The notes under the pieces: generated by a model | Told to the model about the DNA's origin: nothing | Seen by the model: the letters and a program-made list of their open reading frames with translations, nothing else | The model's database searches: none | From: a virus | Reading direction: 5' to 3' (one strand) | Virus record (IMG/VR): IMGVR_UViG_3300032050_000120 | Coordinates: 1-64,000 of that record | Length of the DNA stretch: 64,000 nt | Program-made: the position numbers and the translations under genes | Shown: positions 1-64,000 of the stretch, one piece after another | Layout of the letters: each line of letters begins with the position of its first letter | Numbering within the stretch: the stretch's first letter is position 1

Positions 1-1
1 C

Positions 2-256
2 TTCACGCACACGGAGTACCCGCAGATCGCAGAGCACTCCCTGGTGGGCAACGTCTCTGGGTGGCAGCGCATGATCCGTGCTGCCGTGTGCCACGAGGTA
101 GCACATGCTCTCACAGACTACCACACCGAGGACACCCTTGTCAAGCACTTCCCCGCCATAGACGCTAAGCCGTTCAGAGGTCATTCAGGTACCTGGCTGG
201 CTGTTTATGCTTGGCTTCGTGAACGGTTCGTGAACGGGGGTCTTGACAAACCCTGA
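2..256 (+). CDS. SprT-like metallopeptidase-type protein, C-terminal part (gene cut by window edge)
   Basis: The reading frame is open to the left edge, so the true start lies outside; 84 residues are visible. They contain CHEVAHALTDYH, an HExxH zinc-peptidase motif with hydrophobic flanks as in SprT-like proteins. The third zinc ligand is not identifiable in the short remainder. The stop lies just after the -35 of the promoter for the next operon. Function beyond a probable zinc-binding fold is unknown. Confidence 0.6.
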   Translation, partial: FTHTEYPQIAEHSLVGNVSGWQRMIRAAVCHEVAHALTDYHTEDTLVKHFPAIDAKPFRGHSGTWLAVYAWLRERFVNGGLDKP

Positions 257-270
257 AACCCTGTCATAAT
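243..270 (+). promoter_or_regulatory. sigma70-type promoter for the 296-1482 operon
   Basis: TTGACA (243-248), 16-nt spacer, CATAAT (265-270). It lies 26 bp before the ATG at 296, with the leader CACAACGGGAGAACATT that recurs in this region. Confidence 0.65.
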
Positions 271-295
271 GGGACTTCCACAACGGGAGAACATT

Positions 296-571
296 ATGGA
301 AACGAAGTTCGCTGAAGATACAACGGAACAGCTGTTGACAAAGGTTGCCGACCAGCTCTGGGAGTCCATGCAAGAAGATGGTCTTGGTGAGAGTGATGCT
401 TGGCACGGTTGGGGTGACTATGATGTGAATGTATACATCTGGGATGAAGTGGTCAAGGCAGTCGCCTACCCTATGAAGAATGTCTCGTTCTATGTTGATG
501 GTGTACTCCACACCACGCTCAGTGGGCACAACTATGAGTGCCCCATCTATCTCTGGGAGAAACCGCTATGA
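296..571 (+). CDS. hypothetical protein, 91 aa
   Basis: First gene of a five-gene operon with ATGA start/stop overlaps. The start at 296 is set by the CAACGGGAG ribosome site; a longer frame from 269 would begin inside the leader. The protein is acidic and Trp-rich (WHGWGDY near residue 45), with no recognised domain. Probably an early host-interaction gene by position only. Confidence 0.7.
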   Translation: METKFAEDTTEQLLTKVADQLWESMQEDGLGESDAWHGWGDYDVNVYIWDEVVKAVAYPMKNVSFYVDGVLHTTLSGHNYECPIYLWEKPL

Positions 572-825
572 ATGACATACGGATAGCCGAAGAGTATTTC
601 ACTGGCTGGGATTGGGCTAGAATCGTTGCCATTCTTGAAGAGTATGATGATGGTACTGCTATGGTGGTCAGGATATCACCGAAGTATCTGTCCAAACCAT
701 ACAAGGTCAGAATGTACCAGTTGACAATCAGAACCGATAAAGATTATGTTGAGGGTTATAAGGCAAGACATAATAAAGAGATTAACCGAGCACTGGCTCT
801 ACTCACTACGGAGAACCAGCTATGA
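568..825 (+). CDS. hypothetical protein, 85 aa
   Basis: Starts in the ATGA overlap with the preceding stop (568) and ends in another ATGA overlap with the next gene, so translation is probably coupled. The ribosome site CTGGGAGAAACC lies inside the upstream gene. Sequence begins MNDIRIAEEYF and is mixed alpha/beta in character; no family recognised. Confidence 0.7.
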   Translation: MNDIRIAEEYFTGWDWARIVAILEEYDDGTAMVVRISPKYLSKPYKVRMYQLTIRTDKDYVEGYKARHNKEINRALALLTTENQL

Positions 826-1037
826 GCAAGCGACAAACATACCGACAGCTGTTAGAATCATTGCAGTCATTCACGCAAGACGAACTAGACGCAGAAGCTT
901 GTGTGTTCCTTGAGGATGTGGGAATCTTTGCGCCAATATTGCATGGTGTTTTTATTGCAGATGCTGATACTGATATGATTCCGCAGGGCAACCCCTATTT
1001 CTTTGTTTTCGGTACCTACTCAGGAGAAGAGCAATGA
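822..1037 (+). CDS. hypothetical protein, 71 aa
   Basis: Third gene of the operon, overlapping its neighbours by 4 nt at each end. Acidic, beginning MSKRQTYRQLLESL. No family recognised. Confidence 0.65.
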   Translation: MSKRQTYRQLLESLQSFTQDELDAEACVFLEDVGIFAPILHGVFIADADTDMIPQGNPYFFVFGTYSGEEQ

Positions 1038-1210
1038 TATTCAAGCAAATCCAGGCAGTTCGTTGTGCCCATGTCGATCTGTGCCATGTGCTCAAAGCTC
1101 ACGAGCTTGGTGAGCTTGCCGATGCTGATTGGGAAGCTGTCAAGCAAAGCATCATCGAGCTTGAGGATGCATTCGATTTCCTCACCGCAAAAGGATGGAC
1201 TGAACAATGA
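1034..1210 (+). CDS. hypothetical protein, 58 aa
   Basis: Short frame ATGATATTCAAG... to TGA at 1210, filling the gap between two neighbours with ATGA overlaps on both sides. The ribosome site GGAGAAGAGC precedes the ATG. The product (MIFKQIQAVRCAHVDL...) is predicted largely helical. The tight coupling is the main evidence that it is real. Confidence 0.65.
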   Translation: MIFKQIQAVRCAHVDLCHVLKAHELGELADADWEAVKQSIIELEDAFDFLTAKGWTEQ

Positions 1211-1482
1211 GCCTGACTGTCGGAAAACTCAAAGAACTGCTGGCAACCTATCCTGATGATATGGTCGTTGTCACCCACGAAGCCCAGGATATTGTTCACT
1301 TGGCTTCCCAGGGGGATAACTTGCTGGTGATCAGCCCCTTTAAGCCTATGGGGTACTGCAAACGATCTGGTGAGTATGCCTACCCGACCTATGTCGAAGA
1401 CTACTTTGCCGTGTGCCCTGCAACCAACGAGAACCTCTACAGGTTTGAAGTTGAGACCCGTGAGGAAGTGTCGTCTTATTAA
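1207..1482 (+). CDS. hypothetical protein, 91 aa
   Basis: Last gene of the operon. The start MSLTVGKLKELLATYPDDMVV resembles a widespread phage/prokaryote small-protein pattern (an N-terminal helix, then PDD.xVV and a beta strand), seen in several phages without known function. No catalytic motif is visible. Confidence 0.7.
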   Translation: MSLTVGKLKELLATYPDDMVVVTHEAQDIVHLASQGDNLLVISPFKPMGYCKRSGEYAYPTYVEDYFAVCPATNENLYRFEVETREEVSSY

Positions 1483-1510
1483 CCGCAGCTGAACATCTTT
1501 TAATGGGGTC

Positions 1511-1540
1511 TTGACGGATCCCATTTCCTTTTGATAAGAT
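1511..1540 (+). promoter_or_regulatory. sigma70-type promoter for the DUF932 gene
   Basis: TTGACG (1511-1516), 18-nt spacer, TAAGAT (1535-1540), followed by a leader ending ACAACGGAGAAAACAA before the ATG at 1581. Confidence 0.5.
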
Positions 1541-1580
1541 ATCCCTACAGTCACTTCCGACTGGACAACGGAGAAAACAA

Positions 1581-2504
1581 ATGGCACACATGGTAGAGAC
1601 AATGGCATACGCTGGCGAAGTACCTTGGCATGGTCTGGGTCACAAAGTCCCCAGCGATCTGAGCACCGATCAAATGATGCAAGCAGCTGGTCTGGACTGG
1701 ACTGTACAGAAGATCCCTGCATTCGTCAAGATCGAAGACGAGTCCCAGGCAATCGATGCAGCAGCCCTGGTTCGATCCAGTGACAACAAGATCCTGGATG
1801 TGGTGTCCAGCGACTGGAACCCCGTTCAGAACCAGGAAGCGTTTGACTTCTTCCAGGACTTCGTGAACGCTGGTGACATGGAAATGCACACCGCTGGATC
1901 GCTCAAAGGTGGTCAGATCGTCTGGGCGCTGGCAAAGATCAAGGACAGCTTCGAGCTGTTCGGTGGTGACCAGGTTGACAGCTACATGCTGTTCACCAAC
2001 CCGCACGTCTACGGTCAGTCCCTGGATATCCGCTTCACCCCGATCCGAGTGGTCTGCAACAACACTCTCACCCTGAGCCTGAGCCAAAAAGGTGGTACCG
2101 CATTCAAGCTCAGCCACCGCCGTGAGTTCGTGGCGGATCAAGCCAAGCAAGCTCTGGGTATCGCACACGCCAAGCTGGACGAGTACAAGAGCATGGCAAG
2201 CTGGATGGGATCGAAGCGTTATGACAATGAATCGATCAAGGCTTACTTCCAGGAACTGTTCCCGTCCCAGGGTGACAAGGATTCTCGTAACGCGATCAAA
2301 GCCCTGGAAGTTCTCGAACTCCAGCCTGGTGCAAAGTTTGCGGAAGGTTCGTGGTGGCAAGCTTTCAATGCCGTCACCTACATGACGGATCATCTGATGG
2401 GTCGAAGCAACGATGCGCGGTTGCAATCTGCTTGGTTTGGTGTCAACAAGAGCCTGAAGAACAAAGCCCTGCAACTGGCTATTGACATGGCAAACGCTGC
2501 TTGA
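1581..2504 (+). CDS. DUF932 phage/plasmid-like protein, 307 aa
   Basis: Matches the DUF932 (phage/plasmid-like, TIGR03299-type) family: an N-terminus around MAYAGEVPWHGLG, central HVYGQSLDIRFTPIRVVCNNT and C-terminal helices. Length is usual for the family. Such proteins are common in plasmids and large phages; their biochemical role is not established. It has its own promoter and the largest product of the early region. A further promoter starts inside its last codons (2482). Confidence 0.9.
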   Translation: MAHMVETMAYAGEVPWHGLGHKVPSDLSTDQMMQAAGLDWTVQKIPAFVKIEDESQAIDAAALVRSSDNKILDVVSSDWNPVQNQEAFDFFQDFVNAGDMEMHTAGSLKGGQIVWALAKIKDSFELFGGDQVDSYMLFTNPHVYGQSLDIRFTPIRVVCNNTLTLSLSQKGGTAFKLSHRREFVADQAKQALGIAHAKLDEYKSMASWMGSKRYDNESIKAYFQELFPSQGDKDSRNAIKALEVLELQPGAKFAEGSWWQAFNAVTYMTDHLMGRSNDARLQSAWFGVNKSLKNKALQLAIDMANAA

Positions 2505-2510
2505 TACAAT
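2482..2510 (+). promoter_or_regulatory. sigma70-type promoter overlapping the end of the DUF932 gene
   Basis: TTGACA (2482-2487), 17-nt spacer, TACAAT (2505-2510). Just downstream is the hairpin GGGGGTACC...GGTGCCCCC (2511-2532) with no U-run, which would sit at the very 5' end of the transcript. Confidence 0.65.
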
Positions 2511-2552
2511 CGGGGGTACCGCAAGGTGCCCCCACTCTCTTTAGGAATTCTT

Positions 2553-3011
2553 ATGAAAAGATTAATGCTTGCAGCATTGCTTGCATTCTCCGCCTCAGCC
2601 TCAGCTGAACTCTCCAACTGGTCCGTTGACGATAAGTGCACGGCATCAGCGGGTGTTGACTGGTCCACAAACAACACGGGACATGCATTGCTTGCATTTA
2701 ATGGTATGGATAATACTTTGAATGTGGGAGTCACCAACCAGGATTGGAGCACCAACAACGACATTGAAGAAAACGTAACCATTTTGCTTGGATCCAAATA
2801 CAAGGTCCAGGCACGGGGCTATGGATTCGCCAAGACTAACTTGATCGTGCTTCAGATCCCCTACACTGAGGAGATGGAGCGTCAATTTATTTCTTCAAAA
2901 TATTTTCGTGTATATGATTCACAAGGGTCGCTTTTAATTACGCTTGAATTAATTGATATCGATCAAGCGATGGATCTCATCTACTCATGCTATACTGGAA
3001 GTAAGGCGTGA
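2553..3011 (+). CDS. secreted hypothetical protein with signal peptide, 152 aa
   Basis: Residues 1-18 are a clear Sec signal (MKRLMLAALLAFSASASA, cleavage before ELSN), so the product is predicted periplasmic. The mature part has two Cys (DDKCTAS and a Cys near the C-terminus) that could form a disulfide. The start at 2553 is chosen for TTTAGGAATTCTT and because it places the signal peptide at the N-terminus. No family recognised. An early exported phage protein could act on the envelope, but this is inference. Confidence 0.75.
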   Translation: MKRLMLAALLAFSASASAELSNWSVDDKCTASAGVDWSTNNTGHALLAFNGMDNTLNVGVTNQDWSTNNDIEENVTILLGSKYKVQARGYGFAKTNLIVLQIPYTEEMERQFISSKYFRVYDSQGSLLITLELIDIDQAMDLIYSCYTGSKA

Positions 3012-3072
3012 AAATCCGTCAAAAATTTGCTACAAAATAAAAGTTCATCCACCACTCCAAAGGAGTTTTGTA

Positions 3073-3159
3073 ATGCGTAGAGTAAAAGTGATCCGCCCGA
3101 AGAAGCCTTCTTATCCCGCTAAACCCAAGAAGTACAAACCTTCACCGAGTTACACATAA
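3073..3159 (+). CDS. Lys/Pro-rich 28-aa peptide
   Basis: Very short frame with a strong ribosome site (AAAGGAGTTTTGTA) and a terminator 3 nt after the stop. The product MRRVKVIRPKKPSYPAKPKK... is highly basic with Lys-Pro repeats, suggesting nucleic-acid or RNA binding. The gene-like signals are good; the role is unknown. Confidence 0.55.
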   Translation: MRRVKVIRPKKPSYPAKPKKYKPSPSYT

Positions 3160-3161
3160 AG

Positions 3162-3192
3162 AAAAACCCCACCGTGATTGGTGGGGTTTTTT
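3162..3192 (+). terminator. bidirectional intrinsic terminator
   Basis: AAAAACCCCACC, GTGATT loop, GGTGGGGTTTTTT. It lies between a plus-strand stop (3159) and a converging minus-strand stop (3194), with A/T runs serving both directions. Confidence 0.9.
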
Positions 3193-3193
3193 G

Positions 3194-3385
3194 TTACGGC
3201 AGCGGATCGAGTGGTTCTAGGTGTGGATCGTAGTAGATCTCCGAGGAGAGCATCAGGTTTTGTTTCAGATTCCAAACCTGGACTTCAATCCGATCACTGG
3301 TCGGATCATCTTTGACCAGAACACTGATACCACCCATTGTGACGGCAACCAAACCTTTTACTTGAATCAGATCAACCTTTTTCAT
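3194..3385 (-). CDS. hypothetical protein, 63 aa
   Basis: Last gene of a three-gene minus-strand operon ending at the bidirectional terminator. Its start overlaps the preceding stop (ATGA) and has GAAGGATG upstream. Beta-rich small protein (MKKVDLIQVKGLVAV...); no family recognised. Confidence 0.65.
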   Translation of the reverse strand: MKKVDLIQVKGLVAVTMGGISVLVKDDPTSDRIEVQVWNLKQNLMLSSEIYYDPHLEPLDPLP

Positions 3386-3540
3386 AATTCATCCTTCGGA
3401 AAGGCGCATAAGATCACGCCGTTTGGATACATATCCTGAGCCTGTTCACGAGCGTGTTCAGGATCATCAGCCCAACAGTCAAAGACTAGGGTGAAGTCAT
3501 CATCCCGATCTTCTTTCAGAGTCACGCGATATTCTTTCAT
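3382..3540 (-). CDS. hypothetical protein, 52 aa
   Basis: Short frame MKEYRVTLKEDRDDDFTLVF... between two neighbours, coupled by TGATG upstream and ATGA downstream. It reads as a compact beta-alpha domain (DCWADDPEHAREQA helix). The arrangement supports a real gene; function unknown. Confidence 0.65.
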   Translation of the reverse strand: MKEYRVTLKEDRDDDFTLVFDCWADDPEHAREQAQDMYPNGVILCAFPKDEL

Positions 3541-3827
3541 CACCACTCCCTTACCAGTCGCCCAGTAACCATGTCGGGGTCAACCCACTTCTTGTTGGCA
3601 TCGCGGTACGACACACAATTGTACTTCACACGCCACGGTTCGGGTTCGCAATCTTCATCAGGATTGTTACGGCACATGGAGATTTGCAGAACCTCTGCGT
3701 GTTTGCTTTCGTTCCAGTGTTGATCGAGATACGCTTGGGTATCTTCGATGTTGGTGAACTGCTTGAGCAACACCTTGTTGTTCACACAGGGACGGTAATC
3801 TTCCATCACTCTTACTTGGTCTACCAT
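3540..3827 (-). CDS. hypothetical protein, 95 aa
   Basis: Start chosen at 3827 (MVDQVRVMEDYRPC) because TGGGAGTGCGAT gives a good ribosome site; the longer open frame runs back through the intergenic promoter region. Four Cys are spread over the chain without a CxxC pair. Divergently transcribed from the operon beginning at 3952. Confidence 0.65.
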   Translation of the reverse strand: MVDQVRVMEDYRPCVNNKVLLKQFTNIEDTQAYLDQHWNESKHAEVLQISMCRNNPDEDCEPEPWRVKYNCVSYRDANKKWVDPDMVTGRLVREW

Positions 3828-3897
3828 ATCGCACTCCCATTTGATTGATGTAATGCTATGATAACATAGTGACCTGAACCAAGCCTGAATGGGCGGG

Positions 3898-3926
3898 TTG
3901 ACAATGTTATGATAATGATTCATACT
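3898..3926 (+). promoter_or_regulatory. sigma70-type promoter for the 3952-5154 operon
   Basis: TTGACA (3898-3903), 17-nt spacer, CATACT (3921-3926); leader ATCAACGGGAGAACGTT before the ATG at 3952. The spacer is AT-rich, with repeated TATGATAA. Confidence 0.6.
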
Positions 3927-3951
3927 GGTTCCACATCAACGGGAGAACGTT

Positions 3952-4236
3952 ATGGAATACAAGAAAATCCAGTACCGCACATTCAACAAGCTGTTCACCA
4001 TCACACCAAACCACTTCCAGTCCAAAGAAGGCTATGAGCCTGTCGAGATGTTTGAAACCTATGGCGAAGAAGTGGACTATGCTTGGGAAATGAGCAAGCA
4101 GAATCGCTGCTGGACTATTCTCGATTGTGATGGTAAGCTGTATCTGAATGCGGGTTATCACTATGTGAATCGTCTGGGATACATCATCACCGACCAACCC
4201 TTTGACAAAGACTACGAACTAAGGTGGGACACATGA
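3952..4236 (+). CDS. hypothetical protein, 94 aa
   Basis: First gene of a five-gene plus operon, preceded by the conserved CAACGGGAGAACGTT leader. Aromatic-rich and mixed charge; no motif recognised. Overlaps the next gene by ATGA. Confidence 0.7.
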   Translation: MEYKKIQYRTFNKLFTITPNHFQSKEGYEPVEMFETYGEEVDYAWEMSKQNRCWTILDCDGKLYLNAGYHYVNRLGYIITDQPFDKDYELRWDT

Positions 4237-4421
4237 GCAAGTATTTCGTGATTGAAGATGATACTGGTGCATTACACGTTGTACCGCTGGCTGAATTGGA
4301 AATGGATATGCTACCCTGTATTCGCTTCCAACAAGATGGTGATAATGCTCTTGAAGTGTGTGAACATTGGGCATCATTGAACAGGAAGCGTCATCCCTAC
4401 GAAAGTCATCTTTTAGATTAG
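4233..4421 (+). CDS. hypothetical protein, 62 aa
   Basis: Begins MSKYFVIEDDTGALHVVPL in an ATGA overlap with the previous gene. A short beta-hairpin-type N-terminus and a C-terminal helix ending KRHPYESHLLD. Function unknown. Confidence 0.65.
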   Translation: MSKYFVIEDDTGALHVVPLAELEMDMLPCIRFQQDGDNALEVCEHWASLNRKRHPYESHLLD

Positions 4422-4432
4422 GAGAAAGAATA

Positions 4433-4591
4433 ATGTCGTACCCGAAACTGAAATCCAAAGACGAAGAAGGTGTGGTAGTATTCCCGAAAGAATTCGATCA
4501 AATGGACGGTCTGTGGAAAAAAGACCTGTTGCGTGATTGGATTTATGCGCTTCAAGAAAAGTACGATAACACAAGCATTTGGGAAGACTGA
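4433..4591 (+). CDS. hypothetical protein, 52 aa
   Basis: Start at 4433 follows TAGGAGAAAGAATA. Product MSYPKLKSKDEEGVVVFPKE... has a basic/acidic N-terminus and one predicted helix. No family recognised. Confidence 0.6.
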   Translation: MSYPKLKSKDEEGVVVFPKEFDQMDGLWKKDLLRDWIYALQEKYDNTSIWED

Positions 4592-4592
4592 T

Positions 4593-4973
4593 ATGGAACG
4601 GTACGAAGAAGAAGGTGGTTTCGATATCAAGTACGACAAACTGACCCGTGCGCCCCATGATGGTGGTGAGTATGTTCGTATCACGGCTGACAGTAAGGTT
4701 GAAGGAAGTGCTTCTGCGTACTTCTTCATCTACCATGACCACGACCAAGAAGACAGAATGTATGTGTGCATCAACCACACCATCTGTTATCTGGATGATA
4801 TGGAAGAAGCGTACTTTCCTGTCTGCGAGTGCTGCGGTTCAAAGGCTGTCGAGATGCGTGAGTATAACAGCTGGAATACCGAAACGGGTGGATGGGGAAT
4901 TCACGACTGTGATTACTACTGTCTGCATTGTGGTAGCGATGATGGTATCGACTTTGGAGAAGACAATGGTTGA
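4593..4973 (+). CDS. zinc-binding hypothetical protein, 126 aa
   Basis: The C-terminal half has two paired-Cys knuckles, CECC near residue 77 and CLHC near residue 110, which together can bind one zinc as a split ribbon. The N-terminal half (MERYEEEGGFD...) is beta-rich. The start at 4593 lies 2 nt after the preceding stop. Small zinc-ribbon proteins are frequent in early regions of large phages; the partner is unknown. Confidence 0.65.
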   Translation: MERYEEEGGFDIKYDKLTRAPHDGGEYVRITADSKVEGSASAYFFIYHDHDQEDRMYVCINHTICYLDDMEEAYFPVCECCGSKAVEMREYNSWNTETGGWGIHDCDYYCLHCGSDDGIDFGEDNG

Positions 4974-5154
4974 GATAAATGCGTACTGGTACGCCAGGGG
5001 ATACTACGATGGTAGATCCGAGGGTGTTGAACATGGTAGCGACCTGGCACCCCGTGCTAGGTCTGCCTACGAGCAGGGATATCAAGCAGGGGTGTCAGAC
5101 CATTGTGTACTGGATATGAACGATGGTGTTGACAAACAGAAAGAAACGGTTTAA
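4966..5154 (+). CDS. hypothetical protein, 62 aa
   Basis: Starts MVEINAYWYARGYYDGR inside the last codons of the zinc-binding gene. The pattern YxxGYxxG...YEQGYQAGVSD is a repeat-like helix motif seen in small phage proteins. The promoter for the next gene starts within its 3' end (5129). Confidence 0.6.
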   Translation: MVEINAYWYARGYYDGRSEGVEHGSDLAPRARSAYEQGYQAGVSDHCVLDMNDGVDKQKETV

Positions 5155-5157
5155 TAT
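5129..5157 (+). promoter_or_regulatory. sigma70-type promoter
   Basis: TTGACA (5129-5134), 17-nt spacer, TAATAT (5152-5157). It drives the gene at 5188; the leader reads TCACATTCACAACGGGAG. Confidence 0.75.
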
Positions 5158-5187
5158 CGTATCACATTCACAACGGGAGTAAGTGCT

Positions 5188-5649
5188 ATGGGTTATTATG
5201 TTCGCGGTGACAGCTACAACTTCAAGCTGGAAGCTGGTCAAGAAGATGCGATTCGTGCAGCTATTCGTGAGTTGAACACGCACGATGAACTGAAGAACGG
5301 TGGTCAATCAAAAGCTGGTGTGACTGTGGAAAAATGGTTCAGCTGGATGAACGACTTCCCTTATGACAAGGATTTCACCACGGTTGAACTGCTTGAGCGT
5401 ATCGGGTTCGATGATGTTGATACCGATGAAGAAGGCAACATCATTCACCTGTTCTATGACGGCAAGACTGGTCAGGAAAACCTGTTCCTTGCAACGCTTG
5501 CACCGTTCATCGAAGATGGTAGCATCATCGAATGGAAAGGTGAAGAAGATGAACGCTGGCGCTGGGTGTTCGAGGGTGGTGAGATGTTCCACGAGGAAGA
5601 GGACAGCGAACCGCATTATACTCGAACTGGTGTGGTAAAAGCATTCTGA
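5188..5649 (+). CDS. hypothetical acidic protein, 153 aa
   Basis: Monocistronic: own promoter and a terminator after the stop. Strongly acidic throughout, with a central LLERIGFDDVDTDEEGNI segment and an acidic C-terminus. Early phage proteins of this charge often act by mimicking nucleic acid or binding basic host proteins, but nothing specific is visible. Confidence 0.75.
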   Translation: MGYYVRGDSYNFKLEAGQEDAIRAAIRELNTHDELKNGGQSKAGVTVEKWFSWMNDFPYDKDFTTVELLERIGFDDVDTDEEGNIIHLFYDGKTGQENLFLATLAPFIEDGSIIEWKGEEDERWRWVFEGGEMFHEEEDSEPHYTRTGVVKAF

Positions 5650-5660
5650 ACGATTCGTGA

Positions 5661-5698
5661 AAGCCCCACTTGACTGTGGGGCTTTTTCGTTTTAATAT
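5661..5698 (+). promoter_or_regulatory. fused terminator and promoter (-35 box in the hairpin loop)
   Basis: AAGCCCCAC (5661-5669) pairs with GTGGGGCTT (5676-5684) and is followed by TTTCG and T-rich sequence: an intrinsic terminator for the upstream gene. The 6-nt loop is TTGACT, which sits exactly 17 nt before TAATAT (5693-5698), forming the promoter of the next gene. Confidence 0.8.
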
Positions 5699-5726
5699 GG
5701 TTTCACATTCACAAAGGGAGTAGATT

Positions 5727-6260
5727 ATGCCTAACTGGTGCAACAACATTGTCACCCTGACACACGAAGACCCTGCTCAGATCAAACGAGTGGTGGATTC
5801 GCTTCAGGTCGGTCTGTTCAACGAGTTCATTCCGATGCCCGACCAGCTCCGCAATACGGAAATGTCCACCGCCACGCCTGAAGAAGTGTACGAAAAGAAT
5901 GTCCAGGATTGTGGTTATCCGAGCTGGTATGAGTTTGCGATTGCCGAATGGGATACCAAGTGGGATGCCTGTACGCCTGAAATCTTGGCTCAGACCGACA
6001 CTTCCATCAAGCTGGTTTTCGACACCGCATGGTCGCCACCGATTGCAGTATTCGACAAGCTCCATGAACTTGGCTTCGATGTTGAAGCATACTACCACGA
6101 AGGTGGTATGGCATACTACGGTGAATACATTGATGGTACTGATAATGGTGGGCAGTATGATGGTACTTCACGCAAGGCATTGCGTGACACCTGTCCTGAG
6201 CATATCATCGAAATGTTCACGCTCGAAGACTGGTATGATGAGGAAGACGAAGCTGAATGA
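5727..6260 (+). CDS. DUF1281-like protein (MPNWCNN family), 177 aa
   Basis: The N-terminus MPNWCNNIVTL is the hallmark of a family (DUF1281/api92-like) found in phages and integrative elements. Later features also fit: FxxFIPMPxxL near residue 35, a central WYEFAIAEWDTKWDA segment and TAWSPPIAVFD. The ferredoxin-like fold suggested for the family has no known activity. Monocistronic between two terminator-promoter fusions. Confidence 0.8.
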   Translation: MPNWCNNIVTLTHEDPAQIKRVVDSLQVGLFNEFIPMPDQLRNTEMSTATPEEVYEKNVQDCGYPSWYEFAIAEWDTKWDACTPEILAQTDTSIKLVFDTAWSPPIAVFDKLHELGFDVEAYYHEGGMAYYGEYIDGTDNGGQYDGTSRKALRDTCPEHIIEMFTLEDWYDEEDEAE

Positions 6261-6267
6261 TTCATTA

Positions 6268-6305
6268 AACCCCCACTTGACGGTGGGGGTTTTTTGTTTT
6301 AATAT
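6268..6305 (+). promoter_or_regulatory. fused terminator and promoter (-35 box in the hairpin loop)
   Basis: AACCCCCAC (6268-6276), loop TTGACG (6277-6282), GTGGGGGTT then T-run. The loop is the -35 box, 17 nt before TAATAT (6300-6305). Same design as 5661-5698. Confidence 0.8.
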
Positions 6306-6329
6306 GGTTTCACCAACTGGGAGAACAGT

Positions 6330-6503
6330 ATGAAATTGCTTATTGAACGCACCTTGTATTCGGTCATTGAGGTTGATATCAAAGACGAGTCGGAAATAAA
6401 TGCTATCATAGCATCTGCTGAGCGTGGTGAATATGATGAAGCGTTTGATGAAATGGGTAGTAATGAAAATAGCGGTTATTCCCTTGTGGAGATTATCGAA
6501 TGA
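6330..6503 (+). CDS. hypothetical protein, 57 aa
   Basis: ATG preceded by CAACTGGGAGAACAGT. Product MKLLIERTLYSVIEVDIKDE... is acidic, strand then helix. Ends in an ATGA overlap with the next gene. Unknown function. Confidence 0.65.
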   Translation: MKLLIERTLYSVIEVDIKDESEINAIIASAERGEYDEAFDEMGSNENSGYSLVEIIE

Positions 6504-6841
6504 ACAAGGAAACTGAAAAGCTGCGGTCCACCATTGCTTTCATTGCCATTGGTTGCTTTCGGTATATGCAAGAGGCTATGAGAAACAACCCAAAAAATTA
6601 CGAGTTTTTGATCGACACCTATAGTGGTCAAACTGGTGTTGTTGACATGGTTACTCAATACTGCTACCTTATCGAGAAGGCATGGGAACGTAAAGAGAAC
6701 AAAGACATTGACTATGTTTGGGAGTATGATGTTTGTGAGGAGTTTGGATATTTTGCGACAGGTAAACTTGCCGATGATATCCAACTGAATGTTGTTGCGA
6801 TGATTGATAGTATTATTGATGAACTGGAGAATATCAAATGA
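6500..6841 (+). CDS. hypothetical protein, 113 aa
   Basis: Predicted all-helical (IAFIAIGCFRYMQEAMRNN..., then ADDIQLNVVAMIDSIIDEL). Coupled by 4-nt overlaps to genes on both sides. No motif recognised. Confidence 0.7.
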   Translation: MNKETEKLRSTIAFIAIGCFRYMQEAMRNNPKNYEFLIDTYSGQTGVVDMVTQYCYLIEKAWERKENKDIDYVWEYDVCEEFGYFATGKLADDIQLNVVAMIDSIIDELENIK

Positions 6842-7101
6842 ATACTGATGAAATGTTTAAGCGTTGGAACACCCAGGCTCGTGATGTTTTGGTCGGACGC
6901 ACCATCACCAAGGTCATGTACATGAATGACAAGTGGGCGAAAGACCTGGGCTTCGATGAATACATGGGTCGCCCGTTGATGTTGCAACTGGACAACGGAA
7001 CCATCATTATCCCCATGAGTGATGATGAAGGCAACGATGGTGGTGCTGTTCAGTATCTCACCAAAGAAGGTGGGTTCGATGTTCTACCACTGCTGCGGTG
7101 A
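6838..7101 (+). CDS. hypothetical protein, 87 aa
   Basis: Third gene of the 6330-7101 operon. MNTDEMFKRWNTQARDVLVGR, followed by a segment LMLQLDNGTIIIPMSDDEGNDGGA typical of a small beta-barrel phage family. Function unknown. Confidence 0.7.
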   Translation: MNTDEMFKRWNTQARDVLVGRTITKVMYMNDKWAKDLGFDEYMGRPLMLQLDNGTIIIPMSDDEGNDGGAVQYLTKEGGFDVLPLLR

Positions 7102-7123
7102 ACCGAAGCTGAACGATCCTGGT

Positions 7124-7159
7124 ATACCCCATTGACACACAGAAACTGTGGGGTATACT
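7124..7159 (+). promoter_or_regulatory. promoter embedded in an inverted repeat
   Basis: TTGACA (7132-7137), 16-nt spacer, TATACT (7154-7159). The -35 and spacer lie between the arms ATACCCCA (7124-7131) and TGGGGTAT (7149-7156), so the -10 box overlaps the right arm. A second hairpin, GTGGG...CCCAC (about 7169-7187), lies just before the ribosome site of the gene at 7204. Confidence 0.7.
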
Positions 7160-7203
7160 GTCAATAAGTGGGGCGCGGTGTCCCACCAAACGGGAGCAAA
7201 ACA

Positions 7204-7479
7204 ATGTCTACTTATGGTAAAGTTATCGAACTGCTTGATTCCGATGATTTGACTGCCCAACAACTTCATAGCATCGCTCGTTATGCTGTTGACGTAAGTC
7301 GCCGTACTGGTCGAGTCAATGTCAGTCAAATCGGTGTCGGTTCTGATGTTCAGTTCACCAATCCGAAAACGGGTTCGACCTACAAGGGTCGGTTGATTAA
7401 AATCAATCGCACCAAAGCCCAGGTCAAGGTTGATGGAACGGTTTGGAATGTTCCGTTCTCATTCTTGAAAGTTGCGTAA
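7204..7479 (+). CDS. hypothetical protein with KOW/SH3-like C-terminus, 91 aa
   Basis: Residues 45-91 (VGSDVQFTN...GRLIKINRTKAQVKVDG...VPFSFLKV) read as a small SH3/KOW-type beta barrel of the kind that binds RNA or protein. Residues 1-40 are helical. Own promoter; ribosome site ACGGGAGCAAAACA. Confidence 0.65.
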   Translation: MSTYGKVIELLDSDDLTAQQLHSIARYAVDVSRRTGRVNVSQIGVGSDVQFTNPKTGSTYKGRLIKINRTKAQVKVDGTVWNVPFSFLKVA

Positions 7480-7493
7480 TCATCTGATACAAT
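7465..7493 (+). promoter_or_regulatory. sigma70-type promoter
   Basis: TTGAAA (7465-7470), 17-nt spacer, TACAAT (7488-7493). The transcript would begin close to the hairpin GTGGGGC-ATACC-GCCCCAC (7502-7520), just before the TTTTGGGAG ribosome site for 7541. Confidence 0.65.
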
Positions 7494-7540
7494 GTTCATA
7501 GGTGGGGCATACCGCCCCACCACTTTTGGGAGAAAGTGTT

Positions 7541-8011
7541 ATGGGTCTTGATATGTATCTTTATGCGAAGCGTTATGTTTCGCAGTATTCCAGTCCTGAA
7601 CTCGCTGCTGAGATTCACAAGTTGCTGGAATTTCCAATCACAGCACAAGGCGGTACAACGGTTCAAGTCACTTGCGCCTACTGGCGTAAGTCCAATCAAA
7701 TCCACAATTGGTTCGTGGATAATGTTCAAGCTGGTGAAGACGATTGCAAGCCGTATTATGTTGGTCGTAAACAGCTGGTCGAACTGCGCACCCTTTGCGC
7801 CACGGTGCTGGAAGATGTTGCTGGTCTGACTGACAAAGATGAAATCGCCACCTACTGCGATGAAAATCTGCCAACACAAGCTGGTTTTTTCTTCGGTAGT
7901 TATGAGTATGATGAATACTATTTCGATGATTTGAAAAGTACCATCAGGCAGATTGATTCTGTTTTGACGCTTTCCGATGAATATGATTTCGAGTACCAAG
8001 CAAGCTGGTAA
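7541..8011 (+). CDS. conserved phage protein of the MGLDMYL family, 156 aa
   Basis: N-terminus MGLDMYLYAKRYVSQYSS, then YWRKSNQIHNWFVDNVQ near residue 47 and AGFFFGSYEYDEYY near residue 115: a recurrent conserved hypothetical of diverse phages. No enzymatic function is established. Monocistronic, with its own promoter and terminator. Confidence 0.8.
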   Translation: MGLDMYLYAKRYVSQYSSPELAAEIHKLLEFPITAQGGTTVQVTCAYWRKSNQIHNWFVDNVQAGEDDCKPYYVGRKQLVELRTLCATVLEDVAGLTDKDEIATYCDENLPTQAGFFFGSYEYDEYYFDDLKSTIRQIDSVLTLSDEYDFEYQASW

Positions 8012-8024
8012 AAGGTCTCTCCCA

Positions 8025-8058
8025 CCCCTGCTGGTCTGCATGACAGCAGGGGTTTTTT
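8025..8058 (+). terminator. intrinsic terminator
   Basis: CCCCTGCTG (8025-8033), loop GTCTGCATGA, CAGCAGGGG (8044-8052), then TTTTTT. Confidence 0.9.
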
Positions 8059-8085
8059 ATTCAGGTTGAGTTAAGATCGGTTTGG

Positions 8086-8091
8086 TATAAT
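8086..8091 (+). promoter_or_regulatory. -10 box with non-standard upstream element
   Basis: TATAAT 26 bp before the ATG at 8117. No well-spaced -35; instead GTTAAGATCGGTTTGG precedes it. The same element, GTTAAGATAGGTTGCG, precedes TAGAAT (8962-8967) before the gene at 8993, suggesting a second promoter class. Confidence 0.45.
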
Positions 8092-8116
8092 GTATTCACA
8101 ACAACGGGAGCACACT

Positions 8117-8419
8117 ATGTACGATGATGATGATTATGTTGACTTCGATGAATATAAGAACATGCAAGCTGCGATCAACACTGGCTATTGCTGGAGCATG
8201 GAAGGTTCTGTAGGTCGTGCCATGATGGGTGCGATTGAAGCTGGATACTGTATGCTGGGCAAAGAACGCGCCCGTGACTACTACGGCAACACCATCCCCA
8301 GCCGTAAAGATGTGAAAGCTGGCACGAAGGGTAGCTATCAGTTTGTCAAAGACCGCATGGGCAAGTCCTGGGCAGACCGTCTGAACCGCATGAAGGAAAC
8401 CACACCCAGGCTGTACTGA
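8117..8419 (+). CDS. hypothetical protein, 100 aa
   Basis: Very acidic N-terminus (MYDDDDYVDFDEY), then a helical basic region (KERARDYYGNTIPSRKDVK...). Leader CACAACAACGGGAGCACACT. No family recognised. Confidence 0.7.
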   Translation: MYDDDDYVDFDEYKNMQAAINTGYCWSMEGSVGRAMMGAIEAGYCMLGKERARDYYGNTIPSRKDVKAGTKGSYQFVKDRMGKSWADRLNRMKETTPRLY

Positions 8420-8427
8420 TCCTGAAC

Positions 8428-8462
8428 GGGGTGGTTGACACCCCGATTCATTGTGATATGAT
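8428..8462 (+). promoter_or_regulatory. promoter with -35 box inside a hairpin
   Basis: GGGGTG (8428-8433), loop GTTGA, CACCCC (8439-8444). TTGACA (8435-8440) spans the loop and right arm, and TATGAT (8457-8462) follows after 16 nt. No U-run, so terminator function is doubtful here. Confidence 0.65.
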
Positions 8463-8487
8463 GTAGGTTCAACAACGGGAGAACGTT

Positions 8488-8727
8488 ATGGACTACAAAG
8501 GTTATGATATTACTTTCTTGGCTAATATCCAAGAGCGTCAAGAGATTGACGAGAAGGGCAACGCCATAGATTTTCGTGATTCGTGGTGTGTCGGTGATGG
8601 TGTCTATCAGGCTCATAGAAATGAGTTGGTTATCACCCGTAGTACCTTCGATGAAATCAAAGCAGAAGTTGACCGTTGGGTTAACTTCCAAGGTGTCCAA
8701 ATCACATTAGGAGAACGTAATGAGTAA
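8488..8727 (+). CDS. hypothetical protein, 79 aa
   Basis: MDYKGYDITFLANIQERQ... followed by ...RSTFDEIKAEVDRWV resembles small phage proteins with a YxGxxI start and a C-terminal helix. The gene at 9339 shares this layout (MKQRYKAQKIGGY...), so they may be distant paralogues. Confidence 0.65.
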   Translation: MDYKGYDITFLANIQERQEIDEKGNAIDFRDSWCVGDGVYQAHRNELVITRSTFDEIKAEVDRWVNFQGVQITLGERNE

Positions 8728-8878
8728 AGATATCGTCAATACCCTGAAAGAGCGTGGATACCCTGTCATTCAGGCAATCATCATGGACAATATGTGGTAT
8801 GTGTTTATGAGTGGTACTGGTTGGGTTTGCGTATCCGACCTGTTGCAACACAAACGCACCGAGCCTGTCCCCCTGTAA
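8720..8878 (+). CDS. hypothetical protein, 52 aa
   Basis: Overlaps the preceding stop by 8 nt, with TTAGGAGAACGTA as ribosome site. Product MSKDIVNTLKERGYPVIQAI... Followed by a terminator. Unknown function. Confidence 0.65.
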   Translation: MSKDIVNTLKERGYPVIQAIIMDNMWYVFMSGTGWVCVSDLLQHKRTEPVPL

Positions 8879-8905
8879 TCTCCCCGTGGTTTATACCACA
8901 CCCTT

Positions 8906-8933
8906 GCCCTAGGATCAAACCTAGGGCTTTTTT
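8906..8933 (+). terminator. intrinsic terminator
   Basis: GCCCTAGG (8906-8913), loop ATCAAA, CCTAGGGC (8920-8927), then TTTTTT. Confidence 0.9.
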
Positions 8934-8992
8934 ATTCAGTGTGTGTTAAGATAGGTTGCGATAGAATGTAATCACAACATCGGGAGAACATC

Positions 8993-9337
8993 ATGCGTAC
9001 TTGCGACCACTGCGGTAAAAAACCAATGACCGAAGGCTATTGCATTGACAATGGCTGTGAATACTATTGCAGCGATGAATGTCTTCATGCCAACATCAGC
9101 AAAGAAGATTATGAAAAGCTGTACGACAACGGCAACGGCGATTCGTACTGGACTGAATGGGAAGACGATGGTATTGACGAAGCCGAGTGCAAGTGCTGTG
9201 GTCAAGACCTAGAGAAGGGAATCTATATCATGGTCGAAGCTGAACCGTTGTATTACTGCGACACCCTGTGCTTGCGCAAAGACAAGATGGGTGTGTATAA
9301 TAACAAGAAAGTCTACTTCACCTTAGCGGGGTATTGA
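8993..9337 (+). CDS. zinc-finger protein, 114 aa
   Basis: Two treble-clef-like Cys clusters: CDHCGKKPMTEGYCIDNG...YYCSDEC at residues 4-36 and CKCCGQDLEKG...YYCDTLC at about residues 67-95. The two share a pattern and look like an internal duplication. Probably a protein- or nucleic-acid-binding zinc protein. Leader CACAACATCGGGAGAACATC. Confidence 0.75.
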   Translation: MRTCDHCGKKPMTEGYCIDNGCEYYCSDECLHANISKEDYEKLYDNGNGDSYWTEWEDDGIDEAECKCCGQDLEKGIYIMVEAEPLYYCDTLCLRKDKMGVYNNKKVYFTLAGY

Positions 9338-9338
9338 T

Positions 9339-9530
9339 ATGAAACAGCGATATAAAGCACAGAAGATTGGTGGTTATCTGAACGAAGAAACGCTTGAGTA
9401 TGATGCAGACCGTTGGTGCGTTATGGACGGTACTTATATCATATCCGAGTGTGATGTTCAAGCCGATGCCCGTAAGATTGTATCGGCATTGAATATGGTT
9501 GATAATATCGTCAGCAAATGGGAGAAATAA
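9339..9530 (+). CDS. hypothetical protein, 63 aa
   Basis: Follows the zinc-finger gene directly. MKQRYKAQKIGGYLNEETLE... with a C-terminal helix (DARKIVSALNMVDNIVSKW). No family recognised. Confidence 0.65.
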   Translation: MKQRYKAQKIGGYLNEETLEYDADRWCVMDGTYIISECDVQADARKIVSALNMVDNIVSKWEK

Positions 9531-9531
9531 C

Positions 9532-9810
9532 ATGGCAGAGTATAATTTCAGCGTAGATGAAAAGCACACCGTGTGGCTTCGCACGACTACCGTGGTTGAA
9601 GCGAACAGCAAGGAAGAGGCGGATCAAAAGATGTTGGAGTATATCAAAAAACTCCATGCCGAGGGCGACCTGTCCGAGTTGTATGACTGCGGATACGAAA
9701 CCAATACTGAATCGCTCGAAACCATGACGGTTGACGAGAACGATGGTTGTGCTACCATTGAGGTGATGGATGAAGACTATCAAACCCTTTGGAGTAATCG
9801 AAATGGCTAA
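9532..9810 (+). CDS. hypothetical protein, 92 aa
   Basis: MAEYNFSVDEKHTVWLRTTTV; start at 9532 follows AAATGGGAGAAATAAC. The layout (strand, then VVEANSKEEADQKMLEYI helix) parallels the 60-aa product of the next gene (VEVEADNREDAIDCAEQAN). The two look like related 'EAxxxEEA' domains common in phages. Confidence 0.65.
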   Translation: MAEYNFSVDEKHTVWLRTTTVVEANSKEEADQKMLEYIKKLHAEGDLSELYDCGYETNTESLETMTVDENDGCATIEVMDEDYQTLWSNRNG

Positions 9811-9985
9811 GTGGATTGTTACCGTGGTTGAAACCGTTACAAAGTATGTGGAAGTTGAAGCCGACAACCGTGAAGATGCAATTGATTGTGCTGAACAAGC
9901 AAACGATGAAGATTTTTACGGTCATTATTGGGATGAAACAAAGGCGATTGATGCCGAGACGATTGATTTCGAGGAAACAACATGA
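9803..9985 (+). CDS. hypothetical protein, 60 aa
   Basis: MAKWIVTVVETVTKYVEVEA, then NREDAIDCAEQANDEDF: beta-hairpin plus helix, as in the previous product. Overlaps both neighbours. Confidence 0.65.
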   Translation: MAKWIVTVVETVTKYVEVEADNREDAIDCAEQANDEDFYGHYWDETKAIDAETIDFEETT

Positions 9986-10206
9986 AACCATTAACCAAAC
10001 AGCAACTGGAATCCTTCGAGTGTCTGTATCTGCGCTTGGAGCCTGAGAACCTAACCTGTGATGGTGAAGCATCACGCACCGAGGTGATGCACCGTGAACG
10101 CCAGATCAAGCGTGAATGGAAAGCCCTGGAAGCCCAGGTTGGTTATAAGGTTCCTTATGATCAGATCGAGCAGTTGATCTGTGATCATTGGCGAAAACGG
10201 GCGTGA
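9982..10206 (+). CDS. hypothetical protein, 74 aa
   Basis: Last gene of the operon, coupled by ATGA. Helical and basic (MKPLTKQQLESFECLYLR..., RERQIKREWKALEAQV). Function unknown. Confidence 0.65.
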   Translation: MKPLTKQQLESFECLYLRLEPENLTCDGEASRTEVMHRERQIKREWKALEAQVGYKVPYDQIEQLICDHWRKRA

Positions 10207-10207
10207 A

Positions 10208-10247
10208 AAAAAGCTAGAAAATTTCGCTCGAAAAAGCTAGAAAATTT
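10208..10247 (+). repeat. short direct repeat AAAAAGCTAGAAAATTT
   Basis: Two copies of a 17-bp sequence (10208-10224 and 10231-10247) between the last stop of the operon and a terminator. Each contains the palindrome-like GCTAG core. Could be a protein-binding site or part of an mRNA 3' structure. Confidence 0.7.
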
Positions 10248-10253
10248 TGGTAC

Positions 10254-10282
10254 AAAAAAAGCCCCGTTGATCGGGGCTTTTT
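10254..10282 (+). terminator. bidirectional intrinsic terminator
   Basis: AAAAAAAGCCCCG, TTGAT, CGGGGCTTTTT. Lies between converging genes ending at 10206 (plus) and 10302 (minus). Confidence 0.9.
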
Positions 10283-10301
10283 CGAGTGAAGCATAACGGG
10301 G

Positions 10302-10535
10302 TTAGTACCCCGTCATGTCCTTCAGTTCCTTCTTGATACGCCTAGCGACTGCCCCTCGCCATGTGCCAGCGTTGGCGAGGAAGTACATGACCACCGATTT
10401 GGCGGAATCATCGTAGTAGTTTTCACGGATACTGCCGAGGGTAGCCATCGCCTGAAGATACGGGACGGCAGCGTAGTTGGGCTTTTTCCAGTCGGAACGG
10501 ATTTCGCTTGCAATGACAAAGATCGGACGGCTCAT
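10302..10535 (-). CDS. hypothetical protein, 77 aa
   Basis: MSRPIFVIASEIRSDWKKPN..., ending with a basic helix RRIKKELKDMTGY. The segment PYLQAMATLGSIRENYYDDSAKSVVMYFLANA is conserved-looking in phages, often annotated only as hypothetical. Leader TTTGGGAGAACACAC. Confidence 0.7.
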   Translation of the reverse strand: MSRPIFVIASEIRSDWKKPNYAAVPYLQAMATLGSIRENYYDDSAKSVVMYFLANAGTWRGAVARRIKKELKDMTGY

Positions 10536-10590
10536 GTGTGTTCTCCCAAACAGTTAATGTGGATACAGCAAGGACAGCTTACAACGAAAA

Positions 10591-10616
10591 GACCCACCCC
10601 GTCAACAGGGTGGGTC
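10591..10616 (-). terminator. terminator with embedded TTGACG, minus strand
   Basis: On the minus strand: GACCCACCC, TGTTGAC, GGGTGGGTC, then TTTTCG. It terminates the gene ending at 10639. The TTGACG (10600-10605) in its loop may be the -35 of the next gene (10535), although the -10 (TAAGCT, 18 nt on) is weak. Confidence 0.75.
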
Positions 10617-10638
10617 ATGATTGGTTCAGGTTGGGCGG

Positions 10639-10947
10639 TCACCCGTATACGCAATGGGCGTGACCGTCTTCGTGGGCTTCCGCGATACCATCGCGCCATG
10701 ACGCTGGGGCGCGATTCGCATACTGGCGAGGGGTCAACCGATGGACATAGGTCGCGCCCTCTGCCGAGTCGTACAGATAGTTTTCGAAGGCATCGAAGGC
10801 GGTGGCGTTCATCATGCGAGTGTAGGTGCGCGTACAGTGGTCGCAGTCAGTCGTACTGACATAGATGAAGATTTTGCCGTTCAAGGGAGCTAAGGAGTCC
10901 ATGACGGACTCCTCAGCACGAGCATTGATGATCTGGTGGATGTTCAT
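10639..10947 (-). CDS. hypothetical protein, 102 aa
   Basis: MNIHQIINARAEESVMDSLA... with CDHC near residue 35, then a helix. A CxxC of this kind could be redox or zinc, but a thioredoxin fold is not evident. Coupled by ATGA to the upstream gene. Confidence 0.65.
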   Translation of the reverse strand: MNIHQIINARAEESVMDSLAPLNGKIFIYVSTTDCDHCTRTYTRMMNATAFDAFENYLYDSAEGATYVHRLTPRQYANRAPASWRDGIAEAHEDGHAHCVYG

Positions 10948-11159
10948 GCTTCACCCCGATTCAGTTTGGCGATCGCGTAGTCGAGGTGGGCAAGCACCTC
11001 AATGTCCTTCAGGGTGCGCTTCAGACCCAGCTCATCCTTCACGATGGCGGTGGCACTACGACCCCTACGGGTCATGCCCAACACTTCCATTTTGACTGCG
11101 CCACGCAGAACGGCGAGGCGGTAAATTTCGATAGCGGTTTGGTCATTCAATACGGTCAT
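10944..11159 (-). CDS. hypothetical protein, 71 aa
   Basis: Helical: MTVLNDQTAIEIYRLAVLRG, ending DYAIAKLNRGEA. Its leader (ACATTGGGAGATAAACC) is identical to that of the divergent gene at 11329, so the two were probably assembled from the same leader cassette. Confidence 0.65.
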   Translation of the reverse strand: MTVLNDQTAIEIYRLAVLRGAVKMEVLGMTRRGRSATAIVKDELGLKRTLKDIEVLAHLDYAIAKLNRGEA

Positions 11160-11253
11160 GGTTTATCTCCCAATGTGGCTTGGCGGATGTGCCTCACCTA
11201 TGACCAGTATAGCCACCAATCTTGAACATTGTCTGAACGACTTTTAGACCCTA

Positions 11254-11281
11254 TTGCTTTTGTCCGAGATAGGACTATACT
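11254..11281 (+). promoter_or_regulatory. promoter in a divergent intergenic region
   Basis: TTGCTT (11254-11259), 16-nt spacer, TATACT (11276-11281), driving the gene at 11329. The opposite strand has GGCTATACTGG about 45 bp before the minus gene at 11159. Both transcripts carry the same CACATTGGGAGATAAACC leader. Confidence 0.5.
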
Positions 11282-11328
11282 GTTCACAGGTCAAGGCAAT
11301 TCCGCCTGACCACATTGGGAGATAAACC

Positions 11329-11850
11329 ATGAACAATCAATCCGCTTTCATCGCAGACGCAACCGCCTTCACAGGTATCGGCACTTACGCTTCTATGACT
11401 CTGACCACCAATCCGAAACTGTTGGTCAAGAATCGCACCACCAAAGAACCGCGCCCTTTCATGTCGTTGACCAAGGTTCAAAAATTCGTGAATGCTTTAC
11501 TTGGCGCGGAGTACGAAGCGCGTGTCCTGAAACAGCGTGAGCGTGAGAATGTCGAAGGCGAGTTCACCGCCGAAAAAGCATCAGGTCGCACTCGCATCAA
11601 CAGCCTGTTGTCGCACAAAGACGACAACCCCGAACAGCTTTACCTGTCGGTTTACATCGACAAAGCCACCTTTAAGCACACCACCTACCACGATGAAAAC
11701 GGCAACCAGTACACCTACGAACAGGTGCAGGATTTCCTGCCACCGCCGAAGCGCGGAAACGACAAGCAAGGACTGGAACACGAGATTAAAGTCATTGCCC
11801 CGAAGCTTGAGAGCATCACAGAGATTACCACCTTCGGGAACACCTACTAA
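11329..11850 (+). CDS. hypothetical protein, 173 aa
   Basis: Basic, mixed alpha/beta; residues 40-80 are rich in Lys/Arg (TKVQKFVNALLGAEYEARVL). No conserved catalytic pattern recognised. Followed by a strong terminator, so it is a single-gene unit and marks the right end of the early region. Confidence 0.7.
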   Translation: MNNQSAFIADATAFTGIGTYASMTLTTNPKLLVKNRTTKEPRPFMSLTKVQKFVNALLGAEYEARVLKQRERENVEGEFTAEKASGRTRINSLLSHKDDNPEQLYLSVYIDKATFKHTTYHDENGNQYTYEQVQDFLPPPKRGNDKQGLEHEIKVIAPKLESITEITTFGNTY

Positions 11851-11870
11851 GCCACCAAACCGAGCCACCA

Positions 11871-11897
11871 AGCCCCGCGCCAAGCGGGGCTTTTTTT
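11871..11897 (+). terminator. intrinsic terminator
   Basis: AGCCCCGC, GCCAA, GCGGGGCT, TTTTTTT. Confidence 0.9.
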
Positions 11898-12285
11898 ATG
11901 CGACTTTATGCAACAAATATGCCAGGCGATTTCGGCAGCACTACCCAATCCACCAGACCGCACAGAACAGCCCACACGCCCACGAACCCCGACCCTGTAC
12001 CCACCCACCACCCCAACCCTGATATGCCCACACGCGCCCACACAGTGCCACTACGGGGCATATGACACCCCCCCATTGGGGCTGTGCCGAGAGGGGGGGT
12101 AGGGGGAAAATTCAGGTACTGTTCAGGTTGGGGGGTGGGGGCATAGCCAAATCGGGTGGTGTGACACTTAGAAACTTTTTTGGATCCCCACCCCACCAAA
12201 ATTTTTTTGGGCAAAAAAACACCCCCACAGAATGAAACCCAACGCCCTCAAAAATTTTTTTTGGGCAAAAATCTCGTCCCAGGAA
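11898..12285. other. non-coding region with G-runs and an AT-rich direct repeat
   Basis: About 390 bp without a convincing gene. It has a C-rich left part, five long G-runs on the plus strand (12078-12141) and two copies of a CAAAA-T7/8-GGGCAAAAA element (12197-12217 and 12249-12271). It separates the early plus-strand region from a minus-strand block. Possible roles are origin, packaging or boundary signal; none is shown. Confidence 0.6.
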
Positions 12286-12570
12286 TCACCTATTCTTCTT
12301 ATGAATCGCACCGATCTTGAACAGGGTCGCCCGATCTGGGTTCAGCGCAATATAATGACGAGACAACCAGGGCGTGTGGTTATTACTGATCTTCCAAGCA
12401 CCGTTACGTTCATACAAAGGGGTTTCGTGTCTGATATACTCGACAATCGCCTTACTCGAATATTGTCTCAGACCACGGTCCCACGCCCTGTTCGCTTCGT
12501 CTTCGAAACGTTTCCATAAATGGGGGTTTTCTTCCAGAAACACCTGAAAGACTTCGGGGTAATTATTCAT
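12286..12570 (-). CDS. conserved phage hypothetical protein, 94 aa
   Basis: The pattern NPHLWKRFEDEANRAWDRG...YSSKAIVEYIR...WKISNN is a recurrent conserved phage family without known function. Last gene of a six-gene minus operon (13770 to 12286). Start preceded by CAAGGAGAAATGAT. A 15-codon frame lies between it and the upstream gene and may be a coupling leader. Confidence 0.7.
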   Translation of the reverse strand: MNNYPEVFQVFLEENPHLWKRFEDEANRAWDRGLRQYSSKAIVEYIRHETPLYERNGAWKISNNHTPWLSRHYIALNPDRATLFKIGAIHKKNR

Positions 12571-12613
12571 ATCATTTCTCCTTGATCAGCAGCTTGTTTA
12601 GTTTTGATGTTCA

Positions 12614-12796
12614 TCACTTCTTTCCTCTGTATTCCCAATATTCACTCTCTGAACCCAACAGGTTCCCCTTTCGCCACACACTCTCAAGCCAGCGACAACT
12701 CCCGTCTTCTACGACCACGGGATACCAGGCGAACCAGGTATGCCAGACTTTCAAGATTTTTTGTTTTTGCTCGTTTGTTCCGCAATAGAATCTCAT
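12614..12796 (-). CDS. hypothetical protein, 60 aa
   Basis: MRFYCGTNEQKQKILKVWHT..., Trp-rich with a C-terminal basic segment. Small unrecognised member of the operon. Confidence 0.6.
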   Translation of the reverse strand: MRFYCGTNEQKQKILKVWHTWFAWYPVVVEDGSCRWLESVWRKGNLLGSESEYWEYRGKK

Positions 12797-12799
12797 CGA

Positions 12800-12979
12800 T
12801 CACTCGTCCCGATACACTTCATCGTTCATCTGGGGTGTGCGTATATTCGGTTGGTTTATCTTACTCAACAAAACATCACGTTCTGCAAGAAGCTGTTTGA
12901 TGATCTCAAAGGCTTCTTCTTCGCTTTCGGTATACCGTGTATTGTAGCCCCAAATTATTGCTCTTTCTTTAATGTTCAT
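12800..12979 (-). CDS. hypothetical protein, 59 aa
   Basis: Start at 12979 (ATG, MNIKERAIIWGYN), coupled to the preceding stop as TGATG; an upstream TTG is less likely. Mostly one long helix (EEEAFEIIKQLLAERDVLLSKI), potentially coiled-coil. Function unknown. Confidence 0.6.
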   Translation of the reverse strand: MNIKERAIIWGYNTRYTESEEEAFEIIKQLLAERDVLLSKINQPNIRTPQMNDEVYRDE

Positions 12980-13143
12980 CAAGTCACCTCGAATTGTTGG
13001 TAGGAGTGGTAGTTACAAAGAAGCCCTTCATGCCATGACTGGACCCAGGCATCTGCTTTTTCTTCAGTATCGACAACCGCGACCACATCCTTCCTGAAAG
13101 AGACATAATCATCATAAACCCTGAAGCAAATATAAACTGTCAT
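12979..13143 (-). CDS. hypothetical protein, 54 aa
   Basis: Short frame MTVYICFRVYDDYVSFRKDV..., coupled to its neighbours (ATGA upstream, TGATG downstream). The layout (strand, VDTEEKADAWVQSW helix, strand) is the same small domain type seen at 9532 and 9803. The couplings support it. Confidence 0.65.
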   Translation of the reverse strand: MTVYICFRVYDDYVSFRKDVVAVVDTEEKADAWVQSWHEGLLCNYHSYQQFEVT

Positions 13144-13547
13144 TTTTTGGTCACCTTGTATCCATTTTTCTCAAGATATGAAATGGTTTGTTGGATATCT
13201 TCTGCAATTGCCATTTCTTTTTGTTCCGTATCAAAACGCTTCTGCTCTTTCTCACACTTGGTGACCCAGGGCTTCAATGCTTTTTGAAAGATTTCAACAT
13301 CTGCTGCTTCGCTAATCGCTTCTTCCAGATCAATACGACCACTCTCCAGGTTGAATTTGATATCTTTAGTGAACTTCTTCATGAATGCCTGGTTGTTGAG
13401 CAGTTCAGTAATCAGAACATCCGCTGAGGGAACCCCAACCGCATCCAGAACCTCACAATCGAAGTCCTCATAAAGACACCATTCAAGACCATGACGAATA
13501 CCGTCTTTTAAAAGTTTATTTGCAATGTCAATTTCAATTTTCATCAT
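13140..13547 (-). CDS. hypothetical protein, 135 aa
   Basis: Start at 13547 (MMKIEID...) chosen for AAGGTGGATAACG. Predicted alpha-helical, with charged C-terminal helices (KCEKEQKRFDTEQKEMAIAE) likely to form a coiled coil. Family not recognised. Confidence 0.65.
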   Translation of the reverse strand: MMKIEIDIANKLLKDGIRHGLEWCLYEDFDCEVLDAVGVPSADVLITELLNNQAFMKKFTKDIKFNLESGRIDLEEAISEAADVEIFQKALKPWVTKCEKEQKRFDTEQKEMAIAEDIQQTISYLEKNGYKVTKK

Positions 13548-13770
13548 CGTTATCCACCTTTTCTCGTTTTTCTCGTGCTCTTTTGATCCAAAAATCTGCT
13601 GTCGATAGGCTTCCATCGATCACAGACTTCGAAACATCCAAATCAAACTCTGCCTGAAGTAAGGTTTCATGCAGCCCAATAAAAAAGTTACGCTGATCAT
13701 CATCCAGGTTTTCGATATGTTTGTCAAATGCCCGACTTCTGACACAAACCCTACAGTCACACTGCTTCAT
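13534..13770 (-). CDS. hypothetical protein with N-terminal Cys cluster, 78 aa
   Basis: MKQCDCRVCVRSRAF has Cys at 4, 6 and 9, suggesting a metal site, followed by helices and an acidic end. First gene of the minus operon; overlaps the next gene by 14 nt. Confidence 0.6.
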   Translation of the reverse strand: MKQCDCRVCVRSRAFDKHIENLDDDQRNFFIGLHETLLQAEFDLDVSKSVIDGSLSTADFWIKRAREKREKVDNDDEN

Positions 13771-13787
13771 AAGCCATTCTCCGTGTA

Positions 13788-13845
13788 CTAAATAGCAATA
13801 TAACCCAAATAACGGCTTATGTCAAGCCCCAAAAACCCTAAATAG
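13788..13845 (+). promoter_or_regulatory. tandem late-promoter-like motifs CTAAATAG
   Basis: CTAAATAG occurs at 13788-13795 and 13838-13845; the second is 22 bp before the ATG at 13868. This is one base group away from the T4 late promoter TATAAATA and recurs before many virion-type genes here. Confidence 0.5.
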
Positions 13846-13867
13846 TACACACCCCTGGAGAAACCCC

Positions 13868-14533
13868 ATGAATGACTTTATTAAAAACCTTGTTAACTAT
13901 GTGATCGAAGCCAAAATTACGAACTACCGTGGCGATCAGAGCGCAGAAACCTACCGTTTGTCCCGAATCAACCGTGAAATAAGCCCATCGGATGCCCCAG
14001 CCGACAAAGGCTCGAAATTCGCCAAAATCAATGCCGATTATAAAGAAGAAAAACGCCTAGAACGCGCCCCTCGCGGTCCACAGACCCGTAAAAAGCCAAT
14101 GGAAGAAGGCACAAAGTATGCAATTAGAGTACCAGCACAAGTAAAAGAACCTGTACGTGACACATCATCAGGTCAAGTAAAGTATGGTATTAAAGTACCA
14201 GCGAAACCTCAAGAAGAACCTGTACGTGACACATCATCAGGTCAAGTAAAGTATGGTATTAAAGTACCAGCGAAACCTCAAGAAGAACCTAAAAAACCAG
14301 AACCCAGAAGAGGTTATTTGGTTCGTAAGCCAGTGGAAGAAGGCGCACAGGTTCCAAAGGGTGCAGTCACTGGTCCAGTACGTCAACCAACCATTATTCA
14401 GAAGCAACAAACCGCAAACCCGTCTTCATCTGGTTCAACACTCCCACTTGGTAAGAAAAAGGTAGGAGATCCAGCAAGCAGAGCAGACTGGGCTGCTCGT
14501 AAAGCTGCAATGGACAAGGCGATTGACGGCTAA
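13868..14533 (+). CDS. putative head-cargo protein with capsid-targeting-like N-terminus, 221 aa
   Basis: The N-terminus MNDFIKNLVNYVIEAK ends in VIE|A, resembling the T4 internal-protein propeptides that gp21 protease cleaves after L/I-x-E. The rest is basic, Pro/Lys-rich and repetitive: a 23-residue unit (VRDTSSGQVKYGIKVPAKPQ...) occurs twice exactly and once degenerate. No enzymatic domain visible. First gene of a plus-strand block behind a late-type promoter, consistent with a virion role. Confidence 0.65.
   Translation: MNDFIKNLVNYVIEAKITNYRGDQSAETYRLSRINREISPSDAPADKGSKFAKINADYKEEKRLERAPRGPQTRKKPMEEGTKYAIRVPAQVKEPVRDTSSGQVKYGIKVPAKPQEEPVRDTSSGQVKYGIKVPAKPQEEPKKPEPRRGYLVRKPVEEGAQVPKGAVTGPVRQPTIIQKQQTANPSSSGSTLPLGKKKVGDPASRADWAARKAAMDKAIDG
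14152..14289 (+). repeat. two exact tandem 69-bp repeats in a coding gene
   Basis: Units 14152-14220 and 14221-14289 are identical and keep the frame (23 aa each). A degenerate partial copy precedes them (about 14113-14151). Recent duplication. Confidence 0.9.
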
Positions 14534-14542
14534 GGAATAGAC

Positions 14543-15751
14543 ATGGCAAAAATAACCACTATCAAGAAAGCTGCTAAGAAAAAGAAAATGTCCAAACAGG
14601 ACGAAAAGCAGATCAAAGACCACGAAGAGCGTGAAAAAGCAGAGAAAGGCTATGACGATGATGCTATTCGCTATGGTATGAAAGAATCAGCATCGTTTGA
14701 CCACGAAAAATATGACAAAAATATTTTAGATAAAGTAAAAAGCCCAAATGCTAGTCTAACAGATCTGATGAGTGGTGTAAAAAATTCAAGACCAGGAATA
14801 GCATTAGCTGCTCTAAAACATAAAAACGGAAAACAAGAACCGACTAACATGCCGCATTACTCTGAATATGAAGGTTCTATTGCCGATGTAGCAGCAAAAC
14901 ATGAAGATCCTGAAGTAGCAATTGCAGCATTAAAACATCCAGTTGCTAATGAATTTACAGCATTAATCGCTGCACACCATAAAAATCCAACAGTTGTAAT
15001 GTCAGCTGTAAAAAGTAAACACGCTAGTGAAGATGTTTTACACACAGCTATAGATAGACATAAATCAAATAACTCTTATTCTAGTAATTATATCGTAAAA
15101 TCAGCAATTGCGAAATTAAAAAATATTAAAAATAAAGAAGATGTTTTTGAACAGTCTGTCTATGACGCTAAACCAAAGCAAAAAACAGAAGTTAAAGTAA
15201 CCAGAATCACAGATGGTAAAAATACAAACTACGTATATGCAATGCGCGGTAGACGATTAGGCGATAGCACTCCAGCACACCGTGAGTTTGCTCGTATTCG
15301 TATTGGTGATACAGAACTGAAGAAGAAAGAAAACCCTGGTCTGAAAGAAGAAAAAGAAATAACTTCTAAGGTAGTAAAGGGTGTTGTGCATATCAACGAC
15401 AAACCACTTAATCATTCTTCCGTTGAAGTTGATGGTGTTGATAAGAGAGACTATCCAGATTTTGCAGATGCCTACACATCCCGTGCAGAGTTCAAAGATG
15501 GATCTGAGCTTTCTCACGAAGAACTCGAACACCTGGACATGAACCACCCAGAAGTGGCTCATGAAGCAGCACACGAGTCTATTCGTGGTGGTTATACAAA
15601 ATTAAGAGAGAATATCATCCAGGTCATGGAAGCCAAGAAAGCATCAGGCACACCAAAAGAGAAAAGCAATCCTTGCTGGACTGGATACACTCAATACGGT
15701 ATGAAGATGAAGAAAGGCAGAAGCGTACCAAACTGCGTTAAAGACAAGTAA
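14543..15751 (+). CDS. repeat-containing virion-type protein, 402 aa
   Basis: N-terminal Lys-rich coil (residues 1-40). Residues 60-170 hold helical repeats of the kind AAxHxxPxVxxxALKH, similar in periodicity to LRV/HEAT repeats. The C-terminus (NPCWTGYTQYGMKMKKG...VPNCV) matches a short Cys-containing tail that, as I recall, recurs at the ends of many T4-like environmental phage proteins. The middle of the gene is much more AT-rich than its ends. Possibly packaged or structural; function unknown. Confidence 0.65.
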   Translation: MAKITTIKKAAKKKKMSKQDEKQIKDHEEREKAEKGYDDDAIRYGMKESASFDHEKYDKNILDKVKSPNASLTDLMSGVKNSRPGIALAALKHKNGKQEPTNMPHYSEYEGSIADVAAKHEDPEVAIAALKHPVANEFTALIAAHHKNPTVVMSAVKSKHASEDVLHTAIDRHKSNNSYSSNYIVKSAIAKLKNIKNKEDVFEQSVYDAKPKQKTEVKVTRITDGKNTNYVYAMRGRRLGDSTPAHREFARIRIGDTELKKKENPGLKEEKEITSKVVKGVVHINDKPLNHSSVEVDGVDKRDYPDFADAYTSRAEFKDGSELSHEELEHLDMNHPEVAHEAAHESIRGGYTKLRENIIQVMEAKKASGTPKEKSNPCWTGYTQYGMKMKKGRSVPNCVKDK

Positions 15752-15765
15752 AACACACTTTTATT

Positions 15766-16395
15766 ATGTACACAATTTATCTGATAGAAAATAGAGTTGA
15801 TAGAACAAAGACGCTTGTTATTTCTGACAAGCGTTTTTCTTCGTTTGTGGCTGATATCGAGGATCGAAAGACAAAGAACATTGAAGAGCTTCAGTCCTCA
15901 CCAGATCTGGCGTATTTGCAGAGTAGACTGCCATATTATCTGAAAACCTACAAGATAGATCAAACTGCAATCAAAAACCCGCACCACATAAGAATAACCT
16001 CAGAGGATCGCAGAAGGCTTCGAATTAAGATAAAAAGAAAGCCTTTATCCGAAGAATCAAGGAAAAGATATTCGGAAGTCAAGCTTGGTGAAAAGAACCC
16101 GTTTTACGGTAAAAAACACTCTGCCAGAGCAAGAGCCATAAACAGCATGAAGCGTAGGCAGAGAATTGCGCAGCCACACGCCATGCCACACAGACAAGAG
16201 TCGAAAGATAAATACAGAGAAAGCAGAAAAAACTGGAAGCCAAACACGGGCAAGAAGTGGGCATATGACCCCTACACCCTGGAAGAGAAGTTTACAGATG
16301 CAAAAAATCCATTGCCACCTGGATGGGTTTACGGAAGATCTCCAGCTTTTGGCGATTTAATGGTTGAAGCAAACGCAAAAAGGAAAAAAAGATGA
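15766..16395 (+). CDS. NUMOD3-type DNA-binding protein, homing-endonuclease remnant, 209 aa
   Basis: PLSEESRKRYSEVKLGEKNP followed by FYGKKHSARARA (about residues 92-125) is a NUMOD3 motif. The C-terminal AYDPYTLEEKFT...PPGWVYGRSP is the usual tail of phage homing endonucleases. No GIY-YIG or HNH catalytic motif is seen; the N-terminal MYTIYLIEN may be a trace of a GIY-YIG start. Inserted between putative head-cargo genes. Probably a decayed or nuclease-less homing element. Confidence 0.7.
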   Translation: MYTIYLIENRVDRTKTLVISDKRFSSFVADIEDRKTKNIEELQSSPDLAYLQSRLPYYLKTYKIDQTAIKNPHHIRITSEDRRRLRIKIKRKPLSEESRKRYSEVKLGEKNPFYGKKHSARARAINSMKRRQRIAQPHAMPHRQESKDKYRESRKNWKPNTGKKWAYDPYTLEEKFTDAKNPLPPGWVYGRSPAFGDLMVEANAKRKKR

Positions 16396-16790
16396 AAACA
16401 TTTAAAGAATTTTTTGTTGAATCAGTTGGTGGTAAATTAATCGGCAAAGTCGGTGATTATAATATCCATCATGATAAAGATAAAGAAACATACCATGTGC
16501 AAAATACAAAAAATCCAGAAACATCATTTCGTGTGACACATGACGATTTTGATACAGATCGTGTTGAAATGCCAAGACGTGGTTCTGGTGATACGTTGAC
16601 CGATGAAGTTAAACATTCTATGTACAAGCATGTTCACAATCAAGTTAAAGATTATATTTCAAATAAAATTGATTCTAGTTCGGTTGCTGAAAAGATCAAT
16701 AGACACCTAGAGCCAGTTATCGCTGATCATGCTGATGCTATAGCCGATCAATATGATTATGAAGATACTCTGAGAAGACTACCACGATGA
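16392..16790 (+). CDS. putative head-cargo protein (MKTFKEFFVES start), 132 aa
   Basis: MKTFKEFFVES is nearly the T4 internal-protein propeptide MKTYQEFIAEA, with the processing site after VE or LxE-like. The remaining 120 residues are charged with a helical C-terminus; no enzyme motif. Starts in an overlap with the NUMOD3 gene and overlaps the next gene by 4 nt. Confidence 0.7.
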   Translation: MKTFKEFFVESVGGKLIGKVGDYNIHHDKDKETYHVQNTKNPETSFRVTHDDFDTDRVEMPRRGSGDTLTDEVKHSMYKHVHNQVKDYISNKIDSSSVAEKINRHLEPVIADHADAIADQYDYEDTLRRLPR

Positions 16791-17113
16791 TAACATTCAA
16801 ACAATATCTAGAAGAATCCGATAGACAAGAAACTATCGACAAGCTAAAAGCACACCTGGATAGTGGTGCAACAGCACACATCACATTCCAGAAGGCAGAT
16901 GGTTCAGAAACAACCCGTCATGCCACATTGAATCCAGAGCACATCAACCAGGGTGGTGGTGACGGTAGAAAGACCGAAACAACACGACCTTCGTCAAAGA
17001 CCTCAATGTCGTTCTACAGTATCGATGATAACGGCTGGAGAGCGTTTAACCATGATCGACTGGTCAACTGGAGACCACATCTTGGTGCAGTAAGACATAA
17101 ACCAAAAGATTAA
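16787..17113 (+). CDS. putative head-cargo protein with WYL_2/DUF2693-like domain, 108 aa
   Basis: N-terminus MITFKQYLEES (LEE/S cleavage-like) marks it as a capsid-targeting candidate. Residues 30-100 match the small SH3/Sm-like domain pattern FxKxDGSxxxR...T and C-terminal YSIDDNGWRAFNHDRLVNW (DUF2693/WYL_2). Its stop overlaps the stop of the converging minus gene (TTAA), without a terminator. Confidence 0.65.
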   Translation: MITFKQYLEESDRQETIDKLKAHLDSGATAHITFQKADGSETTRHATLNPEHINQGGGDGRKTETTRPSSKTSMSFYSIDDNGWRAFNHDRLVNWRPHLGAVRHKPKD

Positions 17114-17805
17114 GCGAACCTAAACCCTTCGTAGCCCAGGATGATCTTCTTGATCTGATTGGGCTTTATTTTTGTGTAAATGGTGTCTTCTGGAAACCCC
17201 TTATATGGTTCGCCATTTACGTAATAACCTGATAGCGGTTTGATCTCACCATCAACTTCTTTCATGGTGCAGCCGTACATGAAGGTTCCGTCTTCTTTGT
17301 AGACGTTTGCTAGGAACTCTCCATCACTGTATGGCTTACAACCAGTTTCATAAAGGTACTTGACATAAAGACCACGCTCTCTGCCGTGGGCTTCTATCTC
17401 CCAGGGAAGCTCGTGATAGTTTCCGTCAATGTTATCCATGACTGACACATCGAACTTATTGGTTCGTTTCCAGACCATCGTGTTGTTTCGCATGTTCTGA
17501 CGCAGCTCACCTTTGGCATACTGCTTGACATGAACCATTTCGTGGGTCAGACATTCGATGAATGGTAGGAGATTTAGATTCGAGTCGATGGTTATGGTGA
17601 ACTCACGAGGTGGCGTGTTTCCATCAGGAAACTCCCAGTCGGTAAAACCATCGGTTAGCTGCTCGTGTAGGGTAGGGTCAAATACAAATTTAACCTCAAC
17701 CAGGTCAGTTAGTTTTGGTCCGAGAAGGTAATTGCCGAGCCACTTACCATACTGACGGATAACCTTCTTTTGGAGCTTAGACCCGCCCTTGATCTTGATA
17801 AACAT
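17110..17805 (-). CDS. SprT-like zinc metallopeptidase-type protein, 231 aa
   Basis: LTHEMVHVKQYAKGE near residue 88 is an HExxH helix, and ELPWEIEAHGRERG near residue 133 supplies a downstream acidic/His ligand candidate, as in SprT-like proteins. Conserved in T4-like phages. The 2-nt gap to the upstream PD-(D/E)XK gene indicates co-transcription. CTATTTAG at 17844 (minus CTAAATAG) could give it a late start. Confidence 0.75.
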   Translation of the reverse strand: MFIKIKGGSKLQKKVIRQYGKWLGNYLLGPKLTDLVEVKFVFDPTLHEQLTDGFTDWEFPDGNTPPREFTITIDSNLNLLPFIECLTHEMVHVKQYAKGELRQNMRNNTMVWKRTNKFDVSVMDNIDGNYHELPWEIEAHGRERGLYVKYLYETGCKPYSDGEFLANVYKEDGTFMYGCTMKEVDGEIKPLSGYYVNGEPYKGFPEDTIYTKIKPNQIKKIILGYEGFRFA

Positions 17806-17806
17806 A

Positions 17807-18478
17807 TCATGCCCCGTGATAGTTAGAGAAAACCTCTTTGACTCTATTTAGGTAATTCGCGGTTTTCCTGACAAATATCTGGGGCTGATTCTCAGTTTCC
17901 ACAGCAATAATGACAACGATTTGTGGGAAAACAAGTCCTTTCATCTCGTATACGCATTGGGCATAGGTGGCACACTGGATGAAGTAGTTTTCGATCCAGT
18001 CCTCTTTCTTTGGCTTGTCTGAGCTTTTGTAGTCCAGGATGCTGTTGACCCCATCGAACTGGCAAAGCAAGTCTGCTCGACCCGCAGTTTTCAGCCTGTG
18101 GGAAGCCAGACAAGATTCCATATTATAGACAAGGTTAAGACGCTCGTCCAGGACAGGTTTGATCTGCTTGAACAGCGGGATGATATTTGGCATATTTGCA
18201 GCCACAACTTGTTCCATGTTCGGTGTGTTACCAACATAGTCCTCACAGAGCTTGTGCATGGCTGTACCACGCGATGCAGCACGTCTGGCGATGATCGCAG
18301 CTTCTTCTTCCCCAACCCTGGCTTTCCACTCGTCAAGCTGTTTTTTGCCCAATGTGGAAAGAACCGTTGTCACCGAAGGATAGTGTTTACCATCTACACT
18401 ATAAAAGCGTTTGCCTTCAATGTATATTTGTGGGAAGTCTGGGAAATCGTATGGTTTATGCTCAAAAGTTTTATACAT
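17807..18478 (-). CDS. PD-(D/E)XK nuclease of RecB/Cas4-like type, 223 aa
   Basis: The N-terminal RFYSVDGKHYPSVTTVLS and RGTAMHKLCEDYV are typical of this phage exonuclease group. The core AGRADLLCQFDG followed by ILDYKSS (about residues 135-155) gives the D...(D/E)xK catalytic set, and YFIQCATYAQ supplies the Q-x3-Y motif. Probably degrades host DNA or trims phage recombination intermediates. Coupled to the genes on both sides. Confidence 0.85.
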   Translation of the reverse strand: MYKTFEHKPYDFPDFPQIYIEGKRFYSVDGKHYPSVTTVLSTLGKKQLDEWKARVGEEEAAIIARRAASRGTAMHKLCEDYVGNTPNMEQVVAANMPNIIPLFKQIKPVLDERLNLVYNMESCLASHRLKTAGRADLLCQFDGVNSILDYKSSDKPKKEDWIENYFIQCATYAQCVYEMKGLVFPQIVVIIAVETENQPQIFVRKTANYLNRVKEVFSNYHGA

Positions 18479-18708
18479 TAAAAAGTATTCACTGTGTTGT
18501 TTTTTCCAGAACGTCCTTTGATAACCTTCAGTATATCACGAAAACCCTGAGCTGGCTTTTGGCTCGTACCAGAAACAACCGCAGGGGTAGCTTCGTGGTG
18601 TCTTATGATATTTGGGTTTTCCTCTAGATAAGTATCCAGAGCAGACATACTCATAAAACTATCGAAGATCTCTTCGGTTTCGGTGTTCTTGAATGTGTAG
18701 GTTGGCAT
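18478..18708 (-). CDS. FmdB-like N-terminal domain protein lacking Cys, 76 aa
   Basis: MPTYTFKNTETEEIFDSFMSM aligns with the MPxYxF start of FmdB-type zinc ribbons, but no CxxC is present. The C-terminus GFRDILKVIKGRSG is conserved in T4-like phages. The window also has a Cys-containing relative at 56919. Function unknown. Confidence 0.7.
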   Translation of the reverse strand: MPTYTFKNTETEEIFDSFMSMSALDTYLEENPNIIRHHEATPAVVSGTSQKPAQGFRDILKVIKGRSGKNNTVNTF

Positions 18709-18896
18709 TAGTAATTCCAGTCAATGGTTTCATCATATTGATATTCTGAGTGAGTTAAAAGTGAGTATGTATTCTTAGATCGCAGTGCGTTCTTCACATA
18801 CTTCTCTTCCTTTGCCTCTGGTCTAACGTTTACAAATTTTGGATCATCGATCCTATTTTTGTTCTGGTCGTTATACGATCTCTTTTTTATCGTCAT
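18708..18896 (-). CDS. hypothetical basic protein, 62 aa
   Basis: MTIKKRSYNDQNKNRIDDPK...; the start could be 3 codons further upstream (18905). Strongly basic N-terminal half. One-base overlap with the next gene. No family recognised. Confidence 0.6.
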   Translation of the reverse strand: MTIKKRSYNDQNKNRIDDPKFVNVRPEAKEEKYVKNALRSKNTYSLLTHSEYQYDETIDWNY

Positions 18897-19320
18897 TTGT
18901 ATCATCCATTTTTATTCTACCTTGCCAAGCTTTAGCGAACAAAGACTTTGGAAGTCCTTTGTACGGAAGCTTGTTTGCCTTGACAGCTAGAATTAACTTA
19001 GCATCTTCAGGGTCAATACTTTCCAGAAATTCGATGAACAGAACTTCTCTTCGGAGTTTAGTAAGATTTGGATTACCGTCTTTCATAAACAGATACATTC
19101 TACGGAACTCAGATTGCAGTCTGTTTTGTTGATCTGGATATGGGTTTGGCTTGTATGGTGGATCACCTTCTGGGAGATCCCAGGGCGCATTCTTGTCAAA
19201 TGCCAGGTTGATAAGAGTGCATAGATTTTCAGAGCCATGCTTGCGAAGCATTCCAATCTTTGCTTCTTCAGTCTTTTGTTCGGATACTAATTTTAGTATC
19301 TCAGCGTAACCAAGTTTCAT
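18871..19320 (-). CDS. DUF6433-type T4-like phage protein, 149 aa
   Basis: Pattern WDLPEGDPPYKPNPYPD...RLQSEFRRMYLF...RREVLFIEFLESIDPEDAKLIL is the conserved DUF6433 signature of T4-like phages, where the gene sits next to the RNase H gene as here. Role unknown; the constant neighbourhood suggests DNA replication. Confidence 0.8.
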   Translation of the reverse strand: MKLGYAEILKLVSEQKTEEAKIGMLRKHGSENLCTLINLAFDKNAPWDLPEGDPPYKPNPYPDQQNRLQSEFRRMYLFMKDGNPNLTKLRREVLFIEFLESIDPEDAKLILAVKANKLPYKGLPKSLFAKAWQGRIKMDDTNDDKKEIV

Positions 19321-20183
19321 TAAAAGTCACCTATTGAATCCATAAGATTCTTGATATTGTGGTTGATAAAGTAATCAAACAGCATTCCTCGTCCTTTCGA
19401 TTTCATGCTATCAAATGTATTTAGTATTTCATTTTTCACAGAATCGGGAATACGCTTTAAATCCACCAGATCACGGTTCTGATACCAGCGGATAATCTGC
19501 TTAGAATCACAGAACTGCTCTGGGGTTTCACACTTTAACCACAATTCTAGCTTTGTTTCAAAGATCGACTTGCAGCGTTTTTTGATCACATAGGAGTTTG
19601 CATCAGACAGGATATTCGGAACCCCATCACCTTTGTCACCACGGATAATGTGCTCTTTCAGGTATCGCTCAGGATCATTCTCACGAAGGAACTTCTTCTT
19701 GACTGGATCATACTGATAGACATTCGGATAGACCTGGAGTTGCTTAAAGTCCTTGTCGCCAGAAAGAATCAACACTTTCTCACCGCCGAAGGTTTTACCG
19801 AAACGCTCGTGGACCAGTGTGCCAATGATATCATCAGCTTCTGCACGATCAATCTGAATAACTTTGTAGGGGAAAAAGTCTTTGAGTTCCTGGCGGATCT
19901 TGTTCAGAGAATTAAACACCACAGTCCAGTTGATTTCAGACTTGTCACGATCTTCCGATCTGCTGGCTTTGTAGAAAGGAAAAATATCCTTACGCCAGTA
20001 GTTCTTATCATCACAAGCAATAACAAGCTCACCATATTCACTCTTGAACTTCATATTCAAGGCACGGATGGTGTTGAGAATCATATGTCTCAACAGATTC
20101 TCGTCAATATCAATGTTCGTGTGGTTTCCAATCTGTGCCATGAGATTAGAAATCATTACTTGGTTAAGATCCAGGATTATCAT
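19320..20183 (-). CDS. rnh: T4-type ribonuclease H (5'-3' FEN-like nuclease)
   Basis: FEN/T4 RNase H family: N-terminal ILDLNQ with the first catalytic Asp, VIACDDKNYWRKDIFP...YK at residues 55-80, then DRAEADDIIGTLV and LSGDKDFKQLQ with the acidic metal-binding cluster, and IRGDKGDGVPN in the H3TH region. It removes RNA primers during lagging-strand synthesis. Length (287 aa) is close to T4 Rnh (305). The start at 20183 is favoured by GAGGAAGATGAAG; 20189 is possible. Confidence 0.9.
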   Translation of the reverse strand: MIILDLNQVMISNLMAQIGNHTNIDIDENLLRHMILNTIRALNMKFKSEYGELVIACDDKNYWRKDIFPFYKASRSEDRDKSEINWTVVFNSLNKIRQELKDFFPYKVIQIDRAEADDIIGTLVHERFGKTFGGEKVLILSGDKDFKQLQVYPNVYQYDPVKKKFLRENDPERYLKEHIIRGDKGDGVPNILSDANSYVIKKRCKSIFETKLELWLKCETPEQFCDSKQIIRWYQNRDLVDLKRIPDSVKNEILNTFDSMKSKGRGMLFDYFINHNIKNLMDSIGDF

Positions 20184-20529
20184 CTTCATCTTCCTCACCC
20201 AACATTCGTATGGATACCATACCCTTGTCGGAACTCTCAAGCATAAAAACGCTATCGGCTAATTCGTGTAAAGCATGTTTTTTATTATACATTCTAAAAA
20301 CAACACTTCGCATCGCTTCAAGAACCAACGCAACATCTTTGAAGTAATTATCGTTAGCATCTTCCAGGGAGAAACCATTCTCTATAAATTCAGCAATTAA
20401 CATACTACAGATATTAGCAGAAACTTCAGACGCATAATCATCCATTTGCTCTTCTGTCATTGGTGGCATACCGAGGTTTTCTGGCTTGGATGGTATCTTT
20501 TCCGATGGAAAGCGAACTACGTTTGTCAT
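20164..20529 (-). CDS. conserved T4-like hypothetical protein, 121 aa
   Basis: Start MTNVVRFPSEKIPSKPENLG at 20529, overlapping the upstream stop; the longer frame lies inside that gene. VVRFP at the N-terminus and the helix DYASEVSANICSMLIAEFIENGF are typical of a small T4-like family found upstream of rnh. Acidic C-terminus. Unknown role. Confidence 0.7.
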   Translation of the reverse strand: MTNVVRFPSEKIPSKPENLGMPPMTEEQMDDYASEVSANICSMLIAEFIENGFSLEDANDNYFKDVALVLEAMRSVVFRMYNKKHALHELADSVFMLESSDKGMVSIRMLGEEDEDDNPGS

Positions 20530-21641
20530 TTGATTGCCTTTAATAAAATTGTGTCTTCGTTGATTCGACCAGTTAACTTGGTTTCTGTAGTAGTTAGCGT
20601 ACCAAGAAACTTCTTCAACTGCGGTTTGGTGCAAGCCAGCATAGCCTTGAGTGCTTCTTCGGGCTTTCTGAGTTTCTTTGCAGCAGACAGATCTGAATCG
20701 AAGTTCTGGATAGTCGTACCAGCAACACTCAACGACTTTCCAATCTCAGCCTGGTACTTACCAAGCATTCGAGTTTCGGTATTGTAAACCCATAGCGTGT
20801 CACATCCGATAATGTCATGTGGCGCAACGCTGACAAGTCGCAGTGTTTCATCTGCTTTCTTGTACTTCAACTTAGACACCAACTGGACAGAAGACTTCTG
20901 CTTGACTTTCTTCGGCTTAACAGCACGGAGAACCTTCTTGTTGTTGACGTACCTATCGCAATCGTCAATGATAGCCTTGATAGTGTCCCTAAGAACTTTC
21001 AGTTCTTTGCTGGTAAATGACGAGTAGCCCTCAAATAGTTTTTTATCACCACCCAACGCACCATTAAGTTCGTCAAGAGTAGGAGCGTAGCAACTGGCAA
21101 CAATACGGACAACAGCACCAGAAAGATCATTAGACCTAAAATAGTCATAAGAAGAAAAGTCAGTTGCTTTGCGGGTTTTGAGAACCAGGTCAACAACCTG
21201 ATCGATATCATTAATGACTTGATTCGCTTTGTTTTCGACTCGATCACGGACGCTGACGGTATTGCCTGGTTGTTCATTAATTACTTCTACAGTGTCTAAC
21301 TTTGAAATGATTGCGCTATTGATCATGTGGTGGACCATGTGAGTGTGTGCTTCACACAACTCAGTTCCATTTGTCAACATTCTGGCAAGGCTTGGGACAG
21401 TGATACCAAAATAGTTATCGCTGCAATTGCGAACACGCTGAAGATCGTTCTTTGTGTAGAACGAGTTACTCTTCATATAATCGATGATGTATTCTTTAGC
21501 ACTTTTGGCATCATACATGTAGTTGTACCAAGACAAAGCTTTAGCCAGTTCCACCTTATTCGGCTGTCCAATAATGACTGGTTCAGAACCAATATACTTA
21601 TCAGTAATGGTCACTCGTTTTTTTGGAGACTTCGCTTTCAT
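20526..21641 (-). CDS. conserved T4-like hypothetical protein, 371 aa
   Basis: Strongly basic at both ends. Central features are IIDYMKSNSFYTKNDLQRVRN and a C-terminal VSVAPHDIIGCDTLWVYNTETRMLGKYQA beta region. I recall this as a conserved hypothetical of T4-like environmental phages. Possibly nucleic-acid associated, from charge and location beside rnh; no catalytic motif. Confidence 0.65.
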   Translation of the reverse strand: MKAKSPKKRVTITDKYIGSEPVIIGQPNKVELAKALSWYNYMYDAKSAKEYIIDYMKSNSFYTKNDLQRVRNCSDNYFGITVPSLARMLTNGTELCEAHTHMVHHMINSAIISKLDTVEVINEQPGNTVSVRDRVENKANQVINDIDQVVDLVLKTRKATDFSSYDYFRSNDLSGAVVRIVASCYAPTLDELNGALGGDKKLFEGYSSFTSKELKVLRDTIKAIIDDCDRYVNNKKVLRAVKPKKVKQKSSVQLVSKLKYKKADETLRLVSVAPHDIIGCDTLWVYNTETRMLGKYQAEIGKSLSVAGTTIQNFDSDLSAAKKLRKPEEALKAMLACTKPQLKKFLGTLTTTETKLTGRINEDTILLKAIK

Positions 21642-21650
21642 AGTTATACC

Positions 21651-22622
21651 TTAGATAGAATAAGTAAAGTATTCAACATCGTCTTTCGGTAGATCGGTTG
21701 GTGAATCTTTCAGACTCAACAACAGGGCTTCCCATTGGCTTTTTCGATATTCCCAACTGTGTGCCATGTTAGCATAGGCTTGCTGAACGACAGCATTACG
21801 TTTGAAACCTTCGTTACTTTGTATAGTACCACGCATGATTTGATAAAACAATCCCGCATGGCGGTTTTGATCTTCATCGAAGTGGTACATAGTAGTTAGG
21901 TTGGCAGCAGTTTCATACAGTGCCCCCAGATCGGAGTGTACGCAGTTCAGACCAGCAGACATGGCTTCCATCAGCACCAAGCACGAAGTCTCAACCCAGG
22001 TGCTTGGGTAAGCCAGAATGTGCATCTTCTTGATGTGCTCACGAAGCTCTGCGTTTGGTAGCGACCCGTAGTATTCGATCTTCGGGTGCTGACGGCAACG
22101 CTCGAATAGTTCTTCGTAGGGCTTGTCGCGTTCACCCCAGCCATACAGATTGAAGCTGGAGAACACATGCAGTTTAATATTATCGTGATCTTCGGCAAGC
22201 TTCTCGAACACTGGTATAAGGATATTCAACCCGCGATGCGGAGTGGACCAGTAAGCGATATTGATAACATCGTCTGGCTTCTCCAGGGCATCAGCACCGA
22301 AAGGCTCGATAGCATTGCGCATGACCACACAGTGGCTCCACGGAATGTCGTAAGCTTGAATATAACGCTGCATCTGCCAGTTCGATACGAATACCAGCTT
22401 GTGAAACTTCTTCCAGCCACCGTTAGCCAGGTGAGCCGATTCAGGATCTTCGGGAAGGTCGTGGAGCCACAGGATTCTTACCTTGTCTTCCTTCAACTCC
22501 CTGACACGAGATCCGATGATCTGAAAACGATCCAGGAGATCTTGGTCAATGCTGTCGTGTAAACGCTTCATCATAAGTTCGGTTCCGCCCATAGCGTTCT
22601 TATTTAATTCGTTTAGTTCCAT
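21651..22622 (-). CDS. glycosyltransferase family 4-like protein, 323 aa
   Basis: Rossmann GT-B features: N-terminal GGTELMM, LVFVSNWQMQRY, CVVMRNAIEPF, then IAYWSTPHRGLNILIPVFEKL and the C-terminal signature LAYPSTWVETSCLVLMEAMSAG (E-x7-E type) near residues 215-235. It probably transfers a sugar from a nucleotide donor to phage DNA, a virion protein or host surface glycan; the acceptor cannot be inferred. Confidence 0.85.
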   Translation of the reverse strand: MELNELNKNAMGGTELMMKRLHDSIDQDLLDRFQIIGSRVRELKEDKVRILWLHDLPEDPESAHLANGGWKKFHKLVFVSNWQMQRYIQAYDIPWSHCVVMRNAIEPFGADALEKPDDVINIAYWSTPHRGLNILIPVFEKLAEDHDNIKLHVFSSFNLYGWGERDKPYEELFERCRQHPKIEYYGSLPNAELREHIKKMHILAYPSTWVETSCLVLMEAMSAGLNCVHSDLGALYETAANLTTMYHFDEDQNRHAGLFYQIMRGTIQSNEGFKRNAVVQQAYANMAHSWEYRKSQWEALLLSLKDSPTDLPKDDVEYFTYSI

Positions 22623-22659
22623 AAAAAGTCCATATTAATGCCTATGAGCCATTATAACA

Positions 22660-22667
22660 TATAAATA
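22660..22667 (+). promoter_or_regulatory. T4-type late promoter TATAAATA (endolysin)
   Basis: Exact T4 late -10 element, 26 bp before the ATG at 22694; the leader has AATAAGGAGAGATCAC. Points to late expression of the plus-strand lysis gene within minus-strand surroundings. Confidence 0.8.
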
Positions 22668-22693
22668 CTTTTGAGTCAATAAGGAGAGATCAC

Positions 22694-23122
22694 ATGGTAA
22701 CAAGTAAACAAGCATTAGCCAAGTATGGCGCACCTGAATTGGAAAAAGGCATGGTGGTCTGGGATGTCCCAGCAGATATTGAAGCTGCTATTCCAACTGC
22801 CCCAAAGAGAGTCTATTGCAATAGAGATCTAGTAAAACCATTAGAACAAGCATTCAGAAATTTGATTGCTCGTGGTCTAACTAAAGAACTTAAAACCTGG
22901 GATGGTTGCTTTAACATTCGTAAAAAGAAAGGCAATGCATCACACAGCCTACACAGCTGGGGACTAGCAATTGATTTGAACGCAGCATGGAACGGTTGGA
23001 AGAAAAAGCCAACTCTGTCGGCTGGCTTCGTTAAGTGCTTCAAAGACGCTGGCTTCGATTGGGGTGGCGATTGGGTTTCAACACCAGATGGTATGCATTT
23101 CCAATTGGCTAAACTGCCATGA
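22694..23122 (+). CDS. endolysin, M15-type peptidase (VanY / L-Ala-D-Glu peptidase-like), 142 aa
   Basis: Zinc ligands of the M15 family are visible: SHSLHSWGLAIDLN (H-x6-D) near residues 79-94, and GMHFQLAKLP (H) at the C-terminus. Length matches T5-like single-domain endopeptidases. It cleaves peptidoglycan cross-link peptides at the end of infection. No signal peptide, so export depends on the holin (31047). Late promoter TATAAATA immediately upstream. Confidence 0.88.
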   Translation: MVTSKQALAKYGAPELEKGMVVWDVPADIEAAIPTAPKRVYCNRDLVKPLEQAFRNLIARGLTKELKTWDGCFNIRKKKGNASHSLHSWGLAIDLNAAWNGWKKKPTLSAGFVKCFKDAGFDWGGDWVSTPDGMHFQLAKLP

Positions 23123-23475
23123 GATTTCCCTGGGCTATAAGTGCAATAATTGCAGTTCTGTTACTTGCTTCTTGTGAGCAACAAAAATCATACACACCGA
23201 TGCAAAAAGAGCACAATAGAACTGGTGTGCCAATAACCGTAACAGTATACGAGCACGAATCGTATGGCGATGTTACAAGAGCACTACAGCGTTTTCAGAG
23301 AGAAAACAAACAACCAAGAACAACGGATCCATCTTTAGGGTGGGCTGCTTGGGATCTACACGCACCATATCAGTGTGATATTCATATCAAACCACCAGAT
23401 AAAATAAACGATGATGATGTTATGACCCTGGGACATGAAATGGCACACTGTCTGTACGGATCATATCACAAGTAA
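23119..23475 (+). CDS. lipoprotein with HExxH metallopeptidase motif, 118 aa
   Basis: Residues 1-19 form a lipoprotein signal ending LLLASC (lipobox), so the product is predicted to be anchored to the envelope through Cys19. Near the C-terminus LGHEMAHCLYGSYHK gives HExxH with a following His. Co-transcribed with the endolysin (ATGA overlap). It may assist lysis or act on envelope proteins. Related in motif to the SprT-like genes, but targeted outward. Confidence 0.75.
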   Translation: MRFPWAISAIIAVLLLASCEQQKSYTPMQKEHNRTGVPITVTVYEHESYGDVTRALQRFQRENKQPRTTDPSLGWAAWDLHAPYQCDIHIKPPDKINDDDVMTLGHEMAHCLYGSYHK

Positions 23476-23477
23476 AA

Positions 23478-23508
23478 AGAAAGCCAGCTCAATGCTGGCT
23501 TCTTTTAT
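23478..23508 (+). terminator. bidirectional intrinsic terminator
   Basis: AAAGAAAGCCAGC, TCAAT, GCTGGCTTCTTTT, between the plus stop at 23475 and the minus stop at 23505. Confidence 0.85.
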
Positions 23509-23732
23509 TTGGCTTTCGGCTTTTTCTTGGTTGCTGTAATCTTAGCAGCAACTTTTGGTTTTTTGGCAGCTGGTTTTTTTGTTTTTGCTTTTGACGTAAG
23601 AAGGTAGTGCTCTTCAGCCACGCCCTCTTTTTTCTTTTCTACGACAACAACAGGTGATGGTCTTTCATCACGGATATCGTACTTTCTCAGACCCAGCGAT
23701 TTGTATACCCACTTGATAATTGACTTAAACAT
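23505..23732 (-). CDS. Lys/Ala-rich histone-tail-like protein, 75 aa
   Basis: Start MFKSIIKWVYKSLG (TTGAGGAAACT site). The last 30 residues are almost only K, A, P and T (KKPAAKKPKVAAK...), like histone H1-type tails, suggesting DNA binding. The N-terminus is amphipathic. CTAAATAG (23782-23789) and a hairpin (GAAATGCCCAC...GTGGGCATTTC) precede it. Confidence 0.65.
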   Translation of the reverse strand: MFKSIIKWVYKSLGLRKYDIRDERPSPVVVVEKKKEGVAEEHYLLTSKAKTKKPAAKKPKVAAKITATKKKPKAK

Positions 23733-23801
23733 AGTTTCCTCAATATTAGAAATGCCCACCAGACCATTCTAGTGGGCATTTCTATTTAGCCTACACGAAG
23801 A

Positions 23802-24023
23802 TTAGCGGTTGCTTTTCTTGGCGGTGGTTGCACCTTTCAGCGAGTACGAAACAGTACCATCATTCTTTTTGGTGCGGGTAGCAACGATTCTGTTGTTGAT
23901 GGTTTCATTCAGGTCAGAAACGGTTGCGCGAGGATTCGCAATGTTGAACTTGGTGCGGATCTGCTCGACAGTCATGGAACGACCACTTTGCAGGGCTTTC
24001 AGTAATTTTGCGGATTTTGTCAT
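23802..24023 (-). CDS. small helix-turn-helix DNA-binding protein, 73 aa
   Basis: MTKSAKLLKALQSGRSMTVEQIRTKF...ANPRATVSDL reads as a winged helix-turn-helix common in T4-like phages, followed by the strand GTVSYSLKG. Start at 24023 chosen for TGGAGTTTATC. Likely a transcription regulator, target unknown. Confidence 0.75.
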   Translation of the reverse strand: MTKSAKLLKALQSGRSMTVEQIRTKFNIANPRATVSDLNETINNRIVATRTKKNDGTVSYSLKGATTAKKSNR

Positions 24024-24065
24024 GATAAACTCCATAGTTTAATTTGCCGTAATTGGCGAAGGGGA

Positions 24066-24503
24066 TTATAACACAATGCTATCGGCTTTGTCAATCTTAC
24101 CGATATTTTTCCTGGTAAACTTCACCAGGATGTTCCCATTATACCATGCTGGCGATCCGTCTGCAAGTGTTTCTTCAAGAACGTTCAGATGAAACTGCAA
24201 TTTGGCTTCCCAATAATTGGTTTCACCGCGAGTCTTGCATAAGCGTATGATCTTTCTGGTAAATTTATCTTTACCAAAAACATCAATATCTTTTAATAGG
24301 ATTTCACTCGACCCGTAGTAGCCTTTCCAATCAGACTCAACACGGGACTTCTTTTTCTTACCTTTAACCTGGCGAGTCTTCGCAGCAGTGAAATATTTTC
24401 TGCCGATGTATTTCTTACCCGACTCGTTGTTTTCGATCAGGTAAATAAAACCATAGTAACCATCAGGGATCTCTTCTATTGGCGATCCGTTATACAACCA
24501 CAT
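24066..24503 (-). CDS. GIY-YIG-type endonuclease-like protein, 145 aa
   Basis: YGFIYLIENNESGKKYIGRKYF (residues 16-37) is a GIY-YIG N-terminal hairpin variant (GFIY...YIG). SDWKGYYGSSEIL and FGKDKFTRKII follow, with a possible catalytic Glu in NYWEAKLQF. It may be a Seg-like free-standing endonuclease or a domesticated nuclease conserved in T4-like phages. CTAAATAC lies 22 bp upstream. Confidence 0.75.
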   Translation of the reverse strand: MWLYNGSPIEEIPDGYYGFIYLIENNESGKKYIGRKYFTAAKTRQVKGKKKKSRVESDWKGYYGSSEILLKDIDVFGKDKFTRKIIRLCKTRGETNYWEAKLQFHLNVLEETLADGSPAWYNGNILVKFTRKNIGKIDKADSIVL

Positions 24504-24528
24504 GTGAAGCTCCAGACTAAATCAGTAT

Positions 24529-24660
24529 TTAGTCTTCGTCTTCACCATCAGATACTTCTTCGCCACAGAAAGGGCAGTAGGAAACTACCCCATCCGATAG
24601 ACCATCTACGAATTCAACTGTGAATAATGACTCACATTCTTCGCATCTGTGTTCGTCCAT
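24529..24660 (-). CDS. zinc-ribbon miniprotein, 43 aa
   Basis: Short frame MDEHRCEECESLFTVEF... with CEEC and CPFC knuckles at residues 6-9 and 29-32, a complete four-Cys zinc ribbon ending in an acidic tail. It starts 12 nt after the nrdB stop (AAGGGAAAACTA ribosome site) and so belongs to the nrdA-nrdB transcript. Confidence 0.75.
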   Translation of the reverse strand: MDEHRCEECESLFTVEFVDGLSDGVVSYCPFCGEEVSDGEDED

Positions 24661-24671
24661 TAGTTTTCCCT

Positions 24672-25643
24672 TTAAGCCCATACATCATCCCATTTTCCCG
24701 ACAATGCACCACGAGCGTAGTCCGTTGCACGGTTTTCAAAGAAGTTTGTATGTGTTGGTGCGTTAATCATATGCTCGACCCAAGGTAGTGGATTCTTCTT
24801 GATACCAAAGATTCCTTTCAACCCCAAGGAAATGAGCCTACGGTCCGTAATATAACGAATGTAGTTCTTAACCTCATCTGATGTTAAATCTTCCATAGAA
24901 CCCATATTGAACGACAGATCGATGAACTTGTCTTCCAGATCAACCATCTTACTGGCGATTGTGTAGAGTTGTCCCTTCAATTCATCGTTCCATACTTCTC
25001 GGTTCTCTTCTATGTATGTTCTGAAGAGTTTCACCATGTTCTCGGTGTGCTGAGTTTCATCAACAATAGACCAGGTAATGATCTGCCCCATACCCTTCAT
25101 CTTACCGTGACGTGGGAAGTTCAGAAGCATGATGAAAGATGAGAACAACTGCATACCCTCAGTGAACGCAGAGAATACCGCGATGTTCTGAGCCATTTGG
25201 GATACATCACCAGTGTTCATACTCTCGACATACTCGTGCTTCTCTTTCATCGCAGTGTATTCCAGGAACTCGTTGTAGGTCGTTTCTGGAAGACCAAGCG
25301 TTTCGATCAGGTGCGAGTATGCAGCGATATGCAAGGCTTCACGGGCAGCGAAGCCAAGAAGCATCATTCTGACTTCTGGTTGCGGGAAGTGTGGCAGATA
25401 GCTGGTTACATAAGCGCCAGCAACGTCAATATCACCCTGGGTGAAGAAGCGGAAAATGTTGGTTAGAAAATATTTTTCTCCGCCAGTCAACTTGTGCTTC
25501 CAATCCTTCACATCTTCATTCATTGGTACTTCGGTATGAAGCCAGTGGCTCTGTTCGTGCTTGAGCCACGCATCGTATGCCCACGCATACTGGAACGGCT
25601 TAAAGTACGAACGATTGTCTTGTAGCGTCAGCTGCTTTGTCAT
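24672..25643 (-). CDS. nrdB: ribonucleotide reductase class I small subunit NrdB, 323 aa
   Basis: Di-iron ligands are seen in AAREALHIAAYSHLIE (ExxH and the following radical Tyr), AFTEGMQLF and IVDETQHTENM (ExxH). Generates and stores the tyrosyl radical for NrdA. Length is shorter than T4 NrdB (388) but in family range. Co-transcribed with nrdA and a 137-aa gene between them. Confidence 0.95.
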   Translation of the reverse strand: MTKQLTLQDNRSYFKPFQYAWAYDAWLKHEQSHWLHTEVPMNEDVKDWKHKLTGGEKYFLTNIFRFFTQGDIDVAGAYVTSYLPHFPQPEVRMMLLGFAAREALHIAAYSHLIETLGLPETTYNEFLEYTAMKEKHEYVESMNTGDVSQMAQNIAVFSAFTEGMQLFSSFIMLLNFPRHGKMKGMGQIITWSIVDETQHTENMVKLFRTYIEENREVWNDELKGQLYTIASKMVDLEDKFIDLSFNMGSMEDLTSDEVKNYIRYITDRRLISLGLKGIFGIKKNPLPWVEHMINAPTHTNFFENRATDYARGALSGKWDDVWA

Positions 25644-26013
25644 TCTCTTTTTCTTCCTTTTCTTCTTTCTTGGGTGCTTCTTCTCGGATTACGGTTTTGC
25701 TTAGTGTTTTGATTCCAAGCTTCTTTAGGTTTTGTTGCATGGTGTAGCTGTTGGCATTATCGTCTAGATATAGATATGCCAGTTCATACTTACCTTTCGG
25801 TATAAACGCTGGGAAGTTCTGTACACCCGTTCCTGGCGGGAACTGAGTGTACTTCATGATCGCAGGGATTCTATAGAACGAATAGATATCAATATCATAG
25901 AAATTGCTCAAAAGATTTATCTGCCTGATGAAATCTTCTGCTTTCACATTATGAGTCCTGACAATAAAAGCCAAAGACTTACGTTGGTGTTTTACTTTAT
26001 TATCAGGGTTCAT
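25600..26013 (-). CDS. hypothetical protein between nrdA and nrdB, 137 aa
   Basis: Start MNPDNKVKHQRKS at 26013, with GAAGGTTGAT; overlaps the nrdB start by 44 nt. Mixed alpha/beta core (AFIVRTHNVKAEDFIRQINL...) and a Lys/Glu-rich C-terminal tail. Not a glutaredoxin (no CxxC), although glutaredoxin genes often sit here. Function unknown. Confidence 0.65.
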   Translation of the reverse strand: MNPDNKVKHQRKSLAFIVRTHNVKAEDFIRQINLLSNFYDIDIYSFYRIPAIMKYTQFPPGTGVQNFPAFIPKGKYELAYLYLDDNANSYTMQQNLKKLGIKTLSKTVIREEAPKKEEKEEKENDKAADATRQSFVL

Positions 26014-26014
26014 A

Positions 26015-27811
26015 TCAACCTTCACATGCTAAACAATCATTACCATCGACAATTGATTTCAAATCAATCTCTTTAATGATCTGACGCTCGATACGCTTCG
26101 ATACTTTATCAGCCTTACCGATCTTTTCGGAACGGCAGTAGTACAGAGTCTTCAATCCCAACTTCCACGCCATAAAGTGTACAGCATGAAGATACTTAAT
26201 GTTAGCATCTGGACGGAAAAATAAGTTAAGGGATTGACCCTGGTCAATAAAAGATTGACGATCTGCTGCATGTTCGACCAGCCAGCGTTGATCAATTTCC
26301 ATTGATGTTTTAAATACATCTTTTGTATATTCATTCATCCACTCCAAGTGTTGTACAGAACCATCGTTTGCAGTAATAGAAGACCAAATATCTTCATAGT
26401 TTAATTTAGCATCCGACTCACACGCATCACGAATCACTTTGTCGAGGAACTTGTTCTTAGTGAAGTGTGCACCAGACAGGGTATCCTGGCGGTACGCATT
26501 GGCACGATAAGGCTCGATAGAAGGCGATGTGTTGCCCATGATGATCGAACTCGAAGCATTTGGTGCGATTGCTTGCATATGCGAGAAACGTTGTCCAGTG
26601 CCTTCTGCGTCTGGTGCTTCACCACGTTCTGCACCAAGCTCAAGATTAGCCACTTTTAAGAGTGATTGCATTCGACCAAAGATTCTCATGTTTGCTGACT
26701 TAGCCAAAGCAGACTCGAATGGGACACCATTCTTCTGCAAGTAAGCATGGAAACCCAAAGCACCGATACCAATAGAACGCTCACGAGCAGCCGAATACTT
26801 GGCTCTCTTGATTTCATTCGGTGCGTTATCAATGAAGTATTGTAACACATTATCAAGCATTTCTGCAATGTCTTTCAGGAACAACGGGTTATCAATCCAC
26901 TCATCAAAGTATTCCAGGTTGACAGAAGACAAGCAACACACGGCTGTACGCTTCTTGTCTGTCGGTAAAATGATCTCAGAGCAAAGGTTCGACTGATGAA
27001 TCTTCAGACCACGGTCTTTCAGGAACTGTGGCATTGCACGATTGGATGCATCAATAAAATGAATGTATGGCTCACCAGTCATCATTCTCAGCTCAATGAT
27101 TTTCATCCAAAGATCTTTGGCAGACACAACCTCACGCACTTCCTTGGAAGCTGGGTCGATCAATTTCCATGAATCGTCTTCATCTTTGTCCAGCATACAA
27201 CGCTCGATGATCTGCATGAAATCATCGGTGATATTGATACCATGATGAAGGTTCAGACAGCGAACATTCTGGTCACCAGTAGGCTTACGCATTTCCAGGA
27301 ACTGAATAACGTCTGGGTGCGAGATATCCAGATAGGCAGCATAGGAACCACGGCGTGTCGTGCCCTGGCGATAAGCCAAACAAGATGCGTCATAGATCTT
27401 CAGGTGGGGCATGATGCCCGTTGATTTTTCATCAGACGCACGAATACCAAGACCAATACCAACACCACCACCAAGCATCGACAGCCAATTGGTTTCAGAT
27501 AAAGTATCGACAAGACCCTCTGAGGAGTCGTGCATGTAATTCAAAAAGCAACTAATCGGAAGACCTTTCTTGGTACGACCAAAAGAAAGAATTGGGGTTG
27601 CATATGACAACCAATGTTTTGATGAATAATCGTACAGGCGCTGCGCATGTTCTGGGTTGGACGAGAACTTCGATGAAACGAATGCAAAACGTTCCTGTGG
27701 TGAAACTTCATCTGGTGTCATATATGATTCTTTCAGGCGCTTGATGCCAAGAGAATCGAACAACTGATCACGAGAATAGTCAATCTTTATCCCGTTAATT
27801 TTATCTTCCAT
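26015..27811 (-). CDS. nrdA: ribonucleotide reductase class I large subunit NrdA, 598 aa
   Basis: Catalytic residues are present: first redox Cys in LPISCFL, active-site SNLCSEI (N-x-C-x-E), second Cys in AVCCLSSVNL, radical-transfer LKTLYYCRSEK and C-terminal CLACEG. At 598 aa it is about 150 shorter than T4/E. coli NrdA. The N-terminal ATP-cone regulatory domain is absent, so dATP feedback inhibition is probably lost. Ribosome site GGAGTAGTAA. Confidence 0.95.
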   Translation of the reverse strand: MEDKINGIKIDYSRDQLFDSLGIKRLKESYMTPDEVSPQERFAFVSSKFSSNPEHAQRLYDYSSKHWLSYATPILSFGRTKKGLPISCFLNYMHDSSEGLVDTLSETNWLSMLGGGVGIGLGIRASDEKSTGIMPHLKIYDASCLAYRQGTTRRGSYAAYLDISHPDVIQFLEMRKPTGDQNVRCLNLHHGINITDDFMQIIERCMLDKDEDDSWKLIDPASKEVREVVSAKDLWMKIIELRMMTGEPYIHFIDASNRAMPQFLKDRGLKIHQSNLCSEIILPTDKKRTAVCCLSSVNLEYFDEWIDNPLFLKDIAEMLDNVLQYFIDNAPNEIKRAKYSAARERSIGIGALGFHAYLQKNGVPFESALAKSANMRIFGRMQSLLKVANLELGAERGEAPDAEGTGQRFSHMQAIAPNASSSIIMGNTSPSIEPYRANAYRQDTLSGAHFTKNKFLDKVIRDACESDAKLNYEDIWSSITANDGSVQHLEWMNEYTKDVFKTSMEIDQRWLVEHAADRQSFIDQGQSLNLFFRPDANIKYLHAVHFMAWKLGLKTLYYCRSEKIGKADKVSKRIERQIIKEIDLKSIVDGNDCLACEG

Positions 27812-27838
27812 TTACTACTCCATTATTTGATTGTATTA

Positions 27839-28393
27839 TTAAAGCCCTTCGGAATTATGCTCTATTTTGTTTTTTTCCAAGTTTCTTTTGTAATCTTTTA
27901 GATCTGGGACAAACTGTACGTTATGTCCATTTTGTTGCATAAACTTCACAGGATTTTTAATTGTACTTTGTTTTTCTGGTTTCCCAGGGTTTTCAGAAAA
28001 AGATTCACCAGATGTTTCTATGTGTTTGAATCGTTCCTTTGGAAAAGATGATACAATAGGTCTATGAGCTTTAATTTTTTCTTTATCTTTCTCATCAAAA
28101 GCTAATTGCGAGTTTCCGTCTTGATCATAGTGTTGAACAAAATTAGTACCTCTTGGCGATGCATACGGAGCAACGCTATGAGCGTCTGTGGCAAATACAC
28201 CAGTTGATTTTTTCCAACCTTTCTTTGGTGTATCTTCTTTATTTAACAAAGCAGATTCAGTCCAATCTTTTTTATGATGATATGTATTCATATTAGAACT
28301 AAAATCCGATATCTTGGTATTATCAATTCTATGAACATGTTTATCATCTGAAAATTCTTCTTCGTTTAAGATAAAAGATTTAAATGATTTCAT
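27839..28393 (-). CDS. putative head-cargo protein (MKSFKSFILNEE start), 184 aa
   Basis: Start at 28393 (GGAAAACAA site) gives MKSFKSFILNEEEF, matching the T4-like capsid-targeting pattern with an L-N-E|E cleavage site. Residues 70-90 (GVFATDAHSVAPYASPRG) faintly recall the ADP-ribosyltransferase/KptA entry motif, which would fit T4 precedent for packaged ADP-ribosyltransferases, but the similarity is weak. Lies between nrdA and thyX with lower GC, suggesting separate acquisition. Confidence 0.65.
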   Translation of the reverse strand: MKSFKSFILNEEEFSDDKHVHRIDNTKISDFSSNMNTYHHKKDWTESALLNKEDTPKKGWKKSTGVFATDAHSVAPYASPRGTNFVQHYDQDGNSQLAFDEKDKEKIKAHRPIVSSFPKERFKHIETSGESFSENPGKPEKQSTIKNPVKFMQQNGHNVQFVPDLKDYKRNLEKNKIEHNSEGL

Positions 28394-28407
28394 TTGTTTT
28401 CCTTGTT

Positions 28408-29292
28408 TTATTTTTTGTAAGACCAACAGCTATGATCATCAATCAACTGACGGTGCTGTATCCACTGTCGGAAGTTGCCAGACCACGCATTACCTTTATT
28501 GTCAAATCCAGTCGTTCCTTTCACCTGAATGTCACCAGCCATACCATAGGTCAGCGGTGTAGCTTGATGCTCGAATGGCGAAGCGTGAACTGGTTTTGAT
28601 TCTACCAGACGCTTGAAGATATCACGAGCCTTTTCAAGCGAATCATCTAGTCTGCGGTACGATACCTGAGCGCAGCACGATGATGAAATAGCCAATGCGT
28701 CTTCTAGGCTTTCTTCCGTATTAGGCGACCAAAATCCACTTCTAAAATATGGAACATGCCATGCTCCTGGATTTAGCTTGATGGGAACGGATTTTGTGTA
28801 CTCTTCCCACATCACTCGCGCCAGTTCGTGAATCTCTGGTTGCGCGTCAGGATGATTGCGCAGCCAGAAGAAGTTGTCAAACTCCGTAGCAGTACAAACA
28901 ACTTTGATCATAGTGAATGGTTCAAGGATGCGATTGACTAGCTGTTTGTGATAGCCAGCAAACGCATAACGATTAGCGTATTCAACCGCAGACTTCATAG
29001 CCTGCAACCAAATCATCGTTCCTTCTTCTGCGCTTAGTTCTTCCTTCGCACTCATTCCTGGCTGGTTCTTGCCCCAGTGAATAGGTTTGGCTGTATTGCT
29101 TTCTACCAAGTCAATCATCTTGCTGACTGGAATGGCACGGGAACTGGCTGCGTTGCGCGAGAACAGGCGATGCGTCATGAATTCAGCATGGATGAATCGC
29201 GGGTACTCAAGTTCAAATGTAGTTATACGAACATCATCTGGCGAGATCGAATCCGCAATAATTGTTGCTGATATGTTTCCTTTGCCTACCAT
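28408..29292 (-). CDS. thyX: flavin-dependent thymidylate synthase ThyX, 294 aa
   Basis: ThyX signature region THRLFSRNAASSRA (R-x-S-x4-S-R variant of RHRxxSxNxxSxR) near residues 41-55. PGAWHVPYFRSGFW and SCCAQVSYR are also family-typical. Makes dTMP using FAD and methylene-THF, complementing NrdAB. Start codon overlaps the preceding stop (TAATG). Confidence 0.93.
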   Translation of the reverse strand: MVGKGNISATIIADSISPDDVRITTFELEYPRFIHAEFMTHRLFSRNAASSRAIPVSKMIDLVESNTAKPIHWGKNQPGMSAKEELSAEEGTMIWLQAMKSAVEYANRYAFAGYHKQLVNRILEPFTMIKVVCTATEFDNFFWLRNHPDAQPEIHELARVMWEEYTKSVPIKLNPGAWHVPYFRSGFWSPNTEESLEDALAISSSCCAQVSYRRLDDSLEKARDIFKRLVESKPVHASPFEHQATPLTYGMAGDIQVKGTTGFDNKGNAWSGNFRQWIQHRQLIDDHSCWSYKK

Positions 29293-29594
29293 TATGAAAT
29301 AACCTTTGATGAAGGCATGATGATACCAGCACCAAAGATACGATCATATTGAGCCTTAAACTCTTCGGCTGGATCAATCACAAAGATGATGTGTTGATCA
29401 TTGAAGCGGATTTCTTTTACTTCGGTATAGGATGGGTAAGGAACAAACCCAAATGTATTTTTGGTTGGGTCTGCTTTGCTAGGCAGCATTGCCAGCTGTA
29501 CAGGGTTCTTCAAGTCCCACCAATCTCCTTTGTTTCCAACGACTTCAGCGATGATATCTTCGCCAGTGATCAATCTAAATGCCTTGATTTCCAT
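29292..29594 (-). CDS. LSm/Hfq-like small phage protein, 100 aa
   Basis: MEIKAFRLITGEDIIAEVVG followed by short strands (WWDLKNPVQLAML) and VKEIRFNDQHIIFVI reads as an Sm-type beta barrel, a frequent T4-like conserved hypothetical. Start overlaps the primase stop. Might bind RNA; not shown. Confidence 0.7.
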   Translation of the reverse strand: MEIKAFRLITGEDIIAEVVGNKGDWWDLKNPVQLAMLPSKADPTKNTFGFVPYPSYTEVKEIRFNDQHIIFVIDPAEEFKAQYDRIFGAGIIMPSSKVIS

Positions 29595-30616
29595 TAACAC
29601 CTCTTCCAATTATTTAACATTAATTTTGCTTGTAAACCTGAATAAGTACAGTCCTTAATCATTTGCTTGATTTGGTAAGGTTCTATACCGCCAAGGACCA
29701 TATCATTAATATCTTTGTATTCCAAAGATGAATCCCAGATTACCACATTATAACCCATATCGATGGATTTTTCAACCTTCTTCATGATCTCTTTGTTGCG
29801 TGGCTCGTTGTCATAAACCATAACAACATTGCCAGGTTTGATATTTAGCAGATCGATGTTTCCATCAGAACCAGCCATAGCCAACGAGTTGGAAATGAAC
29901 ATCGCATCAATCGGACCTTCAAAGATATACACAGGATTATCCACATCCACCGTGTCGTAGTTAAACACTTTCGGGTGAGATGGATCGAGAATAATTGTAA
30001 TGTAACGCACACCGTCTTTTGCGAAGGAACGACCTTGGAAACCAAACACCTTGTTGTTCTTATCAATAAATGGTATAATCAAACGTGGCTCATCATTCTC
30101 AATAACTGGGTACTTCCCTGGAACGAGATAATTGACAAACGCTTTGAATTTGGATGTATAAAAGAGCTTGGCGTGATAGGGGTTTGGTATCTTCCTGTTC
30201 ACCACATACTGTTTCGCAGGGTGATCCCATTCAAGCTGAGAGATCTTTTTCAGCTTGCTCATCGGACCTTCCGTGACGAACTTAGGCTTCTCGAACACTG
30301 CGGTTTCAAGATTCTTCTTTAGTGGTTCTAGTTGCTGCTTTTCCATGAAGCGTTCAGTCATGTACTGCCCATGCAGACCAGGCTCAACCGTTTGAATGAA
30401 CCGACTGAATCGCATGGATTGATTGCAGTTATGGCAATAGAAGAACAGGCTATCTTCTTTCTGGAGTAGATAACCTCTAGTCTTCGTTTTCTTCTTTTGG
30501 GAGTCACCGCACAAAGGACAACGGAATATTGCGGTGTATGGTTTCTGTTTGGTTACCTTGAATCGCGGTAACGCGAATGAAAGCATGTTAGCGTATTTAA
30601 CGTCAAGCCAAAGCAT
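29594..30616 (-). CDS. 61: DNA primase gp61-like, 340 aa
   Basis: N-terminal zinc finger (CPLCGDS...FYCHNCNQS, residues 33-64), then the TOPRIM core with VYIFEGPIDAMFISNSLA (catalytic Glu) and VVMVYDNEPRNKEI (DxE). It synthesises RNA primers together with the gp41 helicase (47234). No good ribosome site before the first ATG; ATG 30586 is an alternative. Confidence 0.92.
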   Translation of the reverse strand: MLWLDVKYANMLSFALPRFKVTKQKPYTAIFRCPLCGDSQKKKTKTRGYLLQKEDSLFFYCHNCNQSMRFSRFIQTVEPGLHGQYMTERFMEKQQLEPLKKNLETAVFEKPKFVTEGPMSKLKKISQLEWDHPAKQYVVNRKIPNPYHAKLFYTSKFKAFVNYLVPGKYPVIENDEPRLIIPFIDKNNKVFGFQGRSFAKDGVRYITIILDPSHPKVFNYDTVDVDNPVYIFEGPIDAMFISNSLAMAGSDGNIDLLNIKPGNVVMVYDNEPRNKEIMKKVEKSIDMGYNVVIWDSSLEYKDINDMVLGGIEPYQIKQMIKDCTYSGLQAKLMLNNWKRC

Positions 30617-30669
30617 AATATATTAATCAGAATGAGAACACCCCAATTATACCAGGATTTTGGGCTTTG

Positions 30670-31050
30670 TCAAGCCCCAAAACCCAATATTTTAAATATA
30701 TCAGCAACCCCAAGCAGATACCCAATAACGGTTGCAGCACCCATAATCATCCAGACTTTCTTGGACATACCATCAAGTTTCTGATCTATCTTATCAAAAC
30801 GATCATCAAACTCTTGTTTTAGTTCAGACTTAACCGCATCCAATTTATTTGTTCTGTTATCCATAACTGAATACAAGTCCTCTATCCCATCTTCCAGGAA
30901 TGAAATGCGTTGTTCTTGAAGAACAGTAACTTCACGCATCGCTGTTAGTACGTCCGATAATTTGTCTATTGCTTTGTCTAATCTTTGAAATATCTCGTTT
31001 CCGTTTTCTAGGTCTTTTTTGATCAGGGCGATTTCTGTATCAACATTCAT
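30670..31050 (-). CDS. XhlA-like coiled-coil membrane protein, 126 aa
   Basis: Residues 1-90 form a long coiled coil, ending DRFDKIDQKLDGMSKKV. One C-terminal membrane segment follows (WMIMGAATVIGYLLGVADIF). This layout matches XhlA/hemolysin-type holin partners. Overlaps the holin gene by 4 nt; probably a holin partner or antiholin. Confidence 0.75.
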   Translation of the reverse strand: MNVDTEIALIKKDLENGNEIFQRLDKAIDKLSDVLTAMREVTVLQEQRISFLEDGIEDLYSVMDNRTNKLDAVKSELKQEFDDRFDKIDQKLDGMSKKVWMIMGAATVIGYLLGVADIFKILGFGA

Positions 31051-31313
31051 TTTTTATCACCCTCTTCAACTTGCTTGGGTTTAGGCTCAGAATTGGCTTT
31101 CATGCCAAGAGCAGCACCACCAGCAGCCAGAACGATACCAAGACCAGTAGCCCAATCCATAGGTACGAATTTACCACCCATGCTAATATCATACACGGAT
31201 AAACCAAAATAGAAAAAGGTACCTATAGTCCACAGAATACGACCAATGTCAAGGGACTTGTTATCAGCACCAGTAAATGCGTTGAATAGTAATTCTCGTA
31301 TGCGTTTAAACAT
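31047..31313 (-). CDS. holin candidate, 88 aa
   Basis: Two hydrophobic segments (ILWTIGTFFYFGLSVYDI and GLGIVLAAGGAALGM), a charged C-terminus (KPKQVEEGDKK) and small size fit a phage holin. Context supports this: XhlA-like gene downstream, spanin genes upstream. CTAAATAT (31370-31377) could be its late promoter. Confidence 0.75.
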   Translation of the reverse strand: MFKRIRELLFNAFTGADNKSLDIGRILWTIGTFFYFGLSVYDISMGGKFVPMDWATGLGIVLAAGGAALGMKANSEPKPKQVEEGDKK

Positions 31314-31381
31314 ATGACCCCCGTTTGTGGATCATAATGTAGTCAAAATCTTTATGTAAATCAATCGATATATTTAGCGTT

Positions 31382-31648
31382 TTATTTCTTTTGAGCTTGT
31401 TGTTCTTTGATGAAGCGAACAAGCTCGTTGTGAATCGTTGCACAGTCAGCGTACTGTTTATTCAATTCACTTTTAGCCAAATAATAATCCTTTAGAGGGA
31501 CACCATTAGCCTGGGCATCGACCACAAGCTTTTGGATTTCAGGACACTCAATGAGAGTGTTGGCTGGATAATCAGGCATGTCTACCTTTGTCTGGCAAGA
31601 CGCACCACTGAGCATTAAAAGGACTGGAATAGCGTAAAAAATTTTCAT
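31382..31648 (-). CDS. putative outer-membrane spanin-like protein, 88 aa
   Basis: Signal MKIFYAIPVLLMLSGASCQ, with a Cys at residue 18 in a weak lipobox. The C-terminal LNKQYADCATIHNELVRFI resembles the tail of Rz1-like or long o-spanin proteins. Sits two genes from the i-spanin candidate. Larger than lambda Rz1 (60 aa). Confidence 0.65.
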   Translation of the reverse strand: MKIFYAIPVLLMLSGASCQTKVDMPDYPANTLIECPEIQKLVVDAQANGVPLKDYYLAKSELNKQYADCATIHNELVRFIKEQQAQKK

Positions 31649-31649
31649 A

Positions 31650-32063
31650 TTAAAAATCTCTAGATTTCTTTAATTCGTCTGGGTCTTTTATTTTAGCATT
31701 TTCAAGATCATCATGACTAATAGTATGTGTTTTGATTGTTTCAGCACCAGCCCAATGTTGTTTTGCTACTCTATGAGAACCATCTATTATCCAACCATCT
31801 GGGTGTAACAGTACAGGATGTTGTGTATCAGCTCTCATTGTTCTTTCTTTAAAAGAATCACTAGGATTTTTTAAATTATCAGAAAAATTGCCTTCTTTTG
31901 TACCTAAATCCGAATTATTACTTATAACTTGGTGAATTGGTGTATCATTTGGTTTTCTTTTTGAAACAGCTTGAACTAATTTATTAATACTATAATGATT
32001 ATCACCATCGCTATATGTACCTGGTACAAATGCTTCTTTAATAAACATCTTAAATGATTTCAT
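31650..32063 (-). CDS. putative head-cargo protein with ParB-like domain, 137 aa
   Basis: Start MKSFKMFIKEAF at 32063 fits the capsid-targeting pattern (I-K-E|A). Residues 75-125 contain HPVLLHPDGWIIDGSHRVAK, the DGxHR motif of ParB/sulfiredoxin-like nucleotide-binding domains. Such domains bind CTP/ATP or act as nucleases. Unusually inserted between the two spanin genes. Confidence 0.72.
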   Translation of the reverse strand: MKSFKMFIKEAFVPGTYSDGDNHYSINKLVQAVSKRKPNDTPIHQVISNNSDLGTKEGNFSDNLKNPSDSFKERTMRADTQHPVLLHPDGWIIDGSHRVAKQHWAGAETIKTHTISHDDLENAKIKDPDELKKSRDF

Positions 32064-32064
32064 A

Positions 32065-32427
32065 TTAGTCATTTCTAATTTGTTTGTTGAAACCATCAAT
32101 TTGATCGTTTTGAATAATAATACCAGACTCTGGGATAATGCAAAGTTCGTAGACTGGCTTCTCAACTTCTCTGTATTGCTTTTCTATTGTCTTGGTGTGA
32201 ATAACATCATTCTTACCAACAGACGCAAGAACCTTTTCAGATAATTCGTTATATTTTTTCTCGGCTTCTTTACGAGCCTCTACCTGAGCTTTAAGCTCTC
32301 TGGATCCAGCAGCCTCAACAAATGTTGATTTCAGTTTGTATCCCGAAAAAAAACTTATCCCCATCAGGATGAAGAAAGTGATTATTTTGATCTGTAGTGC
32401 ATATAGCTTATAATATTCAAGAATCAT
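32065..32427 (-). CDS. Rz-like inner-membrane spanin candidate, 120 aa
   Basis: One N-terminal membrane segment (IITFFILMGISFFSGY), then a charged coiled-coil periplasmic part. The tail KPVYELCIIPESGIIIQNDQ is the usual conserved end of Rz-type proteins (CxIPxSG). Would fuse inner and outer membranes during lysis with the 31382 product. Confidence 0.8.
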   Translation of the reverse strand: MILEYYKLYALQIKIITFFILMGISFFSGYKLKSTFVEAAGSRELKAQVEARKEAEKKYNELSEKVLASVGKNDVIHTKTIEKQYREVEKPVYELCIIPESGIIIQNDQIDGFNKQIRND

Positions 32428-32609
32428 CTCATGTACCCAAAGCCTATCAGCTTTCGTCCTTTTTTGTTTTTTCTTTTGTGCTTTTTGTGTGCTCTTGGTG
32501 GAACTCCTGGTTCACCATCAGGACCGACACCAACACCAGCGATATTACCAGACCCAACAGCATTGGCAGCTACACCCTCTTCATTAATTATTTGTCTTAA
32601 CGTCTTCAT
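32424..32609 (-). CDS. putative capsid-targeted small basic protein, 61 aa
   Basis: MKTLRQIINEEG (I-N-E|E cleavage-like), then VGSGNIAGVGVGPDGEPG and a very basic end (HKKHKRKNKKGRK). The SGNIAGxGxGPxGEPG segment recurs in small T4-like phage proteins. After processing, the basic remainder could bind packaged DNA. ATGA overlaps on both sides. Confidence 0.7.
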   Translation of the reverse strand: MKTLRQIINEEGVAANAVGSGNIAGVGVGPDGEPGVPPRAHKKHKRKNKKGRKLIGFGYMR

Positions 32610-32995
32610 ATTTGGCTTAGGTTTGCCTCTATTACTGGATCTGAAATGATCTCGTTTGTTTTAATATTCTTTCCTCGAACCTGGTATACAACTTCTGGTA
32701 GCATTCCAAGATATTCAAGAAAAGGTTTCAACATAGTATCATATTCACCAAACTTCAAAAACAACATCCTGGCAGTAGCTTCTGGTCCAAACACATTACT
32801 GATTAAAATAATATGATTTAGGATCAGCTTTTCTTTCAGTATGTCATAATCCTTATATCTTTTAAACAATCTTTTTATGTACTTGAATGTCAGCAAATCT
32901 TGATGAAATTCATCCATACTAAAACACTGCGGATTATCATAATGTTTTGCAGCATAAAGTAAAAAATTACTATCAGTCAAGTTATCAAATTTCAT
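32606..32995 (-). CDS. conserved T4-like protein (DUF7207-type), 129 aa
   Basis: NFLLYAAKHYDNPQCFSMDE, then FKYIKRLFKRY and LILNHIILISNVFGPEATARM are the signature of a conserved protein of T4-like phages, usually beside structural genes. Predicted helical; function unknown. Confidence 0.8.
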   Translation of the reverse strand: MKFDNLTDSNFLLYAAKHYDNPQCFSMDEFHQDLLTFKYIKRLFKRYKDYDILKEKLILNHIILISNVFGPEATARMLFLKFGEYDTMLKPFLEYLGMLPEVVYQVRGKNIKTNEIISDPVIEANLSQI

Positions 32996-32998
32996 AGT

Positions 32999-33325
32999 TT
33001 AGAATGCGGAAAGTGACACTCTCTTTAGAACATTATTAGAAGTTGCGATATAAAGATAGTCTGAATCATAGAAAAACGTACCCTGCGTAACAGTAATTGT
33101 ACTGTTAGCAGGGGTTTGTTTTCTACGAACAACTACTGTATTAGCCGATAGAACCGCAGCGTTTGACAATGTTAAATTAGAACTGCAATTGGTAAACAGG
33201 TTTGAAACTGTTACCTTTCTTGAGGCTGGTGTACCAGAAGGATCATCTACAATGTATAGAAGATCCTCTCCAGCTGGAGCCGTAAGCGCAGTTAGCTCAG
33301 AAACCTTTTTGGCTCTATCGCTCAT
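32999..33325 (-). CDS. virion structural-type protein, 108 aa
   Basis: The N-terminus KKVSELTALTAPAGEDLLYI is the common small beta domain of phage fibre/appendage proteins. The remaining NSTITVTQGTFFYDSDYLYI is also beta. Directly precedes 32606 and follows the 279-aa structural protein; likely a tail or head decoration component. Confidence 0.7.
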   Translation of the reverse strand: MSDRAKKVSELTALTAPAGEDLLYIVDDPSGTPASRKVTVSNLFTNCSSNLTLSNAAVLSANTVVVRRKQTPANSTITVTQGTFFYDSDYLYIATSNNVLKRVSLSAF

Positions 33326-33328
33326 TTA

Positions 33329-34168
33329 TTAAGCGTCCTTGATGTAGGTATCGTCAGATGCGTCAGTTGTTGGACCGTTCAGTGTAGCAAGAACTTCGTA
33401 TTGAACACGACCAGCGCGACCACCAGTACCTTCAGTACGGATAACCCAACCAGTATGTGCAACTTTGTCTTTTAGACCGCTGACAACAGCAACAGCGGTT
33501 GCGGTTTCACCACGTAGGCTGTGACCAGCTTCATCAGCGACAACGATTTCCAAGTTAGCAGCAGTGCCACCTTTGGTCGAAGATATCTTAACAGCAGTTG
33601 TGTTTGCTGCAACGATATAATACTGACTACCTGAAGCCAATGGCGACAGAGCAGTATTACCAGCAGCAACACTGTAAGTGACATAATCGCCAACACGGAA
33701 AATGCTGTTTGCAGTTGAGATCAGAATAGCATCTGCTGCTGCGTCAACACCCTGGGTGTTTGCATTAAACGACTTAACAGCTGGCGCAGCGATAGAGACC
33801 GATGGGCTTGTGGTCAAGCCTGTGGTGGCTACGTTGATGGTCAGAGCCGAAACCTTACCAGAGTTGTTGACAGTCGAGTTGGCAACAGTGACGTTAGCAG
33901 CACCAGCAATGGTGACAGTAACGACTGCGTTGGCAGAGTAACCTGAACCTGGGCTAGTAACGGTATAGCTAACAACAGCACCGTTGGAAACCCCAATTTC
34001 GGTTGAGTCTACGCCAAATTGACCGACCTTCATGCCAGTGACAAAAGAGTTGAGAGTTGTGTTACCAAACAGATCAGTCTGATTACCTGTGTTTGGTGTC
34101 TTGTTGAATTGGGCTGCTGCGAAAATGCAAGAGTTCGAAGCGGTGTCTGTGTTACCCCATAGAGCCAT
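33329..34168 (-). CDS. virion structural protein, 279 aa
   Basis: MALWGNTDTASNSCIF at the start and AHTGWVIRTEGTGGRAGRVQ near the end are hallmarks of a structural protein of T4-like environmental phages. The middle is beta-rich (PGSGYSANAVVTVT). CTAAATAC (34202-34209) lies 34 bp upstream, a possible late promoter. Confidence 0.75.
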   Translation of the reverse strand: MALWGNTDTASNSCIFAAAQFNKTPNTGNQTDLFGNTTLNSFVTGMKVGQFGVDSTEIGVSNGAVVSYTVTSPGSGYSANAVVTVTIAGAANVTVANSTVNNSGKVSALTINVATTGLTTSPSVSIAAPAVKSFNANTQGVDAAADAILISTANSIFRVGDYVTYSVAAGNTALSPLASGSQYYIVAANTTAVKISSTKGGTAANLEIVVADEAGHSLRGETATAVAVVSGLKDKVAHTGWVIRTEGTGGRAGRVQYEVLATLNGPTTDASDDTYIKDA

Positions 34169-34180
34169 GTTGTATTACTC

Positions 34181-34423
34181 CTATTTTAAAAAATGTTCTG
34201 TGTATTTAGACGGTTTTGAAACGTCAAGTTTATCCGAATACACAGTATTTATAATTTTCTGCTTCACTAAAGGTTTCACGACCTGTTTTGGTGGTTCTAC
34301 GACAGGATCTTCCTTTTTTCTCAAGTCAGAAAGCGATTTTACTTGTTCACGAACTGGTTCAACTCGTGGGTTTAGCACGGGTGCGTTTTTACCAATAATA
34401 GTCACTTTAGCGTTTATTGCCAT
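34181..34423 (-). CDS. hypothetical protein, 80 aa
   Basis: Pro/Val/Lys-rich (VVEPPKQVVKPLVKQK), similar in composition to the repeats of the upstream 519-aa protein, suggesting they interact or share origin. Function unknown. Confidence 0.6.
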   Translation of the reverse strand: MAINAKVTIIGKNAPVLNPRVEPVREQVKSLSDLRKKEDPVVEPPKQVVKPLVKQKIINTVYSDKLDVSKPSKYTEHFLK

Positions 34424-34426
34424 TTC

Positions 34427-35986
34427 TTATCTCTTCAGTTTACCCTTCTTCAGAACCTTGCGGATCAATTTACGAAGACGCTTGGTGTTATCGGATGTTG
34501 CTGTTCTTTCACCTGGCATAACGTCCTGGTGTCTGCGGATAAGGCGAACCTTCATCTTACCAACAACCTCGCCACGCTTTGGTGGGGCGCGATAGACTAC
34601 GGGCTTACGGGTGGCATCTGGCATATAGGCTTCGTCCAGTTTCTTGAACTTGGAATTAGCCGATCTTTCTGGGCTGCTGTGATACCACTTTTTCACATCT
34701 GGATCCCAACGCATACCCTCTTCTTTTGCAGCGTCTTTTTGCTGAAAAGAAACAGCGTGATAAATCTTCTCTGTGGATCTTGGTAGAGCTTTTCTTCTAC
34801 CGTTATCCTTGTAGCCATAACCATACTGTTTGTTTGGATAGACTCTTTCGTTTTCGCCAGTCTTAGGGTTTACTCTGTAACCATCACCACGCTCATCAAC
34901 ACCCTCATCGGATGCACCGCCGATCCAACCAACGCCTGGAGACCAAGTTGCGCCTTCTTCGATATCAACAGATTCATACTGCATGAAACGGATGCTTCCA
35001 GCACCACGCTCACGAAGCTGTCTCATGACTCGTGCTTTGGCGAAGGTATCTTTACCCTTATAACGATAGACGTTTGTCTTCTCGGAACCATTGATAATAT
35101 ACATTACTTTGAACTTTTTAAATCTTTCTTCTTCTTCCGAAATATATTCCTCACGAACACCAGTACCTGTAATGTTTGTTCTTAAATCTCTACCACGAGC
35201 ACGACCACCAAAACCAAATGGTATTTTTGGTGGTACTACTGGTGGTGGTTTTGTTCCTGTTGGTGTTTTTGGTGGTGCTGGTGGTTTTATATCTGTTTTA
35301 GTTTGTGTTACGACCTTTGTTGAAGTTTGTGGTACAACTACTATTTTAGTTTGTGGAACAGGCAGTGTTTTAGTTTGTGGTACGACTTCTGGTTTAACCA
35401 GTGGATTAGTTTTTGGCACAACCAGTGGTTTAGTTTCTGGTTTAACTTCTGGTTTAACCAGTGGTTTAGTTTCTGGTTTAACTTCTGGTTTAACCAGTGG
35501 TTTAGTTTCTGGTTTAACTTCTGGTTTAACCAGTGGATCAGTTTTTGGCACAACCAGTGGGTAAGTTTTTGGTTCAACAAATGGTTTAACTTCTGGTTTA
35601 ACTGGCTCTTTAAATGGTCTTTGATCTGGAGCTGGTTTTGCTGGCGATGGCTTTACTTGTGGTGCAAACAATTTTCTCATGTCATCTGAAATTGATTGTC
35701 TACCCAGATTAAATTTATAGTGTGCAAGTTGTTCTGGATTCAATGCTTTTTCATTTTGTTTTAACCACTGTGCAGCAGCATCAAGTTCAGCTTGACTTGC
35801 TTTTGGTGGGTTAATACCAATAGAACGAAAAAGATCATCTATAGGATTTTTAATAGCTTTTTCTAAAGCATCATCAACACCCTTAGAAATGCCTTTTGGT
35901 ATAGGCGCAGCTTTTAAAACATCTCCTTTGCCTTCTTTAATATTTCTTTTTTTAAGAAGCGCTTTTATGATATCTAGTTTAGACAT
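34427..35986 (-). CDS. Pro-rich repeat protein with DUF5710-like domain, 519 aa
   Basis: Residues 105-260 are Pro-Lys-Glu-Val-Thr repeats based on KPEVKPETKPLV. Near residue 435, YHAVSFQQKDAAKEEGMRWD with KKWYH is DUF5710-like. The C-terminus is basic (RLRKLIRKVLKKGKLKR). The extended repeat resembles a stalk or spacer. ATG at 35986 follows GACGGGGATTGAT and is preferred to a TTG at 36001. Confidence 0.65.
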   Translation of the reverse strand: MSKLDIIKALLKKRNIKEGKGDVLKAAPIPKGISKGVDDALEKAIKNPIDDLFRSIGINPPKASQAELDAAAQWLKQNEKALNPEQLAHYKFNLGRQSISDDMRKLFAPQVKPSPAKPAPDQRPFKEPVKPEVKPFVEPKTYPLVVPKTDPLVKPEVKPETKPLVKPEVKPETKPLVKPEVKPETKPLVVPKTNPLVKPEVVPQTKTLPVPQTKIVVVPQTSTKVVTQTKTDIKPPAPPKTPTGTKPPPVVPPKIPFGFGGRARGRDLRTNITGTGVREEYISEEEERFKKFKVMYIINGSEKTNVYRYKGKDTFAKARVMRQLRERGAGSIRFMQYESVDIEEGATWSPGVGWIGGASDEGVDERGDGYRVNPKTGENERVYPNKQYGYGYKDNGRRKALPRSTEKIYHAVSFQQKDAAKEEGMRWDPDVKKWYHSSPERSANSKFKKLDEAYMPDATRKPVVYRAPPKRGEVVGKMKVRLIRRHQDVMPGERTATSDNTKRLRKLIRKVLKKGKLKR

Positions 35987-35987
35987 A

Positions 35988-36569
35988 TCAATCCCCGTCA
36001 ATTATTTTTAGTTTACGTTGAGCTTTAAGACTTCTGGACATTAAGTACCCTTTGACATTATCAATATCACGATCAGTGTCAGGATTAGTCAGAGACTTTG
36101 GTGGTGTCTTAAAGCGATTATCATTGACACCATCAAATGTGGTGTCAAATGTTGGTTCTGCTACTTTTGATTTGATGAAATCAAGATGTTTTGCCAGGTA
36201 AGAGTGTTCTTTTCCAAGACCAATCTTATCAGCATATTTCATAGCACGGTCATACATCAGCTGAGCTTGCTTAGCATCAGAAGCGTCTGCTTTCTGGGTC
36301 AGAACAACTTGCTTCTCAAGAGCAAACAATTGATCTTGAAATCTCGCTGCATTCTCAGCAGCATTAACATCCAGACTTTTATCTAGAGCAGAATAAAGCT
36401 TCTGTGCTGGTGGTGACATATCAAAGTTTCTTGTCACGAAAGACCCAACAACGATCTGATCGTCTGGATCGTTCTCAACATTCTGATCGCCAATCTTATA
36501 ATTGACAATCTTTTCACCAATCATCATTTTTTTGATTCTGGTTTCTAAAGACTCGTACTTATTGTTCAT
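35988..36569 (-). CDS. hypothetical virion-associated protein, 193 aa
   Basis: MNNKYESLETRIKKMMIGEK starts with an amphipathic helix that might act as a capsid-targeting sequence but lacks the clear LxE|A form. Otherwise helical (YSALDKSLDVNAAENAARF). Overlaps the Dps-like gene upstream by 4 nt. Confidence 0.6.
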   Translation of the reverse strand: MNNKYESLETRIKKMMIGEKIVNYKIGDQNVENDPDDQIVVGSFVTRNFDMSPPAQKLYSALDKSLDVNAAENAARFQDQLFALEKQVVLTQKADASDAKQAQLMYDRAMKYADKIGLGKEHSYLAKHLDFIKSKVAEPTFDTTFDGVNDNRFKTPPKSLTNPDTDRDIDNVKGYLMSRSLKAQRKLKIIDGD

Positions 36570-37003
36570 TGTCTACCTTTTAAAAACGAAGAGATCATCC
36601 AGGCGTGTTTTGCATGTGCTGTCAGACGATCTTGAATTACATTTGAAATTGCAAAGTTTTTGTCTTGCTCTGCATAGTTGTATGCTATTGTTAAAGATCC
36701 AATCACTTTGGCATTGTCAAGAAGCAGTGTTTTCAGCATTTCAGCAACAGGGATAATTCTGTCTTCATCTTCAATTATGGTAAGCTCTCTCAAACGTGAA
36801 AGAGAACCTGGAGAATATGCACCAGTAGTTCTGATCAATTCTGCTATCAAATCAACAGCCCCTTGGGTCTCTTCGTAAAGTTCGCCAAAGAACGCATGAA
36901 ACTCATGAAAGTCTGCACCTTCTACATTCCAATGAAAACCCTGCGCCTTCACATAGAATGCAAAGGTGTCGGCTAGGGCTGATTTTAGACTTTCAATTAA
37001 CAT
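36566..37003 (-). CDS. Dps/ferritin-like protein, 145 aa
   Basis: AFYVKAQGFHWNVEGADFHEFHAFFGELYEE (residues 15-45) carries the Dps ferroxidase pattern (HWN...H...D/E). The remaining helices fit the four-helix ferritin fold. It could protect phage or host DNA from oxidative damage, or be virion-associated given its late-gene position. CATAAATAG (37022-37030) precedes it. Confidence 0.82.
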   Translation of the reverse strand: MLIESLKSALADTFAFYVKAQGFHWNVEGADFHEFHAFFGELYEETQGAVDLIAELIRTTGAYSPGSLSRLRELTIIEDEDRIIPVAEMLKTLLLDNAKVIGSLTIAYNYAEQDKNFAISNVIQDRLTAHAKHAWMISSFLKGRQ

Positions 37004-37031
37004 AATTATCCTCTTATGTAGCTATTTATGC

Positions 37032-37154
37032 TTACGCCACTTGCCAATATTTGTTATCTCTATAGTCCTCTGGGATCGGATTCATAGCCTCAAGCACATT
37101 AGCACCCCCACCACCACTAGATGTAATTTTTAAATTGGTATATGTTACTGTCAT
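37032..37154 (-). CDS. hypothetical protein, 40 aa
   Basis: Short frame MTVTYTNLKITSSGGGGANV... ending YWQVA. Starts in a TAATG overlap with the upstream gene, which supports coupled translation. Gly-rich centre; unknown. Confidence 0.6.
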   Translation of the reverse strand: MTVTYTNLKITSSGGGGANVLEAMNPIPEDYRDNKYWQVA

Positions 37155-37480
37155 TATTCCACTCGATATCCAGCGTTGCTTTCCACCAAAGCTTCTTCAA
37201 ACGCTTTTTTGAAAGCAAGCATAATTAAACCACCAGGAACATCAATAAACACACCTGGCTCCACTTCCACATTATACACCTTGCTCACCATGCTGTCGAG
37301 GGCTACGGTGAAGTTACCGAAGGGTACTGATTTGACGAATTCTTCATTAACAAACAACAACTCTTCTACTTTATATGTAAGAGTACCAGAGTTTGAAATT
37401 GGATCCCAATCAATTATAGTGGTGGGAGAAACAAGTTCTCTTTTTACTGACGCATTTTCTGTGTTGATTATTCTTGCCAT
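37154..37480 (-). CDS. hypothetical protein, 108 aa
   Basis: MARIINTENASVKRELVSPT..., beta-rich, ending with a helix (LIMLAFKKAFEEALVESN). Overlaps the sulfotransferase-like gene by 13 nt. No family recognised. Confidence 0.6.
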   Translation of the reverse strand: MARIINTENASVKRELVSPTTIIDWDPISNSGTLTYKVEELLFVNEEFVKSVPFGNFTVALDSMVSKVYNVEVEPGVFIDVPGGLIMLAFKKAFEEALVESNAGYRVE

Positions 37481-38106
37481 TTTATTCCTCTCTCTTTGAG
37501 ATACATATAATCTTCTGTATAGTAATTTTTTATTTCTTGAATATCATCTTTAGTAAGATTATCAAGATGCTCTATTTTCAAACTAGGATTTCCAATATCA
37601 ATTTCACTTATATTTATATCTAATATCTCAGCTAATTTTTGAACTTCTTCATCATAATTTCTGAAGTCTAGTAGCTGCATATCTGGGAAGTTTAGCCAAT
37701 GCACTTGCTTGCGATACACGTTATTTCTATGATGAGTCATCGTGCGAAATACTTCTATAAGAGAGACGCTATCGTTTAATGCTTTTAGTTCTGGAGATAA
37801 ATCTTCATATGGATTATCTCCAAACGAAGACATTTTGATTTCGTTTCCATAGAACGCATGAAAGAAGTCATGGGTTCTCCATCGCTTAATATATCTTAAC
37901 ATTGATACTGCTCGTTCTACTGGATCTCGGTAGAACGCAAACATAGTATATTGACTAAAATCTCGTCTTTTACAAATTGCTGAATAGTTCTCATGAGAAT
38001 GAGCACATTCATCTAATCCCTTATCGTAAAATGTTTTACATAAAGTATATGTTCCAGTTTTTGGCACTAAAAATATTACTACTTTATTTTTCTTTGATAC
38101 TATCAT
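37468..38106 (-). CDS. sulfotransferase-like protein, 212 aa
   Basis: N-terminal FLVPKTGTYTLCKTF is a PAPS 5'-phosphosulfate loop (PKTGT). FYRDPVERAVSMLRYI (about residues 57-72) is the 3'-phosphate-binding motif. Both fit the sulfotransferase family 2 fold. It may sulfate a glycan on the host surface or the virion. Adjacent to a 2OG oxygenase and fibre genes, so a fibre/appendage modification role is plausible. Confidence 0.8.
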   Translation of the reverse strand: MIVSKKNKVVIFLVPKTGTYTLCKTFYDKGLDECAHSHENYSAICKRRDFSQYTMFAFYRDPVERAVSMLRYIKRWRTHDFFHAFYGNEIKMSSFGDNPYEDLSPELKALNDSVSLIEVFRTMTHHRNNVYRKQVHWLNFPDMQLLDFRNYDEEVQKLAEILDINISEIDIGNPSLKIEHLDNLTKDDIQEIKNYYTEDYMYLKERGIKWQE

Positions 38107-38386
38107 TTAATTTCTCAATGTTTGCATCTTGATAATGTATCGCATTTCCATACATTGATGCCCACTTTCTAAACACATGATGATCAATTAATTTATATGG
38201 TATAAACTTTTCATTCGGTGGTGGTATATCTATGTAATGTGTAGTTTTAACTTTTTCGAGTGTTTTAAGATTGGTTGTGGTGAACAGAACTATTATTTTA
38301 GTTATCACTTTATCATTTTTAGATTCATCAAAATATTCAGATTTTACGTCAGAATAAAAAGCTGCCTGGTGATGATAAGAAGCCAT
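38084..38386 (-). CDS. hypothetical protein, 100 aa
   Basis: Begins MASYHHQAAFYSDVK and overlaps the genes on both sides. Mixed alpha/beta. Sits between the oxygenase and sulfotransferase genes and may be part of the same modification unit. Confidence 0.6.
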   Translation of the reverse strand: MASYHHQAAFYSDVKSEYFDESKNDKVITKIIVLFTTTNLKTLEKVKTTHYIDIPPPNEKFIPYKLIDHHVFRKWASMYGNAIHYQDANIEKLNDSIKEK

Positions 38387-39009
38387 TATCTATATCTTGG
38401 ACCACTGACAAAAACAACAAGAGTCTGCCTTACTCCTTTTGTAACAGGAGTCACACAGTGCTGAACAAAAGACGGGAATACCACAACCTCACCTTTTTTT
38501 AATTTACCGACATTAAGTTCGCCATTTATAAACAATTTTAATTCCCCACCCTCATATTCAGATGGATCGGATAGACCGACAATCATGCTTAGTTTTCGCA
38601 TATTAGTATAACCAGAACCTATGTCACTATGCCAAGAAAACTTACCGTGGCGTTCACCGCCACTTTCATCTGCTTCATAGCGCATAAAAGATATATCGTC
38701 TAAAATTCCTATGATGTTAACACCAAAATGTGTTTCATTTAACTCTGCGGCTTTTACTCGAACAGCTGTGTACAGCCACTCATAACCTTCTCTATGAACC
38801 CAACCAGCTTTAACTATTCTCCAATTATCATTGACTACATGTGTCACCCCATCATAAGTCACAACTCCTGGCGGAAACTTAGAACTATCAATCTTTAATA
38901 TTTCATCACATTGTTCTGGTGTCAATAATGTAGATTGACTAAGAAGTCTTATGCGAGGTTCTTCTTTAAATATCAGAGAATCGTGATGTGGAATTCTGTC
39001 TATACTCAT
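38386..39009 (-). CDS. 2OG-Fe(II) oxygenase (prolyl-hydroxylase-like), 207 aa
   Basis: FSWHSDIGSG (HxD) near residue 123, then SFVQHCVTPVTKGVRQTL (distal His and Arg) near residue 185: the P4Hc-type iron/2OG site. Could hydroxylate Pro/Lys, for instance in the collagen-like fibre encoded just upstream, which would parallel collagen prolyl hydroxylation; target unproven. Confidence 0.87.
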   Translation of the reverse strand: MSIDRIPHHDSLIFKEEPRIRLLSQSTLLTPEQCDEILKIDSSKFPPGVVTYDGVTHVVNDNWRIVKAGWVHREGYEWLYTAVRVKAAELNETHFGVNIIGILDDISFMRYEADESGGERHGKFSWHSDIGSGYTNMRKLSMIVGLSDPSEYEGGELKLFINGELNVGKLKKGEVVVFPSFVQHCVTPVTKGVRQTLVVFVSGPRYR

Positions 39010-39020
39010 TATGTATGTCC

Positions 39021-40178
39021 TTATGGGATAATGCCTAGTACTGTACCTACTGTTGGTTCTGATTCAGTGCCACTGAATAAATCTAATTCGTTTGTTGCTA
39101 CGATAGTACTTCCACCAGAATCCGTAGAAAATTCCATTTTTAGTGTCCAACTATTTACACCCCCGCCAGCATCCGTAAATACGCTCCATGTTCTTGCTGT
39201 ATTCAACTGCAACCAACTACCGACTGTTCCAGTACCACTTCCAGTAATAGTTGTGGCTTTTACCCAATAGTTATTACCAACCGAAGTTGCAGGATTATTT
39301 ACCCATTTAAGACCTTCCGTTAAAGTCGCTTCTCCTACTACAGTTATTGATCCATTTGATTCAAGTGTTAAAGAAGAAGTTGCTGATCCTTCACCCCATA
39401 ATTTACTATTAGCTACACCAGAAAAACACCCTAAAACTCTTAGTGTAGTGTCGAAACCAGCACTAGGTTTCACACCTAAAGTTACGAATGCACCTTTTGA
39501 AGATGCAGCAACAGTAACAGAAGTTGTTCCAGTAGAGCCAGATGTTGTTTTAGTACCAGTAACAAGACCTATACCACCACCATTAGCCGTTGATACTGTT
39601 CTTGATACCACAACCAGTAAGTTTGTTAAGTTTGCATTTGTTGGAGAGCTGTAGTTAAAAGACGAATTCGCGTCTCTACCAATACCAGAAATATGCGCAA
39701 TCATTGCGTTGTTTGTTGACGTGGTGACCGCTGGTAGTGTATGAGTTGTGCCAGCGGTAGCCAATACACTACCAGAAGTAACTTCAACTGGTGTCGTTTG
39801 ATCTACTCGCCTAAAAGAAAACATCTGTCCAGTTGTTAGTACACCTGTATCGGTAACACCAACGTTTGCCTGTGATCCAGATGCTATTTTCGTGTACACC
39901 GCTACACGAATAGATTGGGAAGCGCCAGCAGTACCCGTGCTTTGAGGACTGTTACTAACTTCTGTCCAGGTACCGCCATCTGTTGGTGTTGTTATTGTTT
40001 GATTTGTGCTTGTGATAACTAAAACCAAAAGATCATTATTGATATAACTTTGTGGTGGTGTGATTGTTATACCAGCTATATTTTCAAAAAAAGCACCAGC
40101 ATCAACAAAAGTTACAGTATCTAAAGTTGCTGCTGCTGCTTTTGCAGTTGCTATTAGTGATTGTTGCATTGCACCCAT
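39021..40178 (-). CDS. fibre/appendage structural protein, 385 aa
   Basis: Beta-rich, Thr/Ser/Gly/Val-rich throughout, with a helical start ([20 protein letters not shown]). ATG 40178 overlaps the collagen-like gene's stop (TAATG). Probably a tail fibre or baseplate-linked receptor-binding component; no lectin family recognised. Confidence 0.65.
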   Translation of the reverse strand: MGAMQQSLIATAKAAAATLDTVTFVDAGAFFENIAGITITPPQSYINNDLLVLVITSTNQTITTPTDGGTWTEVSNSPQSTGTAGASQSIRVAVYTKIASGSQANVGVTDTGVLTTGQMFSFRRVDQTTPVEVTSGSVLATAGTTHTLPAVTTSTNNAMIAHISGIGRDANSSFNYSSPTNANLTNLLVVVSRTVSTANGGGIGLVTGTKTTSGSTGTTSVTVAASSKGAFVTLGVKPSAGFDTTLRVLGCFSGVANSKLWGEGSATSSLTLESNGSITVVGEATLTEGLKWVNNPATSVGNNYWVKATTITGSGTGTVGSWLQLNTARTWSVFTDAGGGVNSWTLKMEFSTDSGGSTIVATNELDLFSGTESEPTVGTVLGIIP

Positions 40179-43100
40179 TATGTTAACCCTGCTCCAGATG
40201 CGATCCAAATAGTTGATGCTGCTTTATACAAGGTGCAGATGCCCCAAGGTGCCAGAGTTCTAGAACCAGTCGTGGTTGTACCAGCAAGATACATGGTATC
40301 TGTCGTTATTGATATAGTTATATTACCCGTTGTGTTGGCATTGAACACAGTAATAGCCGTACCAACTGGGAACGCTGTTGTTCCGTTTGCTGGTATGGTA
40401 TAGGTGTAGGCTGTTGTGTTTGATTTTCCTATTGACTTACCAGCATCAGTTAATACAAAAGTGTATGCAGTATTTTGAATGCTTTGCGGAATATCACGAT
40501 AGCCAACGGCAATACCGCCATAGACTAGATCAGTACCGTTATATCCAAGCAAAGATGCTGACGAACCAAATTTAATATATCCATAACTAGCATTTTGTTG
40601 ACCCTTTAGACCAACCGTATCCGCAGTGTTAACGTCACCTAACCAAGCATCATCACCAATTCTATAGTTAGTTCCGTTTCCGTTATTTGATGATAAAAAC
40701 TGGTCAGCTGATATACTGATAGTATTTACTATAGATGTGCCAATAGTAAGAGCATTTGGAGATAGGTTGGCTGTTGCTGTTGAGTTTGATACTTTAACAA
40801 GGTTGCTTATGATCGATGTATTGATAGTAGAGTTACCAACAAAAATAGTCGATGTTGATAACGAAACGTTTGCACCGATTGTTACAGTATTCGATATAGC
40901 AAGAACGTTTGTTGTTTTTGTAAACGTTAAACCAGCTGAACCGTTAGCAGTAGCAGAGTCGTTAAAAGTAACTTGTGTATTTGTTGATGCACCAATACCA
41001 CTAACGCCTGTCGTACCTTGTGTACCTGTAGTGCCCTGTGTACCCGTGGTTCCTTGAGTACCTGTCGTACCTTGAGCACCTGTAGCACCCTGTGTACCAG
41101 TGCCCGTTGTACCCTGTGCACCTGTTGCTCCCTGTGCACCCTGTGTACCTGTTCCTGTAGTGCCCTGGCGACCCTGTACACCCTGAGCACCTGTAGCACC
41201 CTGAGTACCAGTGGTTCCTTGAGTCCCGTTAGTACCCTGTGATCCTATTGCACCTTGTGCGCCTGTTGTACCTTGTGTACCAAGTACCCCCTGGACACCA
41301 TTAGCACCTTGAACACCCTGAACACCTTGTGCGCCTGTAGCACCCTGAGTACCCGTAGCACCCTGCGATCCAGTAGTACCTTGAGCACCTGTCGTTCCTT
41401 GAGTGCCGTTAGTGCCCTGTGTTCCCGTTGTGCCCTGTGCGCCTGTAGTGCCTTGAGCACCCGTAGTACCTTGAGTGCCGTTAGTACCTTGAGTACCTGT
41501 TGTACCCTGAGTACCAGTTGCGCCCTGTGCGCCTGTTGTGCCCTGAGAACCTGTTGTACCCTGTGTACCAGTTGCACCTTGTGAACCAGTGTCGCCAGTT
41601 ATTCCCTGTGCACCTGTAGCACCCTGAGCACCAGTGGTACCCTGAGAACCTGTTGTACCTTGTGTACCTGTCGCACCTTGTGATCCTGTTGCGCCTTGTG
41701 TACCGTTAGTGCCCGAAGTACCTTGAGTACCATCTGTACCTTGTGTACCTATCGCACCCTGTGTTCCTGTGGTTCCCTGTGCGCCTGTTGTGCCTTGTGT
41801 GCCATTGGCACCTTGAGCACCTGTTGTGCCCTGTGTTCCCGTTGCGCCTTGAGTGCCGTTAGTACCAGATGTACCTTGAGAACCAGTTGTACCCTGCGTA
41901 CCATTGGTACCCTGCGTACCAGTAGCGCCTTGTGCGCCTGTAGTGCCTTGTGATCCTGTAGAACCAGTAGCACCCTGAGCACCTTGAGCACCACTAAAAC
42001 CAGTAGTAATAGCAGTTCTAATATTCGATGGTGTAGCACCAGAATGCAGAAAGTGTATAGTCTTGTTTGTCGCGCTTGTTGTAGCTGCAACAACTTTTAT
42101 CACAATTCTATCTGTAGCAAGAATTGTTATAGGGCTTGACGATACAACAAGAATAGATGAAAAAGTAGAAGTCAGAGCATTTATTTCTTGTGTACCAGAA
42201 CTGAACAAGAATGTTTCTGTTCCGCCAGTGCTTCTCTTATAAACGTCAAATTTAAGAGTAGATGTGTCTGTCGCATCAGATACAAATGCCCAGAATCTAA
42301 ATTCATATTCACCAACAGGGATTTCAGTTATGTTTGGATCGCCACTAGCAGTAGCAAATTCTTCAATGATAGTATCACCACTAGAACTTGTGATGGTGAC
42401 ATTCATATCATCTTGCGGTGCACCATCAGGAACATCAGGCTCTAAAGATTCATAACCTGATATATCACTATTATCTTGAGTAAAATACCAAATACGACCA
42501 CTGGCTGAAACGCCAGGTGCACCAATAACACCTTGCGTTCCTTGAGTTCCTTGTGTACCCGTACCAGTGATACCCTGAACACCTTGAGTACCAGTTGTGC
42601 CCTGTGATCCTATTGTACCTTGTGCGCCTGTAGCACCTTGAGTGCCCGTAGTTCCTTGAGCACCAGTTGTGCCCTGAGAGCCTAGTACACCTTGAACACC
42701 TTGTGCACCAGTTGTGCCCTGTGAACCTGTCGAACCCTGAACACCAGTTGTTCCTTGAGTTCCCGTGCTGCCCTGTGATCCAGTTGCACCTTGTGATCCA
42801 GTTGTGCCTTGGTTTCCTGTGGTTCCCTGGGAGCCTGTTGTACCTTGAGTGCCATTAGTACCTTGAGTACCTGTTGCGCCTTGCGCACCTGTTGTACCCT
42901 GAGTTCCTGTACCTGTTATACCTTGTACACCTTGAGTGCCTGTACCAGTAATACCCTGAGTACCTTGTGTACCAGTGCCAGTAATACCTTGCGTACCAGT
43001 TGTACCCTGAGCACCAGTTGTGCCCTGAGTGCCTGTTGCGCCTTGAGAGCCAGTATTACCAGTAGTGCCCTGCGCACCATCAGTGCCTTGAACGCCTTGT

Positions 43101-43762
43101 GAACCAGTATCGCCAGTTATACCCTGTGCACCAGTGGTTCCCTGAGCACCTGTTGTGCCATTTACACCTTGAGTGCCTTGTGTGCCTGTACCACCTTGAA
43201 CGCCTTGTGATCCTATAGCACCTTGCGCACCTTGAGTTCCTGTACCAGTAACACCTTGCGTACCTTGCGTACCAGTACCCGTAGTGCCTTGTGAACCCGT
43301 TGTGCCTTGTAAACCAGTATCACCAGTTATACCCTGAATACCAATGGTGCCTTGTGAACCTATTGTGCCTTGTGAACCCGTTGTGCCTTGCGATCCCGTT
43401 GTGCCTTGCGATCCTATTGTACCTTGAGTGCCAATGCTGCCTTGTGATCCTGTAGTTCCCTGAGAACCTATTGTACCCTGAGTTCCTATGTCACCAGTTG
43501 TACCCTGTGTGCCTATTGTTCCTTGTGTACCAGTCGTACCTTGTGTACCAGTCGTGCCTTGTGTACCAGCACCAGTGGAGCCTTGTACACCAGTTCCACC
43601 TTGAATACCAGTTACACCCTGGATACCTCTCGGACCAGGGTTTACCGTAGTTGTTACTTCATCTCTAGATAAAGCATCACCAACTTCAATCTCTTGTCGG
43701 CTAGATACAGATCCAACAGTGACGCGCTCACCAGAGACGATAGTAGTTACGGTATTTGCCAT
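40178..43762 (-). CDS. collagen-like tail fibre protein, 1194 aa
   Basis: Residues 1-43 form an N-terminal attachment region. Two long Gly-X-Y blocks follow (about residues 43-415 and 590-915), made of GTQ/GTT/GAQ-type triplets. A non-collagen beta domain lies between them (about 420-590, [14 protein letters not shown]...). The C-terminal beta domain (920-1194, [12 protein letters not shown]) resembles phage fibre tips. Gln-rich triplets may form a trimeric coil. Very repetitive DNA, prone to recombination. Confidence 0.9.
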
Positions 43763-44103
43763 TAGGTGACACCCGCACTTACCTTCAAGAAGCCTTCAAC
43801 AATTCGTGTTTTGAAATCATTATCATCTGTGATGGTAACGTCATAAACATATCGTGCATTTTTCAGATTTGCTGTCTGCGTTGGGGTTAGGCTGATCATA
43901 ACCTCACCATTTACAGCATTTGCAATAGAAGCAGTAAAAGGTAATGCTTGACTATCTGGGGTCTGGAAGTCCGTCTTATACTTCGCAGCAGCAGTATAGT
44001 TTGTTAGATTCAAGACAGTACCATTCGCAGTTTTTACGTTGAATGTTACTTCGAGACTTGCTTTTTGATTTACGATGATATCTACTGATGTATCGGCTGC
44101 CAT
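43762..44103 (-). CDS. small virion beta-domain protein, 113 aa
   Basis: [20 protein letters not shown]...[12 protein letters not shown] is the BppU-like/baseplate upper-protein N-terminal domain pattern widespread in fibre-attachment proteins. Stop overlaps the collagen-like gene start, so both may form one appendage. Confidence 0.7.
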
Positions 44104-44104
44104 T

Positions 44105-45151
44105 TTAATCCTCTACTTTTGCGCCAGCTCTCCACTGGTGACACGACCAGTAACGAGCCTTCCATTTTGGACCTCTGTCGGTGTCACATTTGTGACGCGC
44201 CCTGAAGTTTTTTCTACGTTCTGGGTTATCTCGTTTAATAGACAAGTTTGGATCTCCGAATCGAACCATGACAACATTGCCATTTGGTCCCATTGTGTAG
44301 ACACCAAACTTCTTACGAGCACCAGAAGTTCTGAATGGTTTATTTAGGGTCACTGTTTTGCCGTGATATTCGGCTTCCATAATGATAAGTTCTTCGTCTA
44401 GATTTTTACCTTCAGCAGCAGCTGCGCAAGCAGAGCAACAAGCTCTATGCTTTTTTTTCTGCGCTTCGTTTAGGATATCGCCTAAAGTTTTCAATTGTCT
44501 ACCCTCTACAGCTGTTTTTGGTTTTGTTTTTCTATGCGCCACAACATTCATATTCATAACGGCAGATACACCTTGATACTCTTTATTCTTCACACCACCG
44601 CCTTCTTCTTTGGCAGCTTTTTTGTCTTTGTGAGAAGCATAAATCTCGTGTTCATAATCATCAGATTTCATATCAATATTTACTGGTTTATTTTGCTCTG
44701 TATCCCACCCGTGAACATTGATGTTCTTCATACCACTCAGCTTCTTCCAAACTTTTCTTCCACCAGGAGACTGGGCAAAAGAAGTAAGCATTTTGTCATG
44801 ATGTGTGATCAGATGATGGTAAAGCTCATGTGCACCTGGTCTATCTGGATTTGAACTGTCAGATGCAACTTTATCGATCTCTTCGCCTTTGTCAAATTTG
44901 CCTCTATCAACATCAAATTTTTGACTGGTTTCCATCTTTACAGATACTTTACCAGTAGAGTCTGGAACATAATAATGATTTGTTATATCACGACCTACAA
45001 CTTGTTGTTTGTGGTAGATAGAATGACCGCTTGGCATCTTAGATAAAAGAGTAGCTGATTTCGGAACTGGAACACCAAGATCTTTCTCAGCACCCATCTT
45101 GTCAGACTTAGTAATGCCCTCTACATCAAGGACTTCGTACAGCTTCTTCAT
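44105..45151 (-). CDS. two-part T4-like virion protein with HExxH motif, 348 aa
   Basis: N-terminal MKKLYEVLDVEGI resembles a capsid-targeting start. Near residue 109, AHELYHHLITHHDK contains HExxH and could be a metallopeptidase. At about residues 225-232, TLGDILNEAQ is a second LNE|A-type site. The C-terminal domain (VVMVRFGDPNLSIKRDNPER...RARHKCDT...YWSCHQWR) recurs in T4-like virion proteins. It may be matured by the head protease into two products. Confidence 0.65.
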   Translation of the reverse strand: MKKLYEVLDVEGITKSDKMGAEKDLGVPVPKSATLLSKMPSGHSIYHKQQVVGRDITNHYYVPDSTGKVSVKMETSQKFDVDRGKFDKGEEIDKVASDSSNPDRPGAHELYHHLITHHDKMLTSFAQSPGGRKVWKKLSGMKNINVHGWDTEQNKPVNIDMKSDDYEHEIYASHKDKKAAKEEGGGVKNKEYQGVSAVMNMNVVAHRKTKPKTAVEGRQLKTLGDILNEAQKKKHRACCSACAAAAEGKNLDEELIIMEAEYHGKTVTLNKPFRTSGARKKFGVYTMGPNGNVVMVRFGDPNLSIKRDNPERRKNFRARHKCDTDRGPKWKARYWSCHQWRAGAKVED

Positions 45152-45753
45152 TTCGACTTACCGACCTTCTTCAAAATCTTAACAAGGTTGGCAACATCTT
45201 CAAAACTCAGATCACCATTTTCTTTTTCTTCTTCTTCTTTTTCTTTGCGTTCTTTCATTTCTTCGACAACGCTTGGGTGGTGCGCAAACCCCGCTTCAAA
45301 AGCAATGCCAAGTTGCTGTGCAGTTGGAGCATAGGATTCAGAAAGCATAGCCGATTCTTGCAGATCTGCATCATCCTGGTGGAATGCCTTTCCACCACCA
45401 ATGAATGAATTTACGCGATCAAATGCAAACTGTTGTGGAGTCTTCGAATCATTTTGATCCCAAGCATCAACACCACGGTAGAATACTTCTTCCAGGGTTT
45501 GATAAGGGATTCCAGACTGTTTTGCTTTTCTGTGTAATGAAACACTTTCCATCGCGGTCATTGCACCGCAATATTTCTTCTTGGCTAAACGCTTCTCAAA
45601 AAGAGCGTTTACTTTGTTCTCTACAATACCCACAGTTGGGCTGAGAATGCCATTATTTAATATAGATGTATTCGCCTTTGGCTTCACATCGACATAAACA
45701 TCGGTCTTGGCTTGACGCTTATTTTTAAGCTCTTTTCTATCTAATTTTTTCAC
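45148..45753 (-). CDS. conserved T4-like virion-region protein, 201 aa
   Basis: Begins at GTG (MKKLDRKELKNKRQAKTDVY) with AAGGAAAACTCC. Conserved pattern NNGILSPTVGIVENKVNALF and TPQQFAFDRVNSFIGGGKAF is known from T4-like phage hypotheticals. A TATAAATA late promoter 68 bp upstream starts the appendage operon running to the 2OG/sulfotransferase genes. Confidence 0.72.
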   Translation of the reverse strand: MKKLDRKELKNKRQAKTDVYVDVKPKANTSILNNGILSPTVGIVENKVNALFEKRLAKKKYCGAMTAMESVSLHRKAKQSGIPYQTLEEVFYRGVDAWDQNDSKTPQQFAFDRVNSFIGGGKAFHQDDADLQESAMLSESYAPTAQQLGIAFEAGFAHHPSVVEEMKERKEKEEEEKENGDLSFEDVANLVKILKKVGKSK

Positions 45754-45820
45754 GGAGTTTTCCTTAGACTTATCCTATGCGCTAAAACAGTTTATTTTAG
45801 CGGTATACTGTATTTATAAT

Positions 45821-45828
45821 AAATCATT
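45821..45828 (-). promoter_or_regulatory. T4-type late promoter TATAAATA (virion operon)
   Basis: TATTTATA on the plus strand is TATAAATA on the minus strand, 68 bp before the GTG at 45753. The leader contains the hairpin CGCTAAAA...TTTTAGCG (45780-45803). Confidence 0.75.
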
Positions 45829-45845
45829 CTTCCCTATAACCTCAA

Positions 45846-47153
45846 TTATGTTATTTCTTCCCATCTCATAGCACCAACAGCATCGTTTCCATTTGTAGAA
45901 CCTGTTGCTGCAAGTGTGATAATAATACCGTTGTTACTTGCTGCAAAAGGATCTCTTTCCAACTGATATGCAAACAGTGTTTCTCTTCCAAGATTTACCG
46001 CTTGCCCACCAGCACCCGCTGACACGTTCACATATCCAACTTGAGCATCACGACCACCTGTAACTGTAGTTGCGGTTGTATCATATTCTATAGGTGAATC
46101 TGCACTAGCAGGGGTCCAAGATGCACCATCTAATGTTCCACCAATAATAATTTTGTAGCGATAACTTGTATTGTTTGTGATACCAAAAAACTCAACATCT
46201 TTCAGTATAGCGATGGCATCTTTGAATGAATCCTTCAATCTAATTGACAAGATAGGTGTAAATGTTCCAGCTGTAGGCAAGTCTTTTGGTTCGTTAGTAG
46301 GAATGATAATGCTTCTAGATTTACCTTCTAATGTGTAACCACCTTCAGATATAACAGTAGAGCAAATTTGCTTCATCTTAGAAGCAGAAGCAGTTGTTCC
46401 TGTGTTTTCGATCTCATAACGAACAGGAAGAATGGCGGTTGTCATATATGTTGTTGTATTAAGATTATCGTTATGGAATATGTGCGCTGGAACCATAAGA
46501 CCATCAACTACAAATCCACAACGGACATCGCCAACACCAAGCCATTCAACATCAATCCAAAGAATATTAGATTTAGTTATATTTAAACTTCCGCGATCAG
46601 GATGACTAGATTGAGATGATTGCCCAGTTCCATCAAACTTATCTATGTTCCAATTTGCTTGCGCAACTCTTGTTTCGCTTACTACCCCTGATGTATAACT
46701 TCTCAATACAATGTAATTGTCTGTACCATCATTCTCAAAAAATATACCATTTTCTGAATTGAAATATCCTACACGCTGTCTTAGATTTGTTTTCTGAGCG
46801 TTCATCACAAAGGTATTCATGATGAGCAATGACTTTCCTGGCTGGTATGCGAACACTCTTTTAGATTCACGGTAGCACTTATCACCCGAAGTTGTGCCTA
46901 CATTCAAATCAACAATAGATTCATTTGTTTTGAACTCGGTATTTGATGTTCCGCTATTGCTTGTTGCAAACTTACCGTTGTCCTGATAACGATGAAACGA
47001 ATCAAACAGAGTAAGTGGCTCTGATACTCTCAGACGACCAAACGCATCAGTGGCTGTGCCAGAAGCAGTAAATCTGCCATTAAGCATATTCACTTCATAA
47101 AGTGTTTTACCGTCTTCTCGAAACACCGATGTGTCGGTTCTAAATTGTGCCAT
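45846..47153 (-). CDS. virion structural protein, 435 aa
   Basis: Sequence MAQFRTDTSVFRE...FGRLRVSEPLTLFDSFHRY with beta-rich remainder is typical of a conserved structural protein of T4-like environmental phages. CTAAATAA (47175-47182) lies 22 bp upstream. Probably head decoration or tail appendage. Confidence 0.75.
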   Translation of the reverse strand: MAQFRTDTSVFREDGKTLYEVNMLNGRFTASGTATDAFGRLRVSEPLTLFDSFHRYQDNGKFATSNSGTSNTEFKTNESIVDLNVGTTSGDKCYRESKRVFAYQPGKSLLIMNTFVMNAQKTNLRQRVGYFNSENGIFFENDGTDNYIVLRSYTSGVVSETRVAQANWNIDKFDGTGQSSQSSHPDRGSLNITKSNILWIDVEWLGVGDVRCGFVVDGLMVPAHIFHNDNLNTTTYMTTAILPVRYEIENTGTTASASKMKQICSTVISEGGYTLEGKSRSIIIPTNEPKDLPTAGTFTPILSIRLKDSFKDAIAILKDVEFFGITNNTSYRYKIIIGGTLDGASWTPASADSPIEYDTTATTVTGGRDAQVGYVNVSAGAGGQAVNLGRETLFAYQLERDPFAASNNGIIITLAATGSTNGNDAVGAMRWEEIT

Positions 47154-47194
47154 AAATTATCCTTTAATCATCGATTATTTAGTATACTGCGCCA

Positions 47195-47224
47195 TAAAAA
47201 AATACTCCAGGGGTAATCTGGAGT
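47195..47224 (-). terminator. intrinsic terminator of gene 41
   Basis: Minus strand: ACTCCAG, ATTACCC, CTGGAGT, then ATTTTTTT. It separates the replication gene from the structural gene at 47153. Confidence 0.85.
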
Positions 47225-47233
47225 ATTTAGTCG

Positions 47234-48628
47234 TTATTTAAAGTTGTCGAAATCAAACTTCTTCTCGGCTTTCATTCTTTGCCCGAAGTCGCTTTGATCC
47301 ATAACTGGTCCAGAGTCTGTGATATCCTTCTGGGCAGTCTGCTCGACATTATAGAATCGCATCTTAGGCTTATCTAAACCAAGCACGAATCGTTTGTACC
47401 TTGATGGGTCTTTGTATCGATTCTTCAGCTGCTTGATCATAACCTGTCCAAGCTGTTCCAACTCTTCACTCGACATGATTGCAAACATCAGATCCGCTGT
47501 GGCTGGAAGACCGAAAGACTCTGAAGTATCGGTCAAGTTCACATCACTACTATCATAACCACTACGAGTCGTTTGGGTTGCAGTGACAATAGGAAGATTG
47601 AATTCCATTGCCAGACCACGAAGTTCTTCTGCGATTGCCTTGATGTAGGTGTAGGAATTGACCGAACCACTCATCTTCATACGAGAAGATGCACAGATGT
47701 TGATGTAATCAATATAGACAATATCGGGCACAAAACTCTTCTTTTGCTTCAACTCGTTCAACAAGTGACGGAAGTGTCCAGAGCCAGCCTGGGAAGTCGG
47801 GTACTCCTTGATAACAAGTCTGCCTGAAGTCTTGCCACGAACACGCTCGATCTTTTTCATGTAGCTTTCTTTCGGGAGAATAGCAAGATCGTCCATCGTG
47901 ATGTTCAGTGTGTTCGCATCGATACGCTCGGCAATTCGTTCCTCTGCCATTTCCATAGTGACATACAAAACATTCTTACCGACAAGCAGATTGTGTGCAG
48001 CCATATGGCACATCATCATAGACTTACCGACACCAGTACCAGCCAAAATAACAGTCAGAGTTTTCTTGGCAATGCCATTACCCGTAATCAGGTTCATGTA
48101 GTCAAGATCAAATGGGATCTTTTCCTCTACACGATGATAAAAGTCGAAACGTTCTTCTGCGTCTTCCAGGAAGTCGTGACCGATGTTTGTGTCAAAGGAG
48201 ACACCAAGAGCATCAGTCAGAAGTTGTGGGATAGCACCCTTGTCAAGATCCTTGCTCTTGTTGTCAAGAATCGAGATTGCATTATAGATCGCAAGGTGAA
48301 GTGCTCGGCTTTGACAGAACTGTTCCGTGTTATCGACCAACCACTCAAAGTCTTGAGGTGGGCTTGATAATTCGTTAATGAGGTCTTTGGTCTTTTTGAA
48401 CAGTTCTTCTGTAAGACCATCTTGCTTGTCGAGATCGATAAAGAGAGCAGCCTTTTCAGGCACTCGGTTGTATTTGTTCGCATAGTTGCTTACAAGGTCA
48501 AAGGCGATCTTGTATTCTCGTGCAGTAAAGTATTCGCCCTTAATGTGGGGGAGCACTTTCCACAGGTAATTTTCGTTGCCTATCATACCAGACAGGATGG
48601 TTTTTTCTAAGGACATGCGTGACTCCAA
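47234..48628 (-). CDS. 41: replicative DNA helicase gp41 (DnaB-like), 464 aa
   Basis: RecA-like core with Walker A AGTGVGKSMM (about residue 197), DIVYIDYIN (Walker B) near residue 305 and an N-terminal helical domain. T4 gp41 homologue: unwinds the fork 5'-3' with primase gp61 (29594). Length matches T4 (475). Confidence 0.95.
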   Translation of the reverse strand: MESRMSLEKTILSGMIGNENYLWKVLPHIKGEYFTAREYKIAFDLVSNYANKYNRVPEKAALFIDLDKQDGLTEELFKKTKDLINELSSPPQDFEWLVDNTEQFCQSRALHLAIYNAISILDNKSKDLDKGAIPQLLTDALGVSFDTNIGHDFLEDAEERFDFYHRVEEKIPFDLDYMNLITGNGIAKKTLTVILAGTGVGKSMMMCHMAAHNLLVGKNVLYVTMEMAEERIAERIDANTLNITMDDLAILPKESYMKKIERVRGKTSGRLVIKEYPTSQAGSGHFRHLLNELKQKKSFVPDIVYIDYINICASSRMKMSGSVNSYTYIKAIAEELRGLAMEFNLPIVTATQTTRSGYDSSDVNLTDTSESFGLPATADLMFAIMSSEELEQLGQVMIKQLKNRYKDPSRYKRFVLGLDKPKMRFYNVEQTAQKDITDSGPVMDQSDFGQRMKAEKKFDFDNFK

Positions 48629-48666
48629 TGATGCTTCATTATAACCGAAACCTAACTGCCTGTCAA

Positions 48667-48674
48667 TATAAATA
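48667..48674 (+). promoter_or_regulatory. T4-type late promoter TATAAATA
   Basis: 20 bp before the ATG at 48695, which has CCTGGAGATCTT as ribosome site. Confidence 0.75.
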
Positions 48675-48694
48675 CCCCGTAACCTGGAGATCTT

Positions 48695-49408
48695 ATGATT
48701 AACGAAGAGCTTGATTTAACGCTACAATACCATGACGAATTAAACCCAAAGCTTTGGGTCGATGAAGATAAGTTAAAACCTATCGTCCGTGAACATCTTT
48801 TGAAAATAGCCAAAGTATGGGCTAAGACCGCCAAGATCGAAGATGATGCCATTGAGGACATTATCATTACTGGCGGTAATGTCAATTACAACTACACAAA
48901 GCAGTCGGATATTGACGTTCACCTGGTTGTGGATATGAAGAAAACAATATTCACAGATGAAGAGCAGATGCGTCTATTCATGCTTGCCAAGAAAGACCTA
49001 TGGGCATTGCAACATGATGTTAAAATATACGGACTTCCTGTTGAAGTGTACGCCCATAGTCACCAAACCAAAACACCAAAATCCCAGGGTGTCTATTCAA
49101 TCTATTCTGATAAGTGGACTGTCAAACCAAAGAACCTGAAGTTGAATTTCAACAATGACGTTGGTCTGAAGCACAAGATCGAAGAACAGATGCACCGTAT
49201 TGATTCGGTTATCAACGGGCGTGGTACAGTCAAAGAAGCCAGCGATCTAAAAGACAAGCTGGCTTCGTTGAGAGCAACATCGATTCAAAGGGCTGGTGAA
49301 TTTGCCATTGAGAATCTGGTATTCAAAGACCTACGAAACCGTGGGTACATCGACAAGCTAAAGAATTATATCCGAAGCAAGGTCGATAGAATGCTCACTC
49401 TTCGCTAA
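48695..49408 (+). CDS. nucleotidyltransferase-fold protein, 237 aa
   Basis: The minimal NTase motif IIITGGNVNYNYTKQSDIDV (residues 57-76; GG/S-x9-12-DxD) is followed by HLVVD. C-terminal helices follow. Known in T4-like phages without assigned substrate. Only plus-strand gene among replication genes, behind a TATAAATA late promoter; converges on uvsX with a 14-bp overlap. Confidence 0.8.
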   Translation: MINEELDLTLQYHDELNPKLWVDEDKLKPIVREHLLKIAKVWAKTAKIEDDAIEDIIITGGNVNYNYTKQSDIDVHLVVDMKKTIFTDEEQMRLFMLAKKDLWALQHDVKIYGLPVEVYAHSHQTKTPKSQGVYSIYSDKWTVKPKNLKLNFNNDVGLKHKIEEQMHRIDSVINGRGTVKEASDLKDKLASLRATSIQRAGEFAIENLVFKDLRNRGYIDKLKNYIRSKVDRMLTLR

Positions 49409-50459
49409 CATCATAAGCCGAAGCTACTTCTTCATCAGAAAGAATAGATCCGTTTGACACCTGGTACATATCACGCACCGCTTGCTTGAATGATTCATCA
49501 TTCAGAATGGGTGTCCAGAATGCAGCAGTATCGGTATCTTTTGCACGGAACTTTTGAGCCTCGATCTCACCAGTTGTCTTATTGACACGCGAATACCAAC
49601 CATTGGATGGTTTCATAACATGACCAGTTTCCTGGGCGATTTCAAGTAAACCAGACCAGCGACTTAAACCACCTTCGAAACTTACGGTAATAGGGATCTT
49701 CATCTGTTCTTTTACATGGCGAGATTTCTCAACCTTGATGATGAAGTTGTAGCCAAGTAATTCAGTACCGTCTTTCTCTTGCTGTCTTCCGATGATGTAG
49801 ATGTTATCCGAAGAATAGTATGATCCTGTACCACCACCAACAACATCTTTAGCATACAGTTCCATTGTTTTGTAGGTATGGTTGACCACATGCATTGGAA
49901 TATCTTTCATGGTGAGCAGCGGTGTCACCATTCGAAACAAAGACTTCAGCTGCTTAGCGCGAGACATATCTGCGGTTGATTTACCTTCTAGCGCATCATC
50001 AACTTCTTTCTTGGACGCAAGGTTACCAACAGAATCGATCATGATGAATACTTTATCACCACGGTTGATACCTTCAAGTTGCTTCATAATATCAAACTTC
50101 AGAAGCTCAATGTTGACTAGTGGTGTGTGAAGAACACGCTTCATGTCAATACCAACAGACTCAAAGTAAGACAGCGGTGTACCGAATTCTGAATCATAGA
50201 ACAGCAACACAGAGTCTGCGTACTTGTCCATGTAGGCTTTAGCCATAAGCAAAGTAAACAGAGTCTTGAAGTGTTTGGATGGACCACACCATTGTGTAAG
50301 ACCTGGAGTGAAACCGCCATCAACATCACCAGCAAGGGCAATATTCAGGGCTGGTACGGATGTGCTTACCATATCCTTCGTATTGAAGAAGGACGAATCA
50401 GACAGAACATCTGACTCTTTAATCGTAGAATTTTTTGATAACTTTGCTAATAGGGACAT
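49395..50459 (-). CDS. uvsX: UvsX RecA-like recombinase, 354 aa
   Basis: Walker A GPSKHFKT (T4 UvsX GPSKSFKS), Walker B VFIMIDSVGNLASKKE, and HVVNHTYKTMELY / GGTGSYYSSDNIYIIGR typical of UvsX. Drives recombination-dependent replication. ATG at 50459 preferred to 50465. Confidence 0.95.
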   Translation of the reverse strand: MSLLAKLSKNSTIKESDVLSDSSFFNTKDMVSTSVPALNIALAGDVDGGFTPGLTQWCGPSKHFKTLFTLLMAKAYMDKYADSVLLFYDSEFGTPLSYFESVGIDMKRVLHTPLVNIELLKFDIMKQLEGINRGDKVFIMIDSVGNLASKKEVDDALEGKSTADMSRAKQLKSLFRMVTPLLTMKDIPMHVVNHTYKTMELYAKDVVGGGTGSYYSSDNIYIIGRQQEKDGTELLGYNFIIKVEKSRHVKEQMKIPITVSFEGGLSRWSGLLEIAQETGHVMKPSNGWYSRVNKTTGEIEAQKFRAKDTDTAAFWTPILNDESFKQAVRDMYQVSNGSILSDEEVASAYDVSEE

Positions 50460-50499
50460 ATGCATCTCACGGTAAAGGAATATTATACCACATTTCTAA

Positions 50500-50754
50500 T
50501 CAATCGGCAACCAGCTTATCGATCCTAACTTTAAACTCTTTGATTTTAGCTTCTCGGTCTGCCCAAAGAATATAAGGTTTATCTGCATTTTTCATCAGAT
50601 TATTAAGCAGCGGTACGATCATCTTGTAGAGAGCGTCACGCTGATCTTTGTAATATTGTGCTGTTTTTGTAGCATCAGTAACGGCTTTTAGTTCGTCTTC
50701 GGTGACTGCGGAAAATCCGAAGTCAAAATCCATATCCAGGTCTATGTCTGACAT
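50500..50754 (-). CDS. conserved small T4-like protein between gp43 and UvsX, 84 aa
   Basis: Start MSDIDLDMDFDFGFSAV, a very acidic N-terminus with FGF motif, followed by a helical region (DATKTAQYYKDQRDALYKMI). Similar small acidic proteins sit at this location in T4-like marine phages. Function unknown, possibly a replisome partner. Confidence 0.75.
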   Translation of the reverse strand: MSDIDLDMDFDFGFSAVTEDELKAVTDATKTAQYYKDQRDALYKMIVPLLNNLMKNADKPYILWADREAKIKEFKVRIDKLVAD

Positions 50755-50762
50755 ACTTATCC

Positions 50763-53282
50763 TCATGTGAAAAATCTATCTAGGGTTAATTTCTTTTCAT
50801 AATTCCAACCGATAACCTTTAACACGCTATTCAGTGGCTCAATGAAAGTCTTGTGGAACTGTGTATCATAATCAATGTAGGGTGCGACATTAAATTCTAC
50901 TGGCAACTCGCCTGGGCATGAAATGACATTACCGCCTGACGGGTTTGGTACACGCAGATAGCAAAACTTGATCTTGTCTGAACTCGATACCAACGGATAC
51001 TTATTGCCAACATCATACTTGTTCACTAGGTAGTTATACACCAAAGCACCACGAGCATGAATCGGTGTACTCTTTTTGTATACCGTATTTTTATCACTAT
51101 ATTTCTCAAGGTTGTTCACACCACGGGGGAAAGCCACTTCTTCGAAACTAGACGAAAAGAACTTGGTTCTGAAATCAGATACGAATTTGATTAGATCATC
51201 CTCGGTCTTCTGCATGATAATCTTAAAGCCTTCCTTAATCGCAACACGACAGATACCTGGAGTCGAAGACTTGATAGCTTCCATGCCCATAATCTTCAGC
51301 TTAGGCTCCTTGAAACGTTCACCCTCAAGGTCATACATGTTGAGAATGTAGTGCTTCTTGGCTGTCCAGATACCACGGTCTGCAATGGCTTCACGCTTCA
51401 TGAACATCTTCTGAGCATAAGCATTCATGTGGTCTGCAAGGTTCTCGTATGACTTGTTAATAACCTTTTGGACGTATTCGTTGCAGAACTTGTCCAGAGC
51501 AGTGACGATATCATCGACTGGCTGATTACCCATCTTATCAACAACCTTTTCCATCGTGATGTAAAGGGAGTCGGTATCAGAAGCAACAACATAATCCTCG
51601 CCTTCTGTTTTCAAGAAGTCGTTCAGATAGATGTTCATGTCGCGTTCCATCCAACGGATAGACAGCTGACCAGACATGGTGATAGACTCGGCATTTCTCA
51701 AATCATACCAACGGAAATACTTGTTACCAAGAGCACCGTAGGCTGAGTTGAGCTGAATCTTCTTTGCCATTTGCATGTTGTGGCACTGATCCACTCGGTT
51801 CGCAAGACGCTTGCGTTCCGCAGGGTCTGCATCATTACCAAGAGCCTTCAGCTGCTTGTTGGCAGACTTCTTCTCGTTGTTCCACCACACACGATCATCG
51901 TATTTGGTCTGCATCAATTCACCCAGGAAACCTTGTACGCCACGATCAAAGGTCCAACCACAGGCACTGACAGTAAGATTTTTTGCTATCAGATCTGATC
52001 GAACTTCATCGCTCAAACCATTCTCAAGAATGGAATCAACGTTGATACCATCGATATGATTCATGATTGTTTCAGGGCTGATGTTGTACTGCATGATAAG
52101 ATGTGGGTACAGTGAGTTCAAGTCAAAAGACACGACCCACTTACTCATACCGATCTTAACATCCTTGACGAACCCCCCACCAAAAGTCTCGTCACTTTCA
52201 CTGACCTTGACAAAAGGAACGACAATGTTTCGATCCATAAGGTGGTTATGAATGATAACATCCCACATACGAACTGTAGTCAATGTGTCAGAGTAGGTGA
52301 TCTTCGCATCGTATGCCATAGCAAACACTTGCGAGATAAACTTCTTCTGGGCTTCAAGCTTATCTACCAGTTCAACGTCTCGAATGTTGTAGTCGATGAA
52401 CTTCTGATAATCGTTTTTATACAACGCAAGCAACGAACCATGCTCGGAGTAATCGAGCTTCTTTTCACCCAATTCATACTCAGCAATATGATCCAGCTTG
52501 TAGGATTCCTGGGGTGTGTACGAGAACTTCTTGTACAGTTGTAGGTAGTCGAGAACCGTGATTCCGACAGGAACAAACGTTTCGTTCTCTTTCCCCATGA
52601 TTTCGATCTTCTTCTGGTCGAGCAAACGCCAGGGCGACAGAGTACGAGCTTCTTCAGCACTCAACACTTTCGTGATTCGGTTCACCAGATACGGCACGTC
52701 AAAGAACTCAACGTTCCAACCAGTCAGAACATCGGGTGTGAGGAACGGTGCGTTCCATGCCATAAGGAATTTGCGAAGCAGATCGCGCTCGTTTAAGCAC
52801 TTGACATAATTTACACGAGAGTCGGTTACCGTGTAATCCTTGCAACCAAACACATAGAACTTGTTGTTCTTCGACAAACAGATAGCCGTGACTTCTTTGT
52901 CGGCTTTCTGAATATCAGGAAACCCATCATCGGCTGCGACCTCGATATCCATATTGACAACAGAGATCTTAGACTCGTCATACTCGATGGTCTTTGGGAA
53001 GTAGTCGTTGATGAATGGGTATGCGTAGTTCGTCATACCATAGATTTGGAAGCCATGAACATCGTCATAACGACTGACAAAATCCCTGGCTTCAGACGGC
53101 GTATCGAAGTCAACTCGATCTACAGGCTTTCCATCCAGGGTTTTGTACTTACTATCATCCGATTTAGAAGGCACGAACAGATATGGTTTGCACACATGCT
53201 CTTCTCGGATACGAGCACCATTGTCGTATCCACGGACGAGAAGTTTACCCCTGTGTAGGTGTACATTAGTATAAAAAAGCAT
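50763..53282 (-). CDS. 43: DNA polymerase gp43 (family B), 839 aa
   Basis: 3'-5' exonuclease motifs: VNMDIEVAADDGFPDI (Exo I), NVEFFDVPYL (Exo II) and the Y-x3-D of Exo III near SLLALYKNDYQKFIDYN. Polymerase motifs: SFDLNSLYPHLI (A), KKIQLNSAYGALGN (B) and VASDTDSLYI (C). Replicative polymerase, regulated in T4 by RegA, whose gene follows upstream (53341). Confidence 0.97.
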   Translation of the reverse strand: MLFYTNVHLHRGKLLVRGYDNGARIREEHVCKPYLFVPSKSDDSKYKTLDGKPVDRVDFDTPSEARDFVSRYDDVHGFQIYGMTNYAYPFINDYFPKTIEYDESKISVVNMDIEVAADDGFPDIQKADKEVTAICLSKNNKFYVFGCKDYTVTDSRVNYVKCLNERDLLRKFLMAWNAPFLTPDVLTGWNVEFFDVPYLVNRITKVLSAEEARTLSPWRLLDQKKIEIMGKENETFVPVGITVLDYLQLYKKFSYTPQESYKLDHIAEYELGEKKLDYSEHGSLLALYKNDYQKFIDYNIRDVELVDKLEAQKKFISQVFAMAYDAKITYSDTLTTVRMWDVIIHNHLMDRNIVVPFVKVSESDETFGGGFVKDVKIGMSKWVVSFDLNSLYPHLIMQYNISPETIMNHIDGINVDSILENGLSDEVRSDLIAKNLTVSACGWTFDRGVQGFLGELMQTKYDDRVWWNNEKKSANKQLKALGNDADPAERKRLANRVDQCHNMQMAKKIQLNSAYGALGNKYFRWYDLRNAESITMSGQLSIRWMERDMNIYLNDFLKTEGEDYVVASDTDSLYITMEKVVDKMGNQPVDDIVTALDKFCNEYVQKVINKSYENLADHMNAYAQKMFMKREAIADRGIWTAKKHYILNMYDLEGERFKEPKLKIMGMEAIKSSTPGICRVAIKEGFKIIMQKTEDDLIKFVSDFRTKFFSSSFEEVAFPRGVNNLEKYSDKNTVYKKSTPIHARGALVYNYLVNKYDVGNKYPLVSSSDKIKFCYLRVPNPSGGNVISCPGELPVEFNVAPYIDYDTQFHKTFIEPLNSVLKVIGWNYEKKLTLDRFFT

Positions 53283-53340
53283 TACAACTCCATAATAATC
53301 CCTGCATTATACAGGAAAACAACTCACAATTCAAGACACC

Positions 53341-53745
53341 TTATCGGGTATCTTTCTTAACACCAATGTTATATTTTGCAACCAGTTCCCACTCATTCTT
53401 CTCTTTGTGAGTCAGAATCTTTATCTGATTCAAAGGAGACTTCGGGGTTTCTGCTTTTGCTTTGTTTACGATCTTCACCAGACCCCACTCTTCAAGAAGA
53501 AGCGCGATGGTGTTTCTGCGGGATAGATCGTCTTCAGAGAAGTCTGTACCTTTACCATCTAGGGCAAACAACTCTTTAAAGTGCACTATGTAATAGCGAC
53601 CTTGTTTGTGTAGGATATGACAGGATTGATAAAGCTTGTTGTCCTTCCTAGACGCTACACCGATTCTTGTTAATGTTTCACGGACTTTCAGAAAATCATC
53701 TTCATGTCCTAGTTCTACCTCAATTAATGATTGTAATAAACTCAT
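53341..53745 (-). CDS. regA: RegA translational repressor, 134 aa
   Basis: Aligns along its length with T4 RegA: FLKVRETLTRIGVASRKDNK, LYQSCHILHKQGRYYIVHFK, RRNTIALLLEEWGLVKIV, KNEWELVAKYNIG. Binds mRNA initiation regions of early genes and represses their translation. Confidence 0.95.
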   Translation of the reverse strand: MSLLQSLIEVELGHEDDFLKVRETLTRIGVASRKDNKLYQSCHILHKQGRYYIVHFKELFALDGKGTDFSEDDLSRRNTIALLLEEWGLVKIVNKAKAETPKSPLNQIKILTHKEKNEWELVAKYNIGVKKDTR

Positions 53746-54131
53746 GGTTCACCTGTTTTTAATTTTTCTTTTATCAGGTGAAGCTGCTTCTCAGTCAATA
53801 CTCTCAGTGCATCACTAGCCTTTTGCGTATTCAACCCATAATACTGCTTCACCGCTTCCAGGTCGAAATCCTCACTTGCCTTAGCCCACTTAGCATAGCG
53901 TTTCTTCTTCCTAACGATATTTATAAGATAGTCGAATTGAAGCTTCTTATCTAGGTTTGGATACTGGTTCATCACGTTTGCATACATGATGGTATCCACA
54001 TGCTGAGACAGACCACGGTTGATCAGAAATGGCTGATAATCGGACTCGGCTAACTGGTCGTTATCCGTACCAGTCATTAAGTCCGTTTTATCATAATTGA
54101 TAGCATTCAGATAATCAAAAGGATTACTCAT
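53742..54131 (-). CDS. 62: clamp loader small subunit gp62, 129 aa
   Basis: MSNPFDYLNAINYDKTDL... and FDYLINIVRKKKRYAKWAK match T4 gp62 (NYLMAAVPRGKRYGKWAK). Works with gp44 to load gp45. Start 54131 chosen; 54143 is possible. Shorter than T4 gp62 (187). Overlaps the zinc protein gene end and regA start. Confidence 0.85.
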   Translation of the reverse strand: MSNPFDYLNAINYDKTDLMTGTDNDQLAESDYQPFLINRGLSQHVDTIMYANVMNQYPNLDKKLQFDYLINIVRKKKRYAKWAKASEDFDLEAVKQYYGLNTQKASDALRVLTEKQLHLIKEKLKTGEP

Positions 54132-54366
54132 CTTCCTCACCATTCATGTGACCACATTTCTCACATTCATGGGGATTCATCTGTTGGACCATATCTTGCA
54201 GACTGCTCGTGCACCAGCAACAAAAGGCAACAGGAATGATACCGAAGTATCCTCGGATATCACCATCATCTTCATCCAGTTCTGACGAGCAGATGCTGCA
54301 CTCTTTCAGGTTCATAGCGTCCATTGCGCCAGTATCTTCCACTTTCACTTTCTTCTTACGAGCCAT
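54124..54366 (-). CDS. zinc-binding protein inserted between clamp loader genes, 80 aa
   Basis: Three CxxC pairs: CSICSSEL, FCCWC and CEKCGHM. Basic N-terminus (MARKKKVKVED). Inserted between gp44 and gp62, normally adjacent in T4. Overlaps gp62 by 8 nt. Possibly a replication or transcription accessory. Confidence 0.75.
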   Translation of the reverse strand: MARKKKVKVEDTGAMDAMNLKECSICSSELDEDDGDIRGYFGIIPVAFCCWCTSSLQDMVQQMNPHECEKCGHMNGEEDE

Positions 54367-54368
54367 AA

Positions 54369-55310
54369 TTAATCCTTAAATTCAACTTGAACCATAATCT
54401 CTGCCATACAAGCAGCCAGATTGATTTCATGATCTGTGACAAACGCATTCTTGTATTGGTACTCAGCAAGGATAAGAACAAGCTGTGGGATAGAAGAAGG
54501 TTTGATGTACTTAACTGCGTTATCATACAACGCCCTGAACAGCCTACTGGTGTCCTGGTCGGTGTTCTCTGATACCCACTGGCGAACCTCGGTGAAGTTA
54601 CGCTCTTTCATCAGCATGATTAGCTGATTCAAAGATACCTCGCTGAAGTTAGAAAGGATACCGCTGTCAATTGAACCAGTAGCGGAATATCGTTGCAGTT
54701 CATTAAGACACTTACGCCAGTCAGGATAGTATTTCTTAATGACTCCAGCAACAGCTGCCTGATCGTATTTGATAGCATTCTCGCCCAGGATATTTTGTAC
54801 ACGCTTGTAGAACAAAGCAGCAAGCTTAGGTGCATCTTCCTTTTGAAACGAGAAATTAATAACGCTGAATCGACTCTGGAGTGGCTCCATAATCTTATTC
54901 AGGAAGTTACAGGTCAGAATGAAACCGCAGTTCTTACTGTACTCTTCAATGAAATTACGAAGTGCTGGCTGTGTTGCATGGGTAAGATAATCGCCTTCAT
55001 CGATGATCACATACTTGCGACCACCAACGAAAGAAACCGTAGATGCAAACTGTTGGATTTTTGTTCGTAGCACATCGATGCTACCATCGAGAGAACCATT
55101 GATTACAATGTAATCGCTACCGATCTCTTCAAGCAAAGCACGGGCAACGGTTGTTTTACCGATACCAGCACGTCCAGTCAGAATGAGATTGGGAACATTC
55201 TTATCCTTGATAAACTGTTTGAAAGTTTGCTTCAGATCATCGGATAGGATACATTCGTCAATAGTTTTAGGGCGATACTTCTGCGCCCAAAGATAGTCTT
55301 CCATCATCAT
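54369..55310 (-). CDS. 44: clamp loader large subunit gp44 (RFC-like), 313 aa
   Basis: N-terminal WAQKYRPKTIDECIL, Walker A GRAGIGKTTVARAL, Walker B KYVIIDEGDYL (DEGD variant of the DExx box), sensor ILTCNFLNKI and arginine finger region QSRFSVINF. AAA+ ATPase that opens gp45. Confidence 0.95.
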   Translation of the reverse strand: MMMEDYLWAQKYRPKTIDECILSDDLKQTFKQFIKDKNVPNLILTGRAGIGKTTVARALLEEIGSDYIVINGSLDGSIDVLRTKIQQFASTVSFVGGRKYVIIDEGDYLTHATQPALRNFIEEYSKNCGFILTCNFLNKIMEPLQSRFSVINFSFQKEDAPKLAALFYKRVQNILGENAIKYDQAAVAGVIKKYYPDWRKCLNELQRYSATGSIDSGILSNFSEVSLNQLIMLMKERNFTEVRQWVSENTDQDTSRLFRALYDNAVKYIKPSSIPQLVLILAEYQYKNAFVTDHEINLAACMAEIMVQVEFKD

Positions 55311-55321
55311 ATAAAATAACC

Positions 55322-55984
55322 TTATTCAAATTTGCTTGTGATATCACCAGAGATCCAGTATTCCACATCATCAGAATACAAGTATGCAAACCCCTGTTCA
55401 GAAAGCTTAACATTATAATTATCAGAAAGCAACTTCATGTTTTCAGCTTTGAAAATAAACTGGAAACACTTGTCGGTTTTACCAACAACATAAGAATAGG
55501 TATCGCCAGTAGGGTTTTTAACATCAATGGCTTTTATGTAAATGTTGTTACCATCACCCGTGAAAGCGATTTCAGGCAGTTGTAGAATGCTCAAGCCCTT
55601 ATTAATCGATGCGAAAACATCCTGGTTGAGCGTGAATTCAACATTGCAGTTGCTAGTATCAATTTCCTTCTCAGGTGCTGCGTAGATCATTGATTTATCA
55701 GCAGAAGTAAAGTTGACGTGGCGAGTACCATCATCACTGGCAATGACAAGTTGTTTATCATTGACAGTGATTGCAGGGGTTTCGAATAACGACAGAATAC
55801 CGATAAAGCGGTTTAGGTCATAAACCGCAAACTCTTTATCAACAGCAGCTGAAAGTTTGGCTCTCGCCATCACATTGCGTGACAGCGAGATTGTGCTCAA
55901 ACGATTACCTTCACGGAACAAGATTGACGGATTGATTGTTGCAAAATTCTTCAGGATCTGAAGAGTACGTAGGTCAAACTTCAT
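55322..55984 (-). CDS. 45: sliding clamp gp45, 220 aa
   Basis: LRTLQILKNFATINPSILFR at the N-terminus and AVYDLNRFIGILSLFETPAI are characteristic of T4 gp45 (228 aa). Trimeric clamp for gp43, and in T4 the mobile enhancer of late transcription, which fits the TATAAATA promoters here. Confidence 0.95.
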   Translation of the reverse strand: MKFDLRTLQILKNFATINPSILFREGNRLSTISLSRNVMARAKLSAAVDKEFAVYDLNRFIGILSLFETPAITVNDKQLVIASDDGTRHVNFTSADKSMIYAAPEKEIDTSNCNVEFTLNQDVFASINKGLSILQLPEIAFTGDGNNIYIKAIDVKNPTGDTYSYVVGKTDKCFQFIFKAENMKLLSDNYNVKLSEQGFAYLYSDDVEYWISGDITSKFE

Positions 55985-56008
55985 AATATAAACTCCAATG
56001 ATTAAAAA

Positions 56009-56875
56009 TTACTTCTTATGCTTCTTGTGTTTGATTTGGCTTGTGTCTGCGGTAGCCGAAGCACCGATACGAGCCAGGTCAGCAAGAGAGCCACCAAAGA
56101 TGTAGGAACCAACGTGTTGCAGTTGCATCCAAGGGCACAACCAAACTTGCCCACCCATCTTCTGCACATTATAGCAGAACATATAGTCTTCTGACAAGTA
56201 GCGTTTAGAATCAGGGTCGATGATGCAGTCAAAGTAAGCATGGATCTCACGGCTACCGTCAAATGCTGCGGTACGGACGTGATCTGGCTTGTAGGACAAA
56301 TGCGGGAACGCTGCTTTGTACTTCTCGAAAGTAGCACGGCGAATCATCATGAAACCAGTACCAGCTTCGGAAACTTCTGCTGGTGAGTTGATCGGGATTT
56401 CATTCTGACCGTTGCGTGGGTTGAACACATAGTCACCGACAAACTTCTCAAGCTCTTGTGGGTTCTCGTCTGCAAAACCTTTGTCAACGGCTTGCTTAAT
56501 CTTTTCCCAGGAGATACACTTCTTAGGATACGGACCAGCCAGAACGTCATATGGGCTTTCATCGTCTTGAATAGCCATTAGAGCCAGAACGTCATTTGGA
56601 TTGAATCCAATGTCGCTGTCGATGAACATCAGGTGAGATGCTTCACTACGCAAGAATTCATCTACGCAATAGTTACGAGCACGGGTAATCAACGATTCGT
56701 TGAATAGGAAATAGAACTGGATCTGAATTCCGTGGGCAGCACACATTGCAGAAAGATCGGCAATAGAACGGGTATACATACCAGCACATTGACCGCCATA
56801 CATTGGGGTTGCTACAAACAGCTTACGCTTTCTCAGTTCTTCAATTGGGACTTGGACTTTAAATGACATTATCAC
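56009..56875 (-). CDS. glycosyltransferase (GT-A type), 288 aa
   Basis: KLFVATPMYGGQCAGMYTRS, ESLITRARNYCVDEFL and LMFIDSDIGF (DxD metal site near residue 90) are typical of phage GT-A glycosyltransferases. The C-terminus (YLSEDYMFCYNVQKMGGQV) gives the ED acidic pair. Lysine-rich end. Sugar donor/acceptor unknown. Confidence 0.85.
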   Translation of the reverse strand: MIMSFKVQVPIEELRKRKLFVATPMYGGQCAGMYTRSIADLSAMCAAHGIQIQFYFLFNESLITRARNYCVDEFLRSEASHLMFIDSDIGFNPNDVLALMAIQDDESPYDVLAGPYPKKCISWEKIKQAVDKGFADENPQELEKFVGDYVFNPRNGQNEIPINSPAEVSEAGTGFMMIRRATFEKYKAAFPHLSYKPDHVRTAAFDGSREIHAYFDCIIDPDSKRYLSEDYMFCYNVQKMGGQVWLCPWMQLQHVGSYIFGGSLADLARIGASATADTSQIKHKKHKK

Positions 56876-56918
56876 TCCTTATAATAAAACAATAGTATAC
56901 CACTAAACTGGCAAAAAA

Positions 56919-57101
56919 TCAATACTTACCTGAAGTCTTGAACCAGTCACCTTTCAATTGAAAACCACCACCAGAGGCAGCAAATATGCGTTCACATTGC
57001 GTGTTGCATTTCGGACAGGATTGCTCACTGTCCGATTCTTGCATTCTGATTAGCTTTTCAAAATCACCATGCTTTTGGCATGAATATGTATAAATGGGCA
57101 T
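56919..57101 (-). CDS. FmdB-type zinc-ribbon protein, 60 aa
   Basis: MPIYTYSCQKHGDFEKLIRM...SCPKCNTQCERIF: the FmdB family (N-terminal Tyr-rich strand, then CPxC). Regulatory role in bacteria is inferred only from one operon; in phages unknown. Confidence 0.8.
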   Translation of the reverse strand: MPIYTYSCQKHGDFEKLIRMQESDSEQSCPKCNTQCERIFAASGGGFQLKGDWFKTSGKY

Positions 57102-57104
57102 TAA

Positions 57105-58175
57105 TTAATTTTCACCCTTTCTCACTGTAGCTGTATTTGATTCTTTATCAACATCAACAGCAAACTTACCAGCACGTACAACATTCTTTGCACCACCTTT
57201 CATACGAAGACCAGCAATGATGCCCTCACCTTTTGGAACGCTGTTGTACTTGTGATCCAAGTGACGGTGATCGTGCTCGTCACCATCTACAACACGATAC
57301 TTCTTACCAGTTTCTTCGTCATGGACATGAGTTGGTAGACCACCAGCTGGGCGATTACGGGCAGAAGTCTGAACTTTGAATACCATCGATGCCACACCAC
57401 CTTTATCCAGGTGCTTGCGTACATCCTTCCAGTTGCTGTCTTCGTGATTGATACCAGTAGAAGACATGGTTAGGTGATAGTTGCTTGGGGTCTTGGTGCT
57501 CTTTGTGCGACCAGCAATTTTAGTGTAGTCGTAAAACTTAACATCTTTGTGTTTCTCGAACAGCTGTGGTGCTAGTTGTTCGTGTGGAATATCACTGGTT
57601 CCGTTCAAACGGACAGCCAGTTGCTTACCTTTCTTTTGGGCAGCAGTCTTGGCAGATGTGATTTCCTGGTCAAGCTTTGCGTAGAAGTGGGTTGGATGAT
57701 CAAACATCAATTTGGTACGCCAGATCTTAGCGTCTTTAGTTGGGCGCATATGGGCGCGACCAGCTTCTTTACCCAGGCAAGCAGCTTTACATTCTTTCGA
57801 TGCTGCTGGGCAAACGTCAACACCAGACATGGTAGAAGGCGCAAGGAACAGAGCCTTTGTATCATGATCTGGCATCTTTTCTCCGTTCTTGGCAAGCTTT
57901 GGGTTTGCCGATTCAGGAGTCATCATTTTTTTGGATTCAATACCCTTTGCTTCGGCGTGGATTTCCTTCTGTCTTTCTGGCGTTGCGCCGAAGTATTCAG
58001 AAGCACCTCTTTTCAGTTTGTGCCAAGGGTTGTTTGGATTATAGTTTCCACCATCTGCTTCACTGATAATATCATCAAAGAACGAATCATCAATAGCGTA
58101 GGTTTGGATCTCAGACTCAACGGTCTGTTCAAGCTGCAAGCGGTCTTGAAAAAATTGTTTGAAATTTAGCATCAT
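57105..58175 (-). CDS. putative head-cargo protein with GP88/DUF7227-like Cys domain, 356 aa
   Basis: The N-terminus MMLNFKQFFQDRLQLEQ and the site DDIISEADGG (I-S-E|A, about residue 40) suggest a longer capsid-targeting propeptide. Residues 120-220 contain CPAASKECKAACLGKEAGRA, then KTAAQKKGKQLAVRLNGTSD, the pattern of GP88-type phage proteins that may bind a metal or Fe-S cluster. CTAAATAG (58201-58208) lies 26 bp upstream. Confidence 0.72.
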   Translation of the reverse strand: MMLNFKQFFQDRLQLEQTVESEIQTYAIDDSFFDDIISEADGGNYNPNNPWHKLKRGASEYFGATPERQKEIHAEAKGIESKKMMTPESANPKLAKNGEKMPDHDTKALFLAPSTMSGVDVCPAASKECKAACLGKEAGRAHMRPTKDAKIWRTKLMFDHPTHFYAKLDQEITSAKTAAQKKGKQLAVRLNGTSDIPHEQLAPQLFEKHKDVKFYDYTKIAGRTKSTKTPSNYHLTMSSTGINHEDSNWKDVRKHLDKGGVASMVFKVQTSARNRPAGGLPTHVHDEETGKKYRVVDGDEHDHRHLDHKYNSVPKGEGIIAGLRMKGGAKNVVRAGKFAVDVDKESNTATVRKGEN

Positions 58176-58200
58176 GTCCTCAAATAGATGGGTTTACCCT

Positions 58201-58395
58201 CTATTTAGCATCCGTTGGACTTGCATCCAGATCGACAATTTCTGCGTCAATTTCTTCAAAATCTGTCTGCTGTGCGTACCCGCAACGGATACAGGCTTTG
58301 TATGTTATCTCAAAGTTCTCTGCCCTGAATACCAGGGTCTTGGTTTCATGACCAAATATCAGGCAGACTAATTCGCGGTATATTTTTTTTATCAT
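58201..58395 (-). CDS. hypothetical protein, 64 aa
   Basis: MIKKIYRELVCLIFGHET... with CIRCGY near residue 35 and acidic tail. Start placed at 58395, just past a strong terminator; a longer form from 58422 would begin in the terminator loop, though it has AAGGA upstream. Start uncertain. Confidence 0.55.
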   Translation of the reverse strand: MIKKIYRELVCLIFGHETKTLVFRAENFEITYKACIRCGYAQQTDFEEIDAEIVDLDASPTDAK

Positions 58396-58431
58396 AAGAA
58401 AAACACCAGCTGGGCGAACCATGCTGGTGTT
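58396..58431 (-). terminator. intrinsic terminator
   Basis: Minus strand: AACACCAGC, loop ATGGTTCGCCCA, GCTGGTGTT, TTTCTT. Follows the beta-barrel gene stop (58441). Confidence 0.85.
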
Positions 58432-58440
58432 CCTTTTCAG

Positions 58441-58962
58441 TTAGAACGAGTAGGACGCGAATACTGTGGTAGCAAAGTATTCGGACTGATCGAAGCTCGA
58501 AGCAACACCGACTGCTAGGTCACCAAAGACTTTGCGTTCTGCGGAAGCTTCTGCGAAAACGTCTACGCCGTCAGCCTTTACAGCTGCACCAGCGAAACGC
58601 CATGCGATGCCCTGATAAACAACACCAGCACGATACTGGGTGAAATCCTGTCCACCATTGACGAAGCTACGCGAAGCACCAACTTCAAGGTTCAGCAATT
58701 CTGACAGAGGAACTTCAACGCCAAGTCCAGCGGTCCACAGGGTATCTGCAAATGCGCCGTTGAGAACATTGGTAAAACCAAGGTCACCAACAACAGTTGC
58801 TGCACCTAGTTCACCGAAGTCTTTCTCAACACCAACACCCCAGGTGTCGCTCAGAGTGGCAACAGCCTTCTGAGTGTATCCAGCGGTTAGGCGATCTTCA
58901 GCGTGAGCAGTGCCCACGGCAAAGGCGAGGAAAAGAACAGCTAAAGCGATTTTCAGTTTCAT
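58441..58962 (-). CDS. secreted outer-membrane beta-barrel candidate, 173 aa
   Basis: Signal peptide MKLKIALAVLFLAFAVGTAHA|ED. The mature part consists of alternating amphipathic strands (RLTAGYTQKAVATLSDTWGV..., YRAGVVYQGIAWRFAGAAV) and ends in ATTVFASYSF, a C-terminal aromatic typical of outer-membrane proteins. Start 58962 has TTAAAGGAGTCAAA. Phage-encoded outer-membrane proteins commonly alter receptors or exclude superinfection; function here is inference. Confidence 0.78.
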   Translation of the reverse strand: MKLKIALAVLFLAFAVGTAHAEDRLTAGYTQKAVATLSDTWGVGVEKDFGELGAATVVGDLGFTNVLNGAFADTLWTAGLGVEVPLSELLNLEVGASRSFVNGGQDFTQYRAGVVYQGIAWRFAGAAVKADGVDVFAEASAERKVFGDLAVGVASSFDQSEYFATTVFASYSF

Positions 58963-59050
58963 TTTGACTCCTTTAATTAAACAACAAAATAACGGTATCT
59001 TTTCATACCGTGTCATGCAGTATATCACATTTCTGTGATATATGCAATAG

Positions 59051-59536
59051 CTAAGCGCGAAGTTCTTTTAGACGGTCTGCACAGTGGGTAGCAGCCCATG
59101 CCTGTGGTTTGACCATCGGTATGACATTACACATACCACGAATGTATCCAATAGCTTCCTGGACAACGCAAGAAGATCCATAAATCTCATTCGGGTTAAT
59201 GTCAAGGTGAACATCGCACTCAAAATCTTCACCCAGGGTTTTCCCAAGGTTAATGTATAGTTCAGCCACTTTAATAACTTCGTTCATCAGACGCATACGT
59301 GGGCGACCTTTGTTTTGATCATAATCGCGCTCACGATCTACTTGACCAAATACACGACAACCGTGGCGACCACCAATGTGGACAACAATAACAGATGCGT
59401 AATCAGCATACCAAACATCTTTGATTATAACTCGTTCAGAGTCACAGCCGATATAAAGTTTTGAGTTTGGATTGGCTTCTATGTAAGCTTTTACTTCTTC
59501 AAAATTAATTTTTGTTTTATAATCAAACATAGCCAT
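59051..59536 (-). CDS. RNase H-like DUF458/YkuK-type protein, 161 aa
   Basis: NSKLYIGCDSERVIIKDVWYADY gives an RNase H-like first strand (D). HLDINPNEIYGSSCVVQEAIGYI and KPQAWAATHCADRL are the conserved C-terminal half. Conserved in T4-like phages; possibly nuclease, activity not shown. Confidence 0.8.
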   Translation of the reverse strand: MAMFDYKTKINFEEVKAYIEANPNSKLYIGCDSERVIIKDVWYADYASVIVVHIGGRHGCRVFGQVDRERDYDQNKGRPRMRLMNEVIKVAELYINLGKTLGEDFECDVHLDINPNEIYGSSCVVQEAIGYIRGMCNVIPMVKPQAWAATHCADRLKELRA

Positions 59537-59549
59537 TCTTTATTTATTG

Positions 59550-59625
59550 TGGTACGGGTGGTGGGACTCGAACCCACAAAACTCAGATTTTAAGTCTGAT
59601 ACGTATACCATTCCATCACACCCGT
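59550..59625 (-). tRNA. tRNA-Leu (TAA), short variable loop
   Basis: Acceptor ACGGGTG/CACCCGT, anticodon arm TCAGA-CTTAAAA-TCTGA, T-arm GTGGG-TTCGAGT-CCCAC, CCA encoded. The D-arm (TGATGGAATGGTA) is Leu-like, but the variable region is only 5 nt (GTTTT), unusual for tRNA-Leu. Confidence 0.85.
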
Positions 59626-59628
59626 ATT

Positions 59629-59703
59629 TGGTACGCAATGAGGGGTTCGAACCCCCGACCTTCGCCGTGTAAAGGCACTGCTCTACCGCTGAGCTAATCG
59701 CGC
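59629..59703 (-). tRNA. tRNA-Val (TAC)
   Basis: Acceptor GCGCGAT/ATTGCGT (two G-U pairs), anticodon loop TTTACAC, T-loop TTCGAAC, encoded CCA. Confidence 0.9.
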
Positions 59704-59710
59704 ATGTTTC

Positions 59711-59800
59711 TGGTGGTTCTCACAGGACTTGAACCTGTATAACCCTCTAATCTGGAGTGCGAGGTATAAGCTCGGTGCATTACCATTATGCTAGAGAACC
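59711..59800 (-). tRNA. tRNA with long variable region, anticodon read as TAT
   Basis: 90 nt. Acceptor GGTTCTC/GAGAACC, D-stem GCAT/ATGC, anticodon stem CGAG-CTTATAC-CTCG, T-arm ACAGG-TTCAAGT-CCTGT, encoded CCA. A 20-nt variable region (ACTCC...GTTAT) gives a class II layout, incompatible with a normal Ile tRNA. Anticodon identity is therefore uncertain. Confidence 0.7.
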
Positions 59801-59911
59801 AAATTGCTTATCCTGTTATCAAAAACATACTAAGTCAATATGCTTTTGATAGCCCTCTACTGGAGAGGACGACCACTTCCGTTGAGAAACCCACTCGGAA
59901 GAACAGTTGGA

Positions 59912-59950
59912 TCAAGCAGCAAGTGCCTGAATGTAGTTATCGTCATTTGC
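59912..59950 (-). other. tmRNA tag-peptide reading frame (ANDDNYIQALAA, stop TGA)
   Basis: GCA resume codon at 59950, then AND-DN-Y-IQ-ALAA and TGA (59914-59912). E. coli tag is ANDENYALAA; the start AND and end LAA (ClpXP/ClpAP degron) are retained, and two extra residues (IQ) are inserted. No ATG is needed, as in all tmRNAs. Confidence 0.95.
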
Positions 59951-60036
59951 GATTACTTTGGTTTGCGCTGATTGAGTCAGTCGCCTCACTGGTTGTCCAG
60001 TCGGATATCTTTCCCTGTCGAATCTGAAACTGCCCC

Positions 60037-60066
60037 ATCAAAAATATTTTACTCAGAAAACATTTT
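60037..60066 (-). other. intervening segment of pre-tmRNA
   Basis: 30 nt between CCA and the 5' G; AAAATGTTTT/AAAATATTTT arms form a hairpin continuing the acceptor stem. In permuted tmRNAs the segment is removed by RNA processing to give two pieces. Confidence 0.85.
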
Positions 60067-60134
60067 TGGTGGAGCAGACGGGATTTGCACCCGTGTCCAA
60101 GAAACCTTCTCGTTCCTTCATACAACCATATAAA

Positions 60135-60142
60135 CTATTTAG
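60135..60142 (-). promoter_or_regulatory. late-promoter-like CTAAATAG before the tmRNA
   Basis: AAACTAAATAGTTT (palindromic) lies just upstream of the acceptor piece. Its core equals the putative late-promoter motif seen before virion genes. Confidence 0.4.
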
Positions 60143-60151
60143 TTTAAGTAT

Positions 60152-60227
60152 TGGTGCGCCCACTAGGATTCGAACCTAGAACCAAAGGATTATGAGTCCT
60201 CTGCTCTAACCGTTGAGCTATAGGCAC
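60152..60227 (-). tRNA. tRNA with CAT anticodon, probably Ile2 (lysidine type)
   Basis: Acceptor GTGCCTA/TGGGCGC, anticodon loop CTCATAA. The anticodon region GCAGAGGACTCATAATCCTT with TTGG parallels bacterial tRNA-Ile2, so Ile(AUA) is more likely than elongator Met. Encoded CCA. Confidence 0.85.
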
Positions 60228-60353
60228 TTATTTCGCGTAGTCGAGATCGTGAAGGTCACTTGTGGCTTCAACGATCTCTTGAATAAGTTCCTTGTCGGTC
60301 TTTTCAGTTTCTTCACCTGGTGGTGTTACTTCAGTTAATACTTGCTTTTCCAT
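60228..60353 (-). CDS. small acidic protein in the tRNA cluster, 41 aa
   Basis: MEKQVLTEVTPPGEETEKTD... ending HDLDYAK, with ribosome site AAGAGGTATACA. Stop TAA is directly before the tRNA-CAT. It is one of the few translated frames between tRNAs; acidic helix, unknown role. Confidence 0.65.
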   Translation of the reverse strand: MEKQVLTEVTPPGEETEKTDKELIQEIVEATSDLHDLDYAK

Positions 60354-60367
60354 TGTATACCTCTTAT

Positions 60368-60459
60368 TGGCGGAAGTGGTAGGATTTGAACCCACGGATC
60401 CTTCTCAGGATCGTCTGATTTCAAGTCAGGTGCATTAAACCAAGCTCTGCCACACTTCC
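60368..60459 (-). tRNA. tRNA-Ser (TGA)
   Basis: Class II: acceptor GGAAGTG/CACTTCC, anticodon stem CTGA-CTTGAAA-TCAG, long variable arm GATCC...GGATC, encoded CCA. Confidence 0.93.
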
Positions 60460-60553
60460 TTAAATTGCGCGCCCTCGGTTAATTCCAAGTCCTCGTTCAC
60501 CTGTTCAATTAGGGCTACTTGGGTACATGTGCTTTAGGCACATCCACGCATTT
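60460..60553 (-). other. structured spacer between tRNA-Ala and tRNA-Ser
   Basis: 94 nt without a tRNA fold but with two hairpins: ATGTGC-CTAAA-GCACAT and CTTGG-AATTAA-CCGAG. No convincing start codon with ribosome site. Confidence 0.4.
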
Positions 60554-60629
60554 TGGTGGATCCAGTCGGACTCGAACCGACCACATCCAGCTTGCAAAGC
60601 TGGCGCTCTCCCAGATGAGCTATGGACCC
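60554..60629 (-). tRNA. tRNA-Ala (TGC)
   Basis: Acceptor GGGTCCA/TGGATCC (one G-U pair), anticodon arm CCAGC-TTTGCAA-GCTGG, T-arm GTCGG-TTCGAGT-CCGAC, encoded CCA. Confidence 0.95.
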
Positions 60630-60635
60630 GTAAAT

Positions 60636-60712
60636 TGGTCGGAGTACAAGGATTCGAACCTTGGACCTCTTGCTCCCAAAGCAAGCGCACTACCAAGCTG
60701 TGCTATACTCCG
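60636..60712 (-). tRNA. tRNA-Pro (TGG)
   Basis: Acceptor CGGAGTA/TACTCCG, anticodon arm CTTGC-TTTGGGA-GCAAG, T-loop TTCGAAT, encoded CCA. Confidence 0.95.
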
Positions 60713-60720
60713 ATATAATT

Positions 60721-60797
60721 TGGCGCACTCGGTAGGAGTCGAACCCACAACCAACGGAGTAGAAGTCCGTTGCTCTATCCAGTTGAGCTACGAGCGC
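60721..60797 (-). tRNA. tRNA-Arg (TCT)
   Basis: Acceptor GCGCTCG/CGAGTGC, anticodon arm ACGGA-CTTCTAC-TCCGT, encoded CCA. Confidence 0.93.
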
Positions 60798-60834
60798 ATA
60801 ACTTATTATATCATAAAACTTATTGTTAATCAAA

Positions 60835-60922
60835 TGGTACGCCTGGTCGGAGTCGAACCGACAGTGCCCTTTCGGACGCTGGAACCTAAATCCAGAGAGT
60901 CTCCCAATTCCTCTACAGGCGC
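60835..60922 (-). tRNA. tRNA-Leu (TAG)
   Basis: Class II: acceptor GCGCCTG/CAGGCGT (one G-U pair), anticodon CTGGA-TTTAGGT-TCCAG, variable arm CGTCCGAAAGGGCACT, encoded CCA. Confidence 0.93.
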
Positions 60923-60925
60923 GTA

Positions 60926-61561
60926 CTATTTTTTTAATAACTTAACATGAACACCAGAAGCTGCGATACCAGTTAACTTTTTAACCTCAACCTGGTGTCC
61001 GTTTCTTTTCGCATAGTCATGAACATAGTCTTTCAGTTCATCACCATCAAACCCTTTTTGGTAGGATCTTTCAGAACCTTTCTTAACCCACATCGCTTTC
61101 TTTTCTTCAGCGGGTTCAGAATTCTTGTTCTTCTCGATATCACCTTTCCACTTTCGTGTGCCGATAATAGCGTGTCCACCTTCCTTAATGGAGTTGAATA
61201 TGGAGTGCATTACATGCTCTCTAACATTTGGTTCTACAACATTCAACACATTATGGCAAACTGCTGCATCATAACCATTCTTTGGTATCTTAGATGCGTT
61301 TGTATACTCTGGTGCTTCTTTACGTCCTTCTGGGTTTGGTTCGTGGTCATGAACAACATAACCTTTACCCAGACCTTTCATCAATGCTTTCTTTGTGTGA
61401 TCTAAACCAGCACCGATGCTAATAATCTTAGACTTCGGTTCAAGCTTATCACTCAAATATACACCAGTCTTCTCGTAGGTTCCACCAGTGGTGGCTACCT
61501 GGGTTTTCCTGGTGTTGTTAAGTTTTGTTTCTTCATTAATAAATTGACTAAAGGATAACAT
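60926..61561 (-). CDS. putative head-cargo SAM-dependent methyltransferase, 211 aa
   Basis: Start MLSFSQFINEETK (I-N-E|E) at 61561, capsid-targeting-like. The Rossmann core follows: KIISIGAGLDHTKKAL (SAM-binding GxGxD-type loop), YVVHDHEPNPE, YDAAVCHNVLNVVEPN and GGHAIIGTRKW. Target unknown (DNA, RNA or protein). Inserted between tRNA-Leu and tRNA-Gly; a longer frame upstream would run through tRNA genes. Confidence 0.75.
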   Translation of the reverse strand: MLSFSQFINEETKLNNTRKTQVATTGGTYEKTGVYLSDKLEPKSKIISIGAGLDHTKKALMKGLGKGYVVHDHEPNPEGRKEAPEYTNASKIPKNGYDAAVCHNVLNVVEPNVREHVMHSIFNSIKEGGHAIIGTRKWKGDIEKNKNSEPAEEKKAMWVKKGSERSYQKGFDGDELKDYVHDYAKRNGHQVEVKKLTGIAASGVHVKLLKK

Positions 61562-61597
61562 AATAATTCCTAATATTGTCAAGTATTTATGTTCGTT

Positions 61598-61671
61598 TGG
61601 AGCGTCCAGTGGGAGTCGAACCCACGACCTGAACTTGGAAGGATCACATTTTACCGTTAAACTATGGACGC
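61598..61671 (-). tRNA. tRNA-Gly (TCC)
   Basis: Acceptor GCGTCCA/TGGACGC, anticodon loop CTTCCAA with one T-T mismatch in the stem, T-arm GTGGG-TTCGACT-CCCAC, encoded CCA. Confidence 0.9.
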
Positions 61672-61674
61672 ATT

Positions 61675-61750
61675 TGGTGCTGTCTGTGGGAATCGAACTC
61701 ACGACATCCTGCTTACAAGGCAGGTGCTCTACCGACTGAGCTAAGACAGC
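61675..61750 (-). tRNA. tRNA-Thr (TGT)
   Basis: Acceptor GCTGTCT/AGACAGC, anticodon arm CCTGC-CTTGTAA-GCAGG, encoded CCA. Confidence 0.95.
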
Positions 61751-61762
61751 GTATTGTGTGCA

Positions 61763-62308
61763 TTAACCCTCTACACTATAAACTTTACTTGGGCTGACCC
61801 AATCAAAACTTGGTTTGCCTTCTATCCAACTATCATCAAGCCATAATAATTTATTGTTAGGATAAGCCACCCACTGCCCAGACTCTAAACTAATTATATG
61901 ATGATTCTTGTGTTGATCTGGTATTTCACTGAAGCCACCAGTAGCCCAATCTATTGTGAATAGATACGAGCCTCGTCTTAGTTGTTTATCTCGTCCATAG
62001 CAATTTACCGCATGGTTTCTTAGAAAAGCAAATTCATGAACCGTGCAATATCTACTATAGCAGTCCCACCAAACGCTAACATCCAGGGGGAGTGGATCAC
62101 AGGGTTTACTGCATATCATATGTATCGGAACTCTAGCCCACTGTGCTCCATTAGCAAGCATAACCTGGAACATAGGCACTCGCTGCGGTTCACTTCGGAA
62201 ACCAAATACATAGGCTTCAGTAAAATCCCCATAACCACGTTTTTCGTCATAGAAAAATTCTTGACGAATAAAACATCTTGTGTATGGAGTATCAACTAAA
62301 AAAGTCAT
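61763..62308 (-). CDS. conserved hypothetical protein, 181 aa
   Basis: MTFLVDTPYTRCFIRQEFFY... with several Trp/Cys (VSVWWDCYSRYCTVHEFAF). Pattern FTIDWATGGFSEIPDQHKNHH is beta-rich and recalls conserved hypotheticals of T4-like marine phages. TATAAATA lies only 7 nt before the ATG, so a leaderless late transcript or a later start is possible. Confidence 0.65.
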   Translation of the reverse strand: MTFLVDTPYTRCFIRQEFFYDEKRGYGDFTEAYVFGFRSEPQRVPMFQVMLANGAQWARVPIHMICSKPCDPLPLDVSVWWDCYSRYCTVHEFAFLRNHAVNCYGRDKQLRRGSYLFTIDWATGGFSEIPDQHKNHHIISLESGQWVAYPNNKLLWLDDSWIEGKPSFDWVSPSKVYSVEG

Positions 62309-62315
62309 TGTGTAT

Positions 62316-62323
62316 TATTTATA
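62316..62323 (-). promoter_or_regulatory. TATAAATA late-promoter match
   Basis: TATTTATA on plus strand; 7 nt upstream of the ATG at 62308. It could also serve the tRNA/tmRNA cluster downstream. Confidence 0.45.
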
Positions 62324-62334
62324 CAAGAATTATA

Positions 62335-62622
62335 TCACACCTTATCCAGAATTGCAACAACGTCTTCTTCATTGATGAATGAATAGTCTAGCCCACTGAT
62401 TCTGACGGGTAAGGCTTTCGTCCACATGATATAGATGGTGTATCCTGGCTTGACGTGCTCTACATCAGGTCCACACTCGATCACAGTTGCGGTTCGAGAT
62501 TCATCACCCGTACCACTTTCAACTATGATACCAGAAAGCGTTTTGGTTTGTACGTCATTTGCTTTGATTAAAATACGCTTGTGTAGCGGGAATACATGAT
62601 TCATTCTGGCTAGTTCATTCAT
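62335..62622 (-). CDS. GroES-like cochaperonin (gp31-type), 95 aa
   Basis: HVFPLHKRILIKANDVQTKT with TLSGIIVE is the GroES N-terminal barrel and mobile loop. EDVVAILDKV is the GroES-like C-terminus. Length matches GroES (97). T4 gp31 and similar phage proteins replace host GroES for folding large capsid proteins. Overlaps the deformylase stop (ATGA). Confidence 0.85.
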   Translation of the reverse strand: MNELARMNHVFPLHKRILIKANDVQTKTLSGIIVESGTGDESRTATVIECGPDVEHVKPGYTIYIMWTKALPVRISGLDYSFINEEDVVAILDKV

Positions 62623-63128
62623 TTTAGCATCCTTTTCTTGTTTCGGGTTATTTTAGTACGGAGTTTACGGGCAGCTTCTATTTGCATATTAGTTGCGTTT
62701 TTGTAGAACGGGGTTCCGTTCAGGTGGTCTAGTTCGTGTAGGAAACATCGACAGTGCCACTCATCAAAGGTCTTGGTTGTGGTAGTACCAGATGGGGTAG
62801 TAAAACGAACCTTAACCGTGTGTGGGCGTTTAATGTCAATCCAAAAGTCTGGGTAGGATAAACAACCCTCTTGCATCTTGGCAAGTCCAGAGCTGACCGC
62901 CACGACTTTTGGATTGAAGCATACGAATGCTGGGCTACCTTCCATGACAAAAACACGGTAGGGTAAACCAACTTGATTTGCAGATAAGCCTATTCCCTGG
63001 TTGGCTCTCATAGTTTCGATCAGATCGAGTGCCAGCTGCTCTGGGTCGCAGGGTGGATTTTCAAAATCAAATTTTTGCATCTCTTGAAACAGCATTTCGT
63101 GATTTTCGGGTAAAAGCTTGTATATCAT
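62619..63128 (-). CDS. def: peptide deformylase, 169 aa
   Basis: All three motifs are present: GIGLSANQVG (I), EGCLSYP (II) and HELDHLNG (III, zinc and Glu). Removes formyl from nascent peptides, speeding protein production in infection. Overlaps the gp46 stop by 4 nt. Confidence 0.95.
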   Translation of the reverse strand: MIYKLLPENHEMLFQEMQKFDFENPPCDPEQLALDLIETMRANQGIGLSANQVGLPYRVFVMEGSPAFVCFNPKVVAVSSGLAKMQEGCLSYPDFWIDIKRPHTVKVRFTTPSGTTTTKTFDEWHCRCFLHELDHLNGTPFYKNATNMQIEAARKLRTKITRNKKRMLK

Positions 63129-64000
63129 GCTGCAATCCTTGAAAATGATTTGTACTTCTCAAACTTAATAATGCTGTGGAACTTATCGTACATCTGGTCT
63201 GTCTTGTGGCTGATAACGAAAGTATTGTTGTCACCATCGATGGTATTGATGATCTTTAGGAACTCGTCCGTACCACTACTATCCAGAGCACCATCGAAGA
63301 TCTCGTCCAGAATCAACAGATTTGTTGTGGTTGAGTTACGCATTCTGGCAATGGCTCTCCAGGTGAAAAGTAGTGCCAGATCGATTCTGGTCTTCTCACC
63401 TTCAGAGAATGATGCATAACTGAACTCGTCACGGAACCTGGACTTGATGGTCTCGCTGAAGTTCTCGTCCAATTCAAACTGGACAAAGAAGTCCATCGAT
63501 GCAAGATACTTGTTGATCAGCTTGTTCATGATAGGAACATACTGCTTGATAATCTTAGCTTTGATGCCACCGTCTTTGAGAAGAAGTGATGCGGTCTCAA
63601 GAGTGTCTTTATCTTTCAATATCTGTTTCTTGTTTTCAATAAGATCTGCCAACTCTTTTTCTTTTGCTTTAGCCTGTGACTCAGCGACTGGATCCACAGA
63701 AGTTCTATTCTTGATGTTATCCATCTCGGTCATGTAAGTCTGGGCAAGCTTGGCATGGGTCTTTGCTTCAAAAGTCGTATTATGAATCGAAGCTTCCATA
63801 GCAGCGATATCATTATCATCCTCAATAAATCGATTCAGATCGTCTTCGATTTTGTCGAACACATGGTCACATTTTTCCATCTCTAAAATAGACTCCATAA
63901 TAATAGATTCTTTTTCTTTGATAGTGTTTGCCCTAAACTCTTCTGTGATATTTTGCTTACAGGTCGGACAATCAACATGCTTTTCCAGGAACTCAACTTC
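63125..64000 (-). CDS. 46: gp46 SbcC/Rad50-like ATPase, C-terminal 291 residues (gene continues past the window)
   Basis: Starts in the zinc hook (DCPTCKQNI), followed by a coiled coil, then YASFSEGEKTRIDLALLF (ABC signature) and LLILDEIFDGALDSSGTDEF (Walker B and D-loop). Partner of gp47 in end resection for recombination-dependent replication. The N-terminal Walker A half lies beyond 64000. Confidence 0.95.
   Translation of the reverse strand, partial: EVEFLEKHVDCPTCKQNITEEFRANTIKEKESIIMESILEMEKCDHVFDKIEDDLNRFIEDDNDIAAMEASIHNTTFEAKTHAKLAQTYMTEMDNIKNRTSVDPVAESQAKAKEKELADLIENKKQILKDKDTLETASLLLKDGGIKAKIIKQYVPIMNKLINKYLASMDFFVQFELDENFSETIKSRFRDEFSYASFSEGEKTRIDLALLFTWRAIARMRNSTTTNLLILDEIFDGALDSSGTDEFLKIINTIDGDNNTFVISHKTDQMYDKFHSIIKFEKYKSFSRIAA

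Follow-up and report, generated by a model that had tools for sequence, protein, structure and literature searches.

The window analysed here (a 64 000-nucleotide stretch from a 64450-base IMG/VR virus record that is linear and possibly a fragment) carries a gene for a permuted (two-piece) tmRNA on the minus strand at approximately positions 59817–60151, within a cluster of tRNA genes. Its assignment as a phage-borne permuted tmRNA gene is supported by covariance-model matches, gene prediction and folding, and the gene probably makes a working two-piece tmRNA, for which a probability of about 0.8 is estimated. As judged from sequence comparison, its distinctive point is the combination of a betaproteobacterial-type body with an A18–G55 elbow contact, and the paired change of this internal contact suggests that the gene is still in use.

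The covariance search proposed by the first-pass annotation was run over the whole window using Rfam and gave two matches above the cut-offs: RF04321 (permuted tmRNA; 59912–60127, 125.9 bits against a cut-off of 47, E = 3.2e-24) and RF01850 (betaproteobacterial tmRNA; 59847–60161, 98.4 bits against a cut-off of 84, E = 1.1e-28). The models used carry no pseudoknots. RF01850 is the best of its clan for the window, as given in a table that omits lower-scoring clan members and so contains no alphaproteobacterial or cyanobacterial scores. ARAGORN called a permuted tmRNA at 59821–60159 with the tag ANDDNYIQALAA. The only families above their cut-offs in the window scan were tRNA and tmRNA; a match to RF04354 (37.8 bits, cut-off 65.7) overlies a tRNA on the opposite strand and was treated as a chance match. 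On the minus strand, one tRNA gene ends at 60152 and the next starts at 59800. The 5′ start of the precursor may directly adjoin the upstream tRNA (60151) and the 3′ end may be the hairpin at 59851–59817, so that the extent of 59817–60127 originally proposed is nearly right, except that the precursor may begin at 60151 rather than 60127.

The arrangement of the parts (Table 1) bears out what the first-pass annotation had described. The acceptor/T-arm half with its CCA (60069–60067) precedes the 5′ half, which begins with GGGGCAG (60036–60030); the two are joined by a 7 bp acceptor stem, GGGGCAG/CTGCTCC, and separated by a 30-nucleotide linker (60066–60037) that forms a hairpin in the fold, and a full tag frame with a stop codon follows (59950–59912). 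The ACCA end is encoded (60070–60067, minus strand). The third acceptor pair is G–U, and G3–U70 is the mark recognized by alanyl-tRNA synthetase (PMC3968760). Counting G–U as standard, all seven acceptor pairs are standard, as are 12 of 12 when the 5 bp T stem is included.

Table 1. Features of the permuted tmRNA locus (window coordinates).
Feature	Positions	Strand	Evidence
Permuted tmRNA gene (likely precursor, spanning the upstream-tRNA end to the 3′ hairpin)	59817–60151	−	RF04321, RF01850, ARAGORN, fold; ends predicted
Acceptor piece, 3′ part: TT, GGAC, T arm (60094–60078), acceptor 3′ strand (60077–60071), discriminator A and CCA (60070–60067)	60067–60100	−	Sequence, pairing
T loop TGCAAAT, with G55 at 60088	60083–60089	−	Sequence, elbow parsing
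Linker, 30 nt, expected to be excised	60037–60066	−	Fold; removal by analogy with known two-piece tmRNAs
Acceptor 5′ strand GGGGCAG, pairing with CTGCTCC, third pair G–U	60030–60036	−	Pairing
D-loop core AGATTCGAC, A18 = 60025, G19 = 60024; GATTCGAC at 60024–60017	60017–60025	−	Sequence, elbow parsing
Tag reading frame GCA...TGA, ANDDNYIQALAA, 12 residues	59912–59950	−	ARAGORN
3′ portion of the mRNA piece, folded into two stem-loops	59852–59911	−	Fold
Terminal hairpin TATCAAAAGCATA / TATGTTTTTGATA	59817–59851	−	Fold; similar letters in L032, L058 and L135
Cluster of 11 tRNA genes enclosing the tmRNA gene	59550–61750	−	ARAGORN

The strand 59817–60151 folds better than 100 of 100 shuffled sequences (z = −5.46). 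The minimum-energy fold of the precursor contains the acceptor stem and a 12 bp hairpin built from the linker together with the final two CCA bases; the T arm is absent from this structure, and the centroid structure has three of its five pairs. Helix P2 contains non-standard pairs in the model alignments (four of 15 with RF04321 and four of 20 with RF01850). In the structured 3′ part, one pair of the second stem differs on both sides between the viral loci L032 and L058, as identified by eye.

The tag frame called by ARAGORN follows a resume codon and has a hydrophobic end, with ANDDNYIQALAA followed by TGA and the tag ending in ALAA. Among the viral permuted loci (221 permuted calls for 245 loci), 97 of the 106 distinct ARAGORN tags end in AA. 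Very long tag calls (22 residues or more) occur in some viral permuted tmRNAs (L025, L133, L020 and others; for example AEDADTFEFGALSFTGNTVGGEVAVAA). The call GKADEWIFMGSVGG, which has no AA end, is common to the viral loci L008, L202, L245 and L261 and may represent either a wrong frame or a true loss of the degradation end.

In the tRNA elbow, contacts are made between U55 (T loop) and G18 (D loop) and between C56 and G19 (PMC7912444), and the contact between the D loop and the T loop is reported to be needed for SmpB binding (PMC3968760). The window has A18–G55 together with G19 and C56, which is one of two matched states: in the permuted tmRNAs examined the 18–55 pair is either G18–U55 or A18–G55, with both positions changing together. 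Pattern scans of IMG/VR returned at least 120 contigs for each matched state, and two such scans returned 0 contigs for each mixed state; the patterns fix GGAC, C56, TCCACCA, GGGG, the final G of the acceptor strand, a four-base spacer, G19 and TTCGAC and see only such forms. A permuted-order pattern left free at positions 18 and 55 matched at least 120 IMG/VR stretches, and the loci that it yielded (at least 120) form a viral sample unselected for state. Of 120 loci in this sample, 116 could be parsed, giving 86 A18–G55 (33 distinct), 30 G18–U55 (16 distinct) and no mixed pairs; the four unparsed loci are G18–U55 by eye. The total for all viral loci (241 of 245 parsed; 120 G18–U55 and 121 A18–G55) includes loci that are matched by construction, and the unbiased evidence is that of the state-unselected sample and the two empty mixed-state scans. 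The Caulobacter T loop has been described as carrying a G at the U342 position, in a section that does not mention any accompanying D-loop change (PMC1168896). A literature search that covered subscription papers poorly found no report of 18–55 covariation in tmRNA.

The cellular loci show the same two states. The sample is non-random, consisting of the best 30 matches of a phylum search, the best 30 of an order search and 40 further rows picked by hand from the phylum search, and 89 of 107 loci could be parsed: 67 A18–G55, 21 G18–U55 and one C18–U55, the last (L193) being a below-cut-off match that was dropped. The unparsed loci comprise weak matches (L180–L192, L194 and L195, with L180–L182 just over the cut-off) and three strong ones (L307, L308 and L311; 96.7–120.8 bits). 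The 21 G18–U55 loci, among which L136 and L137 repeat L124 and L123, are the named betaproteobacterial loci and loci from the order of Herbaspirillum, in which 17 of 300 genomes exceed the permuted cut-off, three of them barely (48.7–53 bits). All A18–G55 loci but one derive from the broader phylum sample, the exception being L176 from the order search; judged by where permuted genes are known to occur, the other 66 would be alphaproteobacterial. L176 lies near a contig end in a genome from the Herbaspirillum order and is perhaps a stray contig; it was kept in the counts. G18–U55 is thus a regularity of the beta side in this analysis (it is not a published criterion), being present in the 21 parsed beta-side cellular loci and absent from L176 and from the window.

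The window is exceptional among its own relatives in this respect, being the sole A18–G55 sequence among the 53 members of a clade with a support of 0.937; this clade was used because a clade of 60 that also contains the window has a support of 0.0. The clade of 53 belongs to a tree of 256 sequences from which the elbow, T-arm and acceptor letters had been removed; there the window groups with L032 (support 0.878), and this pair has a support of 0.981 in a second tree that retains these letters. One other viral A18–G55 sequence falls inside a wider clade of 62 in the tree that keeps the elbow letters. The RNA is short, and the supports are moderate, with some weak inner nodes (0.51 and 0.0). 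On the rough tree of 256 sequences, parsimony requires approximately 11 changes of elbow state, compared with a mean of 75.7 for shuffled labels, and the switch in the window is therefore not the only one.

Comparison of the window with L032 shows that, among the 12 pairs of the acceptor and T stems, five have changed on both sides and none is broken; the elbow has also changed on both sides (A–G versus G–U). These both-sided changes with no broken pair argue for selection on a working tmRNA, as paired changes are expected under a selected RNA fold and not under decay, and the tmRNA fold appears to be under selection. It is possible, if doubtful, that the A18–G55 elbow was instead acquired by recombination with an alphaproteobacterial-type tmRNA, a question that concerns the history of the elbow and not the function of the gene. 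From the T arm to the CCA, the window matches seven phages of Brevundimonas, an alphaproteobacterium, with 93.8% identity over 32 bases. However, by eye the Brevundimonas phage has a different D-loop half, and the changed tracts flank a linker that remains similar to that of L032, which disfavours a single exchange since the linker would have been replaced too. Stepwise paired change seems likelier than recombination.

Two-piece tmRNAs of phages have already been published, as in Methylophilales phage Melnitz (PMC9004378), and the 2025 tmRNA database of 97,179 sequences, which introduced RF04321, contains 79 bacteriophage sequences (PMC11915505). The first-pass annotation left undecided whether this exact case had been described; the kind is indeed published (PMC9004378), and the phage of the window was not met in the phage collection searched, from which very near records may be omitted. 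Melnitz is a myophage that, like the window, carries a permuted tmRNA gene, but its gene is reported to be closer to alphaproteobacterial ones and to be accompanied by a glutamine riboswitch (PMC9004378), whereas that of the window is of betaproteobacterial type and lies in a tRNA cluster, with only tRNA and tmRNA families over the cut-off. The betaproteobacterial two-piece tmRNA (RF01850; Azoarcus and Herbaspirillum loci L123–L129) shares its gene order, P2 region and AGGCGAC segment with the window but has G18–U55 in place of A18–G55, and the aligned identity of the window to the best cellular sequence is approximately 52%. Conversely, the alphaproteobacterial two-piece tmRNA (e.g. that of Caulobacter) shares with the window a G in the T loop (PMC1168896) and, in the presumed alphaproteobacterial loci, A18–G55; it differs in that the best clan model for the window is the betaproteobacterial one and that the tree places the window with betaproteobacterial sequences. 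Xanthomonas phage Rb1 (PQ569993; L358) also contains a permuted tmRNA (RF04321, 103.4 bits) that is unannotated in its record and has a P2 region similar by eye to that of the window; it differs in having G18–U55, a 107-nucleotide linker and the tag call ANDDNFRPALRLAA. Since gammaproteobacteria such as Xanthomonas have a one-piece tmRNA, this case hints that phages do not simply copy the tmRNA form of their host. Two of the Herbaspirillum loci (L123 and L129) are permuted tmRNAs with the tag call ANEPQFVAYGT, and L123 has a tRNA-Lys gene and a phage integrase gene approximately 2 kb away; the same genome contains a second, weak match.

Ten window proteins scanned against PHROGs gave matches that include a DNA polymerase, a DnaB-like helicase, NrdA, NrdB and a tail fibre, and Pfam matches for ten others include UvsX/RecA, a T4-type clamp loader and T4 RNase H. 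The polymerase has matches in 2592 records, all with less than 60% identity, the best being cyanophages (cyanomyoviruses) at approximately 48%. These phage-type proteins and the distance of the polymerase matches indicate that the carrier is a T4-like phage with no close named relative in the phage collection searched. A search of that collection with the tRNA region matched 1576 records, none of which covers 80% of it (very near records may be omitted); the best 40 of the 1576 match through tRNA stretches. The tmRNA gene alone matched eight records. Promoter-like sites were not above the level in shuffled sequences (three found, compared with a mean of 6.7). Within the cluster, ARAGORN called a tRNA-Met(CAT) at 60152–60227 (minus strand), adjoining the tmRNA gene, which from comparison with Escherichia coli we take to resemble the tRNA-Ile whose CAU anticodon is modified so as to decode AUA, and a tRNA-Ile(TAT) at 59711–59800 (minus strand), which at 90 nucleotides is long for that tRNA; two AUA readers within one cluster would be odd. 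A 41-residue peptide frame lies between two of the tRNA genes (60228–60353, minus strand).

A pattern for beta-like permuted genes found 11 stretches in IMG/VR, including those of contigs L002 and L003, and seven loci in named cellular genomes (Herbaspirillum and Azoarcus). The tmRNA gene is letter-identical in the window, L002 and L003, and window proteins lying within the L002 and L003 stretches are 100% identical, with the same flanking genes. The nearest distinct relatives (L032, L058, L132 and L135) share the P2 strand, the pre-tag segment and the 3′ part, and their tmRNA genes are also housed in tRNA clusters; the aligned identity of L032 to the window tmRNA is 82%, excluding the linker. 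The phage carrying L135 (an 84 kb record) has matches for 13 of 80 window reading frames, of which one overlies tRNA genes, one is a tail-fibre stretch (65 residues, 74%) and the other 11 have 27.5–66.2% identity, suggesting that it is only a distant relative of the window phage. In both phages, two of the matching proteins (66 and 61% identity) are encoded close to the tmRNA gene. The presence of the gene in a comparable tRNA cluster of a distantly related phage argues against a very recent capture, and the tmRNA gene would thus be a long-standing resident of this phage line unless it moved along with its neighbours. The two origins suggested at the outset, acquisition from a host and parallel evolution, are thereby narrowed to a betaproteobacterial-type body that was not captured very recently.

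In a working tmRNA of this type, the precursor would be transcribed together with the phage tRNA cluster and cut by host tRNA-processing enzymes, with excision of the linker as in known two-piece tmRNAs. This would yield two pieces, the acceptor piece with its terminal CCA and a second, mRNA-like one, which the acceptor stem and helix P2 would hold together. Alanine would be attached to the acceptor piece by the alanyl-tRNA synthetase of the host, and host SmpB would bind the elbow. Ribosomes stalled on broken mRNAs could then be rescued during infection, to the benefit of the phage, with the tag ANDDNYIQALAA added to the stalled product leading to its degradation. A search for SmpB, which recovers the protein in ten of 14 control genomes, found no match in the record of the window or in 11 related records, all of which are possibly fragments, suggesting that the tmRNA presumably uses host SmpB.

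The missing SmpB match would also suit an RNA that binds host SmpB or ribosomes as a decoy and damps or redirects host trans-translation instead of rescuing ribosomes for the phage. The tmRNA of mycobacteriophage DS6A consists of little beyond a tRNA-like domain, and inhibition of tmRNA has been reported for a similar molecule (PMC4131195, PMC11915505). This function is nevertheless distinctly improbable for the window gene, which retains a full tag frame with its ALAA end; a pure decoy would not need the AA ends that predominate among the distinct viral tags. That the gene is a decaying passenger without function is very improbable: it scores below the relatives L032, L058, L130 and L025 on both RF04321 and RF01850, four helix-P2 pairs are non-standard and the elbow is unlike that of the rest of the clade, but the acceptor and T-stem changes relative to L032, L058 and L130 all preserve pairing, the elbow is in a matched state while mixed states are absent from the scans, and the identical gene recurs on three contigs. 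Misassembly or host DNA in the contig, which might be suspected of a linear and possibly fragmentary record, is hardly credible given the phage genes on the same contig and the two other IMG/VR contigs with the gene and the same flanking genes.

The preferred reading, a working two-piece tmRNA, extends the known two-piece tmRNAs of phages by a betaproteobacterial-type case from a T4-like phage, and the paired switch of its elbow provides a natural test of the contacts that tmRNA needs. A speculative and rather unlikely extension is that the 18–55 contact acts as a lock with host SmpB or alanyl-tRNA synthetase (A18–G55 in alphaproteobacterial hosts and G18–U55 in betaproteobacterial and gammaproteobacterial hosts), in which case the betaproteobacterial-type tmRNA of the window, with its elbow and stems re-tuned to an alphaproteobacterial host, would record a jump between host classes, and the tmRNAs of phages would be readable as host markers. 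If the elbow state does follow the host, a phage tmRNA could help to tell the hosts of uncultivated phages.
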